Source of the DNA: an uncultured Clostridia bacterium
GTDB taxonomy: Bacteria; Bacillota; Clostridia; Oscillospirales; Acutalibacteraceae
DNA: 64,000 nt
NCBI GenBank assembly: GCA_947625785.1
Contig: CANQPS010000013.1
Span: forward strand, 1-64,000
Reading direction: 5' to 3'
A program made the translations under genes and the position numbers. The notes below the pieces were generated by a model, which did not search any database, had not been told where the DNA came from, and worked only from the letters and a program-made list of their open reading frames with translations. Shown piece by piece: positions 1 through 64,000 of this stretch (position 1 is the stretch's first letter; every line of letters begins with the position of its first letter).

Positions 1-57
1 CTTTCTGTTGCTTACCATATATCCTTTATAACCGTTGTTTTTCATTATGATTTTCAT
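1..57 (-). CDS. Partial hypothetical protein of the mobile element
   Basis: Nineteen N-terminal codons are visible and the frame stays open to the left edge of the window. The start ATG overlaps the TGA of the upstream gene as ATGA, which implies translational coupling in one leftward operon. The peptide begins MKIIMKNNGYKGYMVSNRK and is basic. I do not recognise a family from so little sequence. Being fourth or fifth in an operon driven by a phage-type divergent promoter suggests an early or accessory gene of the element. Confidence 0.5.
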   Translation of the reverse strand, partial: MKIIMKNNGYKGYMVSNRK

Positions 58-308
58 TCTAATTTTGTCCTTTCTGTCTGTAATTGTTCTTGTTCTCGTT
101 TGCGTTGTAACGCATTTCCCCACATTATTTCCGTTAAATCGTATATATATTTATTTTCATCATTATATTCAAGTACAAAACCTTTCATACTTGCTCTTCT
201 TGTACCATCTGCAAGTTGATTTGTTACATAAGCAACCATACCGCTTTTAGTTATTACCTTTTTTCGTGGCAGCAGTATATTTTTTGCATCTTTTATCTCT
301 CTTTTCAT
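54..308 (-). CDS. Hypothetical small protein, early operon of the mobile element
   Basis: An 84-residue protein with a clear ribosome binding site (GAGGTGAGCG) before its ATG. The N-terminal half is basic (MKREIKDAKNILLPRKK). The C-terminal 25 residues are rich in charged residues and glutamine (RKREQEQLQTERTKLE), so they probably form a helix or coiled coil. I see no catalytic motif and do not recognise a family. It lies in the leftward operon opposite the repressor, in the usual place of Cro-side or excision-side genes of prophages and integrative elements. It overlaps the next gene by ATGA. Confidence 0.65.
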   Translation of the reverse strand: MKREIKDAKNILLPRKKVITKSGMVAYVTNQLADGTRRASMKGFVLEYNDENKYIYDLTEIMWGNALQRKREQEQLQTERTKLE

Positions 309-378
309 ATTCGCTCACCTCGTTTCATCTATATGCTCATTAAAGCTTGTCACTTGCTACATCTTCTGCTTTAAGACT

Positions 379-402
379 TTATTTTTCTTCTATAACTTCC
401 AT
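379..402 (-). other. Seven-codon open frame with a strong RBS; leader or decayed gene
   Basis: A GAGGGGGTGATAAT Shine-Dalgarno precedes ATG and the frame MEVIEEK before TAA. Reading past the stop gives SLKAEDVASDKL and then another stop, so a small gene may have been broken here. Alternatively it is a short leader peptide. No product can be claimed. Confidence 0.25.
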
Positions 403-443
403 ATTATCACCCCCTCGGACTTGTCTTTAGATTGCTTGGCTAA

Positions 444-584
444 TTATTTTTTCACTTCTTTTGACAAATTTTTTGCAATAAGCATTCCGTCCGCTACCCC
501 GAGAAGGTATTTTTTCTCAGTGTCATTTAATACAGATATTATTTTGCTTAGCTTATACAATAGTGCTTTCTCTTTTTCATTCAT
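444..584 (-). CDS. Small phage-type protein (46 aa), first gene of the leftward early operon
   Basis: This short frame has a good ribosome binding site (GCGAGGTGATAATA before ATG) and starts about 35 bp downstream of the leftward -10 box. The protein is charged and helical, with KLSKIISVLNDTEKKYLLGV in the middle and ADGMLIAKN following. Very short proteins with a YLLGxxxGM core are often found beside cI-like repressors of Firmicute elements; that comparison is from memory. Its place as the first leftward gene after the operator suggests a Cro-side regulator, but no DNA-binding motif is visible and the function is unknown. Confidence 0.55.
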   Translation of the reverse strand: MNEKEKALLYKLSKIISVLNDTEKKYLLGVADGMLIAKNLSKEVKK

Positions 585-619
585 TATTATCACCTCGCTT
601 TCTTTGAGTTGTTATACTC

Positions 620-648
620 ATTATAACATAAAATTTTGAGTTAGTCAA
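620..648 (-). promoter_or_regulatory. Leftward sigma-A promoter of the element's early operon
   Basis: On the minus strand TTGACT (648-643) is followed by a 17-bp spacer and TATAAT (625-620). The -35 box lies inside the left arm of the 18-bp inverted repeat, so a repressor bound there would block this promoter. Confidence 0.8.
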
Positions 649-695
649 CACTTTAATTTAAAATTTTTTATTTTTTTGTGTTGACTAACTCAAAA
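634..695. promoter_or_regulatory. Perfect inverted-repeat operator in the divergent switch region
   Basis: The arms 634-651 (TTTTGAGTTAGTCAACAC) and 678-695 are perfect reverse complements over 18 bp, separated by 26 bp of A/T. Each arm contains the -35 hexamer of one of the two divergent promoters. The symmetry suggests that one repressor, most simply the adjacent XRE protein, binds both arms and sets a lysogeny-type switch. Binding by that protein is inferred. Confidence 0.7.
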
Positions 696-709
696 ATTTA
701 TGATATACT
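681..709 (+). promoter_or_regulatory. Rightward sigma-A promoter of the XRE repressor
   Basis: TTGACT (681-686), a 17-bp spacer and TATACT (704-709) lie 27 bp before the GTG start of the repressor. The -35 box is inside the right operator arm, consistent with autoregulation. Confidence 0.8.
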
Positions 710-735
710 TATAAGTAAGAAAGCGAGATGATTAT

Positions 736-1101
736 GTGACTATTAGTGAAAGAGTTAAAATTTTAAGAAAAGAACTAAAACTCAGTCAAACAGAGTTCGC
801 TGAAAAGCTGAGTGTTAGTAGAGATGTTATAAATAATATTGAAAATAATAGAGCAGAATTAAAAGAACATTTTATAAAATTTATGTGCAGAGAGTTTGAT
901 GTCAACGAAAATTGGTTGCGGACAGGCGAAGGTGAGATGTTTAAAATAGATAGAGAAACAGAAATAGCTAAACTTACAAAACAATTACTCAAAGAAGAAG
1001 AAACATCATTCAAAAACAGATTAGTATCAGTGCTTGCAAACTTAGAAGAGCAAGAATGGAAAACTCTTGCAGAAATTGCAGAAAAATTAGCAAAAAAATA
1101 A
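736..1101 (+). CDS. XRE-family (cI-like) transcriptional repressor
   Basis: A 121-residue protein with an N-terminal helix-turn-helix at about residues 5-60. The signature is LSQTEFAEKL, then VSRDVINNIENNRAE, and the domain ends with the typical WLRTGEGEMF. The C-terminal 40 residues are helical and probably dimerise. The start is GTG at 736, because the ATG two bases earlier is followed at once by a stop. The gene lies directly downstream of a promoter overlapping a perfect inverted repeat and faces the leftward small-gene operon. That is the standard layout of an immunity repressor controlling a prophage or integrative element. There is no peptidase domain, so a LexA-like self-cleavage mechanism is not indicated. 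Confidence 0.88.
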   Translation: MTISERVKILRKELKLSQTEFAEKLSVSRDVINNIENNRAELKEHFIKFMCREFDVNENWLRTGEGEMFKIDRETEIAKLTKQLLKEEETSFKNRLVSVLANLEEQEWKTLAEIAEKLAKK

Positions 1102-1121
1102 AGACTGATAAATCAGTCTTT
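1100..1121 (+). terminator. Hairpin after the repressor gene
   Basis: AAAGACTGA and TCAGTCTTT form a stem at the repressor stop codon with a short TAAA loop. The following T-run is poor, so termination is probable but weak. The hairpin also overlaps the 3' end of the small leftward frame at 1113-1220. Confidence 0.45.
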
Positions 1122-1220
1122 GTCATCTATCATTACTGTTAACAACTTACATAAATATGATAGATATTTTTCATTGTTGACTTTATCTAACAACTCTATT
1201 ATGTATTCTTTATAATTCAT
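1113..1220 (-). CDS. Small hypothetical protein (35 aa) between repressor and recombinase
   Basis: A consensus AGGAGG ribosome binding site precedes ATG, and the frame encodes a 35-residue acidic, helical peptide (MNYKEYIIELLDKVNNEKYL at its start). It runs antisense to, and converges on, the repressor, and its stop lies in the repressor terminator hairpin. Short helical proteins of this kind are often seen near phage-type repressors. I cannot name a family or function. The strong ribosome binding site is the main support. Confidence 0.5.
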   Translation of the reverse strand: MNYKEYIIELLDKVNNEKYLSYLCKLLTVMIDDKD

Positions 1221-1562
1221 TATATACCTCCTGAAAAGAATAAATGTTTTGATTTATCTATATTATAGAACTTATGTTTTAAAATGTCAAGTGATAAAAA
1301 TTATCTGTCGTACTAAAATAGCGTAAAATTACTAAAATAACGACAGATATTAAAAATACTTATTTTATCAAGATATATTTATATTAATATATCTGTATCC
1401 TGATATTTTAAGATAAACTACCGTTGGTCGACAATTTTTTAAGGTTTATCTACCGTAAATACTGATTTTTTTGACTAACGGATTTAAATCTATCCATAGT
1501 GGAACAAATAACCCCCAACAGTACTAATACTGTTGGGGATAAAACTAATAGAGGAGTTGGTA
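1221..1562. other. Gene-free, repeat-rich region before the recombinase
   Basis: No credible gene is seen here. The interval holds a 10-bp perfect inverted repeat (TATCTGTCGT at 1302-1311, ACGACAGATA at 1340-1349). This encloses two copies of TACTAAAATA (1311-1320 and 1330-1339). Two CTACCGT-containing motifs follow near 1418 and 1449, and then a GC-rich hairpin at 1513-1538. The density of repeats fits a regulatory region or binding sites for the recombinase or its directionality factor; this is inference. Confidence 0.5.
1513..1538 (+). terminator. Perfect 11-bp hairpin just upstream of the recombinase RBS
   Basis: CCCCAACAGTA (1513-1523), loop CTAA and TACTGTTGGGG (1528-1538) form a strong stem that ends 12 bp before the GAGGAG ribosome binding site of the recombinase. 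No T-run follows, so it may protect against read-through translation or transcription rather than act as a classic terminator. Confidence 0.5.
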
Positions 1563-2954
1563 ATGATGAAAAAAGCTGCACTATATGTAAGAGTATCAAC
1601 AGATAATCAATTAGAAAATTACAGTATAGAAGAGCAAACTGAACGATTAAAGGCTTATTGCAAAGCAAAAGATTATAGTATATATAAAATATATACGGAC
1701 GGCGGATACAGCGGGGGTAATACTAACAGACCGGCATTAAAATCTATGTTACAAGACATAGAAAATAATAAAATAGATACAGTTATTGTATATAAACTCG
1801 ATCGTTTAAGTAGAAGTCAAAAAGATACATTATCACTTATAGAAGATAAATTTCTCTCAAACAATGTTGATTTCATTTCAATGTCTGAAAACTTTGACAC
1901 ATCTTCGCCTTTTGGTAAAGCGATGATAGGAATATTATCAGTATTCGCACAACTTGAAAAAGACCAGATTACAGAACGCTTTACGATGGGGCGTATAGGA
2001 CGAAGTAAAGCAGGATTATATCACGGAGGAAGAAGTATACCAAAAGGATATAGATATATTGATGGGCATCTTATTATACATCAGGCGGAAGCTGAGCAGG
2101 TAAGAGAGGCTTTTGAGAAATTTGTTTCTGGTATGAGTATAAATGCTATCAGTCGAAAAATGGAGGAGCAATATCAAAATCATAAATGGAACAATGCATC
2201 TAAAATATTAAATTGTTTAAGGAACAGTATATATATAGGAAAAGTTAAGTTTGCTAATCAAGAATATGACGGAGAACACGAGGCAATTATTAGCAAAGAA
2301 CTGTTTGAAAAGGTACAAAGTATACTACATTCAAGTGAGCGTGAAAACAGAAAAAATACAGCTCAGAAGACACCCTACAGAGCAGGATATATGTTATCAA
2401 GTTTAGTATATTGTGGACATTGCGGAGCAAGATATTCGGCAAATCACGGATATTATAGATGTTATTCAAGAGCAAAGTCAAACAAAAAGTTCATCGTTGA
2501 CCCTAATTGCCATAACATAAATTGGGCAATACCTGAATTAGACGATTTGGTAACTGAAGAGATATACAATATAAGTGTTGACAATAAATACAAAAAGCTG
2601 TTTCCACCAGTTAATGAACAGAAAAATAATAAGCAAGAACTTAAAAACGAAATAAGAAAAATTGATAATCAAATTAATAAGTTAATTGAGTTATACCAAT
2701 TATCTGATATACCAATAAATACTATTAAAGAAAAAATAACTATTCTTAGTAACGAAAAAGAAGAACTCGAAAAAAGTATTAATATTCAAAAAACTACCGT
2801 TGCCGAGCAATTTGAAGAAAATATACGCAAATTTTTAGAGATTAGCAGAAATCCTAATACGAGTGTAGATGAAAAACGATTTTTAATATCGTCAATAATA
2901 GAGCGTATATTAATAGATGAAAATCAAGTCAATATTGTTTGGCGAGTTAAATAA
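1563..2954 (+). CDS. Large serine recombinase (integrase of the mobile element)
   Basis: A 463-residue site-specific recombinase that would integrate and excise the element. The resolvase-type catalytic domain is at the N-terminus, with the nucleophilic serine in LYVRVSTDNQ (Ser12) and the DRLSRS motif near residue 77. A Recombinase domain follows (GRSIPKGYRY onward), then a zinc ribbon beginning CGHCG, a long coiled coil (KNEIRKIDNQINKLIELYQ) and a C-terminal helical segment. That is the full architecture of the large serine integrases. I chose ATG 1563 because GAGGAG lies six bases upstream; the longer frame from 1533 begins inside a hairpin. The gene ends five bases from the truncated feoB, at the element boundary. 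Confidence 0.92.
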   Translation: MMKKAALYVRVSTDNQLENYSIEEQTERLKAYCKAKDYSIYKIYTDGGYSGGNTNRPALKSMLQDIENNKIDTVIVYKLDRLSRSQKDTLSLIEDKFLSNNVDFISMSENFDTSSPFGKAMIGILSVFAQLEKDQITERFTMGRIGRSKAGLYHGGRSIPKGYRYIDGHLIIHQAEAEQVREAFEKFVSGMSINAISRKMEEQYQNHKWNNASKILNCLRNSIYIGKVKFANQEYDGEHEAIISKELFEKVQSILHSSERENRKNTAQKTPYRAGYMLSSLVYCGHCGARYSANHGYYRCYSRAKSNKKFIVDPNCHNINWAIPELDDLVTEEIYNISVDNKYKKLFPPVNEQKNNKQELKNEIRKIDNQINKLIELYQLSDIPINTIKEKITILSNEKEELEKSINIQKTTVAEQFEENIRKFLEISRNPNTSVDEKRFLISSIIERILIDENQVNIVWRVK

Positions 2955-2968
2955 TTTTACAAAATTAT
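2951..2968. repeat. Palindrome at the element/feoB junction (candidate att half-site)
   Basis: ATAATTTT-AC-AAAATTAT is a perfect 8-bp-arm palindrome. It contains the stop codons of both the recombinase (2952-2954) and the truncated feoB (2959-2957, minus strand). Its place at the junction makes it a candidate part of the attachment site. The exact crossover, probably near 2969-2975, cannot be fixed from one junction. Confidence 0.5.
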
Positions 2969-4225
2969 ATATCCCATACACATTGAAAGACTCTGCTTAC
3001 CGTGAGTACCGGATTTTTTGAATAAAGTATCTAAATTAAAGGCTATTCTCGGCAAATATCCTAAATCCTCCAGAAGTGTAAATAAAGGAAAAAAGATTGC
3101 CATTGGAGGCAGCATTACCGATACTATCCAAGCAACTGTTCTATAAATACCATCTATAAAAATACCTTTAACTATATCATTAATACCAATATTAATGAAC
3201 AATTCACTCAACTTATCTTCTATAAAAAATAATCCTTTACTCAGCAGTTCAGAAGGGAAATTAGCACCAAATATTGTTATCCAGAAAATCAAGCCTAAAA
3301 ATAATAACATTATAGGTATTCCAAAGCGTTTTGAAGTTAAAATTTTATCTATTTTTCTGTCTTTTCTGTCATAGCAGCAATCACCCAGACAAACACACGA
3401 ATTATATATTTCTTCACTTCTGCTGACTATTGATGTAACAATTTTATCCCTCATAGATTCATATGTTAAATTATTATCTTTGAGAAATTCTTCTAATTCT
3501 GATAGTTCCTTATCAAGTAATTTAATAATATCATAGCCCAAATAATTATTCAAAGAATTATTGAAACTACTGTTTTTATCAATTAATCTTAGAGCTAACC
3601 AATGTATATCTATATTGATATTATTAATTTTATTTTTAATACCGGACTCTATTATACTAACCGCCTTTAATATATCAGAATCATAATTATGTTTTATATG
3701 AAAAATTTTTCTTTCGTTAGTTATTACACTTTCAATAGTATCTTTTAAATCTTTGATACCATATTTATTTCTTGCATTTGTTGCGACAACAGGCACTCCC
3801 AAATATAGCGATAATTCGTCTAAATCAATAATAATTTTCTTTTTTTCCGCCTCATCAATAAGATTTACACATATAATTACTTTTTTATTTAATTCTAATA
3901 TCTGTAATACAAGATTTAGATTTCTTTCAATAGCCGTAGCATCTACCACAACTACTATAATATCATTATCCTCAAAACAAATATAATCTCGTGCGACTTC
4001 TTCATCTTTTGAATTGGATAATAAGGAATATGTTCCGGGAACATCTACTATTTTATATTTTTTACCATTATGATTGTAGTAACCCACAGCACTCGAAATA
4101 GTTTTACCGGTCCAATTTCCTGTATGCTGTTTAAGTCCGGTTAAAGAATTAAAAATAGTACTTTTTCCAACATTGGGATTTCCGGCAAGAGCTATCGAAA
4201 TATAATCATCTAAATTATTACTCAC
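2957..4225 (-). pseudogene. feoB: feoB, ferrous iron transporter, truncated by the mobile element
   Basis: The N-terminal 422 residues of FeoB, the inner-membrane Fe(II) transporter with a cytoplasmic G domain. G1 is GNPNVGKST (about residues 15-23), G3 DVPGTYSL and G4 NLIDEA. The GDI region and the first membrane segments (IPIMLLFLGLIFWITIFGAN and the following helix) come next. The frame then reaches the highly conserved GKQSLSMCMG and runs into YIIL and a stop. Family members are about 650-720 residues and continue FGCNAAG after MCMG, so the remaining transmembrane part is missing and transport should be lost. GTG 4225 is preferred over TTG 4240 because AGGTGG precedes it. The missing 3' part should lie beyond the far end of the element. 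Confidence 0.88.
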
Positions 4226-4249
4226 ATAACCACCTCTCAATATAAATTT

Positions 4250-4486
4250 TTATATATTTATAATGATATTTTTAGTATCATCTTTACGCAAAGCTATAAC
4301 AACTCCCCTAATGAAATAAGCAACCAAATCTCCACAAGGACTTTTATGCAGTGCTTCAATTTTTGTATTAGGAGTAAAACCCAAATCAAAAATTCTTCTT
4401 CTATCAATACCTGACATCAATATCTTAGAAACTACACCTGTTTCTCCGATTTTTAAATTATCTAATGATATTAAATTATCAGCCAT
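4250..4486 (-). CDS. feoA: FeoA, ferrous iron transport accessory protein
   Basis: A small 78-residue SH3-like cytoplasmic protein of the FeoA family, which associates with FeoB and supports Fe(II) uptake. Typical features are LKIGETGVVSKI near the N-terminus, RRRIFDLGFTPNTKIEAL in the middle, and the closing strand DLVAYFIRGVVIALRKDD. The length is normal for a stand-alone FeoA. A GGGGG-type ribosome binding site precedes ATG, and the gene lies 24 bp upstream of feoB in the same operon. With feoB interrupted it may have no functional partner unless the element excises or a second feoB exists. Confidence 0.92.
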   Translation of the reverse strand: MADNLISLDNLKIGETGVVSKILMSGIDRRRIFDLGFTPNTKIEALHKSPCGDLVAYFIRGVVIALRKDDTKNIIINI

Positions 4487-4502
4487 ATATTAACTGTCCC
4501 CC

Positions 4503-4555
4503 TTTTTGATATATATTAATATAGTATGCGGTTAAGGTATTTTTTGATATATATT
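4503..4555. repeat. 15-bp direct repeat upstream of feoA
   Basis: TTTTTGATATATATT occurs at 4503-4517 and again at 4541-4555, in the divergent region between feoA and the P-type ATPase. The first copy abuts the feoA ribosome binding site. It could be a regulator site for feoA, but it does not match a classic Fur box by eye. Confidence 0.4.
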
Positions 4556-4629
4556 TGTAGGGCGTACACTTTTAAAACTAATTGCAATACTCATACATAA
4601 AAATTTAACATTTTTAAAACTACCGACAG

Positions 4630-4658
4630 TTGACATATTATGACAACAATTTTATAAT
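4630..4658 (+). promoter_or_regulatory. Near-consensus sigma-A promoter of the P-type ATPase
   Basis: TTGACA (4630-4635), a 17-bp spacer and TATAAT (4653-4658) lie 44 bp before the ATPase start. Both hexamers are exact consensus. Confidence 0.85.
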
Positions 4659-4702
4659 TTGTATATAAAACTTTTAAACTATCGGAAGAAGGAAACACTG
4701 TT

Positions 4703-7045
4703 ATGAAACTAAAAGATGTTAAAAGATTTTCACCGAGTTATAGCGATGGATTATCTGATGAACAGGTCAAATATCAATTTCAGAATAATCTGTATAACTA
4801 TAACGCAGATTTACCCTCAAAAAGCCTTAAAAGAATAATTGCTGACAATATATTAACATTGTTTAATTTATTGAATATTGCATTAGGAATAGCCGTATTT
4901 CTTGTAGGCTCATATAAAAATTTGATATTTTTGGGTGTAATGTTATGTAATATAGTAATAGGGATTTTTCAAGAAGTAAGAGCTAAAAAAAATATTGATA
5001 AACTTTCTATCATATCATCTAATAAAGTCAAGGTAATACGAAACGGTACTACTCAAATGATTGGAGTAAATGAAATTGTATTAGATGATATCATAGAACT
5101 TTCTAACGGAAACCAAGTACCGTCAGATTGTATCATCGTCAATGGTGAATGTGATGTTAATGAGTCACTTCTGACGGGCGAAAGCGATGCCGTTCATAAG
5201 AAAAATGGCGATATGTTACTTTCAGGAAGTTTTATAATAAGCGGCAGAGTTAGAGCAAAAGTAGAACATATTGGTGAGTATAATTATGCCTCAAGCATTT
5301 CAAAAGAAGCCAAATATTTTAAAAAAGTCAAATCTGAAATAATGCAGACTGTAAAAAAGATAATTAAATTTGTATCCATTTTAGTATTGCCTGTCGGAAC
5401 ATTATTGTTTATCAATCAAATAAATATGTCAAATAATACCATTGAACAAGCTGTAATAAATACAGTTGCCGCAATATTAGGTATGATACCGGAGGGACTT
5501 GTATTATTAACGAGCACAGTATTGGCAGTTGGTGTAATAAGATTATCAAAGCAAAGTGTTTTAGTACAGGAATTATATTGTATAGAAACACTCGCCAGAG
5601 TAGATGTATTATGTCTTGATAAAACAGGTACTATAACCGAAGGTTGTATGATAGTAAATGATACTATACCGTATGGTACACATACAAAAAGTGAATTGGA
5701 GGAAATATTATCGTTACTATCGGATAACCTAACTGATGACAGCCCCACATTCAACGCAATAAAAGATAAATATAGTTTACATTCAAATATTAAAGCGGAT
5801 AAAATAGTGCCATTTTCATCTGACAAAAAATGGTCAGGAGCATACTTTAAAAACAAAGGTTCATATATTATAGGTGCTGTCGAATTTATATTAGATAACA
5901 TACCTTATGACATTAAAAATATAATAAATAAAATTTCTTATGGAAACAGGGTAATATCGGTTGTTTACTCAAATGAAAATTTTGATAGTAACAATAATAA
6001 ACCAAAAAATTTACAGGTTATTGGATTTGTTTCCATTAAGGATAAAGTAAGAAGTGATGTAAAGGAAACACTTGAATATTTTGATGATGAAAAAGTCAAT
6101 ATAAAAATAATATCAGGTGATAATGTATTAACAGTCGCAAGTGTTGCAAAAGAAGCCGGAGTTAAAAATGCCGATAAATATATAGATGCCTCTACCTTAA
6201 AGACCGATGAGGAAATCGAAAAAGCCCTGTCAGAATATACGGTTTTTGGTCGTGTAACCCCGCAACAAAAGAAAAAATTTGTAATTGCATTAAAAAAACA
6301 AGGTCATTCTGTCGCTATGACAGGTGATGGTGTAAATGATGTATTAGCTCTAAAAGAAGCAGATTGCAGTATAGCAATGGCATCGGGAAGTGATGCGGCA
6401 AGAAATGTATCCCAAATAGTGCTTGTAAACTCAAATTTTTCGGCTATGCCAAGAGTATTGGCAGAAGGCAGGCGTTCAATAAATAATCTCGAACGCTCAT
6501 CTACATTATTTATAGTAAAATCAATATATTGTACACTATTAGCAATATTATTTGTATTTTTAAATTCAAATTATCCGTTTATGCCCATACAAATGACACT
6601 TATAAATATTTTCACAATAGGAATACCCTCATTTATCCTTGCACTCGAATCCAATAAGAACAGAGTTAAAGGCCATTTACTAAGAAATATCCTGTCAAAA
6701 TCGTTACCCGCTGCAATAGGTGTAGTATTTTCAATAGTAGGTGTTGAAATAGTATCTTGTATTACCCCTATATCAACACAAGAATATTCAACAATGTGTG
6801 TTTTATTATCTGCGGCAATGGGATTTGCATTATTATGCAGTGTATCAATACCATTTAATATACTAAGAGGTTCGCTTGTATTGGTTCTTGTTGCAGGAAT
6901 ATCATTAGCTATATTATTGTTTCACTGGCTGTTTTCACTTGTAAATCTTTCAGTAACACTTGTTTTATCTACATTGGTTATCTTTGCGATTTCTCTTTGT
7001 ATATTCATAATAATGCTTAAAATTATGAAAAAGTTTAGCTTATAA
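4703..7045 (+). CDS. P-type cation-transporting ATPase, CtpE-like
   Basis: A 780-residue membrane pump. It shows the actuator motif LLTGES (about 156-161), the phosphorylation site DKTGT (306-310), the hinge TGDGVNDVLALK and the C-terminal membrane segments. The M4 motif is IPEGLVLLTS (about 262-271), which marks the CtpE-like branch rather than heavy-metal (CPC), KdpB or classical PEALP calcium pumps. Mycobacterial CtpE is linked to calcium uptake, so Ca2+ is the leading guess; the substrate is not proven here. There is no N-terminal metal-binding domain. It stands alone with its own consensus promoter and terminator, divergent from feoAB. Confidence 0.88.
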   Translation: MKLKDVKRFSPSYSDGLSDEQVKYQFQNNLYNYNADLPSKSLKRIIADNILTLFNLLNIALGIAVFLVGSYKNLIFLGVMLCNIVIGIFQEVRAKKNIDKLSIISSNKVKVIRNGTTQMIGVNEIVLDDIIELSNGNQVPSDCIIVNGECDVNESLLTGESDAVHKKNGDMLLSGSFIISGRVRAKVEHIGEYNYASSISKEAKYFKKVKSEIMQTVKKIIKFVSILVLPVGTLLFINQINMSNNTIEQAVINTVAAILGMIPEGLVLLTSTVLAVGVIRLSKQSVLVQELYCIETLARVDVLCLDKTGTITEGCMIVNDTIPYGTHTKSELEEILSLLSDNLTDDSPTFNAIKDKYSLHSNIKADKIVPFSSDKKWSGAYFKNKGSYIIGAVEFILDNIPYDIKNIINKISYGNRVISVVYSNENFDSNNNKPKNLQVIGFVSIKDKVRSDVKETLEYFDDEKVNIKIISGDNVLTVASVAKEAGVKNADKYIDASTLKTDEEIEKALSEYTVFGRVTPQQKKKFVIALKKQGHSVAMTGDGVNDVLALKEADCSIAMASGSDAARNVSQIVLVNSNFSAMPRVLAEGRRSINNLERSSTLFIVKSIYCTLLAILFVFLNSNYPFMPIQMTLINIFTIGIPSFILALESNKNRVKGHLLRNILSKSLPAAIGVVFSIVGVEIVSCITPISTQEYSTMCVLLSAAMGFALLCSVSIPFNILRGSLVLVLVAGISLAILLFHWLFSLVNLSVTLVLSTLVIFAISLCIFIIMLKIMKKFSL

Positions 7046-7062
7046 ATAAAAATTTTATATTC

Positions 7063-7106
7063 AAAAAATCCTATATTATTCAATAAAGAATAGTATGGGA
7101 TTTTTT
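7063..7106 (+). terminator. Intrinsic terminator of the P-type ATPase gene
   Basis: A 19-bp stem with two G-T pairs (arms 7063-7081 and 7088-7106), a loop of AATAAA and a TTTTTT tail. Confidence 0.85.
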
Positions 7107-7117
7107 AATAAGATGAT

Positions 7118-7146
7118 TTTACATTTTAAAGGTAATATGTTATAAT
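7118..7146 (+). promoter_or_regulatory. Sigma-A promoter of queA
   Basis: TTTACA (7118-7123), a 17-bp spacer and TATAAT (7141-7146) lie 40 bp before the queA start. Confidence 0.8.
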
Positions 7147-7186
7147 GTGGCATATATGAATAAAGATAAACAGGGGTACTGAAAAA

Positions 7187-8212
7187 ATGAAAACAAGTGA
7201 TTTTTTCTATGATTTGCCACAGGAGTTAATAGCTCAAACGCCGTTAGAACCAAGAGATAGTTCAAGGCTTTTAATAATGGATAAAAAAACAGGCAATATT
7301 GAACATAAGCATTTTTATGATATTATTAATTATTTGAATGAAGGTGATTGCCTTATTGCAAATAATAGCAGAGTTCTTCCGGCAAGAATTTATGGTATTA
7401 AAGACGAAACAGGTGCTAATGTTGAATTTTTATTATTAAAACAAGTAGGTAATAAAGTATGGGAAACTCTTGCTAAACCCGGCAAAAGAGCTAAAATTGG
7501 TACAAAATTCACATTCGGCAACGGACTTATGAAAGCTGCCGTAATTGATATACTTGATGACGGCAACAGAATAGTTGAGTTTGAATGTTCCGGTAATTTT
7601 TATGAAACGCTTGATATATTAGGTCAAATGCCATTACCACCATATATCACAGAAAAATTAAAAGATAAAGAACGCTATCAAACCGTTTACAGCAAAGAAA
7701 TAGGTTCAGCAGCAGCACCAACGGCAGGGCTGCATTTTACAAACGAACTTTTAGAAAATATAAAGGCTAAAGGAATTAAAATAGGTTATGTAACTTTACA
7801 CGTTGGACTTGGAACATTCAGACCTGTTAAGGTTGACGATGTAACTAACCATAAAATGCACTCGGAACATTATCTATTACCTCAGGAAACGGCAGACCTA
7901 ATCAATGAAACAAAAAAAAATGGCGGTAAAGTCTTTGCAGTTGGAACTACTACCTGCAGAACTCTTGAAAGCGTTGCTAAAAAAGAAGGAAAAATTTGTT
8001 ATAGCGAAGGATTTACGGATATATTTATATACCCGGGTTTTGAATTTAAAGTAATAGACAATCTTATAACAAATTTTCATCTGCCTGAAAGTACTTTAAT
8101 AATGCTTGTATCGGCATTCGCCGGATACAATAACACTATGAACGCATATAAAATCGCCGTTAAAGAAAAATATAGATTTTTTAGTTTTGGTGATGCTATG
8201 CTTATTAAATAA
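7187..8212 (+). CDS. queA: S-adenosylmethionine:tRNA ribosyltransferase-isomerase QueA
   Basis: A 341-residue, full-length QueA. It transfers and rearranges the ribosyl group of S-adenosylmethionine onto preQ1-modified tRNA to form epoxyqueuosine. Diagnostic stretches are [20 protein letters not shown] at the N-terminus, [13 protein letters not shown] in the centre, [14 protein letters not shown], and the C-terminal [20 protein letters not shown]. The start is supported by CAGGGG upstream. It is the first gene of the queA-tgt pair, so both enzymes of the late queuosine pathway are made together. Confidence 0.97.
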
Positions 8213-8274
8213 TTTATTGATAATTTTAAACAATCAGTATCAATCAAAACTTATAATAAAGAGGAAAACTAATT

Positions 8275-9405
8275 ATGTATAAACTTATAAAACAGGAAAA
8301 CAATGCCAGACGAGGCGAATTTATTACTCCACACGGTACTGTCCAAATGCCGGCATTTATGAATGTAGCAACCTGTGGTGCAATCAAAGGTGCTGTCTCA
8401 GCATTTGACCTAAAAGAACTCCATTGTCAGGTACAATTATGCAACACCTATCACCTACATTTACGACCTACCGATAAGGTTATTAAACAACTGCAAGGTA
8501 TTCATAAATTTACAAATTGGAACGGTGTTATACTTACAGACAGTGGAGGATTTCAAGTATTTTCACTTGCAAAATTACGCAATATCAAAGAAGAAGGTGT
8601 TTATTTCAATTCACATATAGACGGACGCAAAATATTTATGTCACCGGAAATAAGCATTGAAATCCAATCAAACTTAGGTTCGACAATAGCTATGGCATTT
8701 GACGAATGTATAGAAAACCCTTCCGAATATAATTATACAAAAAACTCTTGCGACAGAACTTACCGTTGGCTGCAAAGATGCAAATCGGCTATGGAAAGAC
8801 TTAATAATCTTGATGATACAATAAACAAACAGCAAATGCTTTTTGGTATAAATCAGGGTGGCACATATAATGATTTAAGAATAGAACATATGAAAAAAAT
8901 AAGAGAACTTGACCTTGACGGATATGCAATAGGCGGTCTTGCTGTTGGAGAAACAGCCGAAGAAATGTATGATGTTATCGACAATGTAATTGAATATATG
9001 CCGAAGGACAAACCACGATATTTAATGGGTGTAGGAACACCGGTAAATATATTAGAGGCTGTATATCGGGGGGTTGACCTATTTGATTGTGTAATGCCAA
9101 GCCGTAACGCTCGACACGGTCATATATTTACTTGGGACGGTATCAGAAATATTCGCAACGAAAAATATACCCTCGATACCTCCCCGCTTGATGAAAAATG
9201 TAATTGTCCTGTTTGTCAAAAATTCACAAGAGCATATATACGCCATTTATTCAAAAGTGAAGAAATGCTTGGTATGAGATTAGCAGTTATGCATAACTTA
9301 TATTTCTATAATACATTGATGGAAAAAATACGAGAAAATCTCGATAACAGCACTTTTGAAGAATTTTATAACAAAAATATTTCGATTTTAGGCAAAAGGA
9401 TATGA
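8275..9405 (+). CDS. tgt: tRNA-guanine transglycosylase Tgt
   Basis: A 376-residue enzyme that exchanges the wobble guanine of GUN-anticodon tRNAs for preQ1. The substrate-binding motif LTDSGGFQVFSL is seen near residue 88 and the nucleophile region DLFDCVMPSRNARHG near residue 265. The zinc site CNCPVCQKF with a downstream histidine (YIRHLF) is intact. An AGAGGAAAA ribosome binding site precedes ATG. It follows queA by 62 bp and acts in the step before it. Confidence 0.97.
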   Translation: MYKLIKQENNARRGEFITPHGTVQMPAFMNVATCGAIKGAVSAFDLKELHCQVQLCNTYHLHLRPTDKVIKQLQGIHKFTNWNGVILTDSGGFQVFSLAKLRNIKEEGVYFNSHIDGRKIFMSPEISIEIQSNLGSTIAMAFDECIENPSEYNYTKNSCDRTYRWLQRCKSAMERLNNLDDTINKQQMLFGINQGGTYNDLRIEHMKKIRELDLDGYAIGGLAVGETAEEMYDVIDNVIEYMPKDKPRYLMGVGTPVNILEAVYRGVDLFDCVMPSRNARHGHIFTWDGIRNIRNEKYTLDTSPLDEKCNCPVCQKFTRAYIRHLFKSEEMLGMRLAVMHNLYFYNTLMEKIRENLDNSTFEEFYNKNISILGKRI

Positions 9406-9415
9406 AAACTGTTAA

Positions 9416-9444
9416 TTGTTATATACCGGAATTAATGGTATAAT
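9416..9444 (+). promoter_or_regulatory. Probable sigma-A promoter of yajC
   Basis: TTGTTA (9416-9421), a 17-bp spacer and TATAAT (9439-9444) lie 36 bp before yajC. The -35 box is weaker than the -10. Confidence 0.55.
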
Positions 9445-9479
9445 AAAAAACATAAATACTTGAAAGGATTGATGAATAA

Positions 9480-9872
9480 ATGATTAATTTTAATTTACTT
9501 GAAGAGGCAGCAGTAAATAATAAGGGTTCTATGTGGACAATGTTAATTATCTATGCTGTTATTATTTTAGGACTATGGCTAATACTTTTCAGACCACAAT
9601 CCAAGAAAAAGAAACAGGAAGAAGCCCTTAGAAATAATATGCAAGTTGGTGACGATATTACAACAATAGGCGGTATAGTAGGTAAAGTAGTAGCTATCAA
9701 AGAGGAAACTGACAGTATAGTCGTTGAAACAGGCAGCGACAGGGTTAGAATTAATATGAAGCGTTGGGCTGTCGCATCGGTTGATACCGTTCACACTGAA
9801 AATGTAACCGCCGATAAAAAAGAAGATAAAAAAAATAAAAAGAGTGACAAAGAGTTAGAAAATATTGACTAA
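9480..9872 (+). CDS. yajC: YajC, Sec translocase accessory subunit
   Basis: A 130-residue single-pass membrane protein of the YajC family, a partner of SecDF at the Sec translocon. One transmembrane helix (WTMLIIYAVIILGLWLILF, about 19-37) is followed at once by RPQSKKKKQEE, the family signature. A small beta domain follows (VGDDITTIGGIVGKVVAIKE). The tail is lysine-rich and disordered (DKKEDKKNKKSDKE). It sits between tgt and a TIGR04086-like membrane protein, the usual Clostridial order leading to the SCIFF genes. Confidence 0.93.
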   Translation: MINFNLLEEAAVNNKGSMWTMLIIYAVIILGLWLILFRPQSKKKKQEEALRNNMQVGDDITTIGGIVGKVVAIKEETDSIVVETGSDRVRINMKRWAVASVDTVHTENVTADKKEDKKNKKSDKELENID

Positions 9873-9945
9873 AACATATTTACACATATCTTTGAATATA
9901 AATTATTAATTAAAGATGTAATAAATTTGTTATGGGGGGATATGT

Positions 9946-10353
9946 GTGAAACAAAATAAAAGCTCAACAACAGCAGACTTTACTATAAAAGCCATAAAAT
10001 CCATAATAATCGGTGCAATAGTCGGGGCAATAGTATGTACACTGCTATTATTAATCGCTACATTTGTATTTGTAAAAACTAAATCAGTTCCGACAGGAGC
10101 TGTTATACCTTTAACAATAGCATTAGCCTGTATATCATCATTGATTGCAGGATTCACAGCAACAAAAATATCCAAAGGAAAAGGTATGATTGTTGGTTCA
10201 GGTGCGGCATTATTATTGGGATTGGCTATGTTGTTATTGGGAACTGTTACGGTTAATAACCTCATTACAAGTGCTATCTTTACAAAAATTATAGCTATGT
10301 TATGTTCGGGAGCTATCGGCGGAATAATAGGAGTAAATAAAAGAAAATCATAA
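9946..10353 (+). CDS. TIGR04086-like four-helix membrane protein
   Basis: A 135-residue protein with four predicted transmembrane segments, at about residues 17-41, 49-67, 77-96 and 105-128. Most are rich in glycine, alanine and isoleucine, with paired small residues. The start is GTG, because the overlapping ATG and GTG frames stop immediately; a GGGGGG run serves as ribosome binding site. Membrane proteins of this size and composition (TIGR04086 family) are commonly next to the SCIFF peptide gene in Clostridia. Its role is unknown; export or membrane anchoring of the modified peptide is only a guess from position. Confidence 0.7.
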   Translation: MKQNKSSTTADFTIKAIKSIIIGAIVGAIVCTLLLLIATFVFVKTKSVPTGAVIPLTIALACISSLIAGFTATKISKGKGMIVGSGAALLLGLAMLLLGTVTVNNLITSAIFTKIIAMLCSGAIGGIIGVNKRKS

Positions 10354-10400
10354 AATCACTGTTTTTTTGGATTAAGTTGCAAAATATGCAAAAATGCTCT

Positions 10401-10428
10401 TTGAATTTATGGAGTTTTATGTTATAAT
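10401..10428 (+). promoter_or_regulatory. Sigma-A promoter of the SCIFF precursor gene
   Basis: TTGAAT (10401-10406), a 16-bp spacer and TATAAT (10423-10428) lie 36 bp before the precursor ATG. A strong GAGGGGG ribosome binding site follows. Confidence 0.7.
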
Positions 10429-10464
10429 ATATCGTAATATATGATATTGAGGGGGTTGTTCCTA

Positions 10465-10611
10465 ATGACACAAACAAAGCATATTAAAACTCTTAATAAT
10501 GCTAATCTTAAAGAGTCAGCTGTAAAGGGTGGCTGTGGTGAATGCCAAGCATCTTGTCAATCAGCTTGTAAGACTTCTTGTACAGTAGCTAACCAAAAGT
10601 GTGAAAAGTAA
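10465..10611 (+). CDS. scfA: SCIFF ranthipeptide precursor (six cysteines in forty-five residues)
   Basis: A 48-residue ribosomally made peptide. The leader (MTQTKHIKTLNNANLKESAV) is followed by a cysteine-rich core with six Cys spaced as C-x2-C-x3-C-x3-C-x3-C-x6-C, starting at residue 24. This matches the SCIFF family of Clostridia, whose core cysteines are joined by thioether bonds to non-alpha carbons of nearby residues (ranthipeptides) by the neighbouring radical SAM/SPASM enzyme. A GAGGGGG ribosome binding site lies 9 bp upstream. Precursor and maturase are separated by a hairpin that would make peptide transcripts more abundant than enzyme transcripts. The biological role of the peptide is not settled; signalling has been suggested for the family. 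Confidence 0.93.
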   Translation: MTQTKHIKTLNNANLKESAVKGGCGECQASCQSACKTSCTVANQKCEK

Positions 10612-10641
10612 TTTTTAAATATCACTTGCAAAGCTAAAAAA

Positions 10642-10667
10642 TTAGGGTGGACGATAATCCACCCTAA
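10642..10667 (+). terminator. Hairpin between SCIFF precursor and maturase (partial terminator)
   Basis: TTAGGGTGGA (10642-10651), loop CGATAA and TCCACCCTAA (10658-10667) form a perfect 10-bp stem. The tail AAATTTGTTTT is imperfect, which suits leaky termination that lowers maturase expression relative to the peptide. Confidence 0.65.
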
Positions 10668-10712
10668 AAATTTGTTTTAAAAAAATTGGTTATAACAGGA
10701 GTAATAATTACT

Positions 10713-12134
10713 ATGATACATAAATATAAATTAAACGGATATAACATTGTTCTCGATGTAAACAGCGGTGCTGTACATATTGTTGATGATTTAACTTATG
10801 AAATACTTGATTATCTTGATGAAAATATGACAAAAAGCTTACCTGATATACTTGCCGATAAGCTATCCGATAAATATAATATTGATGATATAAAGGCAAT
10901 ATATGAAGAATTATATAACTTATTTGAAATGGGACAACTTTTTTCAAGTGATGATTATGAACAGTTTTCAGATATGATGGTTAAAGCACCCGTCAAAGCT
11001 ATGTGCTTAAATATAGCACACGATTGTAATTTAAGATGTGAATATTGTTTTGCATCAAAAGGCGGATATGGCGGTCATAGAATGTTAATGCCATTTGAAG
11101 TAGGTAAAAAAGCTATTGATTTTCTTATTGAACATTCAGGAACAAGACATAATCTTGAACTCGATTTTTTTGGCGGTGAGCCTTTAATGAATTTTGATGT
11201 CGTTAAACAAGTAGTCGAGTATGCTCGTTCAATCGAAAAACAGCATAATAAAAATTTCCGTTTTACAATAACAACAAACGGTCTTTTGCTCACAGATGAT
11301 AAAATTGAATTTATAAATAAAGAAATGTCAAATGTTGTTCTTTCCCTTGACGGAAGAAAAAACATTAATGATAAACTTAGATTAACTCTTAATAATAAAG
11401 GTTCCTATGATGCTATTATCCCTAAATATCAAAAACTTGTTGCTTCAAGAGGTGATAAAGATTATTATGTAAGGGGTACTTTTACCAAACATAATCTTGA
11501 TTTCACAAAAGATGTACTTCATATGAGAGAATTAGGTTTTACACAGCTTTCAATCGAGCCGGTTGTTTCAGACCCTATGCTTGATTTTTCAATAAAGCAA
11601 GAGGATTTGCCAAGAGTATTTGAGGAATACGAACGCCTTGCAAACACAATAATTGAGTGCAAAAAAAATAAAAATAACTTTAATTTCTTTCACTTTATGA
11701 TAGACTTGGAGCAAGGACCTTGTGCAATAAAGCGTCTTAGAGGCTGTGGCTGTGGTAATGAATATATAGCCGTAACTCCTGAAGGTGATATATATCCTTG
11801 TCATCAGTTTGTCGGTAACGAAAATTATAAAATGGGTAATCTAAACGATGGAACTTTTAATACTGATATGAAAGAAATGTTTGCAAAATCGAATGTTTAT
11901 ACCAAAAGTGACTGCAGAAATTGTTGGGCTAAATTTTATTGCAGTGGTGGTTGTAATGCAAACAATTTCCAATATGAAGGTGATATTCTAAAATCGCACA
12001 AAACATCTTGCGAACTTGAAAAGAAACGCCTTGAATGTGCAATTATGATTAAGGCAGCAATGGCAGACTTTAATGCCGATACCAATAATAATTCAGTATG
12101 TGACAGAGAGGATTGTTTCGCTGAATGTAAGTAA
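10713..12134 (+). CDS. scfB: SCIFF maturase, radical SAM/SPASM thioether-forming enzyme
   Basis: A 473-residue enzyme that installs thioether crosslinks on the SCIFF peptide. The N-terminal about 95 residues form the peptide-binding RRE-like region. The radical SAM 4Fe-4S motif CNLRCEYC is at 105-112, followed by the GGEP motif in DFFGGEPLMNFD. The C-terminal SPASM region carries further cysteines (GCGCGNEYIAVTPEGDIYPC, then CRNCWAKFYCSGGC) for two auxiliary clusters. ATG 10713 is chosen over TTG 10686 because AGGAG lies upstream and the known family begins MIHKYKLNGYNIV. It follows the precursor gene directly. Confidence 0.95.
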   Translation: MIHKYKLNGYNIVLDVNSGAVHIVDDLTYEILDYLDENMTKSLPDILADKLSDKYNIDDIKAIYEELYNLFEMGQLFSSDDYEQFSDMMVKAPVKAMCLNIAHDCNLRCEYCFASKGGYGGHRMLMPFEVGKKAIDFLIEHSGTRHNLELDFFGGEPLMNFDVVKQVVEYARSIEKQHNKNFRFTITTNGLLLTDDKIEFINKEMSNVVLSLDGRKNINDKLRLTLNNKGSYDAIIPKYQKLVASRGDKDYYVRGTFTKHNLDFTKDVLHMRELGFTQLSIEPVVSDPMLDFSIKQEDLPRVFEEYERLANTIIECKKNKNNFNFFHFMIDLEQGPCAIKRLRGCGCGNEYIAVTPEGDIYPCHQFVGNENYKMGNLNDGTFNTDMKEMFAKSNVYTKSDCRNCWAKFYCSGGCNANNFQYEGDILKSHKTSCELEKKRLECAIMIKAAMADFNADTNNNSVCDREDCFAECK

Positions 12135-12143
12135 ATATTAAAA

Positions 12144-12182
12144 ATTAATGCTGTATCTCTTAAAAAGAAATACAGCATTAAT
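12144..12182. terminator. Bidirectional terminator between scfB and fabH
   Basis: ATTAATGCTGTAT (12144-12156) and ATACAGCATTAAT (12170-12182) form a perfect 13-bp stem between two convergent genes. T-rich or A-rich stretches on both sides fit use in both directions. Confidence 0.75.
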
Positions 12183-12204
12183 TAATATTATATTAATGAA
12201 AATA

Positions 12205-13194
12205 TTAAAACTCAAATACAGCAGCACCTGATGTCAAACCGGCACCAAAACCTGTAAGACAAATAATATCACCACGATTAATTCTGCCCTCATCAATAGC
12301 CATAGCTATTGCTATTGGAATACAGGCACTTGACATATTACCTGTTTTATCAATACATACATAACATTTATCCATTGAGAATTTAAGGTTTTTAACAGCA
12401 GTCTGGATTATTCTAATATTAGCTTGGTGAGGAATAAGCAAATCTATATCATCAATATTCATATTAGCTTTTTCAAGGGCTTCCTGAACAACTTGCGGCA
12501 TAGTAGATGTGGCAAATTTATATATTTCGTGACCGTCCATATACATATAACCATCTTTAAAATTATTTACTTCATCATTTCCCCAATCACAACTTTGAGT
12601 TTTAAAGGCATTTGAAGGTTCGTTTACTTTTGCGACAAGTTTATATGCACCTGACGGCACACCTCTTAATTTAGCACTAAATTTATTATCGCTATTAGTC
12701 ACAACAACAGCTCCTGCACCATCGCCAAACAATATACAAGAAGAACGATCTGTATAATCGACAAGCCTTGTTAAAAGTTCTGATGATACTATCAAAATAT
12801 TTTTATATTCGCCGAATGATAGATATTTATTAGCCATATCTAAAGCATAAACAAATCCGGAACAAGCTGCGTTTATATCAAAGCACACAGCATTTTCAAT
12901 ACCTAATGCCATACCCACGAGTGATGACATAGATGGTGTATAAGTATCTTGTGAAACAGTAGTTCCAATAATCATATCAATTTCATCAAGAGGGACACAG
13001 GATTTTTCGATAGCCTCTTTTGCGGCTTTTGCACCCATTTGAAAATTTAATTCACCATTTGCCATATGGCGTTCCTTAATACCGGTTCTTTTACTAATCC
13101 ACTCATCATTTGTATCGACTATCTTTGCGAAATCATCATTTGTTGCAATTAATGGTGGTAAATATTTTCCTGCTCCTAAAATCTTAATACCCAT
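12205..13194 (-). CDS. fabH: Beta-ketoacyl-ACP synthase III FabH
   Basis: A 329-residue condensing enzyme that starts fatty acid synthesis by joining acetyl-CoA (or a branched acyl-CoA) with malonyl-ACP. The catalytic Cys is in DINAACSGFVYALD (Cys111), the His in LLIPHQANIRI and the Asn in KTGNMSSACIP. The N-terminus NDEWISKRTGIKERH is typical of the family. The last motif has MSS where GNTSAA is common, a mild divergence. It has its own GAGGTAAT ribosome binding site and stands alone, not in a fab operon, between the SCIFF genes and parC. It could serve a specialised starter role, but housekeeping FabH is the simplest reading. Confidence 0.93.
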   Translation of the reverse strand: MGIKILGAGKYLPPLIATNDDFAKIVDTNDEWISKRTGIKERHMANGELNFQMGAKAAKEAIEKSCVPLDEIDMIIGTTVSQDTYTPSMSSLVGMALGIENAVCFDINAACSGFVYALDMANKYLSFGEYKNILIVSSELLTRLVDYTDRSSCILFGDGAGAVVVTNSDNKFSAKLRGVPSGAYKLVAKVNEPSNAFKTQSCDWGNDEVNNFKDGYMYMDGHEIYKFATSTMPQVVQEALEKANMNIDDIDLLIPHQANIRIIQTAVKNLKFSMDKCYVCIDKTGNMSSACIPIAIAMAIDEGRINRGDIICLTGFGAGLTSGAAVFEF

Positions 13195-13416
13195 TAATAT
13201 ATTACCTCTTTACTCTCATTAGATTATAATAATTATTTGCCTGCAACAGCATACAAAATAAAAAATATCAGTTACAAATAATATAACACGATTAAGCAAT
13301 ATTATTTTGACTATATAGAAATTAACGCTAAGTATTTTGCTTTTTCTGCATTTTATTCCAACTGTAAAATCCATACAGGTCGTTGACAAAGAACACAGAA
13401 AAACATATATAAAATT

Positions 13417-15654
13417 TTAAAGCGTTAATTGTTCGCCAACAGTATCTTCTGATGATAATGTTGCTCCAGCAGCAGGCAAAATTTTGGTTCTGTATCTTGA
13501 TGGTTTAGCAAAAAATCCCTCTTTATATATGTTGGCATTGATAACTCTGTGTCCTTTTTTCAAGGTCATAACAGCGACACCCAATGTATTTCTGCTTGTT
13601 TTTGGGAGTATTGCATTACTATTCATTAATAAAAATTTACCTGCACTTGATTCTATCAGAAATTCACATTCATTTTCAGTATAGCCGATAACGGCAAGTT
13701 TTTCTTTATCGGTATAGGCATTAGTGAGTTTTTTACGGTTAGTTTTTGTAGCATAGCTTTTGAGCGGAATTTTAGCAACTTTGCCGTTTTCAAAGAAAAA
13801 GAACATATCTCCCTTATAGTCCTTTGTTGGCAACATAAAAATGGCACTTTCGCCTTCGTCCATACCCAATTTAGCAGGGATATATTCACCTAAGACGCTT
13901 GCCTTTGTATCTGAGAATTCAGCTGTTCTGCACTTATAGACTTTACATTTATTTGTAAAGAAAAGCAAATCAGTATTATTAGTACTTTCATAACTCTGAA
14001 ATATGGTATCCCCCTCTTTAAATTTATGTTCTCCGCCCATTCTAAGCGATAAAGGGGTAATTTTTTTGAAATAACCTTCTTTTGTAAAGAACAAATTTAC
14101 GGCATAGTCGGGAACTTCCTCTGTTTCATCAAAAGTTTCTATATCTTCGGCATATATAATCATTGATTTCCTCGGCTGAGCGAATCTGTCAATAACAGAT
14201 TTTAATTCTTTGACTATTATATTTTTTACTTTAGTTTTACTTTCGAGAATAGATTTTAATTCGGCAATTTCTTTTTCCAAATCCCTTATTTCAGCAATTC
14301 GATTTAAGATATATTCTTTGTTTAAGTGTCTTAACTTTATTTCAGCAACATATTCTGCTTGAATTTCATCTATACCAAACCCAATTATAAGATTAGGTAC
14401 AACCTCTGTTTCCTCAGAAGTATTTCTGACAATATCAACTGCTTTATCTATATCAAGTAATATTTTTTCAAGACCTTTTAATAAATGCAATTTATCTTGC
14501 TTTTTCTTCAAATCAAAATATGTTCTTCTTTTTACACATTCAATTCTAAATGCAATCCACTCATTCAGTAAATCCCTTACACCCAGTACTTTGGGAGTGC
14601 CTGCAATAAGAACATTGAAATTGCAGGAAAAACTATCCTCTAAAGGTGTTGATTTAAACAGTTTTTGCATAAGTTTATTTGGGTCTGTTCCACGCTTCAA
14701 ATCAATAGTTATTTTTAAGCCATCAATACCTGTTTCGTCTCTTACATCAGATATTTCCTTTAATTTACCCTGTTTAACCAAATCGATAATTTTTTCAATA
14801 ATAGCCTCTATTGTTGTAGACGGAGGAATTGCTAAAATATCTATACAATTTGCGGATTTATCATATTGATAGCGACTTCTTACTTTAATTCCACCTCTGC
14901 CCGTATTATAAATATCCTGAATTACCTTTTCTTCGTATATAATCTGACCGCCGCCCGGAAAATCCGGTGCAAGTAAAGTTGTTTCAATTTTATGGTTAGG
15001 GTCTTTAATTAAAGCAATAGTAGTTTCGCAAACCTCCTGTAAATTAAAAGGACAGATAGAACTTGCCATACCAACTGCGATACCGGTATTGGCATTTACA
15101 AGAACAGATGGAAATGTACACGGTAATAATGTAGGTTCTTTTAATGTATTATCATAATTATCAACAAAATCTACTGTATCCTTATCAATATCTTTAAAAA
15201 GCTCCCCTGCGATATTATCGAGCTTAGCCTCAGTATATCTTGAAGCTGCCCAAGCCATATCACGACTGTAAAATTTACCAAAATTTCCCTTTGAATCAAT
15301 ATAGGGGTGCAATAATGCCTCATATCCTCTGCTTAATCTTACCATAGTATCATATATAGCCGTATCACCGTGAGGATTCAGTTTCATTGTTTGACCAACA
15401 ATATTAGCAGATTTTGTTCGATTTTGACCGAGTAATCCCATTTTATACATAGTAAACAGCAATTTTCTGTGTGAAGGTTTAAATCCATCGATTTCCGGAA
15501 TTGCTCTTGATAAAATAACACTCATTGCATACGGCATATAATTTTCTTCTATTGTATTTACTATTTTTTGTTCAACGATTTCACCCGCACCCGCAATAAA
15601 TCCTGTCATTTTAGGTGCAGTATTAACCTTTGAGCCTTTTTTTCTTGGTGCCAT
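13417..15654 (-). CDS. parC: DNA topoisomerase IV subunit A (ParC)
   Basis: A 745-residue type IIA topoisomerase breakage-reunion subunit that decatenates and relaxes DNA with ParE. The catalytic tyrosine is in AASRYTEAKL (Tyr140). The quinolone-resistance region reads HGDTAIYDTMVRLSRG, with Thr at the GyrA-83-like site and no acidic Glu/Asp change. Central coiled-coil helices (LEKEIAELKSILESKTKVK) and C-terminal beta-pinwheel blades follow. No canonical GyrA-box is evident, which favours ParC over GyrA. It lies 46 bp downstream of parE in one operon, with a GAGGTAATTA ribosome binding site. Confidence 0.9.
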   Translation of the reverse strand: MAPRKKGSKVNTAPKMTGFIAGAGEIVEQKIVNTIEENYMPYAMSVILSRAIPEIDGFKPSHRKLLFTMYKMGLLGQNRTKSANIVGQTMKLNPHGDTAIYDTMVRLSRGYEALLHPYIDSKGNFGKFYSRDMAWAASRYTEAKLDNIAGELFKDIDKDTVDFVDNYDNTLKEPTLLPCTFPSVLVNANTGIAVGMASSICPFNLQEVCETTIALIKDPNHKIETTLLAPDFPGGGQIIYEEKVIQDIYNTGRGGIKVRSRYQYDKSANCIDILAIPPSTTIEAIIEKIIDLVKQGKLKEISDVRDETGIDGLKITIDLKRGTDPNKLMQKLFKSTPLEDSFSCNFNVLIAGTPKVLGVRDLLNEWIAFRIECVKRRTYFDLKKKQDKLHLLKGLEKILLDIDKAVDIVRNTSEETEVVPNLIIGFGIDEIQAEYVAEIKLRHLNKEYILNRIAEIRDLEKEIAELKSILESKTKVKNIIVKELKSVIDRFAQPRKSMIIYAEDIETFDETEEVPDYAVNLFFTKEGYFKKITPLSLRMGGEHKFKEGDTIFQSYESTNNTDLLFFTNKCKVYKCRTAEFSDTKASVLGEYIPAKLGMDEGESAIFMLPTKDYKGDMFFFFENGKVAKIPLKSYATKTNRKKLTNAYTDKEKLAVIGYTENECEFLIESSAGKFLLMNSNAILPKTSRNTLGVAVMTLKKGHRVINANIYKEGFFAKPSRYRTKILPAAGATLSSEDTVGEQLTL

Positions 15655-15700
15655 TTAAATAATTACCTCACTTATAAATAATTCTTCTTTTCTTTAATTA

Positions 15701-17686
15701 TCAACTAACATCTAAATCATCTATATATTTATAACCATTGTCTACTATATATTCTTTTCTGCCTGAAAGATTATCGCCAAGCAAAATATCAAATATTTCA
15801 GAAGTTCTTTGAGCATCATCAGGCAAAATCTTAATTAATCGTCTTGTAGAAGGGTTCATAGTTGTTAAATTCATCATATCAGGTTCATTTTCTCCAAGAC
15901 CTTTTGAACGCTGGACAGTATATTTAGCCTTGCCGATTTTCTTAATAAATTCTTCTTTTTCTGCCTCAGTATAAGCAAAATATACCTGTTCTTTTGAGGT
16001 AATTTCATATAAAGGCGATTCGGCAATAAAAACTTTTCCTTTTTCTATCAAAGTAGGAGTTAATCTGTAAATCATAGTCAATAATAAAGTTCTAATCTGA
16101 AAGCCGTCAACATCTGCATCAGTACATAGAATAACTTTATTCCAACGCAAAGCATTAATATCAAAAGATGACAAATCCTTATTAGCTTTTGACTGTACCT
16201 CAACACCACAGCCAAGAATTTTAATTAAATCGGTTATAATATCACTTTTAAAAATCTTATCATAATCAGCTTTAAGACAATTCAAAATCTTACCTCTTAT
16301 AGGCATAATAGCTTGAAAATCGGGATTTCTTGCCTGTTTGCAAGCACCAAGAGCGGAATCTCCCTCAACTATAAATAACTCTCTTTCGTTAGTACTTTTA
16401 CTTCTGCAATCCACGAATTTTGCTATTCTATTTGTAATATCTATACTGCCTGATAATTTTTTCTTTATATTTAATCTTGTTTTTTCGGCATCTTCCCTGC
16501 TGCGTTTATTAATAAGAACCTGAGATGCAATTTTATCGGCATCAATAGGATTTTCTATAAAGTAAACTTCAAGTTGATGACGCAAAAATTCCGTCATAGC
16601 ATCTTGAATACCTTTATTAGTTATAGCCTTTTTGGTTTGATTTTCGTAAGAGGTAACGCTGGAAAAAGAGGATATAACTATGACAAGACAATCCTCAACA
16701 TCTGCAAAAGTGATTTTACTTTCTGTTTTATTGTATTTACTGTTTTGTTTCAAATAGTTATCTATTTGATGTACAAAAGCATTTTTAACAGCTTTTTCGG
16801 GAGCACCACCATATTCAAGCCAACTTGAATTGTGATAATATTCTGCGAATTTAACTTTATTTGAAAAAGCTACGGCAACATTTATCTTAGTTTTGTATTC
16901 AGGTTTATCATCTCTGTCACGAACATTTCTTTCTGTTTGCCATAATTGCGGCAGAGTTATACCCTCATCTGTGACTATTTCAGAAACATAATCGGCAATA
17001 CCATTCTCATACATAAATTCTGTTTCTTCAAAACCATTATTTGTTTCATTTCTGAATAAAAATGTTATACCTGCATTAACAATAGACTGTTTTTTAATAG
17101 TATCTAAAAAATATTCTGCTGGAATATTTATATCGGTAAAAACTTCATTATCCGGTTTCCAATGAATTTTAGAACCGGTTATTTTTTTATTATAAGGTTC
17201 TTTTTTCAGACCACCAACATTTTCACCCTTTTGAAATTCAAGTGTAAATCTTGTTCCATCTCTCCTAATATCAACATTCATATACTCTGACGCATATTGT
17301 GTTGAACATAATCCAAGACCATTAAGTCCAAGTGAAAATTCATAATTCTCGGCAGAATTATTATTATATTTACCTCCGGCATAAAGCTCGCAAAAAAGTA
17401 ACTCCCAATTATATTTTTTTTCATTTATATTATAATCAACGGGAATACCTCTGCCAAAATCTTCTATTTCAACGGATTTATCTTTATATCTTGTTATGAT
17501 AATTTTTTTACCGTATCCCTCTCTCGCCTCATCTATCGAATTAGATAATATTTCAAAAACAGAATGTTCACAACCCTCTATTCCATCTGAACCAAATATA
17601 ACAGCAGGGCGTTTGCGTACTCTATCAGCACCTTTTAGAGAACTTATACTTTCATTGCCATACTCTTTTAATTTTTTCTTTGTCAA
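15701..17686 (-). CDS. parE: DNA topoisomerase IV subunit B (ParE)
   Basis: A 661-residue ATPase subunit that pairs with ParC. The GHKL ATP site shows EILSNSIDEAREG and DFGRGIPVD. The next loop reads GLNGLGLCSTQYAS, where GLHGVGASVVNALS is usual, so it is a divergent member. The TOPRIM domain is intact, with the acidic motif EGDSALG and metal ligands in CTDADVDGFQIR, and the C-terminus has the YKGLGE-like motif QRSKGLGENEP. TTG 17686 is preferred because AGAGG lies upstream; TTG 17704 has no ribosome binding site. It could be mistaken for GyrB, but pairing with the adjacent A subunit lacking a GyrA-box supports ParE. Confidence 0.9.
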   Translation of the reverse strand: MTKKKLKEYGNESISSLKGADRVRKRPAVIFGSDGIEGCEHSVFEILSNSIDEAREGYGKKIIITRYKDKSVEIEDFGRGIPVDYNINEKKYNWELLFCELYAGGKYNNNSAENYEFSLGLNGLGLCSTQYASEYMNVDIRRDGTRFTLEFQKGENVGGLKKEPYNKKITGSKIHWKPDNEVFTDINIPAEYFLDTIKKQSIVNAGITFLFRNETNNGFEETEFMYENGIADYVSEIVTDEGITLPQLWQTERNVRDRDDKPEYKTKINVAVAFSNKVKFAEYYHNSSWLEYGGAPEKAVKNAFVHQIDNYLKQNSKYNKTESKITFADVEDCLVIVISSFSSVTSYENQTKKAITNKGIQDAMTEFLRHQLEVYFIENPIDADKIASQVLINKRSREDAEKTRLNIKKKLSGSIDITNRIAKFVDCRSKSTNERELFIVEGDSALGACKQARNPDFQAIMPIRGKILNCLKADYDKIFKSDIITDLIKILGCGVEVQSKANKDLSSFDINALRWNKVILCTDADVDGFQIRTLLLTMIYRLTPTLIEKGKVFIAESPLYEITSKEQVYFAYTEAEKEEFIKKIGKAKYTVQRSKGLGENEPDMMNLTTMNPSTRRLIKILPDDAQRTSEIFDILLGDNLSGRKEYIVDNGYKYIDDLDVS

Positions 17687-17751
17687 AATTTTTCCTCTTT
17701 TCAATATATGTTAAGTTGTTTTTTAAAGACCATAATCATAAGGCCCTGCAC

Positions 17752-17853
17752 TTCCATTGGATACTTATGTAAGAAATTCAACATAGCCCTGTGGTATTTT
17801 TATTTTGTAACGATGCTCAAAATTTCTTACTTTTGATAACAGTATAAATGGAA
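17752..17853. repeat. Nested inverted repeat (about 100 nt) between uvrB and parE
   Basis: The outer arms TTCCATTGGATAC (17752-17764) and GTATAAATGGAA (17842-17853) pair over 11 bp with one small internal loop. Inside them GTAAGAAATT (17769-17778) and AATTTCTTAC (17821-17830) pair perfectly over 10 bp. The 42-nt centre contains CATAGCCCTGTGG. It could be a structured RNA, a 3'-end hairpin of the parE side, or a miniature mobile repeat. Confidence 0.5.
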
Positions 17854-17858
17854 CTATA

Positions 17859-19814
17859 TTACCCTTTTAATTTTTTTATTTTATCACGCAAATATGCGGC
17901 GTGTTCAAATTCAAGAAGTTTCGCCGCCGCTTTCATTTCCTTAGTGAGTTGTTCTATAAGTTTTTCACGCTCTGCTTTTGAGAGTTTTTCTTTCGGATTT
18001 TTTTGAATATCATCAGATGATGATATTTCTATAATATCACTCACCTTTTTAATAATTGTTTTAGGGATAATATTATGTTCATTATTATATTTTTGTTGAA
18101 TTTCACGACGCCGTTCTGTTTCGATTATGGCTTTTTCCATTGAATTTGTTACAGTATCAGCATACATTATAACCATACCCTCAGAATTTCTTGCGGCTCT
18201 GCCTATTGTTTGAATAAGTGAACGCTCAGAACGCAAAAAACCTTCCTTATCGGCATCAAGTATAGCCACCAACGAAACCTCCGGAATATCAAGACCTTCA
18301 CGCAGTAAATTTATACCAACAAGAACATCAAATTCTCCAAGCCGTAAATCTCTTATTATCTCCATTCTTTCAACGGTATCAATATCGTGGTGCATATATC
18401 GAACCTTAATTGACATAGAGTTAAGATATTCCGTTAAATCTTCCGCCATTTTCTTTGTTAAAGTTGTAACAAGAACTCTTTGTTTTTTAGAAACACGAAT
18501 ATTTATTTCTGAAATAAGGTCATCTATCTGACCATCTACCGGTCTTACACTGATAACAGGGTCAAGCAATCCTGTTGGCCTTATAACCTGCTCAACAAAC
18601 TGAGGGCATTTTTCTTTTTCAAAATCGCCCGGCGTAGCACTGACAAAAATAATTTGATTTGTGCGTTCGTAAAACTCATCAAAATTTAACGGTCTGTTGT
18701 CGAGTGCTGACGGTAATCTAAAACCGTATTCTATAAGATTTTCTTTTCTTGCCCTATCGCCCGCATACATAGCCCTCACTTGAGGCAAAGTTGCGTGTGA
18801 TTCATCTACAAAAATCAAAAAATCCTTTGGAAAATAATCTATAAGTGTAAATGGTGAAGAGCCGGGTTTCCTTCCGGACAATATTCTTGAATAATTCTCA
18901 ATTCCGGAACAAAAACCTATCTCCTGCAGCATTTCAATATCGTAATTGGTACGCTGCTCTAATCTTTGAGCTTCAAGCAACTTGCCGTTTTCTCTGAAAA
19001 ATTCAAGTCTTTCAGCCAATTCTTTTTTTATTTCTGATATAGCATTATCTATTTTATCTTTTGGTACAATATAATGCGATGCCGGATATATGGCTATATG
19101 TTTAAGTGTACCTTTGATTTCACCTGTTAAAACATTCACCTCAACAAGTTTGTCTATCTCATCGCCAAAAAATTCCACTCTAACAAATGTATCCGTTGCA
19201 GATGCAGGAAAGATTTCTACAACATCTCCCCTAACTCTAAATTTATTTCTGGTAAAAGATATATCATTTCTTTCGTATTGTAGTTCAACAAGTTTATCAA
19301 TTAGTTCATCTCTTGATTTTTCCATATTTGGCCTTAATGATATAACCATTGTACGATAATCAATAGGGTCACCTAAGCTATAAATACAGGATACACTTGC
19401 TACAATTATAACATCACGCCTTTCTGACAATGCAGATGTAGCAGAATGACGAAGTTTATCAATTTCGTCATTTATAGAACAGTCTTTTTCTATATAGGTA
19501 TCCGTTTGAGCAATATAAGCCTCAGGTTGATAATAATCATAATATGACACAAAATACTCAACTGCATTATTAGGAAAAAATTCTCTAAATTCTGAGCATA
19601 ATTGTGCCGCCAAAGTTTTATTATGTGCCAATACAAGAGTAGGTTTATTTACTTGTGCTATAACATTAGCCATAGTAAATGTTTTGCCCGAACCCGTAAC
19701 GCCCATAAGAGTTTGTTCTTTAACATTATTATTTATAGCATTGACCAATTTTGATATGGCTTGTGGCTGGTCGCCTGTTGCAGTGTACTGTGATACAAGT
19801 TCAAATTTATCCAT
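17859..19814 (-). CDS. uvrB: Excinuclease ABC subunit B UvrB
   Basis: A 651-residue nucleotide excision repair helicase-like protein that verifies lesions delivered by UvrA and recruits UvrC. The Walker A motif GVTGSGKT (38-45) and the beta-hairpin [11 protein letters not shown] are seen. The DESH box is in [16 protein letters not shown], and helicase motifs continue to QTIGRAARN. The C-terminal UVR motif ([20 protein letters not shown]) is the UvrC contact. The length is normal. GAGGGG precedes ATG by nine bases. uvrA and uvrC are not in this window. Confidence 0.97.
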
Positions 19815-19974
19815 TTTTTAAAAACCCCTCTTTCAAAACTAATGTTTTAATCCCAGGATATTTTATATTATATGAAAAATACATTAATTTAAAATTTGTA
19901 AATATTGAAAAAACTTACAAGTCAAATCCAATTTAACATTATATCATAAAAACTAAAATTTAAACACTATTTTT

Positions 19975-20661
19975 TTAAAAATACTCATCAAAGCCATTTT
20001 GCTTTAACGATATACATTCACCATCTGCTACTATAAGATGATCCAGAAGTTTAACATTGATTACTTTCAGAGAATCTGCAATTAATTTAGTAGTGTTTAA
20101 ATCCGATTTTGATGGCAAAGCAAATCCGCTCGGATGATTATGTGCCAAAATAGCGGTATGTGCATTATAATTTAAACATAAATTCATAATATCCCTTATA
20201 TAAAAATCAACAGCATTAACAGAGCCACGCCTTACTATGCCACTATAAACCTCTTTTCCTTTCAAATCCATAAGCAATATTATGACAACTTCTTCTGATA
20301 TACCAATAAATTTACTTGTTATATATGGAAAAATATCTTCTTCTAATATAATTTTATCATTATTTTTATATTTATCATTTAGATAAACTCTGCTTAGCGA
20401 TGGTATAAGTTTTAATAGGACGGCAGTAGATTCACTTAATCCTTCTTTCATAAGGAGTTCAATAGGTGCTTCAAAAACAGCCGATATTGAACCAAATTTA
20501 TTTAATAATCTATGTGCTATCGGATTAGTATCACGTCTTGGTATTGCATAAAACAATAATAATTCTAAAATTTGGTGTGGTAAAAAATTTTCAATATCAT
20601 TTTCTATAAACTGTTTTTTCACTCGTTCTCTATGTCCTGTATGTATATTATCGTCTTGCAA
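19975..20661 (-). CDS. radC: RadC-family JAMM-domain protein
   Basis: A 228-residue protein with an N-terminal helix-hairpin-helix region (SISAVFEAPIELLMKEGLSE) and a C-terminal JAB1/MPN metalloprotease-like domain. The JAMM zinc motif is complete: ILAHNHPSGFALPSKSDLNTT with an upstream Glu. The start is TTG 20661 behind a strong GGGGGTGAG ribosome binding site. RadC is widespread, but its biochemical role is unresolved despite the old DNA repair name. It is divergent from the pseudouridine synthase gene. Confidence 0.9.
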   Translation of the reverse strand: MQDDNIHTGHRERVKKQFIENDIENFLPHQILELLLFYAIPRRDTNPIAHRLLNKFGSISAVFEAPIELLMKEGLSESTAVLLKLIPSLSRVYLNDKYKNNDKIILEEDIFPYITSKFIGISEEVVIILLMDLKGKEVYSGIVRRGSVNAVDFYIRDIMNLCLNYNAHTAILAHNHPSGFALPSKSDLNTTKLIADSLKVINVKLLDHLIVADGECISLKQNGFDEYF

Positions 20662-20740
20662 TTAACTCACCCCCATTAGCAAAACCATAGTATCACAAAT
20701 TTTTTGTTGTGTAAAGATTTTTGGAAAACTTTCACTTTTT

Positions 20741-20770
20741 TTGGCATTTATGGTCGTTTTATGATATAAT
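20741..20770 (+). promoter_or_regulatory. Sigma-A promoter of the RluA-type gene
   Basis: TTGGCA (20741-20746), an 18-bp spacer and TATAAT (20765-20770) lie 34 bp before the start at 20805. A divergent candidate for radC (TTTACA, 17 bp, TACTAT) lies on the minus strand in the same interval. Confidence 0.65.
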
Positions 20771-20804
20771 ATACCTCAAATAAAATTATTAATGGAGTGT
20801 ATAT

Positions 20805-21761
20805 ATGCGTACTATTGATATAAAAGAAAATGATGCAAATCAAAGATTAGATAAATTTTTAACTAAAACATTTCCTTCTATGCCAAAATCACTTATGTAT
20901 AAATATATAAGAACTAAATATATAAAGATTAATGGGAAAAAATGCGATATTGCATCCAAACTTTGTAAGGGCGATATTATAACATTGTATATAAAAGATG
21001 AGTTTTTCCAAACACAACCAAAAGAATACGATTTCTTAAAGGCACCTCTAAAAATAGATATAATATATGAGGACGAGAACATCATTCTTTTAAATAAAAA
21101 GCCCGGATTAATAGTTCATCCGGACGAAAATTACCATTTTGATTCACTTATAGCGAGGTTACAGCATTACCTATATGATAAAGGAGAATATAATCCGGAA
21201 CAGGAAAATTCATTTGCACCCGCACTTGTCAACAGAATAGACAGAAATACAGGCGGCATAGTAATAGCATCAAAAAACGCTGAATCACTTAGAATTATGA
21301 ACCAAAAAATGAAAGACAGAGAATTAAAAAAAATATATCTCTGTATTGTTAATGGAATATTACAGAAAAAATCAGATTTACTTATAGGATATTTGGAGAA
21401 AAATGAAACACAGAACAGAGTTTATATAAGTGATAAACCAACCAAAAACAGTAAAATTATTAAAACTAAATATAAAGTTATAAGCGAAAGAAAAAATTAT
21501 AGTCTTGTCGAAGTTGAATTACTTACAGGTCGTACACATCAAATAAGAGCTCATTTTGCACATATAGGGTACCCATTGCTTGGTGACGGCAAATACGGCA
21601 AAAACGCTCAAAACAAAGAAAGCGGCTATAAATATCAAGCCCTATACTCCTATAAACTTGAATTTCATTTTAAAACCGATGGCGGAATTTTAAATTATCT
21701 TGACGGAAAAATTTTCACCGCTCCGGAAATATGGTTTCAAAAAGATTTCTACAATTTATAA
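20805..21761 (+). CDS. RluA-family RNA pseudouridine synthase
   Basis: A 318-residue enzyme that isomerises uridine in rRNA or tRNA. An N-terminal S4 RNA-binding domain (RLDKFLTKTFPSM through the KINGKK loop, about 12-60) precedes the catalytic domain. The catalytic Asp is in LVNRIDRNTGGIVIASK (Asp146), with the conserved closing motif LTGRTHQIRAHFAHIGYPLLGD. The domain order fits RluC/RluD-type enzymes, but the target uridine cannot be told from sequence. Its stop is four bases from the convergent stop of the last polysaccharide gene. Confidence 0.92.
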   Translation: MRTIDIKENDANQRLDKFLTKTFPSMPKSLMYKYIRTKYIKINGKKCDIASKLCKGDIITLYIKDEFFQTQPKEYDFLKAPLKIDIIYEDENIILLNKKPGLIVHPDENYHFDSLIARLQHYLYDKGEYNPEQENSFAPALVNRIDRNTGGIVIASKNAESLRIMNQKMKDRELKKIYLCIVNGILQKKSDLLIGYLEKNETQNRVYISDKPTKNSKIIKTKYKVISERKNYSLVEVELLTGRTHQIRAHFAHIGYPLLGDGKYGKNAQNKESGYKYQALYSYKLEFHFKTDGGILNYLDGKIFTAPEIWFQKDFYNL

Positions 21762-21765
21762 AATA

Positions 21766-23298
21766 TTAAAAAATCTTTCTAATTAATGTTTTACCCACAA
21801 ATTGAATACTGTATTTAAATTCAGGTGTTTTGTTATATGCTATAAAAAATATTATATTTGGAACGATAAGACATATCAATATGCGTTCAAAGAATAAAAT
21901 CCATTTTGGCAGTATTAATTGGCTGCATATCAAATATGTAATTACGCAAGCAATAAATGTAATTATTGTATATATAAATAATTTTTTCAGATATTGAATT
22001 AATTGTTTTTTATCAAAAAGTATCGTAAAAAGATTATGTAACAACCAAGGTATTCCAATAAACAGAGTTGACAAAACTGTTGATAAAATTACTCCGTAAA
22101 CTCCCCAGAACTGAACCATTACTAAATTCATTAATAAATTTGATAAAGCAGTTATAAGCGGTCTAAAACGGTCTTTATGCCATATTCCGCCAGCATCTTT
22201 ATAAGTATTTAAAAGTTGATTTATCTCATATACAAAAAAATATATGCAAAAATAAATAACAGCAATAAATTCAAGTTTTAAATCTTCACCAACCCAAATA
22301 TCCATAAACGGCTGATATAGGCATAACAAGCAGACAGTACAAAATCCACTTATCCAGAAAATAATAAAACTCAAATTTTTTAAATCATCAAAATTTTTTT
22401 CTTTTGTTTCAACAATAATACTGTTGCCTATACCGGCTACACAAGCCTGAAAAATAATTGTTATAAATCCAATAATCGATGTTATTATAAAATAATAGTT
22501 TTGATACACAGCCAAAACATTTAATCCTAAAAATGCAGATATAACTATTGTATCAACTGAATTTACAATAACAGTACCCAACTTTGCGGTAAATAAATCT
22601 CTAATTCTTTTATTAATCCTTTTTGTAAATTCATTGTCTAACCTTCCAATAGGCTTATAATTCGGATATTTTTTTGCTGCAATTACGGCAGTTGTTACAT
22701 TTGTAATTATCTGTGTCAGTAAAGATACTAATATATAGAAATAGTAACCTTTTAAAAATATAAGTACTAACATTTTCAATATAAATTGAATGATATTAAT
22801 AATTAAACTTACTTTACTTTTAACATCGGTTCTTTGGTATGCATCAAAAATACTGTTTTTATATGCAAATAACCAGTAGGACAACACAGTTACAAACAGA
22901 TTTAATAAATATAATACATATATATTTACATCATCCGGAAAATCACTTTTTATTAAATAAGGAATAAAGGGAGTTAATATCAATCCTATTATAGCTATTA
23001 CCAACCCGATAATCCTATAATAAAATCTGTATAATTTCATTAATGCACAAATAGTAACAGTATCGTCTTCGACTATTGGCTTATACATACTATATACCAT
23101 AGCCGAACCTACCCCTAATTCTGCAAGATTTAATACTTCCAATATAGATGTGAAAATACTGTTCAGCCCTAAATATTCAACACCCATAAAGTAAATTAAT
23201 GCCGTACGCAATAAAAAATTTAAAAGCATTTGTAAAATTTTTGCGATTACTCCAAAAAAGAAATTTCTTTTTGCATTGTTCTTTCTTTCAATCCTCAC
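21766..23298 (-). CDS. Wzx-type polysaccharide flippase of cluster 2
   Basis: A multi-spanning membrane protein of about 510 residues and 12-14 helices, in the oligosaccharide flippase/MATE-like superfamily. It should move the lipid-linked repeat unit across the membrane. The longer frame to 23412 is rejected: GTG 23298 has GGGAG upstream, overlaps the previous stop by 11 bases, and starts VRIERKNNAKRN, matching MKIQRTKNAVRN of the second flippase at 34684-36225. The two proteins are clearly paralogous (for example EYLGLNSIFTSILEVLNLAE against EYVGLNSLFTSILSFLSLAE). It is the last gene of cluster 2. Confidence 0.85.
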   Translation of the reverse strand: MRIERKNNAKRNFFFGVIAKILQMLLNFLLRTALIYFMGVEYLGLNSIFTSILEVLNLAELGVGSAMVYSMYKPIVEDDTVTICALMKLYRFYYRIIGLVIAIIGLILTPFIPYLIKSDFPDDVNIYVLYLLNLFVTVLSYWLFAYKNSIFDAYQRTDVKSKVSLIINIIQFILKMLVLIFLKGYYFYILVSLLTQIITNVTTAVIAAKKYPNYKPIGRLDNEFTKRINKRIRDLFTAKLGTVIVNSVDTIVISAFLGLNVLAVYQNYYFIITSIIGFITIIFQACVAGIGNSIIVETKEKNFDDLKNLSFIIFWISGFCTVCLLCLYQPFMDIWVGEDLKLEFIAVIYFCIYFFVYEINQLLNTYKDAGGIWHKDRFRPLITALSNLLMNLVMVQFWGVYGVILSTVLSTLFIGIPWLLHNLFTILFDKKQLIQYLKKLFIYTIITFIACVITYLICSQLILPKWILFFERILICLIVPNIIFFIAYNKTPEFKYSIQFVGKTLIRKIF

Positions 23299-24364
23299 TA
23301 TCACACACTCCCAAATTGAGGGCATTATTAAAAAAAATAAATGCCTCTTTTCTTTTTGAAACCAATACATTTTCAACATCAGAAAAATCGCATATAATAT
23401 TAAAGTCTTCAAGTTCTGACGGATTTTTTATCATTCTTCCTTTTAGAGAAAATAATTCTAATAAGGTGTCTAACCTTGACGACATTTTACCATATCCTTC
23501 TTGGTAAGGTCTTTCAAATATAATAAAATTCTTATGAAAAAGTATAGAAAATACTCCTGAATGAAATGAATCCGTAAATACAGCTTCACAATCCATTATA
23601 AGTGATACAAATTCAATAGGTGATATTTTATACTTTAAATTTTCAGGCGGATTTGTAATATCTATAATATCTGCATTAATTTTTTTAGCATAGTCATTAA
23701 TATATTTATCATACAAAATATTTTTTGTACCTAAAAAATATTTTACTATATATTTGGAATTCATCATAATATTTGATTTAGCAACAATATTTTTCCATTG
23801 TTCTGCTGTCAAAAGCATTGTAGGGTCAAGCATTACCGGCACTTTATTCCCTGTCAAATTATACACTAAATCAGCCGCAGATTTTTCTCTCACAGATATT
23901 TTATTAAAACTTTTTAAATACACTTTATATTTCTGTTCTATATATTTTGGCAATTCATCTAATCCTATACTTGCGGCATAAGCTATTTTTTGATTTGATT
24001 TTGCGAATGGTAAAAATTCTCTTTGAGAGTTACATTCAAATTTATAATTCCAAATTTGGTCACTTCCGGCAATAAAATAATCATATTTTTGAGAGATATT
24101 TTTATTACTTTGAGGTATATATTTAGACCATTTGATTTTTCTGTCAAACCACTCCCAACTAATATTATAATCTTCTCTAATAAATATAGTTTTTATAATT
24201 AATTTAATATATGAATATATATTTTTCTTGCGTATGGGTATAGTTTCTGCTTTTACTCCAATAGATTTTAAATACTGCTGTAATGCAAAATTTTGTAATC
24301 TATTGCCGTAATTTCTGCTTATAATTGTTACAATAGCTACTTTTTTATGTTTTTTTCTTATCAT
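23288..24364 (-). CDS. Polysaccharide pyruvyl transferase family protein
   Basis: A 358-residue protein of the PS_pyruv_trans family, which generally adds ketal pyruvate to surface glycans or acts as a related transferase. Recognisable parts are the N-terminus KVAIVTIISRNYGNRLQNFA, the middle stretch YFIAGSDQIWNY, KISVREKSAADLV, and the C-terminal VFTDSFHSGVFSILF. It overlaps the upstream transferase by 20 bases and the downstream flippase by 11, so the genes are tightly coupled. It resembles the protein at 28087-29127 more than the one at 37425-38663. The acceptor sugar is unknown. Confidence 0.82.
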   Translation of the reverse strand: MIRKKHKKVAIVTIISRNYGNRLQNFALQQYLKSIGVKAETIPIRKKNIYSYIKLIIKTIFIREDYNISWEWFDRKIKWSKYIPQSNKNISQKYDYFIAGSDQIWNYKFECNSQREFLPFAKSNQKIAYAASIGLDELPKYIEQKYKVYLKSFNKISVREKSAADLVYNLTGNKVPVMLDPTMLLTAEQWKNIVAKSNIMMNSKYIVKYFLGTKNILYDKYINDYAKKINADIIDITNPPENLKYKISPIEFVSLIMDCEAVFTDSFHSGVFSILFHKNFIIFERPYQEGYGKMSSRLDTLLELFSLKGRMIKNPSELEDFNIICDFSDVENVLVSKRKEAFIFFNNALNLGVCDSED

Positions 24365-25307
24365 ACCTATACCTCTTTTTTATGTATCCATATATAAAGG
24401 CTATAAATTTAACTTTAAGATTTAAATTTTTATTTTTCAAATATTGCTTTATCGTACAGCTATGACAAATAGTGTTTATAATGTTCCATATATCTTCAAA
24501 TTGTTTATTCGTAATTTGAAGATTTTTATTTCTTCTCACTTTCTGCAACTCACGACCAATATATACCGCCTGCTTTATCATAGTATATTGACACACATTT
24601 GCACAATTTAATAAATTATTTTCTAATAGCAATTCGTATATAGATAATCTGGATTTTAAACTTGTTAATCTTTCCCAAGATAATGAACCATTAGTTATGC
24701 TTGTCGGAGTATTTATATGATTATATAAATTAAAGTTAATACAAAGCATTTTATTTATATTTATAATATATTTTATAACGAAATCCAAATCTTCACAATA
24801 GTAGATATCTTTATTAAAATGAATTTGCTTATTGCGAACTATATCCGTACAAAACATTTTATTCCATAAATAACCGCCTATATTTTCTGATGTCAAACAA
24901 GCTATTATACTTTCTTCCCTATTATATAATGCTTTATCATTACGACAGTTATTAAAACCACAAACTATCAATTCTACATTTGTATTAGAAATAACTTTAT
25001 ACATTATTTCAATCATATCCGAATTCATATAATCATCAGCATCACAAAATATAATATATTTTCCAATAACTTTTTGTAAACCAAATTCCCTTGCCGCCGA
25101 TACTCCGCTATTACAAATTGTAAAAACACTTATCCTATTATCTGACTGAACAAAATCATTGCAAATTTTAAGTGAATTATCTGTTGAACCATCATTAATC
25201 AATATAATTTGCAAATTATGATAGGTTTGATTTATTATACTATTGATAGTCCGTTTTAATGTACTTTCGGCATTATATACAGGCACTATAACAGAAATAA
25301 TATCCAT
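24345..25307 (-). CDS. Family 2 glycosyltransferase
   Basis: A 320-residue GT2 enzyme. It starts with the canonical IISVIVPVYNAESTLKRTI, followed by ILINDGSTDNS and the metal-binding DADDY motif (IIFCDADDYMNSD), the GT-A signature for nucleotide-sugar binding. There are no strong transmembrane segments, so it works at the inner face on the growing lipid-linked unit. It abuts the polymerase gene upstream with no gap. Donor and linkage cannot be predicted. Confidence 0.88.
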   Translation of the reverse strand: MDIISVIVPVYNAESTLKRTINSIINQTYHNLQIILINDGSTDNSLKICNDFVQSDNRISVFTICNSGVSAAREFGLQKVIGKYIIFCDADDYMNSDMIEIMYKVISNTNVELIVCGFNNCRNDKALYNREESIIACLTSENIGGYLWNKMFCTDIVRNKQIHFNKDIYYCEDLDFVIKYIININKMLCINFNLYNHINTPTSITNGSLSWERLTSLKSRLSIYELLLENNLLNCANVCQYTMIKQAVYIGRELQKVRRNKNLQITNKQFEDIWNIINTICHSCTIKQYLKNKNLNLKVKFIAFIYGYIKKRYRYDKKKT

Positions 25308-26501
25308 TTACATTTTCCTCATATTTGATAATTTATATAATGATAATAATATTATAAAATATTGACCATAAACTATCTCTATTACACTTGCAATAACAAA
25401 AGCATATATCCAATACATAATCCACCTCGACTCAAACTTAGAAATTTTAGCTTTATTAAAAAATGAACTCCAACAAACTAATAAAAAACACACAATACCC
25501 ATTATACCAAATTGAACAATAATATGCATTACTCCATTTTGGGCATTCCCACCTATCGTATTTGCTACTATGACCGAATTATAACCATAACCAAACCATA
25601 ATTTTTCTGTAATAATTTCATTTAAATATGTATATATTTTTAATCTTGAATTCATAGTATCTGATTTGTTAAGTAAATCCAATATATTTGAAACAAATTC
25701 ATTACTTACTAATTCATCAATAAATAATAAAATTAATCCCGAAAAGACAATACAATTTATAAAGAATATTTTACTGCTTAATAAATTATATATCGTAATA
25801 ATATGTTTTTTTCTTATAGATTTTCTCCTTAACTCAAATAATAAAATACATATTAAAACAAATATAAGCATTAAAGAAGCTGTAACACAAACAATATAAA
25901 TTGACATAAATATACTAAAAATATATGTTATCCAAAATATATACTTAAATTTAACTTTTTCGCAAGAGAGTTTTCTGTATAGAATTCCCATTAAACATAA
26001 TATAAATATATAGTAATACAATACATTGAACTTATTGCCAATAAAATAGTGTGAATTACCTCCAAAATCATTATGCCCACTTAAAAATACAGATATTGTA
26101 GTAGGCAGCCAAAGCAATATTAAAGCTCCAAAGGACGCCTTTATAATTTCTATAAATTCTTTTTTAGTACCTGCTATCTGAAATACTAAAAATACCTCCA
26201 TTATTAGAAGCAGACTAACTATGCTCGATAATAGATTAACTTTACTATTACAAAAATTACAATACGATGAATAAAATCCAATTAAAACATATATACAAAT
26301 CCAAAAATTATATTTTATATCTATTTTTTCATAGCTGCAAAATATATAAATCATATCAAACCAAACTACTAAAAGTTTAATCAATAATTTTATAATATAG
26401 TTTATAGGTTCAACTATAAATATGGCCAACCAAAGTAATTGAACTGCAAGAATATCATAATTTATTCTGATTTTTCCCCTTGATATTTCCATACTATACA
26501 C
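25308..26501 (-). CDS. Wzy-type O-antigen/capsule polymerase of cluster 2
   Basis: A very hydrophobic 397-residue protein with about ten transmembrane helices and a larger extracytoplasmic loop near residues 265-315. The loop has the polymerase/ligase-like stretch SDTMNSRLKIYTYLNEIITE and then LWFGYGYNSV. This topology and position, among transferases and near a Wzx, identify a Wzy-type polymerase; sequence similarity within the family is always low. The start is uncertain: GTG 26501 or ATG 26492. Its base composition is among the most AT-rich of the region. It is clearly different from the polymerase at 36194-37411. Confidence 0.75.
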   Translation of the reverse strand: MYSMEISRGKIRINYDILAVQLLWLAIFIVEPINYIIKLLIKLLVVWFDMIYIFCSYEKIDIKYNFWICIYVLIGFYSSYCNFCNSKVNLLSSIVSLLLIMEVFLVFQIAGTKKEFIEIIKASFGALILLWLPTTISVFLSGHNDFGGNSHYFIGNKFNVLYYYIFILCLMGILYRKLSCEKVKFKYIFWITYIFSIFMSIYIVCVTASLMLIFVLICILLFELRRKSIRKKHIITIYNLLSSKIFFINCIVFSGLILLFIDELVSNEFVSNILDLLNKSDTMNSRLKIYTYLNEIITEKLWFGYGYNSVIVANTIGGNAQNGVMHIIVQFGIMGIVCFLLVCWSSFFNKAKISKFESRWIMYWIYAFVIASVIEIVYGQYFIILLSLYKLSNMRKM

Positions 26502-27444
26502 TATTCTCTTTTCTGAATTTTTTTACATCAAACATTTTAACAAGCTGGACATATTTATTAGAAAATTTTCTTTTTATATATGTGCTATTTACAATCAATC
26601 TAAACAAGCATATACACCTGTATATACTATTGTTATTCTTATTCTTATATTTACTTTCTATTTTATATAATTTTGATTCCTCTGATAGTCTTTTATTAAA
26701 TACATTACTTTTTAAAAACTTTTCTAACTCCGGCAAAGTAATTATTTTATTTTTTCTATATAACTTTGCAATATAGTCCGTAATAATAATTTGCATATAC
26801 CTGTTGCTATGGGTAATACCATTTAAATTTCTGCGATATTTCAAAAGAACTTTTGGCGTATTGCCAATTTTAAAGCCACTCATAACGGTTTTTAATAAAA
26901 AATCATAATCCTCACAAGTATAAATTTCTCTATATCCGCCCAATTTATCAAAAACACTTTTTTTAACAAGCCAAGAGGAATGTGCTATACAATTCATATA
27001 TCTCAGAACTTTTTTACAGGCATTGTGTGTATAAGGCACTTTATGAACACCTAATATGTTATTATCATAAAATATTTGGTACTCACAACCAACTAAATCA
27101 TAGTTATTTTCAAGCAAAAATTTAATCTGTTCCTCAAAACGATTAATCTCGGAAATATCATCAGCGTCCATACGGGCAATATATTCGCCGCTGCAATATT
27201 GAAGTCCCTTATTTAAACTTTTCACCAAGCCTATATTACTCTCATTTATAAAAAATCTGATATTTTTATATATTAATAAATATCTGTTTAATAAATTTAT
27301 TATTTCCGTATTATTAGGTTCGTCTACAATAACAATTATTTCTATATTTTTATATGTTTGATTTATTATAGAATTTAACGATTTTTCAAACCATTCAATA
27401 GGTTCTTTATATGTACTTATTAATACACTTATTTTTGGTTTCAT
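26494..27444 (-). CDS. Family 2 glycosyltransferase
   Basis: A 316-residue GT2 enzyme starting KISVLISTYKEPIEWFEKSL. It has IVIVDEPNNTEI in place of the usual DDGS and the metal-binding motif in YIARMDADDIS, followed by NRFEEQIKFLLEN. The C-terminal third is basic and helical. It has a probable promoter of its own (27510-27481). It overlaps the polymerase gene by eight bases, which suggests coupling with repeat-unit assembly. The sugar specificity is unknown. Confidence 0.87.
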   Translation of the reverse strand: MKPKISVLISTYKEPIEWFEKSLNSIINQTYKNIEIIVIVDEPNNTEIINLLNRYLLIYKNIRFFINESNIGLVKSLNKGLQYCSGEYIARMDADDISEINRFEEQIKFLLENNYDLVGCEYQIFYDNNILGVHKVPYTHNACKKVLRYMNCIAHSSWLVKKSVFDKLGGYREIYTCEDYDFLLKTVMSGFKIGNTPKVLLKYRRNLNGITHSNRYMQIIITDYIAKLYRKNKIITLPELEKFLKSNVFNKRLSEESKLYKIESKYKNKNNNSIYRCICLFRLIVNSTYIKRKFSNKYVQLVKMFDVKKFRKENSV

Positions 27445-27480
27445 AATTCATTTATCCGTTTAATATTTAATATAGTAAAT

Positions 27481-27510
27481 AATTTAGCATAAACAAACAT
27501 ATTTTGTCAA
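27481..27510 (-). promoter_or_regulatory. Possible internal promoter in polysaccharide cluster 2
   Basis: On the minus strand, consensus TTGACA (27510-27505), an 18-bp spacer and TAAATT (27486-27481) precede the GT2 gene by 36 bp. The 86-bp gap here is larger than most gaps in the cluster. Confidence 0.5.
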
Positions 27511-27530
27511 CATATAAAAAATCATATAAA

Positions 27531-28082
27531 TTATTTATTAACTATATGAGCAGGCACTCCAACTAATGTTATTCCTTGTTCCGTAAAAGAATTAACAACA
27601 ACTGCACCCGCTCCGACAGTAATATTATCTGCCAATGTTATACCGCCAATTACCTTTGCACCAAACCCAAGACGCACATTATCACCTATTATGGGGGCTT
27701 CAAGGGTTTTGCCGTTATTGCCTATGCAGTTGTTCCCGTGAAGTTTACAGTTTTTTCCTATTTTTGACATACCATTGACTACTATATTGCCTGCGTGAAA
27801 TATCATTAAACCTTCATCAAATGTATTATCCCAGATTTCGATACCAAGTTTTACTCCTAATTTATTTTTCTTTCTTCGGTAATAAATATACAAAATCTTA
27901 TTATAAAATCTGCTTTGATTGTGATGATATTCGGTTTTTCTAAGATATTTTATAAAACGATATATCAATAACTGTGCATCACAAGTTAAAATCTGTTCTA
28001 ACCTTCCTTTGTAGGATTTAGATAAATATAAACTTTTTTCATTTTCAAGACAAACCTTTAATTCCTTTTTACACTTTATCAT
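27531..28082 (-). CDS. Serine acetyltransferase-like hexapeptide O-acetyltransferase
   Basis: A 183-residue protein with a helical N-terminal half and a C-terminal left-handed beta-helix made of hexapeptide repeats. These run from GNIVVNGMSKIGKNCKLHGN through ADNITVGAGAVVVNS to the closing VGVPAHIVNK. The fold and ending match CysE/SAT-like acetyltransferases. Inside a polysaccharide cluster such proteins usually acetylate a sugar hydroxyl with acetyl-CoA rather than make O-acetylserine; that is inferred from context. It lies four bases from the pyruvyl transferase family gene. Confidence 0.82.
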   Translation of the reverse strand: MIKCKKELKVCLENEKSLYLSKSYKGRLEQILTCDAQLLIYRFIKYLRKTEYHHNQSRFYNKILYIYYRRKKNKLGVKLGIEIWDNTFDEGLMIFHAGNIVVNGMSKIGKNCKLHGNNCIGNNGKTLEAPIIGDNVRLGFGAKVIGGITLADNITVGAGAVVVNSFTEQGITLVGVPAHIVNK

Positions 28083-28086
28083 ATAG

Positions 28087-29127
28087 CTACCCCATTTGAG
28101 TAATATCTTTTAAATAATCTATGGCAGATATTTTCATAGCATTTAGGTATTCTTCTGAATTTGCAGATTTATATTCCGATTTATCTTTATCTAAGATACA
28201 ATCTTGTGCATTTACGCTTTTAAGCAGTTCATTAATTCTATTGTTTATTTTATTATCTGTCAATGCGATATCTGCACCCAATGGCTTATTGAAAATTAAA
28301 GAAAATGCTGCACCGTGAAATGAATTTGTAAAAATACACTCAGCATTAAAAATCCACGACAAAAATTCCCTTGGAGAGTTATGTAATATAAACTCAATAC
28401 TGCTTTTATTATTAATTATCTTATAATTATGCCCTTTGGCAAAAACATTTGCGTTGTGTATAACATTAATATCTTTTTGTATTAAATATACAAATACATA
28501 TTTCTTCTTAATTAGTCTTTTGCTCATAATATTTTTCCAATCTTCTACATCAAGCATAAAAACAGGGTCACATTGTACGCAAATATTTTTTAAACCTATT
28601 TTATTAAGAATATTAACAGCAGACTGTTCTCTTACGGAAATTATATCAAATTTCATAAGCAGATTTTTAATATATGTAATTTCATCGTCTTTATAATTAT
28701 ATGTACCTAAACTTGCGGCATAAGAATATTTTAATTTATCATTTGGTACAAAATTAAGAAAATATGTGTAATCGTATCCGGAACATTCTAAATTCCATAC
28801 TTGGTCACTGCCCGATATGTATATATCATAATTTTTACAATTCAATATATTGTTTTTATAATATACTTTTGGAGATAGTTTTAAGTAACTTTTACGAAAT
28901 TCATCAAACTTTTTTCTTTTCATTTTATAATACAATGACATTAACGATGTTTTAATATTTTGAATTTTAATATACTTCGTTTTTTCTATATTTTCACAAC
29001 GATAATCTATAATTTCAGACCTAATAAAACAGTATTTCTCCAAACTTTTCTGTAAAGCATAAGCCTGCAAAACTGCTCCTGAATTATCAGCATTATGAAA
29101 TGTGATAATACCTACTTTTTCCTTCAC
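28087..29127 (-). CDS. Polysaccharide pyruvyl transferase family protein
   Basis: A 346-residue PS_pyruv_trans family protein. It begins KVGIITFHNADNSGAVLQAY, continues with YISGSDQVWNLE and ISVREQSAVNIL, and ends with the conserved CIFTNSFHGAAFSLIFNKP. These blocks align with those of the protein at 23288-24364, so cluster 2 carries two related copies. Typical activity is transfer of pyruvate from phosphoenolpyruvate to a hexose; neither donor nor acceptor is proved here. It is followed directly by the acetyltransferase gene, so the two may decorate the same repeat unit. Confidence 0.85.
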   Translation of the reverse strand: MKEKVGIITFHNADNSGAVLQAYALQKSLEKYCFIRSEIIDYRCENIEKTKYIKIQNIKTSLMSLYYKMKRKKFDEFRKSYLKLSPKVYYKNNILNCKNYDIYISGSDQVWNLECSGYDYTYFLNFVPNDKLKYSYAASLGTYNYKDDEITYIKNLLMKFDIISVREQSAVNILNKIGLKNICVQCDPVFMLDVEDWKNIMSKRLIKKKYVFVYLIQKDINVIHNANVFAKGHNYKIINNKSSIEFILHNSPREFLSWIFNAECIFTNSFHGAAFSLIFNKPLGADIALTDNKINNRINELLKSVNAQDCILDKDKSEYKSANSEEYLNAMKISAIDYLKDITQMG

Positions 29128-29142
29128 AAAATAATACCCCTT

Positions 29143-30171
29143 TTATGCTTTTAATTTTAATAAAAATATACAGATATGATACAGCTTATTTCTTATTGCC
29201 CAAAAAAGTATTTTTCTTGTAAAACTCACTTTATCATATTTATTATTTTTTAATACTTCTTGTAAAACTGTATCATCTACAATACTTTTTATTGAAATAT
29301 AAATATTTAATTTATTTTTGCCGGATTTTATTTCCTGCTTTAAAGCTGTTATCGTAAAGGCTAAATATGGTTTTGTAACTCTATGTAAAATATCTTGATT
29401 ATAATTCAACTTTTGACATAATTTCACTGTTTCTTGATAAAAATATTTAATTTTATTATATCTATCTGCTGTATATTTCCTTGTCAAAGAAGCGTCATTT
29501 TCACAATAAAAATATAAAGGTTCAGGCAAAATCGCTACTGATGATACATTTTTATATAAAATTAGTAATGAATAAACATCTTCTGATATAATTTCTCTTT
29601 CAGAAACAAATTTCCACCCAGATTTTCTTATAACTTCCATTGAATAAATAGCCGACCAAGCACTCATTCTGAATTTTGGCTTACTCTTAGTTTTAGGATT
29701 TGGGGCAATTAACTCAGGTAAAAATTCATTTATAACATCATCATATTTATATAACTTTTTTTGTATATCCGGCACTAATTTTCTAATATTCCCGTTTTTA
29801 TCCACATTTCCAAAGCCAAAACATACAACATCGGCATTATACTCCTTCAATACCTTATATAATTTTTCAATAGCATTGACTGCAATATAATCATCACTGT
29901 CAAAAAAACATATATATTCACCCAAGGCATTATTAATACCTGTATTTCTTGCCATACCAAGACCGGAATTTTTCTTGTGAACAACTTTAATACGATTATC
30001 TCTTTTTCCCCACTCATCGCAAATTTGGGGACAACTGTCTGTTGAACCATCATCTATAAGTATAATTTCAAGGTTTTTATATGTTTGATTAATGATACTT
30101 TCTATACATCTATTAATGTATTTTTCAACATTATATATTGGCAATATAACAGAAACCATTCCCTCCTGCAT
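29143..30171 (-). CDS. Family 2 glycosyltransferase
   Basis: A 342-residue GT2 enzyme with VSVILPIYNVEKYINRCIES at the N-terminus, then IILIDDGSTDSCPQ and the metal-binding FFDSDDYIAV. A C-terminal helical region of about 100 residues follows. Three in-frame ATGs compete. ATG 30171 is preferred because GAGGTG lies seven bases upstream, whereas ATG 30186 overlaps the previous stop as TAATG and has a poorer site. The catalytic domain resembles capsule transferases that add hexoses; the donor is unknown. Confidence 0.87.
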   Translation of the reverse strand: MQEGMVSVILPIYNVEKYINRCIESIINQTYKNLEIILIDDGSTDSCPQICDEWGKRDNRIKVVHKKNSGLGMARNTGINNALGEYICFFDSDDYIAVNAIEKLYKVLKEYNADVVCFGFGNVDKNGNIRKLVPDIQKKLYKYDDVINEFLPELIAPNPKTKSKPKFRMSAWSAIYSMEVIRKSGWKFVSEREIISEDVYSLLILYKNVSSVAILPEPLYFYCENDASLTRKYTADRYNKIKYFYQETVKLCQKLNYNQDILHRVTKPYLAFTITALKQEIKSGKNKLNIYISIKSIVDDTVLQEVLKNNKYDKVSFTRKILFWAIRNKLYHICIFLLKLKA

Positions 30172-30185
30172 ATTAATACACCTCA

Positions 30186-31070
30186 TTAAAATTTATTTTT
30201 CCAATTTATATATATAAAATGGGCAGGCAACACCAACATTAATAAAAGCATTTTATATCTTGAATTTTGAAATAATTCTTTAAAACTTTTTCCAGCAAAT
30301 CGACCATAGATATAATATTGTAACATAGCTTTTAATTTTGCCTTAAAGTTGGCGTTAGAATTTAGAAAAACTTCTGCTCTGATAATACAGCCGTTAGGAG
30401 ATAAAATATTATATTTTCGTCTGTTATTCGTCAAACCATCTTGGAGATAATCTGAAATATATATAACTTTATTAAAAAATCTCATTTTATATTTTTCTGA
30501 CATTCTAATCCATACAACATCTTCTCCTAAAAAATGCTCATTTTCAATTTCCGGAAATGGATACTCCCTCAGACAGTTCGTAAGCCAAACTTCCGCCATA
30601 TCTCCATTAATACCTCTGTTTATACGACATTCAACATAACTTTCTTTTAATCCGTCTTTTTTTATATTATAATTAATTAAACATTCCCCATTATTTTTCG
30701 CCCTTAAAAAACTAAATCCACATAAATCTTTTTCATTTTTGTATTTATTATAAACTTTTTCAATATATAAAGTTGCATCAGATGTCAATTTATCATCACT
30801 GTCTACAATAAATGTCAATGGAGTAGAAATAAATTGATAAGCGTAATTTAGAGCAGTATGTTTACCACCATTTTCCTTGAATTTATATTCTATATTAAAA
30901 TTAGCATTTTTTCTAAGATTATCTATTATAGTATATGTTCCGTCCGTACTGCCATCATCTATAATGAGCCATTCAAAATTTTTTGCAATTTGTTTCTGCA
31001 ATGAATTATATAATTGTATAAGTAAATTTTTTCTATTGTAAGTTGGTGTTAAAATTGTAACTATATCCAT
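30186..31070 (-). CDS. Family 2 glycosyltransferase
   Basis: A 294-residue GT2 enzyme beginning DIVTILTPTYNRKNLLIQL, with WLIIDDGSTDGTYTII and the metal-binding IVDSDDKLTSDA. The block NEHFLGEDVVWIRMSEKYK in the second half is characteristic of a subgroup common in Clostridial capsule loci. ATG 31070 is preferred over 31076 because AGAAAG is well spaced before it. It ends in a TAATG overlap with the next transferase. It directly follows the radical SAM gene, so its sugar could be the one that enzyme modifies; this is speculation. Confidence 0.87.
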   Translation of the reverse strand: MDIVTILTPTYNRKNLLIQLYNSLQKQIAKNFEWLIIDDGSTDGTYTIIDNLRKNANFNIEYKFKENGGKHTALNYAYQFISTPLTFIVDSDDKLTSDATLYIEKVYNKYKNEKDLCGFSFLRAKNNGECLINYNIKKDGLKESYVECRINRGINGDMAEVWLTNCLREYPFPEIENEHFLGEDVVWIRMSEKYKMRFFNKVIYISDYLQDGLTNNRRKYNILSPNGCIIRAEVFLNSNANFKAKLKAMLQYYIYGRFAGKSFKELFQNSRYKMLLLMLVLPAHFIYINWKNKF

Positions 31071-31092
31071 AAACATTCTTTCTACAAAAATA

Positions 31093-32190
31093 TTATTTTT
31101 TTAATCCATCATTGGCAATCGCATACATATTACAAGTACTGCATTTATCTAATTGTTCTTTTGTAACCTTACCATCACGATAATCCCTGACTATTTTATT
31201 TTCATACATACTATACTTTTTTCTTGTCCAAAACTTTAATTTATGCCTGACAACCCACCAAATTGGTTTCCAAATATATTTTTTCATAGCAGGAGAAACC
31301 GAACCAATCATCCAGCATTTTCTGTCACAACAGCGTACTTTTTTGCGAACGCTTTCAGCATTTGAACTATTCCAGATTTCATTCCAAGTTTGGTTATTCA
31401 AATTACCCATAATTTCCTTATCTTTAGTACCATTACAAGGCATAACATCACCATAGGGGTCTATAAAAAATGTATCAAAACTCATATCGCAAGGCAATAG
31501 TCTTTCCTGACCATATATATAATTTATCAAACCGTGATTAAAGTATGCTCTGAACCATTTTTTAGGACTGTTTGACAGTAACATTTCGTTGATAAGATTT
31601 TCAAAATTTTGTGCAACCATAGGTCTGTCTTTAATAATATTTTTTGTTTCAACAAAATAAAAACTATTATGCAAAGATGCTGTTGCAAATTCCATATGCA
31701 TATTATCCGAAATTTTATATAATGGCACAAGGTCATCAGCATTTCTGTCCTGAACAGTCATACCAAAACCAACATCTTTAATACCCATTTCAACTAATTT
31801 TTTAAGGGTATTATAACCACGATTAAAACCATCCTGCAATCCACGAATTTCATTATTTGTTTGTTCAAGTCCTTCTATTGATATACGAATACCAATATCT
31901 TTAAATTCTTTACATAAATCTATTATACTATCCGTAAAAAAGCCATTTGTTGAAATAACAATTCTATCGCTTTTTTTACGCAATTCACGAACTATATCTT
32001 TTAAGTCTGTACGCAAAAACGGTTCTCCACCTGTAATATTGGTAAAGTACATTTTAGGTAATTTTTTAATGGTTTCTATGGTTATTTCCTCCTCAGGTTT
32101 TGACGGAGATTTATAGCGATTGCACATAGAACAATGTGCATTACATCTATATGTAACAATAACTGTACCATTCAATTTCTTTTTGGACAT
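31093..32190 (-). CDS. Radical SAM/SPASM-domain enzyme in the polysaccharide cluster
   Basis: A 365-residue radical SAM protein. The cluster-binding motif is CNAHCSMC (residues 16-23), followed by NITGGEPFLR (GGEP) and ISTNGFF. The C-terminal half has SPASM-type cysteines: LLPCDMSFDTFFIDPYGDVM then PCNG, VRCCDRKCWMIG and KCSTCNMY, enough for at least one auxiliary 4Fe-4S cluster. No precursor peptide gene is visible in the 22-bp gap upstream or nearby. A sugar or lipid-linked glycan is therefore a more likely substrate than a peptide, for example by epimerisation or dehydrogenation as in the SPASM epimerase NeoN. The reaction is unknown. It sits between a GT4 and two GT2 genes. Confidence 0.88.
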   Translation of the reverse strand: MSKKKLNGTVIVTYRCNAHCSMCNRYKSPSKPEEEITIETIKKLPKMYFTNITGGEPFLRTDLKDIVRELRKKSDRIVISTNGFFTDSIIDLCKEFKDIGIRISIEGLEQTNNEIRGLQDGFNRGYNTLKKLVEMGIKDVGFGMTVQDRNADDLVPLYKISDNMHMEFATASLHNSFYFVETKNIIKDRPMVAQNFENLINEMLLSNSPKKWFRAYFNHGLINYIYGQERLLPCDMSFDTFFIDPYGDVMPCNGTKDKEIMGNLNNQTWNEIWNSSNAESVRKKVRCCDRKCWMIGSVSPAMKKYIWKPIWWVVRHKLKFWTRKKYSMYENKIVRDYRDGKVTKEQLDKCSTCNMYAIANDGLKK

Positions 32191-32212
32191 TCCGTATCAC
32201 CTAACTTAATAT

Positions 32213-33412
32213 TTATTTATAAATTTCAAGTAATTTTTTGTAATACTTATCTATTGTACAGAAATCTATATTTTTACAATTTTCACTGTACCTATATGTT
32301 AAATCTTTATTTTGCCATAATTTTTGAATTTTGTTTTTTAGGTCATCTGCATTTCCGCTTTCAAAAAGCTCACCTGTAATACCGACCTTTACTATTTCAG
32401 GAATACCTCCTATATCAGAACATAGTACGGGAGTTCCATACACCTGACTTTCCATAACAGAAAATGGACAATTCTCATACCACTCCGATGGATAAATTGA
32501 AAATCTCGCCTCTCTAATTAAATTTTTCAAATCATCTCCTGTTTTAAAACCAACATTTTGAATATTTGAAATATTATTTATTTCACTCTCCAAAGGACCT
32601 CTTCCCGCAAAAATAAAATTTATTTCCGGTAATTCATTACAAACTTTAATAAGTGTTCCTATTCCCTTTTCCTCTGAAAATCTTCCAAAATATATTATGT
32701 AGTCTTTTTTTACTGCTTTTTTAAATTCTACTTTATCAACAAAATTATGTATAGTTATTGTTTTTTCCGAAAGGACGGAATTACTGTCTAATTTAGTTTT
32801 CATAAAGTCGGAACAGCAGATAATTTTATCTATGTATTTATAAACACCTTTTAAATTCCAAAACTTTGCCTCTATTGTACCAATTAAACTTTTAGCAATA
32901 CTTTTATGAATACACTTATTCTTAATACAATTAAAAAAATGACCTCCAACACATTTTTCACAATTTTTATGCAAAATAAAATCATATAAAGCGTGATTAG
33001 GACAAACTAACTGATAATCGTGTGCCGTAAAAACTATTTTACATTTACAATTATTATATTTACGCCAATTTTTTATTTCAAGTATAATAGATGGTGTAAG
33101 CTGATAATTAAAATTATTTATATGTACAACATCAGGTTTAAAATCATCTAATACTTTGCGTATTTTTTTGCGGGATTCAAATGAATATATTGTTTTTATA
33201 GGATAAGTAAGTTTAGATATTTTAGAGCCATTGTGAAAATCCATATTTGATGTATATGAATTAACTTTATTACCCACACAACGATTTTTATGCTCCATAC
33301 CAAAATATTGCACACTATGACCTTGTGTTTCAAGATATTTCCCCAACTTGAACATATATGTTTCCGAGCCACCGTTATGATAAAGAAACTTATTAACCAT
33401 CAAAATTTTCAT
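32213..33412 (-). CDS. Family 4 glycosyltransferase, first gene of cluster 2
   Basis: A 399-residue GT-B fold retaining transferase. The N-terminal half starts MKILMVNKFLYHNGGSETYM, with the glycine-rich GGSE motif. The C-terminal nucleotide-binding domain has YFGRFSEEKGIGTLI and the E-x7-E motif region (YPSEWYENCPFSVMESQVYG then TPVLCSDIGGIPEIV). A cysteine-rich insert at about residues 146-165 (CEKCVGGHFFNCIKNKC) is seen in some capsule GT4 enzymes. It is the first gene after the 16-bp terminator hairpin and would need its own promoter; a TATAAT lies about 26 bp before its start. Confidence 0.87.
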   Translation of the reverse strand: MKILMVNKFLYHNGGSETYMFKLGKYLETQGHSVQYFGMEHKNRCVGNKVNSYTSNMDFHNGSKISKLTYPIKTIYSFESRKKIRKVLDDFKPDVVHINNFNYQLTPSIILEIKNWRKYNNCKCKIVFTAHDYQLVCPNHALYDFILHKNCEKCVGGHFFNCIKNKCIHKSIAKSLIGTIEAKFWNLKGVYKYIDKIICCSDFMKTKLDSNSVLSEKTITIHNFVDKVEFKKAVKKDYIIYFGRFSEEKGIGTLIKVCNELPEINFIFAGRGPLESEINNISNIQNVGFKTGDDLKNLIREARFSIYPSEWYENCPFSVMESQVYGTPVLCSDIGGIPEIVKVGITGELFESGNADDLKNKIQKLWQNKDLTYRYSENCKNIDFCTIDKYYKKLLEIYK

Positions 33413-33470
33413 TATATTTATATCACCTATTTTATTATATAAAGTATATTCTTATAAATAATAAACTTAA

Positions 33471-33506
33471 ACAAAAAGATGAATAAGTTTTTATTCATCT
33501 TTTTGT
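33471..33506. terminator. Perfect 16-bp terminator hairpin dividing the two polysaccharide clusters
   Basis: ACAAAAAGATGAATAA (33471-33486), a 4-nt loop and its exact complement (33491-33506) lie just after the glf stop. On the minus strand the stem ends in TTTTTGTTTAAG, a good termination tail. Confidence 0.8.
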
Positions 33507-33514
33507 TTTATATA

Positions 33515-34627
33515 TTATTTTAATTCTTTATCACACATATCCAAAACAGAAGCGATTACAGCGTCCATATCATAATATTTATATTCTCCCAAGCGACCGC
33601 CAAAAATAACTTTACCTTCTTTATCAGCTAATTTTTTATATTCAGCATAAAGTAGGCTGTTTTTGGCATCGTTAACCGGATAATATGGCTCATCACCTAA
33701 CTTCCATTCAGAACTATATTCTCGGCTAATAACAGTTTTTGGCAAATCATTACCATTTGCATCTTTGCCAAATTCAAACCATTTATGCTCAATAATTCTT
33801 GTCCAAGGAGTATCTTTGTCTGTATAATTAACGGCTGCATTACCTTGAAAATTAGGTTTATCAAGTAACTCTGTTTCAAATCTTACAGAACGATATTCTA
33901 ATGCTCCAAGTTTATAATCAAAATAAGCGTCTATTGGTCCTGTATATACAATTTTATTTGCCAAAGAATCCAATTCATTCTTATGCTCTAAATAATCCGT
34001 ATTTAATCTAACTTCTATACCATCTAATAAATTTGCTATCATTTTAGTATATCCGCCAATCGGTATCCCTTGATACATAGCATTAAAATAGTTATTATCA
34101 AATGTAAAACGAACAGGTAATCGCTTAATAATAAAAGCCGGAAGTTCCTTACAATCACGCCCCCATTGTTTTTCAGTATAACCTTTTACTAATTTTTCAA
34201 AAATATCACGACCGACCAACGAAATTGCTTGTTCCTCTAAATTTTTAGGCTCTCCAATTATTTCCCGTTTTTGTTCTTCAATCTTTGCAATAGCCTCGTC
34301 AGGTGTTACTACCCCCCACATTTTATTAAAAGTATACATATTAAATGGCAGGGAATAAATTTCTCCGTGATAATTTGCCACAGGTGAATTAGTAAAACGA
34401 TTAAACTCTGCAAATTGAGTTATATAATCCCAAACTCTTTTATTATTAGTATGAAATATATGAGCACCATAGATGTGGACATTTATACCTTCTACTTCTT
34501 TGGTGTATATATTACCTGCAATATTTTGACGCTTGTCAATAACGAGTACAGATTTCCCACAGGCTTTTGCCTGATGAGCAAAAATCGCTCCATAAAGACC
34601 GGAGCCTACTACTAAATAATCATACAT
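33515..34627 (-). CDS. glf: UDP-galactopyranose mutase Glf
   Basis: A 370-residue flavoenzyme that interconverts UDP-galactopyranose and UDP-galactofuranose. The FAD-binding N-terminus is DYLVVGSGLYGAIFAHQA, followed by VLVIDKRQNIAGNIY and the conserved HIYGAHIFHTNNKRVWDYI. Further signatures are GYTEKQWGRD and RLPVRFTFDNNYF. The length is normal. It is the last gene of cluster 1, just before the strong terminator. It implies that galactofuranose is part of the glycan made here. Confidence 0.97.
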   Translation of the reverse strand: MYDYLVVGSGLYGAIFAHQAKACGKSVLVIDKRQNIAGNIYTKEVEGINVHIYGAHIFHTNNKRVWDYITQFAEFNRFTNSPVANYHGEIYSLPFNMYTFNKMWGVVTPDEAIAKIEEQKREIIGEPKNLEEQAISLVGRDIFEKLVKGYTEKQWGRDCKELPAFIIKRLPVRFTFDNNYFNAMYQGIPIGGYTKMIANLLDGIEVRLNTDYLEHKNELDSLANKIVYTGPIDAYFDYKLGALEYRSVRFETELLDKPNFQGNAAVNYTDKDTPWTRIIEHKWFEFGKDANGNDLPKTVISREYSSEWKLGDEPYYPVNDAKNSLLYAEYKKLADKEGKVIFGGRLGEYKYYDMDAVIASVLDMCDKELK

Positions 34628-34683
34628 AGTTTTTCTCCATTCAAAATTAATAATTTTTATAAAATAAAGAAAGTATTATATCT

Positions 34684-36225
34684 TTATTGTACTTTCTTTT
34701 TTTTGACTTTTTTTCTAAAAAATCCTTTTGCCTTTTTCATAGCTGCTGCAAATTCTGTCGTACGATAAAATATTAATACAAATGACATATTTTGTACGAC
34801 TGTACAAATCAGCAAACGCAAAATTAATCCTAATATTCCACCAACACCTACTAATTCACAAAATAGAAAACAAATAATACAAATTACAAGGTCTACAATA
34901 CAATAAATTCCCATCTCAACAAAATATGATTTCATACTTCTATTAAAAACATAACGGAATACCGTAAATGTTTCCCAAGGGCAACCAATAATCATACTAA
35001 AAATAGTAGATAAAATTACACCATAAAGTCCAATAAATTGAACTAATATTATATTACACACCAAATTAATAACCATCATAGCATATGGTCTAAAACGGTC
35101 TTCCCACCATATTCCTGCTGCATCTTTATAAGTAAGTATAATCCTTCTTTCCTGATATACAAAAAAATAAATTACTAATAAAATCACAATGTCCATACCA
35201 AACATTAAATCTTTACCAACCCAAATTTCCATAAATGGCTGATATAAACAAAGTAAACATATAGAACAAAAAGTTACTATCCAATTATTTAAAAATGTAA
35301 CGGTTTTAAAATCATTATATATTTTTTCTTTCTCATCAACTACAATACTGTTTCCTATTCCTGCCGTTATAGAATCATATATAATTGTTATAAAACCAAT
35401 TATAGAATTCATAATATAGTAATAGTTTCCATACTGACCAACCATTACGATACCTAAAAAAGCAGAAATTACAATATTGTCGGCAGCGTGCATTACAACA
35501 GAATTTGCTTTTGTTCCGAATAGGGCAAGTACTTTTTTACGAATAGAATCAGAAATTTCTTTACTTACTGTGCCTCTGCAAGTATAGTTAGGAAATAAGC
35601 GATCTACAATGATGGAGTTTGCGATATTTGTCAAAATTGTAAATATAGGCATAAGTATAATGTATATATAATAATTCTTGAACATAAATAAAACTAAAAT
35701 TTGGAAAATATACATTGCCGATTGAACAACTAGTGAGCGTTTACTAATAATATCTGTTCTTTGATATGCTTGTAATAAGGACTGTTTATAACCAAACATC
35801 CAATAACTTATTACTGTATTTAATAAATAAATACCATATAATACATATATATTAACATCTACATCTGCGTCCATTTTTACCAGATATTTAAGAAATGGAA
35901 TAAGTATTGACCCTACCCCTAATATAATAAATCCAATATAACGATAAATTTTTCTATATAAATTTAATAATGCACAAACTGAATCTGTATCATTTTCAGC
36001 AATAGGTCTATACATTGTATAAACCAAAGCGTGGCCTATTCCAAGTTCCGCTAAGCTAAGAAAACTAAGAATAGAGGTAAAAAGACTGTTTAAGCCAACG
36101 TATTCTGTACCCATAACATAAAGCATTACAGTACGCACTACAAAAGGGAATAAAATAACAACTAATTTATAAAAAACACCAAAACCAATATTTCTAACTG
36201 CATTTTTTGTTCTTTGAATCTTCAT
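34684..36225 (-). CDS. Wzx-type polysaccharide flippase of cluster 1
   Basis: A 513-residue integral membrane protein with 12-14 helices, beginning MKIQRTKNAVRNIGFGVFYK. It belongs to the oligosaccharide flippase superfamily and should export the lipid-linked repeat unit. The C-terminal tail is very basic (KKAKGFFRKKVKKKKVQ). AAAGGAAG precedes ATG and the start overlaps the polymerase gene by 32 bases. It is clearly paralogous to the cluster 2 flippase over most of its length, suggesting duplication or related origins of the two clusters. Confidence 0.9.
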   Translation of the reverse strand: MKIQRTKNAVRNIGFGVFYKLVVILFPFVVRTVMLYVMGTEYVGLNSLFTSILSFLSLAELGIGHALVYTMYRPIAENDTDSVCALLNLYRKIYRYIGFIILGVGSILIPFLKYLVKMDADVDVNIYVLYGIYLLNTVISYWMFGYKQSLLQAYQRTDIISKRSLVVQSAMYIFQILVLFMFKNYYIYIILMPIFTILTNIANSIIVDRLFPNYTCRGTVSKEISDSIRKKVLALFGTKANSVVMHAADNIVISAFLGIVMVGQYGNYYYIMNSIIGFITIIYDSITAGIGNSIVVDEKEKIYNDFKTVTFLNNWIVTFCSICLLCLYQPFMEIWVGKDLMFGMDIVILLVIYFFVYQERRIILTYKDAAGIWWEDRFRPYAMMVINLVCNIILVQFIGLYGVILSTIFSMIIGCPWETFTVFRYVFNRSMKSYFVEMGIYCIVDLVICIICFLFCELVGVGGILGLILRLLICTVVQNMSFVLIFYRTTEFAAAMKKAKGFFRKKVKKKKVQ

Positions 36226-37411
36226 TTAATTTTTCTTTCTTCCTTTCTGCTAAAATTATCGCATAAAAGACCATTAAGGTATTAATTGTAGTTGATTGAC
36301 AAATTCCGTAACTAAATAATGAAACACAAAAAAACATTACAAAAAATACTGAAAAAGCAGGTAAATAACGATATTTTTCTTTTACCATAGTCCAAGCCAA
36401 ATAAATAATTCTAAAATATAATGCAAATATTAACAATATTCCTATTAATCCATAATCATATAAATACTCAACTATATCATTATGTGCTAAGATATCTCTT
36501 CCACTTGAAATTACATTTAGATTAGTTGCAACAGCATTATAACCGTGTCCTATCAGCATTTTAAGTAAGCCAGAATTCTTAAACTCAGAGAAAACAATAT
36601 TCCAAATAGAAAAACGACCGCTTCCTTCATCATAAGATAACATTTTAAAACGATTGATAACATTTAAATTATATTTTCCATCAATTATAACAAATAAGAC
36701 AAATAAAATTATACCAATAACCAATAGTTTAAATAACTTTTTCCATCTCGTTGCAATACTACCATTGTTATATGCATCAAATAAATAATAAAAAACCAAT
36801 CCACCTACACAAGCAATAATTCCTGTACGCTTTGCAGAAAGAAACACAACCAATGTAACTAACAAAAAAAGTATAGTAGCACTTCTTTTATTCATAGAAA
36901 TATAAGCTAACGGAATAAAAGTAAATAAGAAATATGTTGGTCGAATCGTAGCTCCAACCAATGTATTACCCCTAAAAAATTCAGAAATTAATACTGTACA
37001 TAAACAAGCAATAACAACTACTGAAACAATAGTTAAATTTTTTAAATTTTTCAATTTTATATTGGCCTGTTTTGCTACTTGATATGTCAAGAAGAATAAA
37101 AACGGCCATTCACAAATATCATATATTGCTCTTTGATAAAGAGCAGAATTGAGGAAACTGCTTAATAACGGTATTCCAACAAAACCTAATATTAATAAAA
37201 AAGGTTCTAAATCTATTTTTTGAGTTTTTAAAATATTATATATAATTGCTAATGTACAGCACCCGGTTAAAACTAAATTATACATAAGTAAGTTATCTGG
37301 AACAGAATAACCTAAGTTACTGTAAATGTGAATAATATATACAACTAATATTAACAAATTCAACACCATAGGTATACGATAATTATTACTTCGTTGTATC
37401 TTAATTCGCAT
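36194..37411 (-). CDS. Wzy-type polymerase of cluster 1
   Basis: A 405-residue protein with about ten transmembrane helices. It has an O-antigen-ligase-like periplasmic loop that includes YDEGSGRFSIWNIVFSEFKN and MLIGHGYNAVATNL, the usual position of the catalytic arginines and the GHGYN-like motif. It would polymerise repeat units flipped by the neighbouring Wzx, with which it overlaps by 32 bases. An AAGGAGTGATG ribosome binding site supports the start. Family assignment rests on topology, the loop motif and context. Confidence 0.82.
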   Translation of the reverse strand: MRIKIQRSNNYRIPMVLNLLILVVYIIHIYSNLGYSVPDNLLMYNLVLTGCCTLAIIYNILKTQKIDLEPFLLILGFVGIPLLSSFLNSALYQRAIYDICEWPFLFFLTYQVAKQANIKLKNLKNLTIVSVVVIACLCTVLISEFFRGNTLVGATIRPTYFLFTFIPLAYISMNKRSATILFLLVTLVVFLSAKRTGIIACVGGLVFYYLFDAYNNGSIATRWKKLFKLLVIGIILFVLFVIIDGKYNLNVINRFKMLSYDEGSGRFSIWNIVFSEFKNSGLLKMLIGHGYNAVATNLNVISSGRDILAHNDIVEYLYDYGLIGILLIFALYFRIIYLAWTMVKEKYRYLPAFSVFFVMFFCVSLFSYGICQSTTINTLMVFYAIILAERKKEKLNEDSKNKKCS

Positions 37412-37424
37412 AGTACATCACTCC

Positions 37425-38663
37425 TTATTGTTCCAAATACTCTTTTATTTCGTTCACACACTTATGTTTTGGCAATTTCTGAGCAAGTTTGATAATAGTT
37501 TCTTTTTCTTGCAAATAATTGCTTTCAAGTTTAAATAAACATTCCATTAAATTTTTATTATCTTTTTGATTTGTAATATCAATTACATATTGTTCTTGAT
37601 TAAATAATTTAGCAAGCTCCATATACTTTACAGACCAACCTAATACCAAACACGGTACACCTTGTTGATATGCGTGTAAAACAGCGTGAAAACGAGATGC
37701 TGCAATATAATCAAATTGATTAACAAATTCTGAATACTCTGTGCACTCAAATTCTCTTTCAATTAATTGAACTTGCTCTTTACGAATTTTTATCTGATTA
37801 TATATTTTTTTACAAAGTTCCAAATCTTTAGAGTGTCGGAAAATAACAACATTCTTTCCCCATTCTGTCAATTGATTAATCAATTCTTCATATGCCAATA
37901 ACACACTTTCGGAATTGCCGTGCTCGACAGTCTGAAAATTTGGGATAATCGCTACATTATTTTTTGTTTTAAGATTTATAATTTTGTTTTCCGGTACATC
38001 ATAATAAATCATAGATAAGTCACATTCTTTATCATTTTGAAGTACTAAATCACAACACTGTCGAACTTGTTTTAATCCGTATTTTTCACGCAATAATTTT
38101 GCCCCTTCATCTTCTCTTGCGTATATTAAATCTACTTTTTCCAAAGTTTTACGAATTCGTTTATCCATTTTCTTTTGATTACTTCCATAATCAAAAGGTC
38201 CAAAAGACTGAGGCATTAATACTACTGGTATATTATATCTTTTTGCATTTTCAATCCAATGCAAAAAACGATTATTTATTTTATAACTCCATTTTGAACC
38301 TAATTGATAACCACTAACATCTACCATTAAATCCATATTTTTTATTGTATTATGCAATTCTCTCGTGCGTTTTATAGCCTTGTCTTTTTTAAATATTTTA
38401 GCAAATATTCCACAAAAATTTAATAATAATCTAAAAATAACACTATCTTCATATTTCTGAGAATAAGAAGTTTTTCCAACAATATGAAATTTATACAATT
38501 TTTTATTATATTTTTCTGAATTATCGATAGGATAATAGTAAAACTCTGCATCCGGATAAACTTTTTTTAACTGGCAAATCGTTGAAAATAATAAAGATTG
38601 TGCACCTTTATTTCCAAATTGTGCTCCTGTAATAAAAATATTTTTTATATTCTTCACATTCAA
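37425..38663 (-). CDS. Polysaccharide pyruvyl transferase (CsaB/WcaK-like)
   Basis: A 412-residue PS_pyruv_trans family protein. It has FITGAQFGNKGAQSLLFSTI at the N-terminus, then VVLMPQSFGPFDYGSN, LIYAREDEGAKLL and the closing YIAASRFHAVLHAYQQGVPC. These motifs resemble WcaK/AmsJ-type enzymes that transfer pyruvate from phosphoenolpyruvate to a sugar. It differs from the two shorter copies in cluster 2. A four-base overlap couples it to the upstream GT2. Pyruvylation would add negative charge to the glycan. Confidence 0.85.
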   Translation of the reverse strand: MNVKNIKNIFITGAQFGNKGAQSLLFSTICQLKKVYPDAEFYYYPIDNSEKYNKKLYKFHIVGKTSYSQKYEDSVIFRLLLNFCGIFAKIFKKDKAIKRTRELHNTIKNMDLMVDVSGYQLGSKWSYKINNRFLHWIENAKRYNIPVVLMPQSFGPFDYGSNQKKMDKRIRKTLEKVDLIYAREDEGAKLLREKYGLKQVRQCCDLVLQNDKECDLSMIYYDVPENKIINLKTKNNVAIIPNFQTVEHGNSESVLLAYEELINQLTEWGKNVVIFRHSKDLELCKKIYNQIKIRKEQVQLIEREFECTEYSEFVNQFDYIAASRFHAVLHAYQQGVPCLVLGWSVKYMELAKLFNQEQYVIDITNQKDNKNLMECLFKLESNYLQEKETIIKLAQKLPKHKCVNEIKEYLEQ

Positions 38664-39655
38664 CCATTCCTTTTCACAATTGAATTGTATAACTGCATAT
38701 ATTTGTCATCAGGTATTGTATTAATTTGCTTAAAAAATCGCTTTAACTTCAACATCTGTAAGTTAGAAAATCCAAATATGCTTCTTATTAATGTTTCTTT
38801 TTTATGGATTTCTTTGGCAATATCACGCAACATTAATTTTGCTTGTTTTCGTTTTCCACTTGCAAAAAGTCGAGTTACTGCATCTCTTTTAAATAAATTT
38901 TTCATTTGTTTTTGTATAGACTCATCGAGATTTTGAATTTTATCATTATGTTTTTTGTAGATAAAATCAACCGATTTTACCCATTCATCATATTTATTTG
39001 TTAATCTTGCATTATCACAATAATCACATCTATAAATAACTAACGGTTCATTTACCACAGCAAACTGTGTTTTTTGAGAAATACGCATTAAAAGCTCATA
39101 TTCCTGCCAGAAGCGTACTGATTCATCAAACATTCCTACACTTTCCAAGATTCTTTTAGTACAAACTATTGTAGAAGTCGAACAAGGAATTTGTGTGAAA
39201 ATACGCTCGTGCATATCTCCGGAAAGATTATCATTATACTTTGGAATATATGCGAATGAACGATTAATCTCTCTTATACGATGACAATATACAAGTTCAC
39301 ATTCTGGATGTTGCTGCAAACACTTTACTTGCTTTTCTATTTTATCAGTCAGCCATAAATCATCATCATCTAAAAATGCAATTAAATCACCTCTTGCATT
39401 TTTTATTCCGGTATTTCGGGCATAATTTCCGCCTTTACTTTCTGATTTTGGAATATAGATATATCTAACTTGCTTATTTGAGGCTGCTATTTTTTCCATA
39501 AATTCACTTGTATCGTCATTAGAAGCATCATCTATAACTATACACTCTAAATTTTTGTATGTTTGATTTAATACACTCTGTAATGCATCTTCTAAATCTT
39601 TTCTACGATTATGCGTTGTAATAATAGCACTAACAAGTAAATTATCATACTCCAT
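38660..39655 (-). CDS. Family 2 glycosyltransferase
   Basis: A 331-residue GT2 enzyme beginning LLVSAIITTHNRRKDLEDAL, with CIVIDDASNDDTSEFMEK and the metal-binding motif IAFLDDDDLWLTDKIEKQ. The last 100 residues are basic and helical. It lies between UDP-glucose dehydrogenase and the pyruvyl transferase, so UDP-glucuronate is one possible donor, by position only. It ends in an ATGA-type overlap with the next gene. Confidence 0.88.
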   Translation of the reverse strand: MEYDNLLVSAIITTHNRRKDLEDALQSVLNQTYKNLECIVIDDASNDDTSEFMEKIAASNKQVRYIYIPKSESKGGNYARNTGIKNARGDLIAFLDDDDLWLTDKIEKQVKCLQQHPECELVYCHRIREINRSFAYIPKYNDNLSGDMHERIFTQIPCSTSTIVCTKRILESVGMFDESVRFWQEYELLMRISQKTQFAVVNEPLVIYRCDYCDNARLTNKYDEWVKSVDFIYKKHNDKIQNLDESIQKQMKNLFKRDAVTRLFASGKRKQAKLMLRDIAKEIHKKETLIRSIFGFSNLQMLKLKRFFKQINTIPDDKYMQLYNSIVKRNG

Positions 39656-39679
39656 TTTTTATTCCCCCTAATAGATTGC

Positions 39680-40936
39680 TTAATCTCTTTTGAAAATATC
39701 CCTCGTATAAACCTTATTTTTAACATCGTCTAATATAGCATCATATCTATTAGCAATAATTGCATCACTCTGTGCCTTAAATGTTTCAATATCATTTACA
39801 ACTCGGCTGCCAAAGAAGGTAGTTCCATTTTCCAAAGTCGGCTCAAAAATAATAACCTCGGCACCTTTACCTTTAATTCGTTTCATAATTCCCTGTATAC
39901 TGCTTTGTCTAAAATTATCACTGTTAGATTTCATTGTTAAACGATAGACACCAATTACACAATGTTTTTCTTTTTCCTTGCTGTAAACACCTTCACTATA
40001 ATAATCATAATAATTAGCCATTGATAAAACCCTATCAGCAATAAAATCCTTTCTGGTACGATTTGATTCCACAATAGCAGAAATCAAATTTTCTGGAATA
40101 TCTTTATAATTAGCGAGTAATTGCTTGGTATCCTTTGGCAAACAATATCCACCATACCCAAATGACGGATTATTGTAATAATTTCCTATACGAGGGTCAA
40201 GACATACACCATTTATTATATCTTGTGTGTTAAGTCCCTTCAATTCTGCATAAGTATCCAATTCATTGAAAAAACTTACCCTTAAAGCAAGATAAGTATT
40301 GGCAAATAACTTGACTGCCTCCGCTTCTGTAAATCCCATAAATAGTGTTTCGATATTATCTTTAATTGCTCCTTGTTTCAGGAGGTCAGCAAAGGTTTTT
40401 GCTGCATTAACTAAATGTTCATCACTTAAATCCGTTCCAACAATAATACGGCTCGGATAAAGATTGTCATAAAGGGCTTTACTTTCTCTCAAAAATTCCG
40501 GACTAAACAAAATATTATTACTCTTGGTTTTTTTTCTGATATTATTTGTATATCCAACAGGAATAGTAGATTTTATTATCATAATGGCATCGGGATTATA
40601 TCTTTGAACTAAACCGATAACATCTTCAACAGCAGTAGTATCAAAATAATTTTTTACTGAATCATAATTTGTTGGCGTAGCAATAATAACAAAATCTGCC
40701 TTACTATACGCAAGTTCCGCATCTAATGTAGCCGTTAAATCGAGTTCTTTTGTTGCTAAATATTCTTCAATTTCTTTATCTTGAATTGGTGATTTTCTTT
40801 GATTAATTAAGTCTATTTTCTCAGGTATAATATCTACTGCATATACCTTATTATGCTGAGCCAATAAAGTTGCAATACTCAAGCCAACATATCCGGTACC
40901 TGCTACTGCTATTACAGGTTTATTCTGTGTATTCAT
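39680..40936 (-). CDS. ugd: UDP-glucose 6-dehydrogenase
   Basis: A 418-residue NAD-dependent dehydrogenase of the UDP-glucose/GDP-mannose family. The Rossmann motif is [50 protein letters not shown] and the catalytic cysteine in [13 protein letters not shown] follow. It oxidises UDP-glucose to UDP-glucuronate. The length and PEFLRE motif favour Ugd over GDP-mannose or UDP-ManNAc dehydrogenases. It supplies an acidic precursor for the cluster 1 glycan. Confidence 0.93.
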
Positions 40937-41039
40937 AAATGTTCTTCCTTTCCAAATAAAATTTTATTAATTTTAAATCAAAGAATTTATATATAAAATC
41001 CGCAGCACATAACAAGATATCAAAAATATTTTAATATAT

Positions 41040-42131
41040 TTATTTTAATATTACATTGCAAATTCTTTCTGCATCTTTAACTGTCATATCAGCATACATT
41101 GGTAATGTAAGCACACAATCAGCAGCGTGAGCAGCCACCGGAACTGAAATATTACCATATTTTTCCTGAAAACACGAAAATTTGTTGGTAATAGGATAAA
41201 AATATTTTCTTGCAAAAATATCTTCTTTTTCAAGTTTAGCCTTAATTTCATCACGATTTTCCTTATATCCGTCAAAAATAACAGGATAATAAGAATAATT
41301 CCACACAAGGCCCTCTTCCGGTTGAATTAACTTAATTCCATCAACATTGCTCAGAAGTTCAGCATATTTATCTCCAACAACCTTACGCTTTGCAATTTCC
41401 TCGTCCAAATGTTTCAAATTACAAATACCCATAACTGCCTCAAATTCATTCATTCGGGCATTTGTACCTATATACATAGCATCTTCTTGACTTGTAAATC
41501 CAAAATTTACAATATACTGCATTGCCTCAAATAACTTTGCATCTTTATACGCAACAATACCGCCCTCAATAGTATGAAATACCTTAGTTGCGTGTGTACT
41601 AAACATAGCTGCGTCACCAAAATTTGCAGCACTAACGCCATTTAAAGTAACACCAAAAGCGTGAGCTGCATCATATACAACTTTTAAGTTATGCTTTTTA
41701 GCAATTTTATCAATAGCATTTACATCACACAAGAAGCCATAAACGTGTGTTGCAACAATAGCAACGGTTTTTTCTGTGATAGCCGCCTCTATTAGTTCAG
41801 GATTAATTGTATAGTTATCCTCTTTAACATCTACAAAAACAGGAGTCAAACCATTACGAACAATCGCATTCGTAGTAGAAATATGCGTATAAGGAGTAGT
41901 AATTACCTCTCCTTTCATATCAAGTGCTTGAAGAGCAACTTCCATTGCTACATGCCCATTGGCAAACAGCCAAACATTATTACAGCCCAGATATTTTTTT
42001 AAATCATCTTCAAAATCTTTTGATGCACTGCCACGATTAGATAACCAACGGCTTTCCCAAACAGGGCGTAATGTTTCTACATATTCTTCAAACGAAGGCA
42101 TAGATGAACGGGTAACATTAATTCTTGACAT
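41040..42131 (-). CDS. DegT/DnrJ/EryC1-type sugar aminotransferase
   Basis: A 363-residue PLP enzyme that aminates a keto-sugar nucleotide. It has the N-terminal SRWLSNRGSASKDFEDDLKK, then VVYDAAHAFGVTLNG and the PLP lysine in FSTHATKVFHTIEGG. It follows rfbA-rfbB-rfbC, so a dTDP-4-keto-6-deoxyhexose is the natural substrate. Either the D-gluco ketone (RfbB product) or the RfbC-epimerised L-sugar would fit. The absence of rfbD supports an amino sugar rather than rhamnose as the product of this locus. Which carbon is aminated (3 or 4) cannot be decided by eye. Confidence 0.88.
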   Translation of the reverse strand: MSRINVTRSSMPSFEEYVETLRPVWESRWLSNRGSASKDFEDDLKKYLGCNNVWLFANGHVAMEVALQALDMKGEVITTPYTHISTTNAIVRNGLTPVFVDVKEDNYTINPELIEAAITEKTVAIVATHVYGFLCDVNAIDKIAKKHNLKVVYDAAHAFGVTLNGVSAANFGDAAMFSTHATKVFHTIEGGIVAYKDAKLFEAMQYIVNFGFTSQEDAMYIGTNARMNEFEAVMGICNLKHLDEEIAKRKVVGDKYAELLSNVDGIKLIQPEEGLVWNYSYYPVIFDGYKENRDEIKAKLEKEDIFARKYFYPITNKFSCFQEKYGNISVPVAAHAADCVLTLPMYADMTVKDAERICNVILK

Positions 42132-42166
42132 ATTTTAGTTCTCCTTTATTTATAATGTTATATTTA

Positions 42167-42721
42167 TCAATATACAAAGTTGCAATCACTCTCATTCAAA
42201 GAAGGAGCATTTTTATCTTTTGTTGACAATACAGGTTTACTGATTTTCCAATCAATAGCAATTTCCGTATCATTGTAGTAAACGCTGCGGTCAAACTGAG
42301 GAGCATAAATTTCATCTACTACATATTGAATTTCGCTATATTCACTTCTGGAAATTACACCGTGTGCAAATCCCTTAGGCAGAAAAAGCTGCTTTTTATT
42401 ATCTTCTGAAAGTTCTACCATTATCCATTTTAAGTAAGTAGGAGAACCTTTGCGTAAATCTACTGCAACATCATCTACTACACCCTTTATGCAGCGAACC
42501 AATTTAGCTTGTGCATACGGAGCATTTTGAAAATGTAAACCCCGTATAACACCAGAACAATTATTCATAATATGATTTTCTTGTTTTGCCTGAAAATCAA
42601 TACCAACATCTTTCAAAGCTTTTTCACTATATGTTTCAAAAAAATATCCTCTATCATCTGAAAATATTTTAGGGGTTAAAATAACCACTTCTGACAATTC
42701 TGTTTTTTCTGCTATATACAT
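42167..42721 (-). CDS. rfbC: dTDP-4-dehydrorhamnose 3,5-epimerase RfbC
   Basis: A 184-residue cupin-fold epimerase (RmlC). It has the family signatures IFSDDRGYFFETYSEKAL, GVIRGLHFQ with the catalytic His, VDDVAVDLRKGSPTY and FLPKGFAHGV. It converts dTDP-4-keto-6-deoxy-D-glucose to dTDP-4-keto-L-rhamnose. Length and motifs are standard. It lies between rfbB and the aminotransferase; rfbD, the reductase completing dTDP-L-rhamnose, is absent from the window. Confidence 0.94.
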   Translation of the reverse strand: MYIAEKTELSEVVILTPKIFSDDRGYFFETYSEKALKDVGIDFQAKQENHIMNNCSGVIRGLHFQNAPYAQAKLVRCIKGVVDDVAVDLRKGSPTYLKWIMVELSEDNKKQLFLPKGFAHGVISRSEYSEIQYVVDEIYAPQFDRSVYYNDTEIAIDWKISKPVLSTKDKNAPSLNESDCNFVY

Positions 42722-42759
42722 TTTATTACCTTCTTTGTAATTTTATAAAAAATTAATTA

Positions 42760-43776
42760 TTAACGGTTATACATTTTTTTATAATAATTTTGGTATTCAC
42801 CATTAATAATAGTTTCCCACCAACTACGGTTATCTAAATACCATTGAACAGTTTTTTGAATACCATCAACAAACTTTGTTTCAGGGAACCAACCTAACTC
42901 ATCATTAATTTTGGTTGGGTCAATAGCATAACGCATATCGTGCCCCTTGCGGTCAGTAACATAAGTAATCAAACTTTCAGGTTTATTAAGAATTTTACAG
43001 ATCATCTTTACAATATCAATATTTCTCATCTCGTTATGACCACCGACATTATAAACTTCACCAACTTTACCTTTATGAACAATCATATCAATCGCTTTGC
43101 AGTGGTCCTCAACATAAAGCCAATCTCTAACATTAACACCCTTACCATATACAGGTAAAGATTTGTCGGATAACGCATTAATAATCATTAATGGAATTAG
43201 TTTTTCAGGAAAATGATACGGTCCATAATTGTTAGAACAACGGGAAATTGTTACGGGCAACCCATAGGTACGATAATAAGCAAGAACTAAAAGATCAGCT
43301 CCTGCCTTAGAACTACTATATGGAGAACTTGTATGAATTGGTGTATTCTCTGTAAAAAATAGGTCCGGTCTATCCAAAGGTAAATCACCATATACCTCAT
43401 CAGTAGATACTTGATGGTATCGTGTAATACCGTACTTACGACAAGCATCCATTAAAACAGCCGTACCCATAATATTAGTTTGAAGAAAAATACTCGGATT
43501 TTCAATAGAACGGTCAACATGGCTTTCTGCTGCAAAATTAATTACAACATCAGGCTTTTCTTCTTCAAATAATTTATAAACCGCCTCTCGATTGCAAATA
43601 TCCTCTTTTACAAAACGGAAGTTAGAATTATCCATAACAGAAGCAAGCGTTGATAAATTACCTGCATATGTCAGTTTATCCAAACAGATAATTCTATAAT
43701 TATTATGCTTTTTTAACATATAAAATATAAAATTACTTCCAATAAATCCTGCTCCCCCGGTAACAATTATAGTCAT
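42760..43776 (-). CDS. rfbB: dTDP-glucose 4,6-dehydratase RfbB
   Basis: A 338-residue short-chain dehydrogenase family enzyme (RmlB). The NAD motif is VTGGAGFIGSNF, the catalytic STDEVYGDL and the YxxxK pair in SPYSSSKAGADLLV. The conserved RCSNNYGPYHFPEKLIPL follows. It makes dTDP-4-keto-6-deoxy-D-glucose from dTDP-glucose, the branch point for RfbC and the aminotransferase downstream. Confidence 0.96.
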   Translation of the reverse strand: MTIIVTGGAGFIGSNFIFYMLKKHNNYRIICLDKLTYAGNLSTLASVMDNSNFRFVKEDICNREAVYKLFEEEKPDVVINFAAESHVDRSIENPSIFLQTNIMGTAVLMDACRKYGITRYHQVSTDEVYGDLPLDRPDLFFTENTPIHTSSPYSSSKAGADLLVLAYYRTYGLPVTISRCSNNYGPYHFPEKLIPLMIINALSDKSLPVYGKGVNVRDWLYVEDHCKAIDMIVHKGKVGEVYNVGGHNEMRNIDIVKMICKILNKPESLITYVTDRKGHDMRYAIDPTKINDELGWFPETKFVDGIQKTVQWYLDNRSWWETIINGEYQNYYKKMYNR

Positions 43777-43798
43777 ATTTTTTTCCTCTCTTTAACAC

Positions 43799-44683
43799 TT
43801 ACATAAATTTTTTCTGTAAAAACTCTTTTAAATACTGTCCATAGGTACTCTTTTTATATTTTTCAGCGATTTGTTCTAATTTACTTTCAGTAATCCATTT
43901 ATTTCTACAAGCAATCTCTTCCGGAACAGAAATTTTAATTCCTTGATATTCCTCAACCATACGAATAAAAACAGCTGCGTCTAATAGGCTATTCATTGTA
44001 CCTGTATCAAACCAAGTATAACCACGCCCAAAAACTTGCACATCTAATTTATTTTCATTTAAATACATTTGATTTAATGTAGTAATTTCAAGTTCTCCTC
44101 TTTCACTCGGCTCTACCTTTTCAGCCTTTTCCGAAACACCCTTAGGATAAAAGTACAATCCGGTTACTGCATAATTACTTTTAGGATTTTCAGGCTTTTC
44201 TTCAATAGAAATAACTCTTCCGGTTTTATCAAATTCAACTATACCGAAACGCTCCGGGTCATTTACGAAATAGCCAAAAACTGTTGCACGATTATTCTGT
44301 TCTGCATTTTTTAATGCTCCTCTGAGTTTCTGATACATACCGTTTCCATAGAAAATATTATCACCCAATATCATTGTGCAGGCATCATCACCGATAAATT
44401 CCCTTCCGATTAAAAAAGCCTGAGCCAAACCATCAGGGGAAGGTTGTTCTTTATATTCTAAATTAATTCCAAAGTTCGAGCCGTCTCCCAAAAGATTTTT
44501 AAACAATGGTAAATCATTATGTGTAGAAATTAATAGAATTTCTTGAATTCCCGCCAGCATAAGTGTAGATAAGGGATAATAAATCATTGGCTTATCATAT
44601 ACAGGGAGTAATTGCTTAGAGGAACTCAGTGTAAGAGGATATAATCTTGTACCGGCCCCACCCGCTAAAATAATTCCTTTCAT
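43799..44683 (-). CDS. rfbA: Glucose-1-phosphate thymidylyltransferase RfbA
   Basis: A 294-residue nucleotidyltransferase (RmlA). The N-terminus [17 protein letters not shown] is the nucleotide-binding signature, followed by [19 protein letters not shown], the metal site in [10 protein letters not shown] and [12 protein letters not shown]. It forms dTDP-glucose from dTTP and glucose 1-phosphate, the first step of the dTDP-sugar branch. An AAAGGAG ribosome binding site supports the start. Confidence 0.96.
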
Positions 44684-44715
44684 ATTAACTAAAGCTCCTT
44701 TATTAAAATTTCATT

Positions 44716-45843
44716 TTATTTTAGATATATCTTAATAGTTTCGTTTACAACATCATTCCAAGGGTATTTATTACAAATAAAACTCGCAGAACTTTCTTTA
44801 TATATTTTAACCAAATTTTCATCATCACATACTTTTTGTAATTTAACTGTTAAATCATCTACATTAGATTTTTTAAATAATATAGCTTTGTCTTCGACAA
44901 CTGATGCACATTCATCAATATCAGATACTATACAACAATTACCATAACTCATAGCCTCCAATAAACTTAAAGGCATACCTTCTAAGTCTGACGGCAAAAC
45001 ATATACATAGGCATTACTATATAATTCGTCCAGCATTTTTCCTTCAACAAAACCTGTGAATATAATCCTATTATCACTACTACAAATTTTCTTTAATTTA
45101 TTAAAAAATGATTTTGTATCACTTGGACTTCCGGCAATAACTAATTTTTTGTTAGTCTTAACTTTTTGGAAAGCCTCAACAAGATATTCTATCCCCTTTT
45201 CTGGAACTATTCTTCCTAAAAATAGAATATATTCGTCTTTGCATAAATTAAAATATCTACTTATTAATTCTGCATCTCTTATTTGAGGTTTATTTACGCC
45301 ATTAGGTATAAATTTTGTTTCTCTGTTGTAAACTCTTTTAAAATACTGTCTTGTACTTTCTGATAAAACTATAATTTCATCAGCATATTTTACAGCACAT
45401 TTTTCTCCAAATTTTATGTAAGAACTTGCAAATTTACCCCATTTTTTTCTTTTATAATCCAAACCGTGAATGGTTACTATACACTTTTTTCCAAGCAGTT
45501 TAGGAAGCCAGAGCATAGCACAAGGACCTTCTGAATGAAAGTGAGCTACATCGTATTTACCAAAGGCAACTCTAATTGACCCAAAAAACGACGACATCAC
45601 AGCGGCAATACCTTTTAAATTTATAACAAAAACCGATTTTAAAATAATACCTTTATATTGCTTTTGTTTAATAATATGACTGCCATTTATACTGTGACAT
45701 CGCCGATTATAACAAGTAACTCTGTGTCCCCGTTGCACCATTCCGACAGATAATTCCTCTACAACGACATCAATACCACCCTCACGAGATGGAATATGTT
45801 TATGACCAAGCATTGCAATATTGAGCTTTTTATCTTGGTTCAT
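44716..45843 (-). CDS. Family 4 glycosyltransferase (DUF1972-like N-terminus)
   Basis: A 375-residue GT-B transferase. The N-terminus IAMLGHKHIPSREGGIDVVV resembles the capsule and rhamnan transferases with a DUF1972-type domain. The C-terminal domain has LFLGRIVPEKGIEYLVEAF, VYVLPSDLEGMPLSLLEAMS and the sugar-binding acidic pair. It is the first transferase gene after the Wzz/kinase pair. As no initiating phosphoglycosyltransferase is seen, it probably adds the second sugar to a primed lipid. Confidence 0.88.
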   Translation of the reverse strand: MNQDKKLNIAMLGHKHIPSREGGIDVVVEELSVGMVQRGHRVTCYNRRCHSINGSHIIKQKQYKGIILKSVFVINLKGIAAVMSSFFGSIRVAFGKYDVAHFHSEGPCAMLWLPKLLGKKCIVTIHGLDYKRKKWGKFASSYIKFGEKCAVKYADEIIVLSESTRQYFKRVYNRETKFIPNGVNKPQIRDAELISRYFNLCKDEYILFLGRIVPEKGIEYLVEAFQKVKTNKKLVIAGSPSDTKSFFNKLKKICSSDNRIIFTGFVEGKMLDELYSNAYVYVLPSDLEGMPLSLLEAMSYGNCCIVSDIDECASVVEDKAILFKKSNVDDLTVKLQKVCDDENLVKIYKESSASFICNKYPWNDVVNETIKIYLK

Positions 45844-45881
45844 AATAAAGCTAATCCTCCCCTGAGAGTTATTACAAAATT

Positions 45882-46616
45882 TTATTTTTTTTCCGGACTA
45901 CCACCATAACCACCATAATAATAGTAATAACTATTATTAGTTGAACCTGATGCTTCATCATTAAATTGACTTAAAATAGCTCCAAGAATATTTATTCCGG
46001 AATTTTCCAAATTTCTCTTTACTTTTGATACAATACTTTTTTCCGTATCAGCGTGTTTTATTACTAAAATAGCACCGTCTAAATTTTTACCCAAGACAAT
46101 GGCATCTGCAACAACAAATGCCGGTGCTGTATCATAAATAATATAGTCAAATTTATCTTCTAATTCAACTATAAATTTTTTCATTTTATCACTTGCCAAC
46201 AATTCAGAAGGATTTGGAGGTATAACACCGGCAAGTAAAATACTCACATTAGTATCCGTTACGTGTCTTACAGCATCTTCAAATTCAATTTCACCTTTTA
46301 GAATATTAGTAAGACCATCGGAATTATGCTTTGCAGAAATAAATCTATGCAAACTCGGCTTTCTCAAATCGCACTCTACAACACAAACTTTTTTTCCATA
46401 AGATGAAAGTGTCAGTGCGAGATTTACGCAAGTATTTGTTTTTCCTTCATTCGCTAATGATGAAACTATCATAATACTCTTACATTTTTGTGCTGCTGTT
46501 ATAAACTCCAAATTTGTGCATAATGATCTATATGATTCAACATAAGTCATAGGAGCATTTTTATCAGTTACAGGCAACATTACTTTTTTAATGTGCTTTT
46601 CTTTAAACATTTTCAT
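45882..46616 (-). CDS. BY-kinase, capsular polysaccharide tyrosine autokinase (CpsD/YwqD-like)
   Basis: A 244-residue cytoplasmic P-loop kinase that controls polysaccharide chain length together with the Wzz-like adaptor. The Walker A region is VSSLANEGKTNT (about 51-62), Walker A' VCVVECDLRKPS (77-88) and Walker B FDYIIYDTAPAF. The C-terminus carries the autophosphorylated tyrosine cluster NNSYYYYYGGYGGSPEKK. The separate adaptor plus kinase arrangement is the Firmicute type. No cognate CpsB/YwqE phosphatase gene is present in the window. Confidence 0.94.
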   Translation of the reverse strand: MKMFKEKHIKKVMLPVTDKNAPMTYVESYRSLCTNLEFITAAQKCKSIMIVSSLANEGKTNTCVNLALTLSSYGKKVCVVECDLRKPSLHRFISAKHNSDGLTNILKGEIEFEDAVRHVTDTNVSILLAGVIPPNPSELLASDKMKKFIVELEDKFDYIIYDTAPAFVVADAIVLGKNLDGAILVIKHADTEKSIVSKVKRNLENSGINILGAILSQFNDEASGSTNNSYYYYYGGYGGSPEKK

Positions 46617-46623
46617 AAGATAA

Positions 46624-47322
46624 TCAACTTCCTTTTCTACCAGTTAGTGGAATAACACCAAGCAAAGGGATATTTAATATATTTTGAATATCCTCCTCTT
46701 TTTTAAATGTATTATTAAGAAGTTCCTTAAATAATACTATTAAAAATGTAAGAACAAAGCCTATTAACGCACCTATTATTGTATTTCTTTTTTTATTTGG
46801 ACTTACAGGATTACCATTATTAGAAAGTCTTGTTTCACTTATTACTTTAACAGAACCTGCTTCAACTTTATCGGCTATAATTGGCGGCGAAACCTTAATG
46901 ACCTCGGATATTACCATTTTAGCAAACTCAGGGTCTGTATCCTTCATAGAAATTTCAACAACCTGTGTAGAATTTACCGCTGTAACACTTATGCTATTGC
47001 TTAGTGATTCGTAGGTAACAGATAATCCAAGGTTGTCTATTACTTTTTGCAGAACAGTATCAGATTTAATTATTATTGAATAAACATCGGCTAAACCTTG
47101 TGATGCACTAAGGTCGCTTGTATTAACAGAATCAGAAGAAGTCGATTTATTATTTACTATAATTGTCGCACTTGCCTTATATTTAGGTGCAACCAAGAAA
47201 TTTGAATAGGCAAAAAAAGCCGCCCCAAAACATATAGCAACTACACAAATTAAAACAATATTCTTTTTAAAAACATTAAAGACTACTTTTAAATCCAATT
47301 CTATTTCGTTGTTATTATTCAT
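46624..47322 (-). CDS. Wzz/CpsC-like chain-length and kinase-adaptor membrane protein
   Basis: A 232-residue protein with two transmembrane helices, near residues 20-42 and 181-202, flanking an extracytoplasmic domain. The Wzz signature VAPKYKASATIIVNN follows the first helix, and the proline-rich NGNPVSPNKKRN precedes the second. The short C-terminal cytoplasmic tail activates the adjacent BY-kinase in this family. It is the first gene of cluster 1, seven bases upstream of the kinase, and has its own promoter. Confidence 0.93.
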   Translation of the reverse strand: MNNNNEIELDLKVVFNVFKKNIVLICVVAICFGAAFFAYSNFLVAPKYKASATIIVNNKSTSSDSVNTSDLSASQGLADVYSIIIKSDTVLQKVIDNLGLSVTYESLSNSISVTAVNSTQVVEISMKDTDPEFAKMVISEVIKVSPPIIADKVEAGSVKVISETRLSNNGNPVSPNKKRNTIIGALIGFVLTFLIVLFKELLNNTFKKEEDIQNILNIPLLGVIPLTGRKGS

Positions 47323-47376
47323 TTTAAAAACTCCAATTTAAGTTATATAATAGGATATAAGTATTATTTCATAAAA

Positions 47377-47405
47377 ATCTTACACTATTCTCTATAAAAA
47401 GTCAA
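47377..47405 (-). promoter_or_regulatory. Sigma-A promoter of polysaccharide cluster 1
   Basis: On the minus strand, TTGACT (47405-47400), a 17-bp spacer and TAAGAT (47382-47377) lie about 55 bp before the first gene. This is the probable start of the long leftward transcript ending at the 33.5-kb terminator. Confidence 0.65.
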
Positions 47406-47731
47406 TATAAATCCAATATTTTTATACATCTATACATTTTTCCAAAAACCTCAAACCCAAAATTTAGCAGATTACAACAAATTAAAAAATTTATTAACAC
47501 TATTATAAATAAAGTAATTTTCAGCTTCTTAACTCGGGCTAAACTAAAAAAAATAAAGGGGCTGCCGCAATAACAGTCCAGAAAAGAAAACCCGGCAGAT
47601 TGAAAGAAGGTTATCGGGTTAATGCTTTCTTAGTATAGTTTAATTGGTGAAAAACTACAGGAAAGCAAATATATTATACTATGTTTAGAAGAAATTAAAA
47701 TCTATAAAAACTAATAATTAAAAAATATATC
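47406..47731. other. Gene-free interval between polysaccharide locus and PadR operon
   Basis: No credible gene is seen. The interval contains one orphan arm of the repeat found as full hairpins near 50.5 and 51.6 kb (GGGGCTGCCGCAA at 47558-47570). Just after it, an AACCCGG and CCGGGTT-like pair surrounds GCAGATTGAAAGAAGG. It looks like a worn remnant of a mobile or repetitive element. Confidence 0.45.
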
Positions 47732-47760
47732 TTGACAAATACTATAAATTATAGTATTAT
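47732..47760 (+). promoter_or_regulatory. Sigma-A promoter of the PadR-ABC operon with overlapping PadR-type operator
   Basis: TTGACA (47732-47737), a 17-bp spacer and TATTAT (47755-47760). The spacer holds the palindrome ATACTATAA-A-TTATAGTAT (47739-47757), which has the ATACT...AGTAT form typical of PadR-family operators. Autorepression by the adjacent PadR protein is the natural inference. Confidence 0.8.
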
Positions 47761-47778
47761 AAAATATAGGTGATGATA

Positions 47779-48312
47779 ATGGCTGCTATTGATTTGATAG
47801 TTTTAGGAATGATAAAAAAGAAACCGCAAAGTGCATATGAACTGCAAAAAAATATTGAATACCGTAATATTTCAAGGTGGGTAAAAATTAGTACCCCGTC
47901 AATTTATAAAAAGGTTATTAAGCTTGAAGAAAAAGGGTATCTAATTAGTGAAACTCAAAAAAATGGAAAAATGCCCGAAAAGACAATTTACAGTTTAACA
48001 GAATCGGGCGAGGAGAAGTTTTTAAGTCTTATGGAGGAAAATGCGGATAAGGTAGTGAATATCTTTTTGGATTTTAATGCTGTAATTATGAATATGGACT
48101 TGGTATCTGATGATTTTAAAGATATATTATTGGATAAAATTGAGCTTCGATTAGATGACTTGAAGAGTATTCTGGAACTAAATAAACAGGAAAAACAAAA
48201 TATCCCCATTATAGGAAAAAATATATTACAACAGCAATATGATATTGCAATAATACTCAGGGAATGGATAGAAAAATTTAAGAAGGAATATAGGGGTGAT
48301 AAACATGAATGA
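47779..48312 (+). CDS. PadR-family transcriptional regulator
   Basis: A 177-residue regulator with an N-terminal winged helix and a C-terminal helical dimer domain. Characteristic features are DLIVLGMIKKKPQSAYELQK, the recognition helix in VKISTPSIYKKVIKLEEKGY and the wing KTIYSLTESGEEKF. ATG 47779 is chosen because AGGTGATG lies upstream; earlier in-frame starts lie within that site. PadR proteins commonly repress an adjacent drug exporter and are released by its substrate. Here the palindromic operator and the downstream ABC genes fit that model. Confidence 0.9.
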   Translation: MAAIDLIVLGMIKKKPQSAYELQKNIEYRNISRWVKISTPSIYKKVIKLEEKGYLISETQKNGKMPEKTIYSLTESGEEKFLSLMEENADKVVNIFLDFNAVIMNMDLVSDDFKDILLDKIELRLDDLKSILELNKQEKQNIPIIGKNILQQQYDIAIILREWIEKFKKEYRGDKHE

Positions 48313-49240
48313 ATTATTGAGTGTTCAAAATTTAGTTAAAAGCTTTTCCGAAAACAAAGTTCTGAATTGTTTATCGTTTAAAGTAGATAAGGGTGAAATA
48401 CTTGGAGTTCTTGGCCCGAATGGTGCAGGAAAATCTACTATGTTTAATATTTTGTCCAGTTTGACTTCGGCAGATTCGGGTAATGTAGATTTTTCAGGCG
48501 GTATAATACCCGGAACTAAGGAGTATAAAAAAAGTATAGGTATTGTGCCGCAGGATATCAGTTTATATAATAATATGACCGTGGAAGAAAATTTGAAATT
48601 TATAGGTAAATTGTATGGTATAAGGGGAAAGAAGTTATCTCTCAAAGTAGATGAGATAATTGATGAAGTAAACTTGGGCGTAAAGAAAAAAGATTATATC
48701 AAGAATTTATCCGGAGGTATGAAAAGGAGGGTAAATATAGCTGCATCACTACTTCATGAACCAAAATTAGTAATTATGGACGAGCCTACTGTTGGTGTAG
48801 ATCCGCAAAGCAGAGTGGATATATGGAAAATTATAAGGAATTTAAAGGAAAAAGGACAAAGTGTTATATTTACTTCACATTATGTAGATGAGGTTGAGCG
48901 GCTTTCCGATCGGGTAATTATAATAAAAAAAGGAATAGTTGTTGCAGAGGGGACGGCAAAACAGTTAGTTAGCAAATATTGTAAAAATTATGTATATATA
49001 TTGCAATTTTATTCTTTTGACGATAATTTTTGCAAAGAGTTAACAAGAAAAATCAATATAGTTGATATTGATGTAGAGGGAGATAAAGTTAAAATATATA
49101 TGGATTATAGTTCAAACATTTTAGAGTATATTGTTCAAACAGCCGCATCACTTAATCTTGCAATAAAAAATATTGACATAAAGAAGCCAAATTTAGAAGA
49201 TGTATTTTTTTATTTTAATATGAAGGGAGATAAGGTATGA
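48305..49240 (+). CDS. ABC transporter ATP-binding protein
   Basis: A 311-residue ATPase of the ABC-2 exporter type. Walker A is GPNGAGKST (37-45), the Q-loop is in IGIVPQDISLYNN, the signature is NLSGGMKRRVNIA and Walker B is KLVIMDEPTVGVDPQ, with the H-loop in FTSHYVDEVERL. A C-terminal extension of about 90 residues follows, as in DrrA/NodI-like drug exporters. The start is ATG 48305 with GGGGTGAT upstream, overlapping the padR stop by eight bases. It pairs with the permease that follows. Confidence 0.93.
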   Translation: MNELLSVQNLVKSFSENKVLNCLSFKVDKGEILGVLGPNGAGKSTMFNILSSLTSADSGNVDFSGGIIPGTKEYKKSIGIVPQDISLYNNMTVEENLKFIGKLYGIRGKKLSLKVDEIIDEVNLGVKKKDYIKNLSGGMKRRVNIAASLLHEPKLVIMDEPTVGVDPQSRVDIWKIIRNLKEKGQSVIFTSHYVDEVERLSDRVIIIKKGIVVAEGTAKQLVSKYCKNYVYILQFYSFDDNFCKELTRKINIVDIDVEGDKVKIYMDYSSNILEYIVQTAASLNLAIKNIDIKKPNLEDVFFYFNMKGDKV

Positions 49241-50430
49241 CATTCTTTACATTACTGGGCAAGGAGTTTGCAAATCTGAGAAAAAATATAGGTGTAATAT
49301 TAATACTTTTTCTTGTGCCATTGTTTATAATATTTATTATGGGTTATGCCTTTGCCGATGATGAAACGCAGTATTCCCTTGGTATAATTAATAACGATAA
49401 GGATAGTATATTGGCTCAGGAAATAGTAAAAAATTTAGATGATGTGAAAGCTTTGGAAGTATATGGTTTTGATACAACCAAAGGAGCAGAATTAGCTGTT
49501 GAAGAGGGAAAAATTCTTGGGTATATTGATATTCCGCAGAATTTTGAGAAAAATGAGGAGTATGGACAGGCTCAGATTAATTTTGTGGTAGATAATACAT
49601 ATCCCATTAAAACCTCAGCACTCAAGAGTATTGTTGAAGGATACCTTGAGAAATATAATGAAAAAACTACCGCTGTTCATACTGCGGTAAATGTGGGTAT
49701 GAAGGTAAATTCTGATTGTAAGCCTGATAAATTGGTTACGTTAGCTACGGATTATTTGAGCAGTCGTGATAATGATGTTATAGAAGTTGTAACAAAATAT
49801 ACCCAAACAAATCAATATCAGGTCATGTCAAGTTTTAATCAAACGACCTGTGGAATGACAGCGATGTTCATACTGTTTTTATGCATACTTTGGGGATCGG
49901 GAAATTTTTTGGAGGAACGCTTAGAAGGGACAATGACCCGGCTTCTTGTGTCACCAGCAGGATTTGGGACAATATTTACGGCAAAATTATTTTATATAGG
50001 TTTTTTGGCATTTATGCAGTTTGTTACTTTTTTCTCAATAGGACATTTTTTCTTAAATGTTCCAATCGGAAATTCAGGACTATTAATTTTGCTTAATTTG
50101 ATATTTATTGCGGCAGCAGCGGCAATAGGATTATTAATTTCATTGATTGCGAAAACGAGAATTATGTCTATCGGACTGAGCTTTTTTATAATTATGATTT
50201 TTTCACCGTTGGGAGGATTATGGTTTCCTTTAAGTACAGTACCTGAAATACTGGTCAATATTGCAAGGGTATTGCCGTCGGGTGCATATATGCTTGCAAT
50301 AGAAAAAATTATTATAAAACAGCAATCATTTTTTGATATTCTGCCAAATATCATAGTTATTATAATATACTTCATTGTCGCATGGTTAGCGAGTGCTGTT
50401 ATCGGAATAAAAAGAAAAAGAACAGTGTGA
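49237..50430 (+). CDS. ABC-2 type transporter permease
   Basis: A 397-residue membrane subunit with one N-terminal helix (IGVILILFLVPLFIIFIMGY). A large extracytoplasmic domain of about 180 residues follows, then five helices in the C-terminal half, including the ABC-2 signature LEERLEGTMTRLLVSPAG. The layout is that of YhfE/DrrB-like exporters of drugs, peptides or lipids. It overlaps the ATPase gene by four bases (ATGA). The PadR gene in the same operon suggests inducible export of a toxic compound; the substrate is unknown. Confidence 0.92.
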   Translation: MTFFTLLGKEFANLRKNIGVILILFLVPLFIIFIMGYAFADDETQYSLGIINNDKDSILAQEIVKNLDDVKALEVYGFDTTKGAELAVEEGKILGYIDIPQNFEKNEEYGQAQINFVVDNTYPIKTSALKSIVEGYLEKYNEKTTAVHTAVNVGMKVNSDCKPDKLVTLATDYLSSRDNDVIEVVTKYTQTNQYQVMSSFNQTTCGMTAMFILFLCILWGSGNFLEERLEGTMTRLLVSPAGFGTIFTAKLFYIGFLAFMQFVTFFSIGHFFLNVPIGNSGLLILLNLIFIAAAAAIGLLISLIAKTRIMSIGLSFFIIMIFSPLGGLWFPLSTVPEILVNIARVLPSGAYMLAIEKIIIKQQSFFDILPNIIVIIIYFIVAWLASAVIGIKRKRTV

Positions 50431-50529
50431 ATTTTGACTTGTTAAAAAATTATACTAATAAGGAATAATACTGTCCGTTGCTGGGAAAATGTTTTATTGA
50501 TACTTTTGCTAAAGAATAATTATTAGAAA

Positions 50530-50569
50530 GGGGCTGTCGCAATCTTTTTTACTCATTTGCGATAGCCCC
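50530..50569. terminator. GGGGCTGTCGCAA hairpin terminator after the ABC operon
   Basis: GGGGCTGTCGCAA (50530-50542) and TTGCGATAGCCCC (50557-50569) pair over 13 positions with one G-T pair, and AATTTTT follows. It lies between convergent genes and probably serves both. A near-identical hairpin is at 51561-51600. Confidence 0.8.
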
Positions 50570-50635
50570 AATTTTTCGTATTTCCGCCGATATGTTAATT
50601 ATACTTTCATCTATAATACCCGATTATTATACTGC

Positions 50636-51355
50636 CTATTTATCATTCCGACCACCACAGGCTTTGATAAAGTTTTGAAATATTTTAAGGCTGTATGTAT
50701 CAGAGCTGAAAGAAAACTCAGGATGCCACTGTAATGCAAGAATGAATTTCTTATCAGGCATATATACTCCTTCAATAAGTCCGTCTTCGGAAATTGCCAT
50801 TGCTTTGAGTTTTGGAGATAATTCTTTTATCGCCTGATGATGATAGCTGTTTACACCAATAATATCAGCGTTAATTATTTTACTGAGTGGTGTACCGTTG
50901 CATATCCGTACTGAATGTACTGCCCTATCATATGGTGCAGACATATGGTGTTCTGTATCAGAAGGGTGCTGTTCATTCAGATCCTGATACAGTGTTCCGC
51001 CTAAGGCTGCATTGAAAATCTGTATTCCACGGCATATTCCTAATGCAGGTTTATCAAGCTTAATAATTCTCTCAAGAAGATATTTTTCCATAGTGTCACG
51101 TTCCTCGCAGATCTCACCACAGCACGGAAGTGTTTCCTCTCTATAAAGTTCGGGCTGCACATCCTGTCCGCCCGTAAAAAGAAATCCGTCAAATTTATCG
51201 GATATCCTATCGAGGGTATCCGTGTCTGTTGTAAGAGGAAGCATTATAGGGATACCATCGGATATTTCTATTCCTTTCATATATCCCGGCAGCATCCAGT
51301 AGGATTTCTTATCACTGTCATACAGCGGCATTATGGCAATCAGCGGTTTTTTCAT
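50636..51355 (-). CDS. Class I glutamine amidotransferase-like hydrolase (gamma-Glu-GABA hydrolase/peptidase C26 type)
   Basis: A 239-residue protein of the PuuD/peptidase C26 group, which cleaves gamma-glutamyl amide bonds. The nucleophile elbow is ALGICRGIQIFNAALGG (Cys108), and the His-Glu pair is in LALQWHPEFSF. FTGGQDVQPELY and DTMEKYLLERI are typical of the subfamily. The length is normal. No putrescine or spermidine genes are adjacent, so the true substrate could be another gamma-glutamyl compound. The leader carries a hairpin followed by TAAATTTTTT just before the ribosome binding site. Confidence 0.88.
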   Translation of the reverse strand: MKKPLIAIMPLYDSDKKSYWMLPGYMKGIEISDGIPIMLPLTTDTDTLDRISDKFDGFLFTGGQDVQPELYREETLPCCGEICEERDTMEKYLLERIIKLDKPALGICRGIQIFNAALGGTLYQDLNEQHPSDTEHHMSAPYDRAVHSVRICNGTPLSKIINADIIGVNSYHHQAIKELSPKLKAMAISEDGLIEGVYMPDKKFILALQWHPEFSFSSDTYSLKIFQNFIKACGGRNDK

Positions 51356-51379
51356 ATAATCTCACTCCTAAAAAATTTA

Positions 51380-51406
51380 GGACGCTCTGAAACAATCAAA
51401 GCGTCC
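51380..51406 (-). terminator. Hairpin with T-run in the hydrolase leader (possible attenuator)
   Basis: On the minus strand, GGACGCT and AGCGTCC (arms 51406-51400 and 51386-51380) form a 7-bp stem. TAAATTTTTT and then the AGGAGTGAG ribosome binding site follow. This has the form of an intrinsic terminator directly before the gene, so it may be an attenuator or may end an upstream transcript. Confidence 0.45.
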
Positions 51407-51560
51407 TTGCTTGTGCTTATTATAATTCAAAATTAGTTATATGTCAATGCGTTATCCAATATTTACTATAAATACTATGCTGTTTACCATTCACAGCCTC
51501 TATGCAAAAAATACGGAATGATTGTTGTTTTTTTAGAAAAAATTCAAAATTATATTTTTA

Positions 51561-51600
51561 GAGGCTGTCGCAATATTTTTTACTTATTTGCGGCAGCCCC
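51561..51600. terminator. GAGGCTGTCGCAA hairpin terminator after the DUF2798-like gene
   Basis: GAGGCTGTCGCAA (51561-51573) and TTGCGGCAGCCCC (51588-51600) pair over 13 positions with one mismatch and one G-T pair. The right arm lies eight bases from the stop of the leftward DUF2798-like gene. It is a second copy of the hairpin at 50530-50569. Confidence 0.7.
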
Positions 51601-51608
51601 CTTTTAAA

Positions 51609-52184
51609 TTATGCACTTATATTTTCACTAATAGTACGATTTTCAGTATTTCTTATAAATATAGCTTTAAATACCGTTCTGATAAGTGGCTGAATAAAAA
51701 ATAACTGCGAAAAAAATGCAAACGGTAAATTATAACATACGAGTTTTATCCAATTAGCGAGTAATGTTAAAATGTTAAATCCAGCATAATAAGGATAATA
51801 CATAACAGATGCTAATAAACTCATAGCGGGGCACATTATTGCAACAGTAGCACAAATAATTGCCGTTTCAAATAAAACAGGATGTGTTTCTCTTGGATTA
51901 AAAACACGACAAGCCATCTTAAACGACATAGGACTGCCTACGAATATTTCAAGACAATAGGCTAAAATGAATTCAACTATAATTACTGCCCATATCGGCA
52001 AATATCTGCCAAACATATAAATGCCGCCTTGCATATTTATAGCAGATAAAACACTGTCTGAATTATTAATACTCATCAGTGTATTACCATTTACAACATA
52101 AAGACTATAAAATACATAGGCGTGTACTGTAACAATTACAGTTAAAAGTGCAAAAATCATTCTTTGAAATTGGTTTTTTGGCAT
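51609..52184 (-). CDS. DUF2798-family membrane protein
   Basis: A 191-residue integral membrane protein with four transmembrane helices. It starts MPKNQFQRMIFALLTVIVTV, the standard opening of the DUF2798 family. Two similar halves are visible: each pairs a helix with a downstream segment ending near FGRYLPIWAVIIVEFILAY or LTLLANWIKLVCYNLPFAFF. The family function is unknown. An AGGAG ribosome binding site precedes ATG. The gene stands alone, bounded by a repeat-type terminator. Confidence 0.8.
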   Translation of the reverse strand: MPKNQFQRMIFALLTVIVTVHAYVFYSLYVVNGNTLMSINNSDSVLSAINMQGGIYMFGRYLPIWAVIIVEFILAYCLEIFVGSPMSFKMACRVFNPRETHPVLFETAIICATVAIMCPAMSLLASVMYYPYYAGFNILTLLANWIKLVCYNLPFAFFSQLFFIQPLIRTVFKAIFIRNTENRTISENISA

Positions 52185-52443
52185 AAAAAAATAACTCCTT
52201 TTTTAAACACAAAAAAGACACAAAATAATACACAACTCATAAATCCTTTTATAAAAACATAATTACCGTAATCAGATTTATGTGCTATGCACTACTTGTG
52301 TCGTTTATGTATGTTATATTGTAATGATATTTTAACATAAATATATATTTCAGGTCAACTGTTAAATAACTCAGACTTTTTTCAAATCTAAACCAAAATT
52401 TATAAAAATTAACCATCAATAAAATACAAGACATCTGCTTATG
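52185..52443. other. Gene-free interval beside the TnpB element
   Basis: No open frame of interest. It holds the upstream region of the DUF2798-like gene and then plain AT-rich sequence up to the IS end. The 16-20 bp next to the IS (CAAGACATCTGCTTAT, 52428-52443) would supply the guide part of a TnpB omega RNA. Confidence 0.5.
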
Positions 52444-52452
52444 TGACATCCT

Positions 52453-52571
52453 CCCCCGACTAAAGAGGCGGGGGCTTCCCGACTCCGGCAGGCTTGGTTC
52501 TCGTTCGATAGTACCAATGTACTAAGCATAAGCGAGCTATCCCCGTGTGACCCACGGTTTTGGTGTCAGGG
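52453..52571 (-). ncRNA. Probable TnpB-associated omega RNA (3' part)
   Basis: The GC-rich, highly structured stretch between the tnpB stop and the right end includes a CCCCCG...CGGGGG hairpin (52453-52474) and the paired segments around GCTCGCTTATGC. In related elements this region, with the 3' end of tnpB, forms the omega RNA that guides the nuclease, using the sequence beyond the right end as guide. The upstream limit is unknown. Confidence 0.5.
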
Positions 52572-53666
52572 TTATGCAAGAACTAATCGCATACCCTCGT
52601 TTCTGATGTTTATGGCTGCGTTTATATCTCTGTTATGATGTGTTTGACAGCAAAGGCAGATCCATTCTCGAACAGACAAATCTTTTGTTTCACTATTTTG
52701 GTATCCACAGACATTGCAAAGCTGTGAACTTGCAAAAAACTTATCAATCTTTACAAGTTTTTTCCCAAGTTCCTCCAACTTGTATTTCAGAAATGCCGTG
52801 AACATTCCCCAACCATTATCTGAAACAGATTTGCCGAAATTCAGAGCCTGTGCCATAGCCTGCATATTCAGATTTTCTATACATACACAATCATAGACAT
52901 TGGCTATCTGTCTTGACTGCTTGTGCAGAAAATCCTTTCTTTGGTTGGCAATTTTTTCATACAGTCTGGCAACTCTGATACGCTGTTTTTCTCTGTTCTT
53001 CGAGCCTTTCACCATTTTTGACAGTTTTCTTTGTTCTCTTTTCAGTTTCTTTTCGGACAATCTGTAATATCTCGGAAATCCGGAACAGTTTCCGTTGCTG
53101 TCAACATATAATGCGTGCATTGAGAAGTCAAGCCCTAAGAAAGTTTGCGGCACTTGTTCCTGTACTTGGTTTTCGTACTCAAAAAGAATACTTACAAAAT
53201 ATTTTCCGTTTGAATTCCGACTTACCGTAGCAGCTTTCAGTTTGTAATCATCAGGTATGTTTCTATACTGTTTCATTTTGACAAAGCCTAATTTCGGAAG
53301 TTTTATCATACCATCCCGAACAACAATATTTCCATTTACACAATTAGTTGTATAACTCCTTTTACTGCCCTTTTTTGACTTGAACTTAGGAAAACCCACC
53401 TTTTTATCTTTGAAAAAATTATTATACGCATCCTGTAAATTCATCTGTGCATTAGCAAGTGCAAGACTATCTACTTCTTTCAGCCACTCAAATTTAACTT
53501 TGTATTGTGCAGGGGTATTATTCAGTTTTTTCTGCGTTTGATGATAGTATTCTATTTTGTCACCCAACATCTTATTGTAGATAAATCTAACGCAGCCGAA
53601 TGTCTTTGCAATCATTGTGCTTTGCTCTTCATTCGGATATATCCTGAATTTATAGGCTTTGTTCAT
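52572..53666 (-). CDS. tnpB: TnpB, RNA-guided nuclease of an IS605-family element
   Basis: A 364-residue OrfB/TnpB protein. The N-terminus AYKFRIYPNEEQSTMIAKTF is typical of the family. The RuvC residues are intact: Asp180 in FLGLDFSMHALYVDSNG, Glu264 in VCIENLNM and Asp347 in HHNRDINAAINI. The zinc finger CNVCGYQN...CLCC (Cys317, 320, 337, 340) is complete. It should therefore be active. TnpB proteins are guided by omega RNA and cut donor sites to favour element retention. A promoter (TTGACT, 17 bp, TATTTT) precedes it on the minus strand. Confidence 0.93.
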   Translation of the reverse strand: MNKAYKFRIYPNEEQSTMIAKTFGCVRFIYNKMLGDKIEYYHQTQKKLNNTPAQYKVKFEWLKEVDSLALANAQMNLQDAYNNFFKDKKVGFPKFKSKKGSKRSYTTNCVNGNIVVRDGMIKLPKLGFVKMKQYRNIPDDYKLKAATVSRNSNGKYFVSILFEYENQVQEQVPQTFLGLDFSMHALYVDSNGNCSGFPRYYRLSEKKLKREQRKLSKMVKGSKNREKQRIRVARLYEKIANQRKDFLHKQSRQIANVYDCVCIENLNMQAMAQALNFGKSVSDNGWGMFTAFLKYKLEELGKKLVKIDKFFASSQLCNVCGYQNSETKDLSVREWICLCCQTHHNRDINAAINIRNEGMRLVLA

Positions 53667-53739
53667 TGCTTTTCACCTCTTTATCCTAAAAATAGCATAA
53701 ACAAAATCGTAAGTCAAGAAAAAATCAGTCTTGCGGCTG

Positions 53740-53788
53740 ACGGGCAATTCATCCCACCGCCTTAGAGGTGGTGGGATGAATTGCCCGT
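53740..53788. repeat. Left-end hairpin of the TnpB element
   Basis: ACGGGCAATTCATCCCACC (53740-53758) and GGTGGGATGAATTGCCCGT (53770-53788) form a perfect 19-bp stem, extended by three more pairs. It lies between tnpB and the neighbouring TPR-like gene and may also serve as that gene's terminator. Confidence 0.75.
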
Positions 53789-53802
53789 TTAGGTTAAATG
53801 TC

Positions 53803-54633
53803 TTATATCTTATTTTTTAAAAGTTCTTTTGCTTTTTTAGCTACATATAAATTATTGCCGTTATCGGCTATAAACTTTAATGTTTCATTAACTTTATTTT
53901 CCTTACCTTCTTTTGAATATATCTCATAGAGATAATATTTATTAAGAACCTTCTGAAAATTATCCGGACATTCTTCCTGTTGATTTTTAAAATATTCTTT
54001 AGCTCCTTTATAATCTCCCTCAAAAACTCTTATTCTATTAGTTAGGAGTTTACTCATACCAACATAATTTTCATAAAAAGGAATATCTTTATCAAACTCG
54101 TCACCTATCTTTTTTAATTCCTCATAATGTTTTTTAGCTTTATCCAGTTCATTTTTAAAAAGATAGATAAGTGTGAGGTTATACTCTTTTAATATAATAA
54201 CACTCTGATTTTGAGGATTTGAAGGTTTTATATCTATTGTATTATAAATTTTTATTGCCTCGTCAAATTCACCGTTTCCAAAGTATCCCGCCGCATAATT
54301 ACATCTTGAAACCATAGCAGTAAAACTATTGCTATTATTATTTACTACATCTTTATATAATGATAAGAATTTTTCAGGGTCACATTCATTATCAAGTATT
54401 TTTAGCAAATCATTATGCTGGTCATACGCTTTTTTATTGGCATAAGAGCATACAATAAGCATTATAATTACAAATGACAAAATTGCAAAACAACATTGTA
54501 CACCAAATACAGGTATATTTAATAATGTATATTTTGTAATACCAATTATAACGGCAATCGCCGCCGCAATTACAAGAGCAATAATAAGACCTATAATAAA
54601 AAATAGTCTTGATTTTTTAAATTTCATAATCAT
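53803..54633 (-). CDS. Membrane-anchored TPR-like protein of unknown function
   Basis: A 276-residue protein with two N-terminal transmembrane helices (about 7-30 and 35-57), followed by a cytoplasmic or extracytoplasmic helical region. The latter resembles tetratricopeptide repeats (CNYAAGYFGNGEFDEAIKIY and LTLIYLFKNELDKAKKHYEE). No catalytic motif is seen. ATG 54633 with GGGGTG upstream is preferred; GTG 54645 lies inside that site. The IS605-type element sits immediately after its stop codon, and coaBC is divergent upstream. The role is unknown; scaffold or protein-protein contacts are likely for such folds. Confidence 0.75.
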   Translation of the reverse strand: MIMKFKKSRLFFIIGLIIALVIAAAIAVIIGITKYTLLNIPVFGVQCCFAILSFVIIMLIVCSYANKKAYDQHNDLLKILDNECDPEKFLSLYKDVVNNNSNSFTAMVSRCNYAAGYFGNGEFDEAIKIYNTIDIKPSNPQNQSVIILKEYNLTLIYLFKNELDKAKKHYEELKKIGDEFDKDIPFYENYVGMSKLLTNRIRVFEGDYKGAKEYFKNQQEECPDNFQKVLNKYYLYEIYSKEGKENKVNETLKFIADNGNNLYVAKKAKELLKNKI

Positions 54634-54823
54634 ATAGCAATGCACCCCTATTTATTATACGAAAATTATCTAATAGTACATATTGTCGCATAAATTAAGT
54701 TATTTTTCAAGTACTTTAAACAAAAATTTAAAAACACATACTATCACTTGATTTTAAACAAAAATATGATATGATATTAAATATATTTTAAGGAAAATTT
54801 TTAATGGAGTGACATAGATATTT

Positions 54824-56017
54824 ATGAATAATAATACTAAATCAGTTTTATTATGTGTATCAGGCGGCATAGCTTGTTATAAAATTCCTAATCTTGCAAG
54901 TATTTTAATCAAGAAGGGCTACGATGTAAATGTAATAATGACTGAAAATGCAACGAATTTTATTACCCAAAATACATTTGAAGCATTAACCCATAATAAA
55001 TGTATAGTTGATACCTTTGACAGAAATCATTCTTGGGAAATAGAACATATATCACTGGCTAAAAAATCAGATATTGTTATGATTGCACCCGCAACCGCTA
55101 ATATAATAGGCAAAATTGCCAACGGTATAGCTGACGATATGTTGACAACAACTGTACTTGCTTGTAAATGTCCAATATATATTGCACCGGCTATGAATTC
55201 CAATATGTACGAAAATACAATAGTTCAAGATAATCTTCTTAAACTTAAAAAATTCGGATATAAAATAATATCTCCAATATATGGGCATCTGGCTTGTGGT
55301 GAAAACGGAAACGGAAAAATGCCCGAGCCATCTGAACTGTATCAATATATCGAAAAAGAACTGGCATTTAATAAAGATATGCAGGGACTTAATGTATTGG
55401 TTACAGCAGGTGCAACACAAGAATCAATAGACCCTGTAAGATATATAACAAATCATTCCTCAGGTAAAATGGGTTATGCGATAGCCAAAAATGCTATGCT
55501 CAGAGGTGCAAATGTAACATTAATAAGTGGTCAAACATCATTACCCAATATTCCTTTTATAAAAAATATCAAGGTAGTATCCGCACAAGATATGTTTGAA
55601 AGTGTTAAAGATAATATAAATCAATGTGATATATTAATAATGTCCGCAGCAGTAGCAGATTATACGCCTTTAAATGTAAGTGATAATAAAATAAAAAAAT
55701 CAGACGATAATATGTACATATCTCTTAAACGCACAACGGATATTCTTCGATATGTCGGGGAAAATAAAAGGAACAATCAATTTATATGTGGATTTTCTAT
55801 GGAAACCGAAAATATGATTGAAAATTCAAAAGCTAAATTGAAAAATAAAAAACTTGATATGATAGCTTGCAATAATCTTAAAACAGAAGGTGCGGGATTT
55901 CAGGTTGATACAAATGTTATAACATTAATCACAAATGACGGTCAAATAGAATTTGGATTATTAAGCAAAGAGGATACAGCTAAAAGGCTACTTGACGAAA
56001 TAATTATAAGATTATAG
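54824..56017 (+). CDS. coaBC: Bifunctional phosphopantothenoylcysteine decarboxylase/phosphopantothenate-cysteine ligase CoaBC
   Basis: A 397-residue bifunctional enzyme of coenzyme A synthesis. The N-terminal flavin-dependent CoaC domain has SGGIACYKIPNLASIL, the catalytic His region WEIEHISLAKKSD, PAMNSNMYEN and the cysteine in HLACGENGNGKMPEP. The C-terminal CoaB domain begins LVTAGATQESIDPVRYITNH and keeps NKKLDMIACNNL. Full length, with its own AT-rich upstream region; the -10 candidate is TATGATAT. It is monocistronic, followed by a long structured region. Confidence 0.95.
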   Translation: MNNNTKSVLLCVSGGIACYKIPNLASILIKKGYDVNVIMTENATNFITQNTFEALTHNKCIVDTFDRNHSWEIEHISLAKKSDIVMIAPATANIIGKIANGIADDMLTTTVLACKCPIYIAPAMNSNMYENTIVQDNLLKLKKFGYKIISPIYGHLACGENGNGKMPEPSELYQYIEKELAFNKDMQGLNVLVTAGATQESIDPVRYITNHSSGKMGYAIAKNAMLRGANVTLISGQTSLPNIPFIKNIKVVSAQDMFESVKDNINQCDILIMSAAVADYTPLNVSDNKIKKSDDNMYISLKRTTDILRYVGENKRNNQFICGFSMETENMIENSKAKLKNKKLDMIACNNLKTEGAGFQVDTNVITLITNDGQIEFGLLSKEDTAKRLLDEIIIRL

Positions 56018-56089
56018 AAATTCAAATAATTACTTTTTCAAAAATCATTAAACAAAAATAGGTTTCACTCCTTGCCCAGAGCGACCAAA
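56018..56089 (+). other. Short spacer between coaBC and the multi-hairpin element
   Basis: AT-rich sequence followed by a sharp rise in GC at about 56071. No gene or terminator with a T-run is seen directly after coaBC. Confidence 0.4.
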
Positions 56090-56292
56090 GGCTCTGCCCT
56101 CGGCTAGTGGGACTTCGCCCCACACCTCATAAGGGCTCCGCCCTTAACCCGCAAGCCTTTTGAAAAAGGCTTGACCGAAAACTTTTACCCTTAAAAAATT
56201 AAAAGTTTTTGAGAGTTTTAAGAGAACTTTTTTCAAAAAGTTCTCTTAACAGGTCGAGGGCAGAGCCATCGTGGGGTGTGGGGCAAAGCCCC
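56090..56292. repeat. Compact multi-hairpin element with interleaved long-range pairing
   Basis: The outer stem GGCTCTGCCCTCG (56090-56102) pairs perfectly with 56255-56267. Inside are GTGGG/CCCAC (56107-56123), AAGGGC-TCC-GCCCTT (56131-56145), AAGCCTTTT/AAAAGGCTT (56153-56172), AAAACTTTT/AAAAGTTTT (56178-56209) and a perfect 13-bp stem AAGAGAACTTTTT (56220-56232 with 56235-56247). Just outside is GGGGC-AAA-GCCCC (56280-56292). In addition GCCCCACACC (56117-56126) pairs with GGTGTGGGGC (56275-56284), across the outer stem. It may be a structured RNA or a repetitive mobile element. Confidence 0.65.
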
Positions 56293-56328
56293 GCTAATAA
56301 AAATACGAATTTTAGAATAAAAAAACTC

Positions 56329-56357
56329 TTTACTTTATTTTGGCAATATGATATAAT
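56329..56357 (+). promoter_or_regulatory. Sigma-A promoter of rpsO
   Basis: TTTACT (56329-56334), a 17-bp spacer and TATAAT (56352-56357) give a leader of about 130 nt before the rpsO start. Confidence 0.7.
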
Positions 56358-56392
56358 CCTAATTGTTTGAATTATTATATTCAAATATGATA

Positions 56393-56461
56393 CCATATTC
56401 TCGGTCTGGGGACTAAGCCGCTATCATCGGATTTCACCTACCCCTTAATCTGTGAGTATGG
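56393..56461 (+). promoter_or_regulatory. Structured rpsO leader, probable S15 autoregulatory site
   Basis: CCATA-TT-CTC (56393-56402) pairs with GAGTATGG (56454-56461) to close a domain that also contains GGGG (56408-56411) and CCCC (56441-56444). Ribosomal protein S15 represses its own translation through different leader folds in several bacteria. That this leader does so is inferred from position and structure only. Confidence 0.45.
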
Positions 56462-56495
56462 ATAATAAAAATTTTTTAAAAAGGTGGCTAATAAA

Positions 56496-56759
56496 ATGCT
56501 AAAAGAAGAAAAAAATGCTATTATCGCTCAATATGCCCAACACGAGGGTGATACAGGTTCTCCGGAAGTTCAAATAGCTCTTTTAACAAAAAGAATTAAT
56601 GACCTTACCGAACACCTTAAAACACACAAAAAAGACCATCATTCCCGCAGAGGTCTTTTGAAAATGGTTGGTAAAAGAAGAAATCTTCTTGCTTACTTAA
56701 CTAAAGTCGATATTGAAAGATACCGTAGTATTATCGCAAGATTAGGTATCCGTAAATAA
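56496..56759 (+). CDS. rpsO: 30S ribosomal protein S15
   Basis: An 87-residue ribosomal protein that binds the central domain of 16S rRNA. The family core is complete: [40 protein letters not shown] and [15 protein letters not shown] 56496 with AAGGTGG eight bases upstream is chosen; the in-frame GTG 56484 lies inside that site. The rpsO-pnp order is conserved in many bacteria. Confidence 0.97.
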
Positions 56760-56774
56760 TTTTTACGCTCATAT

Positions 56775-56801
56775 AGGCAGATAGTAATTTGCTATCTGCC
56801 T
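56775..56801 (+). terminator. Hairpin terminator after rpsO
   Basis: AGGCAGATAG (56775-56784), a 7-nt loop and CTATCTGCCT (56792-56801) form a perfect 10-bp stem followed by TTTAT. Some read-through to pnp is likely. Confidence 0.7.
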
Positions 56802-56856
56802 TTTATGATAATAAAGAATAATTTATTTAATATATAGGCGTTTGGATTTAGCAGTT

Positions 56857-56891
56857 AAACAAAACTTCAAATATAATTTAAAGTTTTGTTT
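56857..56891 (+). terminator. Second hairpin in the rpsO-pnp gap (terminator or pnp leader)
   Basis: AAACAAAACTT (56857-56867) and AAGTTTTGTTT (56881-56891) pair perfectly over 11 bp with a 13-nt loop. A T-rich end follows. It could be a second terminator or a processing site in the pnp leader. Confidence 0.5.
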
Positions 56892-56963
56892 TATTGCTAA
56901 TATCTTGCCCTATATTTAATCAAAATTATTTATAAGCATAATTTAATTGGAGGTTAAATATTA

Positions 56964-59141
56964 ATGTTTGAAAATTACAGAGTTTTTGAAACAGAATTTG
57001 CCGGAAGACCTTTAAAAGTTGAAACCGGTAAAATGACACAACTTGCAAACGGAGCTTGTCTGGTTCATTATGGTGAAACCGTTGTTCATATTGCTGTAAC
57101 GGCTTCACCAAAACCAAGAGATGGTGTTGACTTCTTTCCTTTGTCAGTAGACTATGAAGAAAAAATGTATGCTGTTGGTAAAATTCCAGGCTCATACACC
57201 AAAAGAGAAGGCAGACCTTCCGACAAAGCTATTCTTGTTTCAAGAGTTATTGACAGACCTATACGACCTTTATTCCCTAAGGATATGAGAAACGATGTTT
57301 CCGTTACTTGTACAGTAATGGCTGTTGACCCCGATTGCTCTCCTGAAATTACCGCTATGGTTGGTACATCTATTGCAATTTCAATATCTGATATTCCTTG
57401 GAACGGTCCTATATCTGCGGTTTCTGTCGGTCTTGTTGACGGCGAATTTATTATAAATCCAACAAAATCCCAAAGGGAAATTTCTCAAATGGCTGTAACA
57501 GTTGCCTCTACCGAAAGTAAAATTCCTATGATTGAAGCCGGTGCAAATATTGTCAGCGATGAAGTTATGTTTAATGGTATTATGGCGGGCCACGAAGCTA
57601 ACCAACATATAATTAAATTTATAAACCAAATTAAAGCGGAAATCGGCAGAGAAAAATTCACTTACCCAAGCAATGAACCTGACGAGGAAATGTTCAATGC
57701 AATTAAAGAATTTGCTGTAAATGACATTAAATTTGCTATGGATACTGACGATAAAAAAATTCGTGACGAAAGATTAAATCCTATCTATGAAGCTGTTCAC
57801 GCTAAATTCGATGAAATTTACCCTGAACAGGAAACTAAAATAGATGAATGCCTTTATAAAACACAAAAATATATAGTTCGCCGTTGGCTGCTTGATGAAA
57901 ATAAGCGTGTTGACGGTCGTGCTATGAATCAAATGCGTCCTCTTGCATCTGAGGTTTCTGTATTGCCAAGAGTACACGGCTCAGGATTATTTACAAGAGG
58001 TCAAACGCAAGTTCTTACAATCGCAACATTAGGTTCTATCAGTGAACAACAAACATTTGACGGAATAGACGATGAAGTTTCTAAACGATATATACACCAC
58101 TATAATTTCCCTTCATATTCCGTTGGCGAAACAAAAGCAAGCAGAGGTCCGGGCAGACGAGAAATAGGGCACGGTGCTCTGGCTGAAAGAGCATTAGTTC
58201 CTGTTATTCCATCTGTTGAGGAATTCCCTTATACTATAAGACTTGTTTCTGAAATATTATCTTCAAACGGTTCTACATCACAAGGTTCTATTTGTGGTTC
58301 GACACTTGCACTTATGGACGCCGGCGTTCCTATTAAAGCACCTGTTGCCGGTATCTCCTGCGGTCTTATAACAGAGGGTGACCGTTGGATGACTATGGTT
58401 GATATTCAGGGAGTTGAAGATTTCTTTGGTGATATGGACTTTAAGGTTGCAGGTACTCACGAAGGTATTACAGCAATTCAAATGGATTTAAAAATCGATG
58501 GTCTTACCCCTGAAATCATAAAGGAAGCTCTTGAAAAAACACATATCGCCCGTAACTATATCCTTGACGAAATTATGTTGAAAGCTATCCCAGAACCAAG
58601 AAAAGAACTTTCTAAATATGCACCAAAAGTGTTGTCTTTAAAAGTTCCTGTTGACAAAATCAGAGAAGTTATAGGCTCAGGCGGTAAAGTTATTCAAAAA
58701 ATCTGTGCCGAATGTGATGTTAAAGTAGATATCGATGAGGACGGAAAAACATTTATAGGTGGTACTAATATCGAAAATTGTAAACGAGCTTTAACTATTA
58801 TTAATACTATTATTTGTGACCCTGAACCGGGTGCTATATATAAGGGACGAGTTACAAGACTTATGGATTTTGGGGCTTTTGTTGAAATTGCTCCGGGTAA
58901 AGAGGGACTTTGTCATATTTCCCAACTTGACATTAAACGCACAGATAAAGTTACTGATGTTGTCAATATTGATGATGAAATCATAGTTAAAGTTGTCGAA
59001 ATAGACGATAAAGGAAGAATTAACCTCTCAAGACGAGATGCTCTCATTGAAATTGAAGGTGCTGTCCCTGAAAATGATTTTTCTGCCGGACGCAAATCTG
59101 ATAAACGATTTAACCAGAAAAATAATAAACAACATCATTAA
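56964..59141 (+). CDS. pnp: Polyribonucleotide nucleotidyltransferase (PNPase)
   Basis: A 725-residue phosphorolytic 3'-5' exoribonuclease. There are two RNase PH-type domains (GACLVHYGETVVHIAVTAS near the start; SGLFTRGQTQVLTIATLGS in the second) linked by an all-helical domain. The KH domain is REVIGSGGKVIQKICAE and the S1 domain IYKGRVTRLMDFGAFVEIAP. The phosphate-binding GSSQGS-like stretch is NGSTSQGSICGSTLALMDAG. A GGAGG ribosome binding site precedes ATG. The C-terminus is basic and short. Confidence 0.97.
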   Translation: MFENYRVFETEFAGRPLKVETGKMTQLANGACLVHYGETVVHIAVTASPKPRDGVDFFPLSVDYEEKMYAVGKIPGSYTKREGRPSDKAILVSRVIDRPIRPLFPKDMRNDVSVTCTVMAVDPDCSPEITAMVGTSIAISISDIPWNGPISAVSVGLVDGEFIINPTKSQREISQMAVTVASTESKIPMIEAGANIVSDEVMFNGIMAGHEANQHIIKFINQIKAEIGREKFTYPSNEPDEEMFNAIKEFAVNDIKFAMDTDDKKIRDERLNPIYEAVHAKFDEIYPEQETKIDECLYKTQKYIVRRWLLDENKRVDGRAMNQMRPLASEVSVLPRVHGSGLFTRGQTQVLTIATLGSISEQQTFDGIDDEVSKRYIHHYNFPSYSVGETKASRGPGRREIGHGALAERALVPVIPSVEEFPYTIRLVSEILSSNGSTSQGSICGSTLALMDAGVPIKAPVAGISCGLITEGDRWMTMVDIQGVEDFFGDMDFKVAGTHEGITAIQMDLKIDGLTPEIIKEALEKTHIARNYILDEIMLKAIPEPRKELSKYAPKVLSLKVPVDKIREVIGSGGKVIQKICAECDVKVDIDEDGKTFIGGTNIENCKRALTIINTIICDPEPGAIYKGRVTRLMDFGAFVEIAPGKEGLCHISQLDIKRTDKVTDVVNIDDEIIVKVVEIDDKGRINLSRRDALIEIEGAVPENDFSAGRKSDKRFNQKNNKQHH

Positions 59142-59168
59142 TAGTTTAAAAAAACTCTAATATAAAAT

Positions 59169-59205
59169 ATCTCTTGCGGCGATTTTTTATTCTGCCACAA
59201 GAGAT
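59169..59205 (+). terminator. Intrinsic terminator of pnp
   Basis: ATCTCTTG-C-GGC (59169-59180) pairs with GCC-A-CAAGAGAT (59194-59205), a 13-nt loop between them and TTTTTA after the stem. Confidence 0.85.
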
Positions 59206-59283
59206 TTTTATATATTATAAGAGTTAATTATTATAAATAAATAAGGAAATCCGCAGAAAATTGCCTGATAATAAAAATAAAAA

Positions 59284-59321
59284 ATTCAGACTATATCTTA
59301 TAGAATAGATATAGTCTGAAT
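59284..59321 (-). terminator. Intrinsic terminator of the arginine operon
   Basis: On the minus strand a perfect 15-bp stem (arms 59321-59307 and 59298-59284, AGATATAGTCTGAAT as seen on the plus strand) ends in TTTTTTATTTTT. It lies six bases after the argF stop. Confidence 0.88.
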
Positions 59322-59326
59322 ATTTA

Positions 59327-60235
59327 TTATTTATTTCCCATTACCTTAACCATAACAGCTTTTTGTGCGTGTAATCTATTTTCGGCTTCTTCAAAGATTT
59401 CATTTGCGTGTGCCTCAAATACATCAGCTGTAATTTCTTCACCCCTATGTGCAGGTAAACAATGCTGCACCATAGCGTCAGCGTGTGCAAGTTTCATAAG
59501 TTCCGCATTTACTTGATAACCTTCAAATGCAATCTTACGCTTTTCACTTTCACCCTCTTGTCCCATAGATGCCCATACATCTGTAAATATTACATCTGCA
59601 TTTTTAGCAGCCTCTTGCGGTGTGCGTACTAATTCAAAACAGTCATAGTCCTTTGCAAAATTAAGTACCTCCTCAGCCGGCTCATAACCCTCCGGACAAG
59701 CAACTGAAACAGACATTCCTGTTTTTAATCCTCCTACTATAAGCGAATTCATCATATTATTACCATCACCAATAAAGCACATCTTTAAGCCTTGTAATTT
59801 ACCCTTAAATTCCCTTATAGTCATAAGGTCGGCTAAAACTTGGCAAGGATGACAAAAATCAGTTAAACCATTAATAACAGGTATTCCGCTTTTTTCGGCG
59901 AGTGTTTCAACTTCTGATTGTTTAAATGTCCTTATCATAATACCGTCTAAATAACGGCCAAGCACTCTTGCAGTATCTTCAACAGGTTCTCCTCTGCCAA
60001 TCTGCATATCATTTGATGATAAAAATATCGGCATACCTCCTAATTGATACATACCTACTTCAAAAGATACTCTCGTTCTTGTAGATGCCTTCTGAAATAT
60101 ACAACCAAGTGTCTTCCCTTCAAGATATTTATGAGGGATATTATGTTTTTGCTCATATTTAAGTTGGTCAGCGAGGTTTAATATATCAATAATCTCCTCT
60201 GAACTTAAATCAAGCATTTTCAATAAGTGTTTCAT
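59327..60235 (-). CDS. argF: Ornithine carbamoyltransferase
   Basis: A 302-residue enzyme forming citrulline from ornithine and carbamoyl phosphate. The carbamoyl-phosphate motif is KASTRTRVSFEVGM, followed by FCHPCQVLADLMTI (HPxQ) and the ornithine-binding VQHCLPAHRGEEIT (HCLP). The ornithine DxxxSMG motif is DVWASMGQE. It is last in the argC-J-B-D-F operon and ends directly before a strong terminator. Confidence 0.96.
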   Translation of the reverse strand: MKHLLKMLDLSSEEIIDILNLADQLKYEQKHNIPHKYLEGKTLGCIFQKASTRTRVSFEVGMYQLGGMPIFLSSNDMQIGRGEPVEDTARVLGRYLDGIMIRTFKQSEVETLAEKSGIPVINGLTDFCHPCQVLADLMTIREFKGKLQGLKMCFIGDGNNMMNSLIVGGLKTGMSVSVACPEGYEPAEEVLNFAKDYDCFELVRTPQEAAKNADVIFTDVWASMGQEGESEKRKIAFEGYQVNAELMKLAHADAMVQHCLPAHRGEEITADVFEAHANEIFEEAENRLHAQKAVMVKVMGNK

Positions 60236-60263
60236 TCAAATACTTTCCTTTCAATTATTATCA

Positions 60264-61451
60264 TTATTTTAAATCTTCTTCAAATACTTTTTCAAGAATT
60301 TCAAGGCCCTTATTTATTTCTTCATATGTGATATTAAGCGGCGGCAACATTCTTAATAAATTTTTAGCCAAAAGTATAAGTAATCCATTAGCGACACAAT
60401 CATTAGCGATTTTTTTAGCATTATCATTTTCCGTAACAATGCCTATCATCATACCCATACCCCTAACTTCTTTGACGCCCTTTATTTTCAAAAGTCTATT
60501 TCTAATATATTCGCCTTTTTCTTCAACTTTTTTAAGAAACTCTTCACTTGTAACTCTATTTAATATTTCCAACGCTCCGGCACAAGCTACCGGATTACCG
60601 CCAAATGTTGTTCCGTGTGTACCTGCCGTCAAAACATTTTCTAAATCCTTTGTACACAGACACGCTCCAATTGGTAAACCGCCGCCAAGTCCCTTAGCTG
60701 ATGTTATTACATCCGGTTGTATATCAAATTTCTGATAACAATAGAGTTTACCTGTTCTTGATATACCTGTTTGAACCTCATCAATCATAAGTAATATGTC
60801 TTTTTCTTTGCAAATTTTTTCAATAGACTTTACAAAATCTTTATTGAGAGGTTGTACCCCGCCCTCTCCTTGTACAAGTTCAATCAATACTGCACAAATA
60901 CTATCATCTATAACAGAATTAAAACTATCTATATTATTTGCCTGTGCATATACAAACCCATCAATAAATGGGAAAAAATAATTATGCATAGCATCTTGTC
61001 CTGTTGCCGTCAATGTTGCCATAGTTCTTCCGTGAAATGAATTAACAAGAGTTAATATTTTATTTCTTCCTATGTTACCATATTTATCAAAACTATATTT
61101 TCTTGCTAATTTGATGGCACATTCGTTGGCCTCTGCACCGGAATTACATAAAAATACTTTACTAAATCCCGTTAAACTACAAAGTTTTTCGGCAACTGCC
61201 GTCTGCAAAGGACTATAATATAAATTGGAAATATGCTGTATTTTTTTAGCCTGTTCAGAAACAGCTTTTGACCAACCTTCATCTGAATATCCAAGTGCGT
61301 TTACCCCAATGCCGCTTGTAAAGTCTATATATTCTTTACCGTTAATATCATAGGCCGTAGAACCCTTTCCGTTTACAAGTGCAACTTCAAAACGGCCATA
61401 AGTATGCATTAAGTTTTCTTTTTCCGAATTTTTAATTTCTTCAAATGTCAT
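60264..61451 (-). CDS. argD: Acetylornithine aminotransferase
   Basis: A 395-residue class III PLP aminotransferase converting N-acetylglutamate semialdehyde to N-acetylornithine. It has YIDFTSGIGVNALGYSDEGW, FLCNSGAEANECAIKLAR, LMIDEVQTGISRTGKLYCYQ and the PLP lysine in ITSAKGLGGGLPIGAC. Its place between argB and argF supports ArgD rather than another omega-transaminase. It may also serve in lysine synthesis, as ArgD often does. Confidence 0.95.
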   Translation of the reverse strand: MTFEEIKNSEKENLMHTYGRFEVALVNGKGSTAYDINGKEYIDFTSGIGVNALGYSDEGWSKAVSEQAKKIQHISNLYYSPLQTAVAEKLCSLTGFSKVFLCNSGAEANECAIKLARKYSFDKYGNIGRNKILTLVNSFHGRTMATLTATGQDAMHNYFFPFIDGFVYAQANNIDSFNSVIDDSICAVLIELVQGEGGVQPLNKDFVKSIEKICKEKDILLMIDEVQTGISRTGKLYCYQKFDIQPDVITSAKGLGGGLPIGACLCTKDLENVLTAGTHGTTFGGNPVACAGALEILNRVTSEEFLKKVEEKGEYIRNRLLKIKGVKEVRGMGMMIGIVTENDNAKKIANDCVANGLLILLAKNLLRMLPPLNITYEEINKGLEILEKVFEEDLK

Positions 61452-61472
61452 CGGTTTAAATCTCCTTTCATA

Positions 61473-62330
61473 TTAATAAAACATTGTTCCTATACCTTCA
61501 TCTGAAAACATTTCAATCAATATAGAATGTGCTATTCTTCCGTCAATGATATGTGTACGCTTAACGCCTTGTCTTACGGCCTCTACACAACAATCAATTT
61601 TTGGTATCATACCGCCTGATATAATACCTTCCTTCTTTAACATTGGAACTTCACTGACATTTACAACAGGAATCAATGTTTTTTCATCATTTTTATCTTT
61701 CAAAAGTCCTCTTATATCTGTCATTAATATGAGCTTCAAAGCACCTAATTTAGCGGCAATTTGTGCGGCTGCTATATCTGCATTAATATTGTAAACCTCA
61801 CCTTTATATCCACCGGCAACAGTTGCAATTATCGGAATATATCCCTGACTTGTTGCATCTGTAATAACTTTTGTATTTACTTCAACGATTTCCCCTACAT
61901 ATCCTAAATCTTCAGAGGTTATCTTTTTTTCCGCCATTATCATTCTGCCATCAAGTCCGCAAAGTCCTATTGCTTTTCCGCCGTGATTTTCCATTAATTG
62001 TGTCAGACTTTTATTAACCTTACCGGCAAGTACCATTTGAACTATATCAATGGTTTCTTGGTCAGTCACACGCAAACCGTTTATAAATTTACTTTCCTTG
62101 TTAATTTTTTTAAGCATATCGCTTATTTCAGGGCCGCCTCCGTGCACAAGCACAACATTAATCCCGACAAGTCGCATAAGTACTATATCACTCATTACAG
62201 CCTCTTTTAATTCCGGACTAATCATAGCATTACCGCCGTACTTAACAACAATAGTCTGACCTGCATATTTTTGTATATATGGAAGTGCCTGAATAAGCAC
62301 TTTTGCCCTATCTGAGTTTGAAATATCCAT
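61473..62330 (-). CDS. argB: N-acetylglutamate kinase
   Basis: A 285-residue amino acid kinase that phosphorylates N-acetylglutamate. It has VVKYGGNAMISPELKEAVMS, VLVHGGGPEISDMLKKI, VNKSLTQLMENHGGKAIGLC and the C-terminal GGMIPKIDCCVEAVRQGV. Length and motifs fit the arginine-inhibited hexameric type, which has an N-terminal helix (RAKVLIQALPYIQKYAG). Feedback inhibition by arginine is thus likely but not shown. Confidence 0.96.
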   Translation of the reverse strand: MDISNSDRAKVLIQALPYIQKYAGQTIVVKYGGNAMISPELKEAVMSDIVLMRLVGINVVLVHGGGPEISDMLKKINKESKFINGLRVTDQETIDIVQMVLAGKVNKSLTQLMENHGGKAIGLCGLDGRMIMAEKKITSEDLGYVGEIVEVNTKVITDATSQGYIPIIATVAGGYKGEVYNINADIAAAQIAAKLGALKLILMTDIRGLLKDKNDEKTLIPVVNVSEVPMLKKEGIISGGMIPKIDCCVEAVRQGVKRTHIIDGRIAHSILIEMFSDEGIGTMFY

Positions 62331-62369
62331 TTTATCTCTCCTGTTACATATTAATATTATTATTTCTGT

Positions 62370-63590
62370 TTAGGTTCTGTAATCACCATTAATTTTTACA
62401 TATTCATAGGTTAAATCGCAGCCGTATGCTTCGGCATAGCTTTCTCCGTCATTCAGATTAATATTAATATCTATTTCTTTGGCACTTAATACTTTCTTTG
62501 CAATTTCCTCACTGAAATCAATTCCGGAACCATTCTTACAAACTTCAACCGTACCATTCTCAGACGAAAAACCAACATCAACTTTATTTATATCAACATC
62601 ACAACCCGAATATCCTATTGCACAAAGTACTCTGCCCCAATTTGCGTCTGCTCCAAACATAGCCGCCTTTAATAAACTTGAACATATAACAGATTTTGCT
62701 ATACCCTTAGCATCTTTATCAGTCTTAGCGTTTGATACCTTTGAAATAAGCAGTTTCGTTGCACCCTCTCCGTCACCTGCTAAAAGTTTAGCCATTTTTT
62801 TACAAATAGCCGTAAGGGCTTCTAAAAATATATAATAATCTTTGTTTTTCTCTGTGATTTCTTTATTGCCTGCCGTACCGCTTGCCATAATTGTTAATGT
62901 ATCATTGGTTGAAGTATCACCATCAACACTAACCATATTATAACTTACAGATACTGCCTCAGTTAATGCCTCTTTAATCATTTTTGGAGAAATTGCTGCA
63001 TCTGTTGTTATAAAACTTAACATAGTTGCCATATTAGGGTGTATCATACCGCTGCCCTTTGCAATAGCTCCCATTTTTGCTGTTTTGCCGTCAATGGTAA
63101 ATTCAACAGCAGCTTCTTTTTTTATGGTATCTGTTGTCATTATTGCCTCAGCGGCATCTGCACTTCCGTCTTTCGATAATAAAGAAACAAGTTCATCAAT
63201 CGAATTTTCTATTGGTTCAATAGGCAATACCTGACCTATAACTCCTGTTGATGCTACTATTATATCTTCATTTCTTATTCCAAGTGCCTTTGCTGTAAGC
63301 TCGCACATTCTTTCTGCTTTTTCAATACCATCAGCATTACACGTATTTGCATTTCCGCTGTTACATATTATAGCCTGTGCTTTACCGTCTGAAAGATTTT
63401 TTTGCGTAACAATAATCGGAGCACCTTTAACGAGATTTGTTGTATATACTCCTGCTGACGAACATATTTTATCACTATATATTAATGCTAAATCTTTTTT
63501 ATTTTTATTCTTTCTTATACCACAATGTACACCGGATGCTTTAAATCCTGATGGAGCTGTTACCCCACCCTCTATAAATTTATAAGACAT
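62370..63590 (-). CDS. argJ: Glutamate N-acetyltransferase/amino-acid acetyltransferase ArgJ
   Basis: A 406-residue self-cleaving enzyme that recycles acetyl groups from N-acetylornithine to glutamate. The autoproteolysis site is GMIHPNMATMLSF, with the new N-terminal nucleophile Thr189. GVTAPSGFKASGVHCGIRK and the C-terminal GRVLCAIGYSG are typical. Presence of argJ shows the cyclic acetylation route. Whether it also makes acetylglutamate from acetyl-CoA cannot be told; no argA is in view. Confidence 0.96.
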   Translation of the reverse strand: MSYKFIEGGVTAPSGFKASGVHCGIRKNKNKKDLALIYSDKICSSAGVYTTNLVKGAPIIVTQKNLSDGKAQAIICNSGNANTCNADGIEKAERMCELTAKALGIRNEDIIVASTGVIGQVLPIEPIENSIDELVSLLSKDGSADAAEAIMTTDTIKKEAAVEFTIDGKTAKMGAIAKGSGMIHPNMATMLSFITTDAAISPKMIKEALTEAVSVSYNMVSVDGDTSTNDTLTIMASGTAGNKEITEKNKDYYIFLEALTAICKKMAKLLAGDGEGATKLLISKVSNAKTDKDAKGIAKSVICSSLLKAAMFGADANWGRVLCAIGYSGCDVDINKVDVGFSSENGTVEVCKNGSGIDFSEEIAKKVLSAKEIDININLNDGESYAEAYGCDLTYEYVKINGDYRT

Positions 63591-63643
63591 TTAATTTACC
63601 TCACTCTCATATATAACCTTTTTATCACATTGTAACACATAGG

Positions 63644-64000
63644 TTAAAAAGCCGGCGGTACGAGCATTAAACCTGTTTTTTCATCAAGTCCAAATATAAT
63701 ATTCATATTTTGAACTGCCTGTCCTGCCGCACCCTTAACCATATTATCAATAGCAGATACTGCTATAAGCATATTTGTTCTCTCGTCAATATGAATTGAT
63801 ATATCACAAAAATTAGAATATTTTATATTATGAATATCAGCTACTTGACCATCATCTAATAGCCTTATAAAATATTCATTTTTATAAAATTCTTTATAAA
63901 TTGTGCGAACCTGTTCTTTTGTGATATTTTCTTTTAACTGTGCATAACAGGTCGATATTATACCTCTGTTTACAGGCAATAAGTGTGGTACAAATGTAAT
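63644..64000 (-). CDS. argC: N-acetyl-gamma-glutamyl-phosphate reductase, C-terminal part
   Basis: The last 118 codons are present and the gene runs off the right edge. The reading frame through the edge gives ITFVPHLLPVNRGIISTCYA, the conserved C-terminal motif of ArgC. The end is MVKGAAGQAVQNMNIIFGLD, where the active-site KGAAGQA motif is complete. It is the first gene of the arginine operon seen here and converts acetylglutamyl phosphate to the semialdehyde. The operon promoter must lie outside the window. Confidence 0.93.
   Translation of the reverse strand: MTFVPHLLPVNRGIISTCYAQLKENITKEQVRTIYKEFYKNEYFIRLLDDGQVADIHNIKYSNFCDISIHIDERTNMLIAVSAIDNMVKGAAGQAVQNMNIIFGLDEKTGLMLVPPAF

Follow-up and report, generated by a model that had tools for sequence, protein, structure and literature searches.

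A short GC-rich sequence between a CoaBC-like gene and the ribosomal protein gene rpsO raises the question of whether a structured RNA or a repeat of the genome occupies this intergenic region. The window is a stretch of 64,000 nt from the genome of an uncultured Clostridia bacterium, and its GC content rises from ~0.25-0.30 around the element to 0.56 within it. The first-pass annotation, made from the sequence alone, had described a GC-rich element with several hairpins in AT-rich DNA, and this description stands: seven hairpins span 56109-56292, and one more, accessory, lies at 56071-56104. The core of the element (56107-56294, + strand) is a ~188-bp imperfect palindrome with the hairpin order a-b-c-d-e-b'-a'. 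The outer palindrome arms of the window copy are 56105-56149 and 56252-56296, and the near-self-complementary core GGCnnnGCC is common to every GC-rich module. The features of the locus are as follows.

54824..56017, + strand: upstream gene, an open reading frame of 397 aa, presumably CoaBC-like (named by recognition); relatives are 57-64% identical
56071..56104, no strand assigned: accessory left module CTTGCCCAGAGCGACCAAAGGCTCTGCCCTCGGC, which contains segment A and is missing from most copies
56107..56294, + strand: element core, of which the genome has ~45 copies
56109..56121, + strand: hairpin a, GGGACTTCGCCCC (family form GGGGCTTTGCCCC)
56122..56129, + strand: left spacer ACACCTCA, with 56272-56279 as long-range partner; the spacer columns are 91% paired
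56130..56146, + strand: hairpin b, TAAGGGCTCCGCCCTTA, with pair-keeping changes on both sides at 5 of 7 pairs
56152..56173, + strand: hairpin c, CAAGCCTTTTGAAAAAGGCTTG, the module best conserved across genera and the base of covariance model R1
56178..56209, + strand: central hairpin d, AAAACTTTTA...TAAAAGTTTT, the dyad axis
56218..56249, + strand: hairpin e, TTAAGAGAACTTTTTTCAAAAAGTTCTCTTAA, mirror of c; its 15 nt arms are 100% complementary, and it is 99% paired
56255..56271, + strand: hairpin b', CGAGGGCAGAGCCATCG, which contains segment A'; two pairs show changes on both sides in 6 sequences
56272..56279, + strand: right spacer TGGGGTGT, the start of segment B'
56280..56292, + strand: hairpin a', GGGGCAAAGCCCC
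56496..56759, + strand: downstream gene, an open reading frame listed from GTG 56484, which we take from its sequence to be rpsO, encoding ribosomal protein S15

Two other potential structures lie nearby. Between rpsO and a pnp-like open reading frame, a 139-nt imperfect palindrome (56803-56941) matches its own reverse strand at 63.5 bits and is unrelated to the hairpin chain. Ahead of rpsO, the segment 56403-56450 (CGGTCTGGGGACTAAGCCGCTATCATCGGATTTCACCTACCCC) may, by its appearance, be a candidate structured S15 leader; in Rfam it matches no family at gathering.

The region 56071-56300 has a minimum free energy of -117.1 kcal/mol on the + strand (z -10.6) and -123.8 kcal/mol on the - strand (z -11.7). 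None of 200 shuffles folds as well, and the real region is ~10-12 SD better on either strand. Such stability would suit a functional structured RNA, either a cis-regulator or an sRNA, possibly with the pseudoknot that the first-pass annotation had drawn from four segments. The segments themselves are as described there: A' (56255-56267, CGAGGGCAGAGCC) is the exact reverse complement of A (56090-56102, GGCTCTGCCCTCG), and the same relation holds between B (56117-56126, GCCCCACACC) and B' (56275-56284, GGTGTGGGGC); along the sequence the four follow the order A-B-A'-B'. The pseudoknot, however, falls away. The minimum-energy fold is a long hairpin that includes B-B' and bears side arms c, d and e; A-A' is not used in it and is missing from the family consensus as well. 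We rejected the A/A'-B/B' pseudoknot because segment A belongs to the accessory module and is non-complementary in the nearest copy. In that copy (L002, 96% identical) the segment at the place of A is GGGCAGAGCC (GGGCAGAGCCATCGGC), which has the same sense as A', so that A-A' pairing is impossible there. The segment order is explained by the self-complementary core shared by the GC-rich modules, through which each can pair with several others. The accessory module (AGAGCGACCAAAGGCTCTGCC, 56071-56104) is otherwise found with the copies at contigs C30 and C9 and in relatives; GAGAGCGACCAAAGGCTCTGCC is shared with the window copy only by the copies at the starts of C30 and C9, and it also forms the 5' hairpin of G030-type repeats.

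The suggestion that the sequence might be a repetitive element of the genome was borne out. When the 250-bp region was compared by BLAST with the source genome (2.30 Mb in 39 contigs), it gave 93 matches, a number that includes reverse matches of the palindrome, and the best non-self copy is 96% identical. The covariance model R1, built on hairpins b, c and d, finds 45 copies. Copies occur in both orientations and some are in tandem, including a near-identical triplet with a 193-bp period at C15 and further tandem copies at C1, C5 and C9. Their alignment gives the modular plan GGGGCTTTGCCCC - ACACCCCA - b - ACCCG - c - ACCG - d - e - CGGGT - b' - TGGGGTGT - a', from which outer modules have been lost or replaced in several copies, and the ends differ from copy to copy. 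Judged by open reading frames rather than curated genes, no copy lies inside a long gene; ~5 sites are divergent, two are convergent and the rest co-directional, and the neighbouring genes vary among copies. From these comparisons, the palindromic sequence with its ~45 copies is not an RNA of a single locus and is very likely a dispersed DNA repeat rather than a functional RNA.

This placement also bears on a role as a bidirectional transcription terminator or a stabiliser of mRNA 3' ends, maintained for the benefit of the host. The window copy lies 50-90 nt after coaBC and ahead of rpsO, and its hairpins are strong. Nevertheless, the family is intergenic in all orientations, including the divergent sites, an arrangement that disfavours both a terminator and a 3' UTR RNA: at several sites both neighbouring genes run away from the copy, which leaves nothing there to terminate. 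The element also has no hairpin followed by a T run, unlike the likely rpsO terminator at 56773-56803. We regard a terminating or stabilising role as very improbable.

The stems of the element display strong covariation. Pairing in the local hairpins reaches 96.6% across 24 distinct copies from the source genome. Of the 57 local pairs, 11 have changed in both partners, against 4.4 +/- 1.3 in shuffles (0/500) and 0-4 with slid partners. For the rival long-range pairing of b with b' the figure is 83%, which is near the shuffles. Compensatory changes, which the first-pass annotation had named as support if present in A/A' and B/B', do occur, but they are located in the local hairpins, and the accompanying wobbles are strand-symmetric, unlike those of RNA. 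An RNA under selection tolerates G-U pairs and does not tolerate A-C. As a control, 22 tRNAs in the same DNA follow this pattern in their acceptor and T stems, with 24 G-U against 0 A-C. The element stems, though they covary, do not: the source genome holds 19 G-U cells in 11 columns versus 22 A-C cells in 15 columns, and four genomes of three genera, when pooled, hold 51 G-U cells in 32 columns versus 53 A-C cells in 42 columns, all these cells being drawn from related sequences and their counts not representing independent events. Because G-U is about as frequent as A-C, against 24 to 0 in the tRNAs, the constraint or correction appears to act at the level of DNA and not of RNA. The stems would then be maintained as DNA, either because folded single strands are under selection or because arms and copies correct one another; since the cells are non-independent, the symmetry makes a strong case for this reading but not a final one. 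Functional RNAs made from both strands could likewise produce symmetric wobbles.

The very stable fold and the covariation of local stems are what a functional structured RNA has in its favour. It is opposed by the strand symmetry of the wobbles relative to the tRNA control, by the lack of conservation of A-A', by copies that occupy divergent promoter regions and point either way relative to genes, and by the change of neighbouring genes between copies. Rfam gave no gathering match either, only weak sub-threshold ones to unrelated families (plastid, miRNA and others), including those at E<=1. The new structured RNA that the first-pass annotation had considered is accordingly unsupported, and we judge such a function highly improbable. 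As a sign of a merely passive repeat, the same annotation had named many decayed copies and no covariation; copies are indeed many and several have decayed, but covariation is present.

Changes at shared sites can be followed between two close species, G109 and G206, which are 92-94% identical over tens of kb. Their same-site differences comprise gain, loss, duplication and replacement of modules. The shared sites provide 805 stem pairs, in which 17 double changes preserve Watson-Crick pairing and 49 changes are single; the double changes are counted in both directions, and therefore correspond to ~9 independent events, with a few located in hairpins that align poorly. Well below one would be expected from independent mutation. 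The single changes are again symmetric (17 G-U, 14 A-C). Swaps of module alleles (CAAGCC/GGCTTG, CAAGCT/AGCTTG) suggest conversion between copies. This pair of species yielded no clean single insertion and no empty site with an exact joint, and congener empty sites could not be drawn from the source genus, which has no other genome. G064 and G024, also considered for empty sites, are 71-74% identical and too distant.

The R1 search found the core in 10 of 60 near relatives. Within the family, hairpin chains based on the core are present in 50 of 200 genomes and 35 of 122 genera; judging by the organisms named for the CoaBC hits, these are probably gut/rumen Clostridia. Copy numbers differ sharply within one genus, where five species carry from 126 to at least 150 copies and a sixth carries 3, counts that reach 150 being lower bounds. 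The chains are specific to genera: G011 has a ~215 nt repeat beginning GTAGGTCG, and G024 has long chains around AAGGGGCTTTGCCCCTT, of which its congener G060 has a shorter, ~90-nt form. The part common to genera is hairpin c followed by GACC(G/T)AAACTTT. The nearest CoaBC found belongs to RUG10751 (uncultured Ruminococcus, MAG), which carries six copies of the element in 13 kb. One of them lies right after coaBC, in the orientation opposite to that of the window copy and with a different downstream gene; it is best read as an independent insertion. In G024, several tandem repeats of a tail AATTGTCACAGCTATACAGAGAGAAAATCATTCTAGCTGT follow one element (L224, C11:12000-13200). Contigs of the copy-rich genome G062 (L306, L308-L311) end a few to tens of bases from an element; with so many contig ends at repeats, the repeat probably fragments assemblies of these bacteria.

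How such copies spread was sought in enzymes, carriers and insertion marks. MITEs are non-autonomous, bear inverted repeats and reach high copy numbers, and in these respects the element resembles them. Palindromic ends, copy number and intergenic placement would fit a MITE of a DDE transposon, with terminal inverted repeats and target-site duplication. Yet target-site duplications do not exceed the shuffled expectation in 19 copies of two genera (p 0.90), a lack that is equally expected of very old copies. The ends, moreover, are variable between copies, and the partial copies examined have neither a transposase with matching ends nor an autonomous parent flanked by element ends near them. 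A MITE origin is therefore improbable.

REPINs, or REP doublets with their RAYT transposases, are inverted hairpin doublets, extragenic, dispersed and non-autonomous, that form clusters and tandem arrays (PMC3116915, Bertels and Rainey 2011). The architecture of the element is closely similar: an extragenic palindromic unit of inverted doublets that folds into a hairpin, dispersed, non-autonomous, clustered and at places in tandem arrays. Together with the absence of target-site duplication and the IS200/IS605 genes of the source genome, this likeness would favour a REPIN-type element moved by a RAYT or by an IS200/IS605 Y1 transposase. The enzymes speak against it. No RAYT exceeds the curated cut-off in any of 60 genomes, although the E. 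coli positive control was detected. The Y1 transposases of the source genome are of IS200 type; the presence of Y1 does not correlate with copy number, and Y1 is absent or broken in the copy-rich G011, G060, G061 and G062. The GTAG/CGTC foot is likewise absent from own-genome copies, whose ends are mostly an A/T-rich flank and then GCGGGGC; G011 repeats do begin with GTAGGTCG, but there GTAG sits inside the stem. Movement by these enzymes is thus unlikely. Because RAYT and tag, two defining features, were tested and not found, we do not file the element as a REPIN, from which it also differs in having several distinct hairpins chained together in each half, with a total of ~188 bp and more in relatives.

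IS200/IS605-type genes do occur near copies. The minus strand of the window encodes a TnpB at 52572-53666, 2.4 kb from the element (NF040570, with NF038281 just below its cut-off), and a second TnpB with its TnpA is found in L143 (C16). On the same contig, a truncated copy (L172, G000:C16:60000-65048, ~3242-3516) lies ~170 bp from an IS605 TnpA gene; this proximity may be accidental or may mean that the IS prefers hairpins. A carrier search of plasmids, phages and IMG/VR gave no match. Of the 6 copy-rich genomes, 4 carry reverse transcriptase genes, compared with 16 of all 60 (G000-G059; hypergeometric p ~0.04), an over-representation that is not significant after three tests and comes with no visible mechanism, and is at best a weak lead.

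The element is probably a non-autonomous, REPIN/BOX-like dispersed hairpin-chain DNA repeat, composed of two inverted half-elements joined at a central A+T-rich hairpin. Since no RAYT, Y1 link or carrier was found, nor an autonomous parent near the partial copies examined, we infer the mechanism of its spread. Hairpins would form in single-stranded DNA, on the lagging strand or during repair or transposition, and the folded strand would be copied or inserted in trans by some enzyme, leaving no target-site duplication. That single-strand transposition in trans is the means of spread we propose with some doubt. Once in place, copies may become more alike and be rearranged through recombination, gene conversion and hairpin-templated repair. 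Between coaBC and rpsO the element would be passive; if it affects the 3' end of coaBC at all, it would do so incidentally. A bolder reading, which we offer tentatively, is that of a superfamily of hairpin-chain mobile DNA in about a quarter of the species of the family, moving without RAYT or target-site duplication, its stems kept perfect as DNA by the very mechanism that moves or repairs it; on that reading the paired changes would be concerted and not RNA-selected.

BOX elements are modular, with a variable number of modules, and the present repeat likewise combines its modules in varying number and arrangement. Pneumococcal BOX is intergenic, has extensive secondary structure, is presumed parasitic and is patchy between sister species (PMC3049150, Croucher 2011), all of which applies here; BOX belongs to streptococci, and the lineage and core here are others, a separation made by description and not by sequence. 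GTAG- and CGTC-tagged REPs are 20-40 bp units with an unpaired tag, located mainly downstream of genes, and the CGTC class has no dedicated transposase (PMC3733652, Di Nocera 2013). The element shares with them short palindromic units, high copy number and larger structures formed by pairing of opposite units, but its multi-hairpin chains are untagged and also occupy divergent regions; for a palindromic repeat that has no transposase of its own, CGTC REPs are a precedent. Neither the core sequences nor a description of such a repeat was found in the open literature, subscription journals lying mostly outside the search. The element is best called a member of the bacterial palindromic dispersed repeats, in a family apparently undescribed so far.

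Covariation is usually taken as proof of RNA structure. In these bacteria strong covariation occurs together with strand-symmetric wobble, a combination that points to DNA. Wobble symmetry is a cheap test that could prevent repeats of this kind from entering annotations as new RNAs, and the hairpin chains provide a natural system for hairpin-templated correction.
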